DNA from: Promethearchaeota archaeon
GTDB lineage: Archaea; Asgardarchaeota; Lokiarchaeia; Sigynarchaeales; SOKP01
DNA length: 8,453 bases
Assembly: GCA_030620005.1 (NCBI GenBank)
Contig: JAUXAJ010000236.1
Span: forward strand, 1-8,453
Direction of reading: 5' to 3'
Below, in pieces: positions 1 through 8,453 of this stretch (positions within the stretch are counted from its first letter, which is position 1; each line of letters starts with the position of its first letter). The notes below the pieces were generated by a model that did not search any database, was not told where the DNA came from, and saw only the letters and a list, made by a program, of their open reading frames with translations. Both the position numbers and the translations under genes were made by a program.

Positions 1-128
1 GAATAAATCGCTATCCACTGCTCATCTTTATCTCGTTCAATTGTCAAGTTAGCTAATACATTGCTTACAACAGATCCTGAATACCCTTTTCTGGACAGTG
101 TATCTTGTCTTTTCTTTTTAATTTGCAT
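1..128 (-). CDS. Possible 5' end of an unidentified gene running off the left edge
   Basis: On the minus strand an ATG at 128-126 opens a frame of 42 codons that is still open at base 1. The translation begins MQIKKKRQDTLSRKGYSG and later contains ERDKDEQWIAIY. The mix of charged and hydrophobic residues looks like a soluble protein rather than a random AT-rich frame. I do not recognise the family. The frame overlaps the beginning of the isomerase fragment on the other strand (recognisable homology there starts near base 115-125), so the two may meet at a rearrangement breakpoint. No well-placed TATA box is visible: the TTATAATC motif upstream is too close to the ATG. The alternative is that this is chance antisense coding. 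I hold it as a weak candidate because only 42 codons are visible. Confidence 0.35.
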   Translation of the reverse strand, partial: MQIKKKRQDTLSRKGYSGSVVSNVLANLTIERDKDEQWIAIY

Positions 129-707
129 GCTAAAGATTATAAGGTCATTTTTTCAATGCCATATTCAAAAAATCTTGAAGGGTGCGTGGGGTTATTTGTC
201 CAAGAAATTTCTGAAAGCACAGGAAAAGAGAAAAAAGGATTAATGGGCGCTTACCAATCCGCCCCTCTTTGCCAACATTCAGTGTTAGAATATCTCTTAG
301 GTGGAACTAAGGGTGTCGTTATCCCAATACTATGGACAATTGATAAAGAATATCCAGATTTAGTATTAGACTCTTCAATAAATCACATTAACGGTCGCAC
401 AGCACAAAGTATCGTAAATTATCAGGCAGATGCGACATTTCAAGCATTAATTGAGCAAGAAGTGCCTTCAGCTAAAATCTTGATTGAGAAAGCCGATGAA
501 AATTCGATCGGAAATTTAATCGCATTCATTCAATCTACTATTTATTATCTATGCTTGTTATTGAACGTTAATTGGGCGAACAACCCTAAAGTTGTTATCG
601 GAAAAAAAATTTGCAATGAAGCTCTTAAAAAAGAGTCATCGTTAGAAGAAAGAGAAAAAATAAGAAACACAATTGCTGGAGAAAAATTTAAAGATTTCTT
701 TCTCTAA
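105..707 (+). CDS. pgi: Glucose-6-phosphate isomerase, C-terminal half only
   Basis: Phosphoglucose isomerase interconverts glucose 6-phosphate and fructose 6-phosphate in the cytoplasm. The 200 residues match the C-terminal sugar-isomerase (SIS) lobe of the family. Visible landmarks are PYS (19-21), the SESTGK segment carrying the conserved glutamate (E37), QHS with the catalytic-type histidine (H58), and a late GKK (K167/K168) at the place of the conserved lysine. The family is usually 400-560 residues, so the N-terminal lobe is absent. The frame is open only from base 81 (TGA at 78-80) and the first ATG is at 105. The other plus frame just upstream contains DPEYPFLDSVSCL, which could be the preceding segment after a frameshift. 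The fragment is therefore either a frameshifted gene, a sequencing error, or a 5'-truncated remnant. Without the N-terminal lobe it should not be active alone. Its stop lies one base from the stop of the convergent aspartate kinase. Confidence 0.75.
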   Translation: MSFLFNLHAKDYKVIFSMPYSKNLEGCVGLFVQEISESTGKEKKGLMGAYQSAPLCQHSVLEYLLGGTKGVVIPILWTIDKEYPDLVLDSSINHINGRTAQSIVNYQADATFQALIEQEVPSAKILIEKADENSIGNLIAFIQSTIYYLCLLLNVNWANNPKVVIGKKICNEALKKESSLEEREKIRNTIAGEKFKDFFL

Positions 708-708
708 G

Positions 709-2136
709 TCATGATTCATTAATAAATGCGCTATAGAGCACGTTTATAGCGTTTTTACAATCCTTTTGTTCAATTATTATTGTAATGTTAAGTTCTGAAG
801 ATCCTTGAGCGATAGCTCTTACATTTATTTTATTGTTTCCTAGAGTCGTGAAAATTCTTCCAGCTATACCGGGAGTCTGAAGCATGCCTGCCCCTATAAC
901 AGCGATTAATGAAATATCATTATCTATTTTTATGCTAAACCACTGCTTACCAAAAAATTCAGAATTTCGTAATAATTGGCTTACTTTCATTGAATCAGAT
1001 ATGTCTATCCCAAAAGTTACGTTGTTTTCTGAGGAACTTTGGGAAATAAATTTGATATTTACATTGTCATTACCTAAAAGCGTGAATAATTTAGAAACTG
1101 TTCCCGGTAAAGATACCATTGTACCGCTTTCAATAGTCACCATGGAAAGTTTTTTAATTGAAGTAATCGCTTTTATTATTTTTTTGTCTTTTACAACTTC
1201 TTTTGTAATTGTTGTATAATCCTCCGATTCTGGATCCGTGAACTTTCTAATTTCTGAAGTAATGCTTCTTTTTTCGTTTACATCTAGACATACAGGATGC
1301 AAGACTTTAGAACCAAAAAATGCAAGTTCTTTAGCTTCAATGTACGAAAGATTTTTTAACAAAGCGGTTTTTTCTGCTATTCTTGGGTCTGCGTTAAGAA
1401 ATCCTTGGACGTCTTTCCAGTATATTACTTTACAATTAAATTTGGGTTGTAAACAATAAGCTAAAATAGCAGCTGTTAAATCTGTACCACCTCTTCCAAG
1501 CGTGGTAATTTTTTTATCCTTTGTTGAACCATAGAATCCGGTTATGCAAACAATATCACAACCATTATTTTCTAACATTGGAAAAACTTTACCGTTTATT
1601 AATTCCTCAGTTTCATCCAAAAGTGGGAGGGCACTCCCAAAATTATCGTCAGTTAATATGATCTCATCAGAAGAAATGAATTCAGATATATAGTTAATTG
1701 AATTTAAATATTGGGCAAAAATAAAAGTTGATATTTTCTCGCCATATGACAACATGATATCTTGAATATCGATACTAGGTCTAAGTAATCTTACAACTCG
1801 CCCTAATTGAGTTAATTCTTGCATATTTGTTTTAAGAAAGTTTAACGCCAAGCTATGCTCAGGTTTTTCCTTATTAATAATCTGATTAATTACATTTTCA
1901 TGTTTTACATTAATATCTTCAATAATATAATCACACTCAGAGGGCTCGTCGCAAGATTTATTGTAGAAATTAATAAGCTGGTCAGTTATCCCTTTTATAG
2001 CAGAACATACAACTATTATTTTAGATTCTTTAACATGATTATCAATTATTTTTATGGTTTGTTCAAATGATTTGGCATCCTGTAGACAAGATCCACCAAA
2101 TTTCATTACTACGAGATTAGGTTTTTCGTCAGTCAT
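709..2136 (-). CDS. lysC: Aspartate kinase (monofunctional, two ACT domains)
   Basis: Catalyses the ATP-dependent phosphorylation of L-aspartate to 4-phospho-L-aspartate, the first step towards lysine, threonine, methionine and isoleucine. The 475 residues match the size of full-length archaeal and plant-type monofunctional enzymes (about 470). In order: KFGGS (12-16) at the N-terminus of the amino-acid kinase fold, SYGE (130-133), GRGGTD (214-219), the ADPR loop (249-252), and FGSKVLHP (274-281). Two ACT domains follow, at about 330-400 and 408-472, normally the site of feedback control by lysine or threonine. The usual DVDG before the ADPR loop reads DVQG here (D244 replaced by Q); other family members also vary at this position. 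The ATG at 2136 is supported by a TATA-like box about 20 bases upstream, implying a short or absent leader. No other genes of the pathway are in the window. The family call is secure; the effector amino acid cannot be read from sequence. Confidence 0.95.
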   Translation of the reverse strand: MTDEKPNLVVMKFGGSCLQDAKSFEQTIKIIDNHVKESKIIVVCSAIKGITDQLINFYNKSCDEPSECDYIIEDINVKHENVINQIINKEKPEHSLALNFLKTNMQELTQLGRVVRLLRPSIDIQDIMLSYGEKISTFIFAQYLNSINYISEFISSDEIILTDDNFGSALPLLDETEELINGKVFPMLENNGCDIVCITGFYGSTKDKKITTLGRGGTDLTAAILAYCLQPKFNCKVIYWKDVQGFLNADPRIAEKTALLKNLSYIEAKELAFFGSKVLHPVCLDVNEKRSITSEIRKFTDPESEDYTTITKEVVKDKKIIKAITSIKKLSMVTIESGTMVSLPGTVSKLFTLLGNDNVNIKFISQSSSENNVTFGIDISDSMKVSQLLRNSEFFGKQWFSIKIDNDISLIAVIGAGMLQTPGIAGRIFTTLGNNKINVRAIAQGSSELNITIIIEQKDCKNAINVLYSAFINES

Positions 2137-2154
2137 TTAGTCATCATGAATTTA

Positions 2155-2161
2155 TCTTATA
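2155..2161 (-). promoter_or_regulatory. TATA-like box for the aspartate kinase gene
   Basis: Read on the minus strand the bases are TATAAGA, preceded by a purine-rich GTGAAAAG stretch that could serve as the TFB recognition element. The box lies 19-25 bases before the ATG, the spacing expected for a leaderless or nearly leaderless archaeal transcript. No GGTGA-type ribosome binding site is present between it and the start, which fits. Confidence 0.45.
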
Positions 2162-2287
2162 CTTTTCACTTAGGAAGGTAAACATTTCAAAATTATTAGA
2201 TTTAATGGAAATTTCGTATCACTAAAAATTAGACGAAAAATGATCAGTTATGGTAAAAAGTGAATTAAGTTACATCAAAATCTGAAT

Positions 2288-2746
2288 TTAACAAAACTTC
2301 TGTATTATCAAGTTTGATTCTTTTACTAGATTTTCCTTTACTTTATTTTCCATGTAATATCCTTCTTTATACACTATTTTTTTTATTCCCGCATTAATTA
2401 AAATCTTCAAACAACTCATGCAAGGAAAGGTTGTTGAATACAACACCGTTTCACCCTTAATGGATGTTCCGTGAATCGCTGCTTGAACGATACAATTAAC
2501 CTCCGCGTGAACACCTCTACATAATTCTGGCTTTTCACCACTTTCTATATTTTTTCTAAGGCAAGTGTCAAGCGTGCAATGCTTAAATCCTGGCGGGACC
2601 CCATTGTATCCCGTAGAAATAATATGGGAATCCTTTATTAATATTGCTCCAACTTTCCTTTTTACGCAAGTAGAACGCTGAGACACCAATTCCGCAATCT
2701 TCATGAAATATTCGTCTCTTGAGATTCTAGCACGATTATCGTTCAT
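2288..2746 (-). CDS. Deoxycytidylate (dCMP) deaminase
   Basis: Zinc-dependent hydrolytic deaminase converting dCMP to dUMP, the substrate of thymidylate synthase; cytoplasmic nucleotide metabolism. The 152 residues match the usual family length. The zinc site is complete: HAE (H80, E82) supplies the histidine ligand and the proton-shuttling glutamate, and PCMSC (C109, C112) supplies two cysteines. The upstream segment RSTC...KVGAI (24-35), the TGYNG loop (45-49) and the CRGVHAE context are typical of the ComEB/dCMP deaminase branch rather than cytidine or tRNA deaminases. Extra conserved cysteines and histidine (H56, C57, C62, C76) suggest the second structural zinc seen in some members. The ATG at 2746 has AT-rich TATA-like sequence upstream and no obvious ribosome binding site. 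The first 36 codons plus 10 bases of leader are duplicated at the right end of the window. Confidence 0.93.
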   Translation of the reverse strand: MNDNRARISRDEYFMKIAELVSQRSTCVKRKVGAILIKDSHIISTGYNGVPPGFKHCTLDTCLRKNIESGEKPELCRGVHAEVNCIVQAAIHGTSIKGETVLYSTTFPCMSCLKILINAGIKKIVYKEGYYMENKVKENLVKESNLIIQKFC

Positions 2747-2756
2747 TATTTTTCAC
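2639..2756. repeat. Direct repeat, left copy (5' end of the dCMP deaminase gene)
   Basis: These 118 bases recur at 8336-8453 in the same orientation with only two differences (2654 T versus C, 2657 C versus T). The copy covers codons 1-36 of the deaminase plus 10 bases upstream of its ATG. From 2658 to 2756 the match is exact for 99 bases. Both differences are synonymous (codons 30 and 31 remain Arg-Lys). Confidence 0.97.
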
Positions 2757-2761
2757 TAATG

Positions 2762-2790
2762 TTTAAATCTTAATATATTTAAATAAATTA
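2762..2790. promoter_or_regulatory. AT-only divergent promoter region between dCMP deaminase and the MFS fragment
   Basis: Between the divergent starts at 2746 and 2807 almost every base is A or T. On the minus strand TTTAAA lies 16-21 bases and TAAATATATTA 26-36 bases before the deaminase ATG. On the plus strand TTTAAATAAA lies about 27-36 bases before the transporter ATG. Either could act as a TATA box; exact assignment is not possible by eye. Neither gene has a GGTGA-type ribosome binding site, fitting leaderless transcripts. Confidence 0.4.
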
Positions 2791-2806
2791 TTTATCTAAT
2801 ATAATT

Positions 2807-3142
2807 ATGAATGGTCTAAATTCAAATATAAAAAGTGAAAAGAAAAAAAATACTCTCTTTTTAATTTGGCTAATTTTAATAATGCTTACTTGGATTTTTG
2901 GAACTAAAGTTTCTGAAATGTTGTTAGATTTTATTCAAGAATTATCATTTGAGGAAATACAATTAGCAGAATCTCTTTTTAGTTATACAATTGCTTTAAC
3001 AATTTTATTTTGGGGTTATCTTGTAGATCGTTTTAGTGAAAAAAGAAAAATCATTTTAGTATTTTGTTCAATTTTATGGATATGTGCAAGCTTCAGTTTA
3101 TTTTTTGCTTCAATTAACATAACGGTAATACAATATAAGTGA
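2807..3142 (+). pseudogene. MFS transporter, N-terminal fragment (first three membrane helices)
   Basis: The frame encodes 111 residues with a charged N-terminus and three hydrophobic segments at about 16-32, 56-73 and 82-101. Between the second and third helices it has GYLVDRFSEKRK (70-81), the motif A loop diagnostic of major facilitator superfamily transporters. A full transporter has 12 helices and about 400 residues, so roughly a quarter is present. After TGA at 3140 a related segment continues in another frame (to 3371), which points to an internal deletion with frameshift rather than a natural short protein. The start and upstream AT-only region look intact, so a short membrane peptide might still be made. 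The substrate cannot be inferred. Confidence 0.7.
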
Positions 3143-3371
3143 GATAAACAGATTTGATACCAAGAAAATTAAAAATAAATTACTTCCTGTACATCCTCCC
3201 CCGATTTCTAATGAATCAATTGGAGGTTGGATTGAAAATTTACCAAAATCTAATAAGACTCCATTTAAAATAATGTTTAACTATATTACTAAACTAGCAA
3301 AAACAAATGGATTTATACAAACATTAACCATTATATCTTTTTTTAAAATTCCTCTGGGTGAGCTTTTTTGA
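3129..3371 (+). pseudogene. Out-of-frame remnant, probably the central loop of the same MFS transporter
   Basis: Relative to the preceding fragment this stretch is open in the next frame for 80 codons, from the TAA at 3126-3128 to TGA at 3369. There is no start codon near its beginning. It reads through LLPVHPPPISNESIGGWIEN and then KTPFKIMFNYITKLAKTNG, ending in the hydrophobic IQTLTIISFFKIPLGELF. A polar, proline-rich loop followed by a basic amphipathic segment and a new helix is what the loop between helices 6 and 7 of an MFS protein looks like. The helices between this and the upstream fragment are missing. The last 29 bases overlap the antisense zinc-finger frame. Assignment to MFS is inference from position and character. 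Confidence 0.45.
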
Positions 3372-3435
3372 AGTGTTTTTTTAGATGTTCAACTTTTTTA
3401 TTACAGAAAGGACATAGTCGGGTAATAGATATCAC
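3343..3435 (-). CDS. Possible 30-residue single C2H2 zinc-finger peptide
   Basis: On the minus strand a GTG immediately follows an in-frame TAA and opens 30 codons ending in TAA. The peptide contains one finger: C8-PF-C11, then H21 and H26, giving C-x2-C-x9-H-x4-H, with a basic helix (KKVEHLKKHFKKAH). The ligand spacing is hard to produce by chance. Single-finger small proteins are common in archaea. An AT-rich TATA-like stretch (TTATATTTTTAAAA on the minus strand) begins about 28 bases upstream, compatible with a leaderless GTG start. The frame overlaps the end of the MFS remnant antisense. It could instead be the C-terminal tail of a decayed larger finger protein, since no ATG is available. 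Confidence 0.5.
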   Translation of the reverse strand: MISITRLCPFCNKKVEHLKKHFKKAHPEEF

Positions 3436-3495
3436 TTATTATTATCTTTTAAAAATATAATTTTAAATACAGATATTTATATTTATCAGTAATAG

Positions 3496-3630
3496 TGGGC
3501 GAATTATGGGACTTATCCATTCTATCGATATCCAATATCAAGCCCACAATTTTCTAGAAAATTTTTAGAATACCAAGGAAGGATCATTAGAGGAATCGTT
3601 CAAGGGATAGGAGAAGGTTTTGAAAGCTAA
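3496..3630 (+). other. Start-less 44-codon frame in the gap 3436-3685; otherwise nothing seen
   Basis: In the 250 bases between the small finger frame and the nuclease gene, the only protein-like stretch is a plus-strand frame after TAG at 3493. It includes SPQFSRKFLEYQGRIIRGIV and ends GIGEGFES at TAA 3628. It has no ATG, GTG or TTG start. The RIIRGIVQGIGEG part recalls the fourth helix of MFS proteins (arginine followed by a glycine-rich GxGxG-like run), so it might be another shard of the broken transporter, but this is weak. I see no RNA gene or clear repeat in this gap. Confidence 0.2.
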
Positions 3631-3685
3631 AAATGGATTGTAGAAGCGATACGACACCTAATATCGGTGCATATAAAAGTTTTTA

Positions 3686-4216
3686 TTATTCTTCCAAGTT
3701 TTTTCTGAAATTATTTAATATAACTTTTTTTAGATCATCATTATTGTATTTAGCTTTAATAACTATTCTTGATTCTCTATTTCCAATAAAATTAATACGA
3801 TTTTTTGGGCTTAATATCGCCTTATTGTTTATTCTACTTGGAAATGATTTTGATACAATAATTGGAAAAAAATCCCAATCCAATGTTCTCAAAATATTTC
3901 TATGTTCAAGAATATTGAAAATCTGATCCTTTAGAAAACTAATGCAACTTTCTATTTGACTTTTCGCATGTGTGAATGAATGGCTTGGACTTTTTAATTC
4001 AACAATGCTTATTGCAAATAAATTATTCTTATTAAGAAAACTAAAAATGATACAATCACATTTTGTTCCATCATTTCTACTTTCTCTTTCCAGGCGAACA
4101 ATGAGAAATCTATCATCCCTTAAATTTCCTAATTTAAATTTACCAATCCCTCTTTCACGACATTCTGTATCAATCAAATTGTTGAAATTTGTTTCAATAT
4201 ATTCAAGAATTTCCAT
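3686..4216 (-). CDS. Predicted PD-(D/E)XK-like nuclease partner of the upstream ATPase
   Basis: A 176-residue protein with no membrane segment or signal. Its centre reads KCDCIIFSF, a short loop, then ISIVELKSP, followed by a helix AKSQIESCISFL. The spacing D54...E73-x-K75 with Q87 in the next helix matches the core of PD-(D/E)XK restriction-like nucleases: acidic residue in one strand, E-x-K in the next, then a helix. This is a pattern-based prediction; the fold has members without catalytic activity. The gene follows the ATPase on the same strand: the ATPase stop is 10 bases before this ATG, and GTGAT across that stop can serve as ribosome binding site. A TTG at 4225 would extend it by three residues, but ATG is preferred. 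Tight coupling suggests the two proteins form one complex, as in two-gene ATPase-nuclease anti-virus systems. Confidence 0.6.
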   Translation of the reverse strand: MEILEYIETNFNNLIDTECRERGIGKFKLGNLRDDRFLIVRLERESRNDGTKCDCIIFSFLNKNNLFAISIVELKSPSHSFTHAKSQIESCISFLKDQIFNILEHRNILRTLDWDFFPIIVSKSFPSRINNKAILSPKNRINFIGNRESRIVIKAKYNNDDLKKVILNNFRKNLEE

Positions 4217-4226
4217 AGAAATCAAA

Positions 4227-5777
4227 TCACTGTTTATCTATAACTGTGGATTCTCCATATAATTGATCTGTCAGCTGAGCAAAATGGTCTTCATCTATCC
4301 CAAATTCTGTGGTTTCTAGGTCCTCAGTAGAGATACCATGCATATTCTCATCATACTTGAATAGAAAAGTGTTTACTTCTTCGTGTTTTATAAAATCATT
4401 TTTATCATAATTTAAACTTGTTCTTAACTTTGGGGTTTTTTTACTAAGTCTGATAAAATTATTTAATTGTAATATTAAGAAATCACTGTGTGTGGTGATT
4501 AAAACTTTCAAGCCCGCTCTAATTAATTTTACTATAAACTGAGCAAATATTCTTTGGGCATCGGGATGTAAATGTGCTTCTGGTTCTTCTATAATAATAA
4601 AACATTTTCTATCTATTATATGTTTAAAATATAAAACAATTGGTGCAAGCTCAGAGATCATTGAGGAAGCTCGATATAAAGGTATTTCTCCTTCATCTGT
4701 TATATACATTATCTCAGAAGCCACGCCATTTTCATAAGAGATATACTTGATTTTACCCTTTGTAAGCTTTTCTTCAAGAAAATCAACGAGATTTTTATAT
4801 TTTACTTTTTTTCTACCAATTTCAATGATTTTAACAAGGAAATCAGAAATTATACCTGAAAGTGTAGGAATATTTATTGGATCAATTAATGCTCTTGATG
4901 ATAAGCGATAAAAAGCAGAGGATATTGCTTTTTGCCCTTGAATTAGCCCCGCTCTTGTAGCAGGAAGATAATAAAAAATTCTACTTGGAATTAATTGCAA
5001 TTTTTTTCTTATTCCAGCTAGACAAATTCCGATCATCCCATCAAGGATCTCCATCGATGAAAATTCTAAATCCATTTTTTTAGAAAATTTGAAATTATCG
5101 CTGATCTCAAAGGTTGAACTTTTATATCTTAAGAAAAATTTTTGATCTCTTTTTAATAATTTCTTAGACATATAAATAGTAGGTATTTCAATCTTGAATG
5201 ATTTTGAAATTATTTTTTTTTCATCACATTCAAGAACGATTTCAATTTCCTCAGATTTTATTGTGACCTTAAAGCATTCTTTGCCGAATTTAGTAAGTTC
5301 TTTTAAAGTACAAGCATAAATTCTCTTGAATTCATTTGTTAAATTATCTAATATGTATAACTTAATACTTTTCATGAATTCATTATGAAAATTTTCGATA
5401 ATATCCTTAGGTATTTCTATTTCTTTACCACTTTTAAGCTGCTCTTGATTTTTTTTCAAAATGTTCATAATATCTCCAAATATGCTTTCTAAATCAATTT
5501 TAGATAGAAATCTTCTGTTTCTAATAAGTCTCCCTTCACCTTCTTCATAGTATGATTCAAAATATGATTCAAAATTCAATCGTCTTCTAAGACTATAAGT
5601 AGAACTACTAAAAATAGGTATTCTACTTAAAGTTCTTAATAATTGATATATTAACATAGCAGCATAGGATTTTCCAGTATTATTCGGGCCTATAAAGATA
5701 GTTAAATCATTAAGGTTTAATTTTGAATAACTTATTGGTCCGAAATTCTCAATTTCGATTATAATTTTACTGTCCAT
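4227..5777 (-). CDS. AAA/ABC-type ATPase of the OLD/RecF-like family, likely defence system sensor
   Basis: The 516 residues form one SMC/ABC-like ATPase. The N-terminal strand pattern IEIENFGPIS leads to Walker A GPNNTGKS (30-37). A long middle insertion follows (about 50-260, charged and helical). Then comes the YLPATRAGL segment (270-278) seen in AAA_15/AAA_21-type proteins, a signature-like SSMISELAP (371-379), Walker B FIIIEEPEAHLHP (393-405) with paired glutamates, and the H-loop TTHSD (428-432). There is no TOPRIM nuclease domain after the ATPase as in true OLD or GajA proteins. The nuclease role is presumably supplied by the downstream gene, which begins 10 bases after this stop. By family precedent (PARIS AriA, Septu PtuA, Gabija GajA) such ATPases act in phage or plasmid restriction, but the exact family cannot be fixed by eye. 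The ATG at 5777 is preceded by AAGGGATTG, a partial ribosome binding site. Confidence 0.88.
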   Translation of the reverse strand: MDSKIIIEIENFGPISYSKLNLNDLTIFIGPNNTGKSYAAMLIYQLLRTLSRIPIFSSSTYSLRRRLNFESYFESYYEEGEGRLIRNRRFLSKIDLESIFGDIMNILKKNQEQLKSGKEIEIPKDIIENFHNEFMKSIKLYILDNLTNEFKRIYACTLKELTKFGKECFKVTIKSEEIEIVLECDEKKIISKSFKIEIPTIYMSKKLLKRDQKFFLRYKSSTFEISDNFKFSKKMDLEFSSMEILDGMIGICLAGIRKKLQLIPSRIFYYLPATRAGLIQGQKAISSAFYRLSSRALIDPINIPTLSGIISDFLVKIIEIGRKKVKYKNLVDFLEEKLTKGKIKYISYENGVASEIMYITDEGEIPLYRASSMISELAPIVLYFKHIIDRKCFIIIEEPEAHLHPDAQRIFAQFIVKLIRAGLKVLITTHSDFLILQLNNFIRLSKKTPKLRTSLNYDKNDFIKHEEVNTFLFKYDENMHGISTEDLETTEFGIDEDHFAQLTDQLYGESTVIDKQ

Positions 5778-5810
5778 AATTCAATCCCTTAGAAATAGTA
5801 ATTTTTCTTT

Positions 5811-5820
5811 TTTTAAATAT
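5811..5820 (-). promoter_or_regulatory. TATA-like box for the ATPase-nuclease operon
   Basis: Read on the minus strand the bases are ATATTTAAAA, 34-43 bases before the ATPase ATG. Transcription starting about 25 bases downstream would leave a leader of roughly 10-15 bases that includes the AAGGGATTG element. No second promoter is evident before the nuclease gene, so the two genes are probably one transcript. Confidence 0.35.
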
Positions 5821-5958
5821 GGATTTTAAAGTTTCCTATAGAATTAGTAATTCATATCATTTAATTAATTTTCTTATACTAAAAAATTGAATCTTTTAAC
5901 GGGATTAGAATTCAAGATTTACAAGAATAATTAAGGTAGATATATTAGTCCTTTATAA

Positions 5959-6192
5959 CATTGTTTAAAAAATAAAGAATTACAAATAAAAGCTCATAAT
6001 TTATTGAAAAACATTCAATATGGCGAAATTGCAGACAAAAAAGAATTTATCTTTTTTACCGTACCATTAGCTTTAGCGGTAGCCCCTGGGGGGTATTTCT
6101 ATTGAGGAATAGAAGTTTTTTTACACGAGTCGTTAGCAATTATTTGTCCTCATGAATTTGGATTCTTGATGTCATCTGTGACAACTTTTTGA
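5959..6192 (+). pseudogene. Start-less reading frame broken by one TGA, unidentified
   Basis: This is the only protein-like content in the 514-base gap 5778-6291. After TAA at 5956 the plus strand is open for 48 codons (KAHNLLKNIQYGEIADKKEF, then a hydrophobic FIFFTVPLALAVAPGGYFY). It stops at TGA 6103 and continues in the same frame for 28 more codons (GIEVFLHESLAIICPHEFGF and on) to TGA 6190. No ATG, GTG or TTG start precedes the homologous-looking part. A helix with a short linker, a hydrophobic segment and PGG faintly resembles LETM1-type membrane proteins, but I cannot support that by eye. Other genes here use TGA as stop, so a recoded genome is unlikely. Most likely a remnant. The rest of the gap shows nothing beyond AT-rich sequence. 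Confidence 0.3.
6097..6122 (+). terminator. Hairpin plus T-tract, intrinsic-terminator-like
   Basis: TTCTATT (6097-6103) pairs perfectly with AATAGAA (6108-6114) around a GAGG loop, followed by G and seven T residues. A wobble pair can extend the stem. On the plus strand this is a textbook stem plus U-tract; archaeal termination needs mainly the U-tract. The TGA at 6103 that interrupts the preceding frame lies in the stem, so it may mark the true 3' end of the gene from which the remnant derives. On the minus strand no T-tract follows, so it does not serve the downstream end of the cysteine-rich gene. Confidence 0.45.
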
Positions 6193-6291
6193 ACACATTA
6201 AATGAATGGTTCAAATTCGCATTTCAGCGCTAATATTAAGATTTCTGTTTTAAGAAAATGAAGAATTAAATTTTTCCTGTCCCACGTCTTC

Positions 6292-7344
6292 TCATTTATT
6301 CCAATCTTTAAATTGTGCGCTCAACATTTTGATGAAGGTGTCAACATCAGAATTTATTTGAAATGTGTCTTCGTCTGGAAATTCCCCTTCAACTTTTCCC
6401 TCACCAATTAATTCGTAAATCAACAAGAGCATTTTTTCTTGCTCGATATCTAAAACTATTTCAATATCAGAAAATATTAGTTTCTTATACGCTTTAATCA
6501 TGCTGAATATTTCGATTTTATTTCTTTCATAAATATCCTCTTCCGTTTCAAATTCTTCAAAATCTACGATGCGGTCAGCGTGATAAAACATGGGGCAGTC
6601 GTGAGGGTAGATTTTACACGCGAATTTTCTTATCGTATCACGTAGTTCATACTTGTCTCCTAGGGACCCGTAAGGGCAATAATATAACCTTTCGCACGGC
6701 TTATTAAACTTTGTCCTGTTGATCACGTGTTTATCGTTAAAGAACGGGATGTTTCTCAAGTTATCTTTCAGTTTAGGGTTAGGTGGAGGGGGAGCTTGAC
6801 GGTCATCCTCTATTACATCTTCAGACACGTAAAAAACGGGACAATCATGGTCGAAGGTGTAGCAAACAGTTTTATCTGAACTCCCACCTATTTGAAAAGC
6901 TTCAACGAGCGCTCCATAAGGGCACCAATTTAACTTTAGACACGGTTTATAAGCGTCTTCTTGAACGACCACGCCTTTATTGAAAAACTTTTCTGGGTCT
7001 CTACTTTCTATGTCGTACTGGTAGCATTTCACGCAGTACCATTTTTTCCACTTCGGGTGAAACACCATATCGCTTTTATCTTGATTGCAAAGGGCGCACA
7101 AGCATATAGATTTTTTAAGCCGAGCACGAAGTTTTTGTTTTTTTCCTATCAAAGACCGAATCCTCCTATTTTCCTTATAGGTGCGCTGTCTTGGTTGCCC
7201 TTCAGAGTCATATCGAATGTTTTCTTCCTCTTGTCTAAGCGCTTTCATTCTAGCGTATGTCTCGCTGATAATAACGCGTCTCAAGTTATTTCTAATTTTT
7301 TGCAGGCGAGGATCTTTTATGGATACAATTCTCCCGGGCTTCAC
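6292..7344 (-). CDS. Cysteine-rich zinc-binding protein with zinc ribbon, duplicated CPYG/HDCP modules and helical tail
   Basis: A 350-residue soluble protein of unknown function. Order of parts: basic coiled-coil-like N-terminus (10-80); a zinc ribbon with CxC-x2-C (81, 83, 86) and YC-VKC (104, 107); module 1 with KPC (135), CPYG (141-144), C161 and HDCPVFYVSE (166-175); a proline-rich linker (184-190); module 2 with KPC (217), CPYG (223-226), C243 and HDCPMFYH (248-255); an acidic linker; and a C-terminal helical segment (285-350) with IYELIGEGKVEGEF, resembling a winged-helix/PCI-like tail. The CPYG...HDCPVF pattern recurs in uncharacterised archaeal proteins, each copy giving four likely metal ligands. 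The GTG start at 7344 is chosen because GGGGTGAT lies nine bases upstream. No ATG precedes it in frame. DNA or RNA binding is plausible from the architecture but not shown. Confidence 0.75.
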   Translation of the reverse strand: MKPGRIVSIKDPRLQKIRNNLRRVIISETYARMKALRQEEENIRYDSEGQPRQRTYKENRRIRSLIGKKQKLRARLKKSICLCALCNQDKSDMVFHPKWKKWYCVKCYQYDIESRDPEKFFNKGVVVQEDAYKPCLKLNWCPYGALVEAFQIGGSSDKTVCYTFDHDCPVFYVSEDVIEDDRQAPPPPNPKLKDNLRNIPFFNDKHVINRTKFNKPCERLYYCPYGSLGDKYELRDTIRKFACKIYPHDCPMFYHADRIVDFEEFETEEDIYERNKIEIFSMIKAYKKLIFSDIEIVLDIEQEKMLLLIYELIGEGKVEGEFPDEDTFQINSDVDTFIKMLSAQFKDWNK

Positions 7345-7353
7345 AATACTTAT

Positions 7354-7361
7354 ATCACCCC
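7354..7361 (-). promoter_or_regulatory. Ribosome binding site deciding the GTG start
   Basis: Minus strand GGGGTGAT, complementary to the archaeal 16S 3' end, nine bases before GTG at 7344. It is the clearest such site in the window and fixes the start of the cysteine-rich protein. TATA-like sequences (TTTTTATA at 7367-7374 and a longer A/T run to 7389) lie further upstream. Confidence 0.6.
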
Positions 7362-7389
7362 ATAACTATAAAAACTTTTATTTTTTTAA

Positions 7390-7500
7390 GTAAGTGGCCC
7401 ATTAGTCGCTTCATATTTAGGAGATATTTTTCAGGTTGAAAACCGTGGGAAATTGTTTTCAGTTTTTACAATATTTGTTTATATTATTAAAGGTTCAAAT
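7390..7500 (+). pseudogene. MFS-like segment preceding and in frame with the zinc-finger gene
   Basis: After TAA at 7387 the plus strand is open in the same frame as the finger protein. The first residues read SGPLVASYLGDIFQVENRGK, then LFSVFTIFVYIIKG. The GPL...GD...RGK pattern followed by a hydrophobic helix is characteristic of helix 4 to loop 4/5 of major facilitator transporters. There is no ATG in this stretch. It looks like the 5' part of the finger reading frame came from transporter DNA by rearrangement. The similarity ends near base 7500. This is exactly the part of the transporter missing from the fragment at 2807-3142. Confidence 0.4.
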
Positions 7501-8160
7501 ATTGAATTCACACAAAATTTTGGGGAGAATCCTAATCTATGTCCTATTAAAGAATGTGTTTATAAAAGCAAAAACAAAGCTCATATAATAACACATCTTG
7601 CATTAAAACTAATTATTGGCGTGCAATGGCATGAATGCCCTCATTGTGAATATAAAGCCAAGCGAAAATCAATATTATTAAAACATATTGCAGGTAAGCA
7701 TGATATTGGTGTGCAATGGCATTATTGTCCTCATTGTAAATTTAAAGCCAAGCGAAAATTCACTTTAAAAAGTCATATTGCAGGTAAGCATGATATTGAC
7801 GTGCAATGGCATTTTTGTCCTCATTGTGTCCATAAATCCAAGCGAAAATCATCATTAATGAAACATATTGCTGATAAGCATGATATTGGTGTGCAATGGC
7901 ATGAATGTCCTCATTGTAAATTTAAAGCCAAGCGAAAATCCACTTTAAAGAATCATCTTGCAAACATACATAATATTAACGTGCAATGGCAGGAATGCCC
8001 TCATTGTGAGTATAAAACCAAACTAAAATCCACTTTAAAGAATCATCTTGCAAACATACATAATATTAGCGTGCAATGGCAGGAATGCCCTCATTGTGAG
8101 TATAAAGCCAAACAAAAAGGAAATTTAACAACTCATTTAAAGGGAAAACATAATATTTAA
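7453..8160 (+). CDS. Tandem C2H2 zinc-finger protein (six regular fingers plus one degenerate)
   Basis: From a TTG start the frame gives 235 residues; the frame itself is open from 7390 and contains no ATG before the fingers. Residues 30-55 form a degenerate finger (C-x4-C, then H44 and H48, with the last histidine position replaced by leucine). Six regular fingers follow from residue 57, one every 30 residues. Each is C-x2-C-x12-H-x4-H with CPHC at the turn and a basic YKAKRKSxLxxH helix. They are joined by the unusual linker DIGVQWHE instead of the TGEKP type of eukaryotic transcription factors. Arrays like this normally bind nucleic acid. Single fingers are common in archaea; a seven-finger array is not. 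The N-terminal 15 or so residues look derived from an MFS transporter, so the true start and expression are uncertain. Codon content is as AT-rich as the neighbours. Confidence 0.72.
   Translation: MFSVFTIFVYIIKGSNIEFTQNFGENPNLCPIKECVYKSKNKAHIITHLALKLIIGVQWHECPHCEYKAKRKSILLKHIAGKHDIGVQWHYCPHCKFKAKRKFTLKSHIAGKHDIDVQWHFCPHCVHKSKRKSSLMKHIADKHDIGVQWHECPHCKFKAKRKSTLKNHLANIHNINVQWQECPHCEYKTKLKSTLKNHLANIHNISVQWQECPHCEYKAKQKGNLTTHLKGKHNI
7621..8157 (+). repeat. Six tandem 90-base units encoding zinc fingers
   Basis: Units begin at 7621, 7711, 7801, 7891, 7981 and 8071, each starting GTGCAATGGCA apart from changes at the last base or after it. The period is exactly 90 bases (30 codons). Units 5 and 6 share almost identical first halves, and units 4 and 5 share an identical stretch around ACTTTAAAGAATCATCTTGC, pointing to recent internal duplication or recombination at the 3' end of the array. 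Confidence 0.95.
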
Positions 8161-8332
8161 TTTAGCTGAATAACAAAATTATAATCATCAAAATATTGAA
8201 TTTGAGAGCAATCTCACTTTTTAATTATAAGGATAAAGAAATACAGTGTTTTCATAACCATTTAGCGAAAGCTTATGAATAATTATTATTTTTCTAATAT
8301 TAAATATCCCGCATAACTCCCTTTAATATTTT

Positions 8333-8443
8333 TTATAATATTGCTCCAACCTTTCTTTTTACGCAAGTAGAACGCTGAGACACCAATTCCGCAATCTTCA
8401 TGAAATATTCGTCTCTTGAGATTCTAGCACGATTATCGTTCAT
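8333..8443 (-). pseudogene. Truncated second copy of dCMP deaminase (first 36 codons)
   Basis: On the minus strand ATG at 8443 opens a frame identical in protein to residues 1-36 of the complete deaminase (MNDNRARISR...KVGAIL). The very next codon is TAA at 8333-8335, exactly where DNA similarity stops. It lacks the HAE and PCMSC zinc ligands, so it cannot be an active enzyme. Codons 30 and 31 differ from the full copy only at third positions (AGA for AGG, AAG for AAA). Its promoter would lie outside the window. Confidence 0.85.
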
Positions 8444-8453
8444 TATTTTTCAC
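8336..8453. repeat. Direct repeat, right copy, reaching the window end
   Basis: Same orientation as 2639-2756, 116 of 118 bases identical. The last 99 bases (8355-8453) match without a difference and run into the end of the sequence, so the true extent of the repeat to the right is unknown. Confidence 0.97.

What the first reader, a model, noticed from the sequence alone, without database searches (positions are those of the whole stretch)
3686..5777. Two-gene ATPase plus PD-(D/E)XK-like nuclease operon, a candidate undescribed defence system
An OLD/RecF-like ATPase lacking its own nuclease domain is followed, 10 bases later, by a 176-residue protein with D54...E73-x-K75-x11-Q87. Known ATPase-nuclease pairs use TOPRIM (Gabija GajA, PARIS AriB) or HNH (Septu PtuB) effectors; a short stand-alone PD-(D/E)XK-like partner is different. 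It sits in a stretch of broken genes, as defence modules often do. Seen: motifs and gene spacing. Inferred: nuclease activity and defence role.
Basis: partly seen in the sequence, partly recalled or inferred. Interest (0 to 1): 0.7.

Follow-up and report, generated by a model that had tools for sequence, protein, structure and literature searches.

The report
ATPase–nuclease defence pair, Asgard-like archaeon
A two-gene ATPase plus small nuclease unit, probably an anti-virus device, sits in what looks like an archaeal genome fragment; the pair is real and widely conserved, but it belongs to a class of bacterial defence systems (PD-T4-4 and WonAB) that has already been described.

Summary
In detail: on the minus strand an OLD-type ATPase (516 aa) is followed 10 bases later by a 176-aa protein with D54…E73-x-K75. 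The pairing is conserved: a profile from the window's nuclease and five close relatives gave 37 hits at E<=0.01 among 4,055 ORFs in 81 ATPase loci, and 37 of 37 lay directly downstream of the ATPase. In 227 genomes of the Loki_b31 phylum, 9 of 10 nuclease matches follow such an ATPase. From 62 sequences AlphaFold gives a confident model (pLDDT 88.7); its best structural neighbours are mostly PD-(D/E)XK nucleases, though Z stays under 8. In the partners of 73 loci, D54 is kept in 72, E73 in 72, K75 in 62. The claim 'undescribed' is wrong: WonAB (2025, activity shown) and PD-T4-4 (2022, found by phage selection) have this architecture, and the window ATPase's best PADLOC model is PD-T4-4_A (5e-43). 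The window nuclease does not match PD-T4-4_B directly: a divergent archaeal member of a known kind. New detail: a four-cysteine signature, two of them lost together in the window's clade. Defence is inferred; 2 of 20 neighbours scanned were defence-like.

The parts
4227..5777 (-). OLD-family ABC-type ATPase (516 aa): Walker A GPNNTGKS at residues 30-37, R275, SSMISE signature-like stretch 371-376, Walker B ending IIEEPEAHLHP with E397/E398, H-loop with H430; 86 residues after H430, no TOPRIM match (motif names recalled)
   Evidence: Pfam AAA_15 7.2e-30; PADLOC PD-T4-4_A 5e-43, PDC-M47A 5.8e-31; invariant columns in 25 aligned sequences, window included
3686..4216 (-). PD-(D/E)XK-type nuclease (176 aa), D54, E73, K75, Q87; probable effector
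4217..4226 (-). 10-base spacer between ATPase stop and nuclease ATG (operon)
   Evidence: sequence; in related loci the mechanical gap is mostly between -47 and +20 bases, with exceptions such as +118 at L019

Best explanation
The pair is a divergent archaeal member of the known class 'OLD-ABC ATPase sensor + small PD-(D/E)XK nuclease effector' (PD-T4-4 / PDC-M47 / WonAB-like). The ATPase probably dimerises with ATP and holds the nuclease through its C-terminal extension; its fast-changing stretches after Walker A (residues about 60-150 and 211-270) may sense an infection signal. On infection the nuclease is switched on and cuts nucleic acid, stopping growth before virus release (abortive infection); by analogy to WonB the target may be tRNA or rRNA rather than DNA. 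Shown here: gene pair, conserved partnership, predicted fold, active-site residues, relation to PD-T4-4. Inferred: complex, trigger, substrate, defence.
For: Window-clade nuclease profile: 37 of 37 hits at E<=0.01 among 4,055 ORFs (at least 70 aa, stop to stop, six frames) of 81 ATPase loci are the ORF directly after the ATPase. In 227 genomes of the Loki_b31 phylum 9 of 10 nuclease matches follow an ATPase of this type (2 of the 10 are copies already in the query alignment); 5 of 6 ATPase matches at E<=1e-30 are followed by the nuclease, the sixth reaches its contig end. ATPase and nuclease distances correlate over 73 pairs (Spearman 0.752; 0 of 1,000 shuffles reach it, maximum 0.193). Best PADLOC model of the ATPase is PD-T4-4_A. 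Reference PD-T4-4-type nucleases align to the nuclease profile over the CD...(D/E)xK core (hhalign probability 94.6%). WonAB protects against phage and needs both genes.
Confidence: 0.72

Rival explanations
1. A DNA-targeting restriction-like pair: the ATPase loads the nuclease on invading DNA, which it degrades, without killing the host.
For: Structural neighbours include DNA restriction enzymes (Bse634I, Nt.BspD6I, FokI, BamHI) and the CRISPR-associated Can2, Cdn1 and Card1; nothing here separates DNA from RNA as substrate.
Against: WonB left genomic DNA intact and stopped translation. No modification gene was recognised among the window ORFs scanned.
Confidence: 0.3
2. A toxin-antitoxin or addiction pair that maintains a mobile element, with defence as a by-product or absent.
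For: Two tightly linked genes, patchy distribution (nuclease match in 8 of 227 genomes), PD-T4-4-type pairs on plasmids and a phage.
Against: In WonAB the ATPase is needed for nuclease toxicity, which the authors take as against simple sequestration. The window ATPase keeps the ATP-binding and hydrolysis motifs.
Confidence: 0.12
3. A cellular DNA-repair or recombination pair (RecF/SbcC-like ATPase with a nuclease), not defence.
For: 18 of 20 neighbours scanned were not defence-like by Pfam; OLD/RecF ATPases are kin of repair proteins (recalled).
Against: Patchy occurrence, a variable stretch of the ATPase beside a conserved core, and best PADLOC models that are defence or candidate-defence families (the library holds only such models).
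Confidence: 0.08

Closest known systems
PD-T4-4 (Vassallo et al. 2022, E. coli)
   Same: Two genes in the same order, PF13175-type ATPase then PD-(D/E)XK nuclease; the window ATPase's best PADLOC model is PD-T4-4_A; the nuclease core aligns at profile level.
   Different: The four reference nucleases fetched are 206-210 aa, the window's 176 aa with no direct PD-T4-4_B match. In the 15 plasmid rows listed, tblastn of the ATPase covers 25-32% of it at 31-35% identity.
WonAB and 'OLD-ABC ATPase + Novel REase' (PMC12137116; Krishnan et al. 2020 known here only through that paper and PMC12409358)
   Same: OLD-ABC ATPase, C-terminal extension, small PD-(D/E)xK protein (WonB 16.1 kDa) in one operon; both genes needed for defence.
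   Different: WonAB sequences were not fetched or compared; host and probable viruses differ.
PDC-M47 and PDC-M29 (PADLOC candidate systems)
   Same: ATPase matches PDC-M47A 5.8e-31; nuclease relatives match PDC-M47B (best 1.2e-7; up to 8 of 40 members for one model) and the window nuclease matches PDC-M29B 6.8e-4.
   Different: The window nuclease does not match PDC-M47B directly; no paper in the library names PDC-M47.
Gabija, PARIS, Septu, OLD
   Same: OLD-related ATPase core (AriA 7.8e-33, Old 4.3e-15, GajA 1.9e-13).
   Different: Their effectors are TOPRIM or HNH nucleases (recalled, and as stated in the finding); here it is PD-(D/E)XK-like.

Membership tests
OLD-ABC ATPase + PD-(D/E)XK nuclease class (PD-T4-4 / WonAB-like) | OLD-type ABC ATPase without TOPRIM | tested here: met
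   Pfam AAA_15/AAA_21, no TOPRIM among matches at E<=1; PADLOC PD-T4-4_A 5e-43
OLD-ABC ATPase + PD-(D/E)XK nuclease class (PD-T4-4 / WonAB-like) | Small PD-(D/E)XK partner directly downstream | tested here: met
OLD-ABC ATPase + PD-(D/E)XK nuclease class (PD-T4-4 / WonAB-like) | Conserved co-occurrence of the two genes | tested here: met
   37 of 37 hits adjacent; 9 of 10 matches in 227 genomes
OLD-ABC ATPase + PD-(D/E)XK nuclease class (PD-T4-4 / WonAB-like) | Anti-phage activity needing both genes | not testable with these tools
   shown for WonAB in print, not for this pair
PD-T4-4 in the strict sense | Nuclease matches the PD-T4-4_B model | tested here: not met
   no PD-T4-4_B match for the window protein at E<=1; 4, 4 and 1 of 40 aligned proteins match the three PD-T4-4_B models listed at E<=0.01; profile-profile probability 94.6% over the core. 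So not filed as PD-T4-4 itself.
WonAB in the strict sense | Sequence homology to WonA and WonB | not tested
   WonAB sequences were not fetched
Gabija / PARIS / OLD | TOPRIM nuclease, fused or as partner | tested here: not met
   no TOPRIM among Pfam matches of either protein at E<=1; partner has PD-(D/E)XK motif and topology
Septu | HNH partner PtuB | tested here: not met
   no HNH or PtuB match of the partner at E<=1

The most novel reading that the evidence does not exclude
The short nuclease is a separate, mostly environmental branch of the PD-T4-4/WonAB effectors marked by four conserved cysteines (C19, C25, C53 next to the catalytic D54, C155), perhaps a zinc site or a redox switch beside the active site; the window's clade has lost C25 and C155 together (7 of 7 rows) and so runs without it. 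In Asgard-type archaea it may act as an RNA-cutting abortive-infection system, which would be a compact, two-gene archaeal immune device not yet tested there.
Probability: 0.3. Interest if true: 0.5.

Novelty: new member of a known kind. Interest (0 to 1): 0.33.

Why it matters
It extends a recently shown bacterial anti-phage class (OLD-ABC ATPase + PD-(D/E)XK nuclease) to Asgard-type and other archaea with a strict gene partnership, and shows a divergent effector branch in which at least 31 of 40 proteins have no PD-T4-4_B match at E<=0.01. If active, it would be a compact, testable archaeal immune system. It is not a new kind of system.

Tried and rejected
AlphaFold with only six sequences gave pLDDT 46 and was discarded; the 62-row alignment A5 gave the usable model. 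Sequence searches of solved structures found nothing for the nuclease and only rows at E 0.19 or worse, unrelated by name, for its alignment. Foldseek against PDB and viral libraries gave no match at E<=0.001. A viral-contig scan with the nuclease found none; one with the ATPase gave 15 loci, of which only L081 was analysed further; the other 14 had weaker, mostly partial matches. Rfam (gathering threshold) and tRNA scans of the window were empty.

Rows dropped and circularity. From the 40-row partner alignment A3, 9 rows (L007, L013, L016, L028, L032, L040, L042, L061, L081) were left out of A4 as wrong frame, odd ends or too divergent, so 'D54, E73, K75 invariant' in A4 is partly selection. 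A5 took back L013 and L016; it holds partners of 44 of the 81 loci and leaves out 5 short hits (P0138-P0142). For that reason I recounted on all 73 loci with an adjacent partner: K75 is then 62 of 73. A4 was built from 26 of the 81 loci, so its 73 of 81 adjacency count is partly circular; A1 holds none of these loci and its 37 of 37 is the clean count ('directly downstream' means that the stop-to-stop ORF begins between 400 bases before and 200 after the ATPase stop and ends beyond it). At E above 0.01 A1 also hits non-adjacent ORFs, the first at E 0.015. Eight loci had no adjacent A4 hit: L054 and L057 end 2 and 197 bases after the ATPase; L015, L069 and L072 have a match that overlaps or lies further on; L064, L065 and L071 have none. 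In the 227-genome search two matches (G001, G002) are the genomes of L001 and L037, whose nucleases are rows of the query A5, so 7 of 8 is the count without them; the tenth match (G106, E 4e-4, a 324-aa frame) has no such ATPase beside it and may be chance. In one search five loci were excluded by name (cut or broken genes) and short partners by length; the 73 pairs are the window, four database pairs that I matched by equal contig length, and 68 loci.

Defence-island argument: dropped. I chose 20 neighbours at 12 of the 14 loci laid out and scanned them with Pfam only; a Type ISP restriction-modification enzyme (L017) and a SIR2-like protein (L031) were defence-like, 3 of 20 had no match at E<=1e-5. 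A PADLOC scan of neighbours was not run.

Literature: PDC-M47 gave no paper in the library; PD-T4-4 is in 3 papers, WonAB in 2; Krishnan et al. 2020 is not held, and the PADLOC candidate preprint is not held (no preprints in the library). What I saw: sections 7, 8, 9 and passages of PMC12137116; section 6 and passages of PMC9519451; passages only of PMC10952713, PMC12988326, PMC12409358 and PMC10568477. I did not read the individual activity data of PD-T4-4.

Full report
What is there. On the minus strand, an ORF of 516 aa (5777..4227) ends 10 bases before the ATG of a 176-aa ORF (4216..3686). The first is an OLD-type ABC ATPase: Pfam AAA_15 at 7.2e-30; best PADLOC model PD-T4-4_A at 5e-43, then AriA 7.8e-33 and PDC-M47A 5.8e-31. 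Walker A, an arginine (R275), a signature-like SSMISE, Walker B with two glutamates and the H-loop histidine are in place and lie in columns invariant or nearly so in 25 aligned sequences, the window's included (motif names recalled). No TOPRIM is among its Pfam matches at E<=1. The second protein has no Pfam match above cut-off (best Endonuc_Holl, E 0.071, residues 49-96 of the 179-aa form) and a weak PADLOC match, PDC-M29B 6.8e-4.

Is the pairing real? Four of five close relatives of the nuclease (P0001, P0002, P0004, P0005) have an ATPase counterpart (P0006-P0009) whose longest contig has the same length, so they probably lie together. Eighty loci that encode an ATPase relative were fetched from species genomes, and one more came from a viral contig. 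A profile made only from the window's nuclease and its five relatives was run over 4,055 ORFs of at least 70 aa in these 81 loci: 37 hits at E<=0.01, and 37 of 37 are the ORF directly downstream of the ATPase. A wider profile, built from 26 of the same loci and so partly circular, finds an adjacent partner in 73 of 81. In 227 genomes of the phylum of Loki_b31 (the genome of L001), the nuclease alignment gives 10 matches in 8 genomes; 9 of the 10 follow an ATPase found by the ATPase profile on the same strand (7 of 8 without the two that are rows of the query). From the ATPase side, 5 of 6 matches at E<=1e-30 are followed by the nuclease and the sixth reaches its contig end. Over 73 pairs the pairwise distances of the two proteins correlate (Spearman 0.752; none of 1,000 shuffles reaches it, maximum 0.193); common descent of the whole unit explains this as well as contact does. 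By record title the loci come from Lokiarchaeota, Argoarchaeum, Methanosarcinales, Thermofilales and Micrarchaeota archaea and from Poribacteria, Chloroflexi, Nitrospirae, Lentzea and Pseudonocardia among others; most are metagenome-assembled genomes.

What is known. PD-T4-4 comes from a functional selection in E. coli against phage (PMC9519451, section 6 and passages). A review table lists it under PF13175 and under the PD(D/E)XK family PF11645 (PMC10952713, passages). WonAB of Vibrio cholerae is an OLD-ABC ATPase plus a variant PD-(D/E)xK nuclease; both genes are needed, WonB K71A and WonA ATPase mutants lose protection, WonB is predicted to bind the dimerised C-terminal extensions of WonA, and WonB overproduction stops translation without degrading chromosomal DNA; the authors name PD-T4-4 and the in-silico 'OLD-ABC ATPase + Novel REase' operon as similar and propose a larger family of ABC-ATPase sensors paired with nuclease effectors (PMC12137116, sections 7-9). 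So the claim of a different, undescribed pair is not right. Of 40 nuclease relatives scanned, up to 8 match one PDC-M47B model, and 4, 4 and 1 match three PD-T4-4_B models. Four reference PD-T4-4-type nucleases from three plasmids and a phage, all matching PD-T4-4_B at 1e-12 or better, align to the nuclease profile over the CD...(D/E)xK core (domain scores 14-21 bits in a set of six; hhalign probability 94.6%, with L081's partner also in the template set). The window protein itself does not reach PD-T4-4_B at E<=1, so I file it in the wider class and not as PD-T4-4.

What is different. Most adjacent ORFs in the loci are 150-176 aa as mechanically called, against 206-210 aa for the four reference nucleases. 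Four cysteines recur: in A5, C19 in 57, C25 in 55, C53 in 56 and C155 in 55 of 62 rows, all four in 44; in the 73 loci, 59, 68, 66 and 61 (gaps counted as absent). The seven A5 rows of the window's clade have lost C25 and C155 together and kept C19 and C53, while C19 alone is lost in 5 other rows and C53 alone in 6. The joint loss may mean that C25 and C155 are in contact; a zinc site or disulphide is inference. The ATPase varies most at residues 61-120: against P0006 identity is 60-67% there and 97-100% in most blocks from 271 to 450, while the nuclease is 98% identical to its counterpart P0001. That would fit a sensor under pressure to change; dN/dS was not computed.

What argues against defence. 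Of 20 neighbouring proteins at 12 loci, 2 looked defence-like by Pfam: a Type ISP restriction-modification enzyme at L017 and a SIR2-like protein at L031; 3 had no match and the other 15 were enzymes, transporters or signalling and other proteins. In the window the neighbours are an amino-acid-kinase/ACT protein of aspartokinase type, a dCMP-deaminase-like gene, an MFS fragment, a cysteine-rich protein and a C2H2 zinc-finger ORF. The patchy spread and the defence families as nearest models still favour defence, but PADLOC holds only defence models. A survey of archaeal immunity says that Asgard genomes are enriched in restriction-modification, viperins, CBASS and argonautes and poor in most candidate systems (PMC12988326, passages).

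Verdict. Observation confirmed; interpretation partly supported; a divergent archaeal member of a known kind. The host of the window is inferred as an Asgard archaeon near Loki_b31 from the nearest named relatives of the ATPase; no genome is held for it.

Noticed in passing
window 7453-8160 (+): ORF of 235 aa made of repeated C2H2-type zinc fingers (Pfam zf-H2C2_5 6.6e-17), which strikes me as unusual for an archaeon.
   Followed up: no
window 6292-7344 (-): 350-aa protein of unknown family with two cysteine-rich repeats of the kind 'C...CPYG...HDCP.FY'; no Pfam match above cut-off.
   Followed up: no
window 2807-3142 (+) and 105-707 (+): Possible remnants: an MFS transporter cut after 111 aa, and a weak phosphoglucose-isomerase-like piece (E 0.015, below cut-off).
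   Followed up: partly
window nuclease residues 19, 25, 53, 155 (alignment A5): Four conserved cysteines in most relatives, two of them lost together in the window's clade.
   Followed up: partly
L016, L020, L023, L058 (ExD) and L032, L040, L042, L080 (ExT): Partners in which the catalytic lysine is replaced by D or T; also Q in L061 and E in L019. Active site may be altered or lost.
   Followed up: no
   Followed up: no
L114 (Vibrio phage 1.202.O), 2155-4186: A PD-T4-4-type pair lies in a Peduoviridae phage between the CI repressor gene and a gene annotated as DNA breaking-rejoining enzyme.
   Followed up: partly
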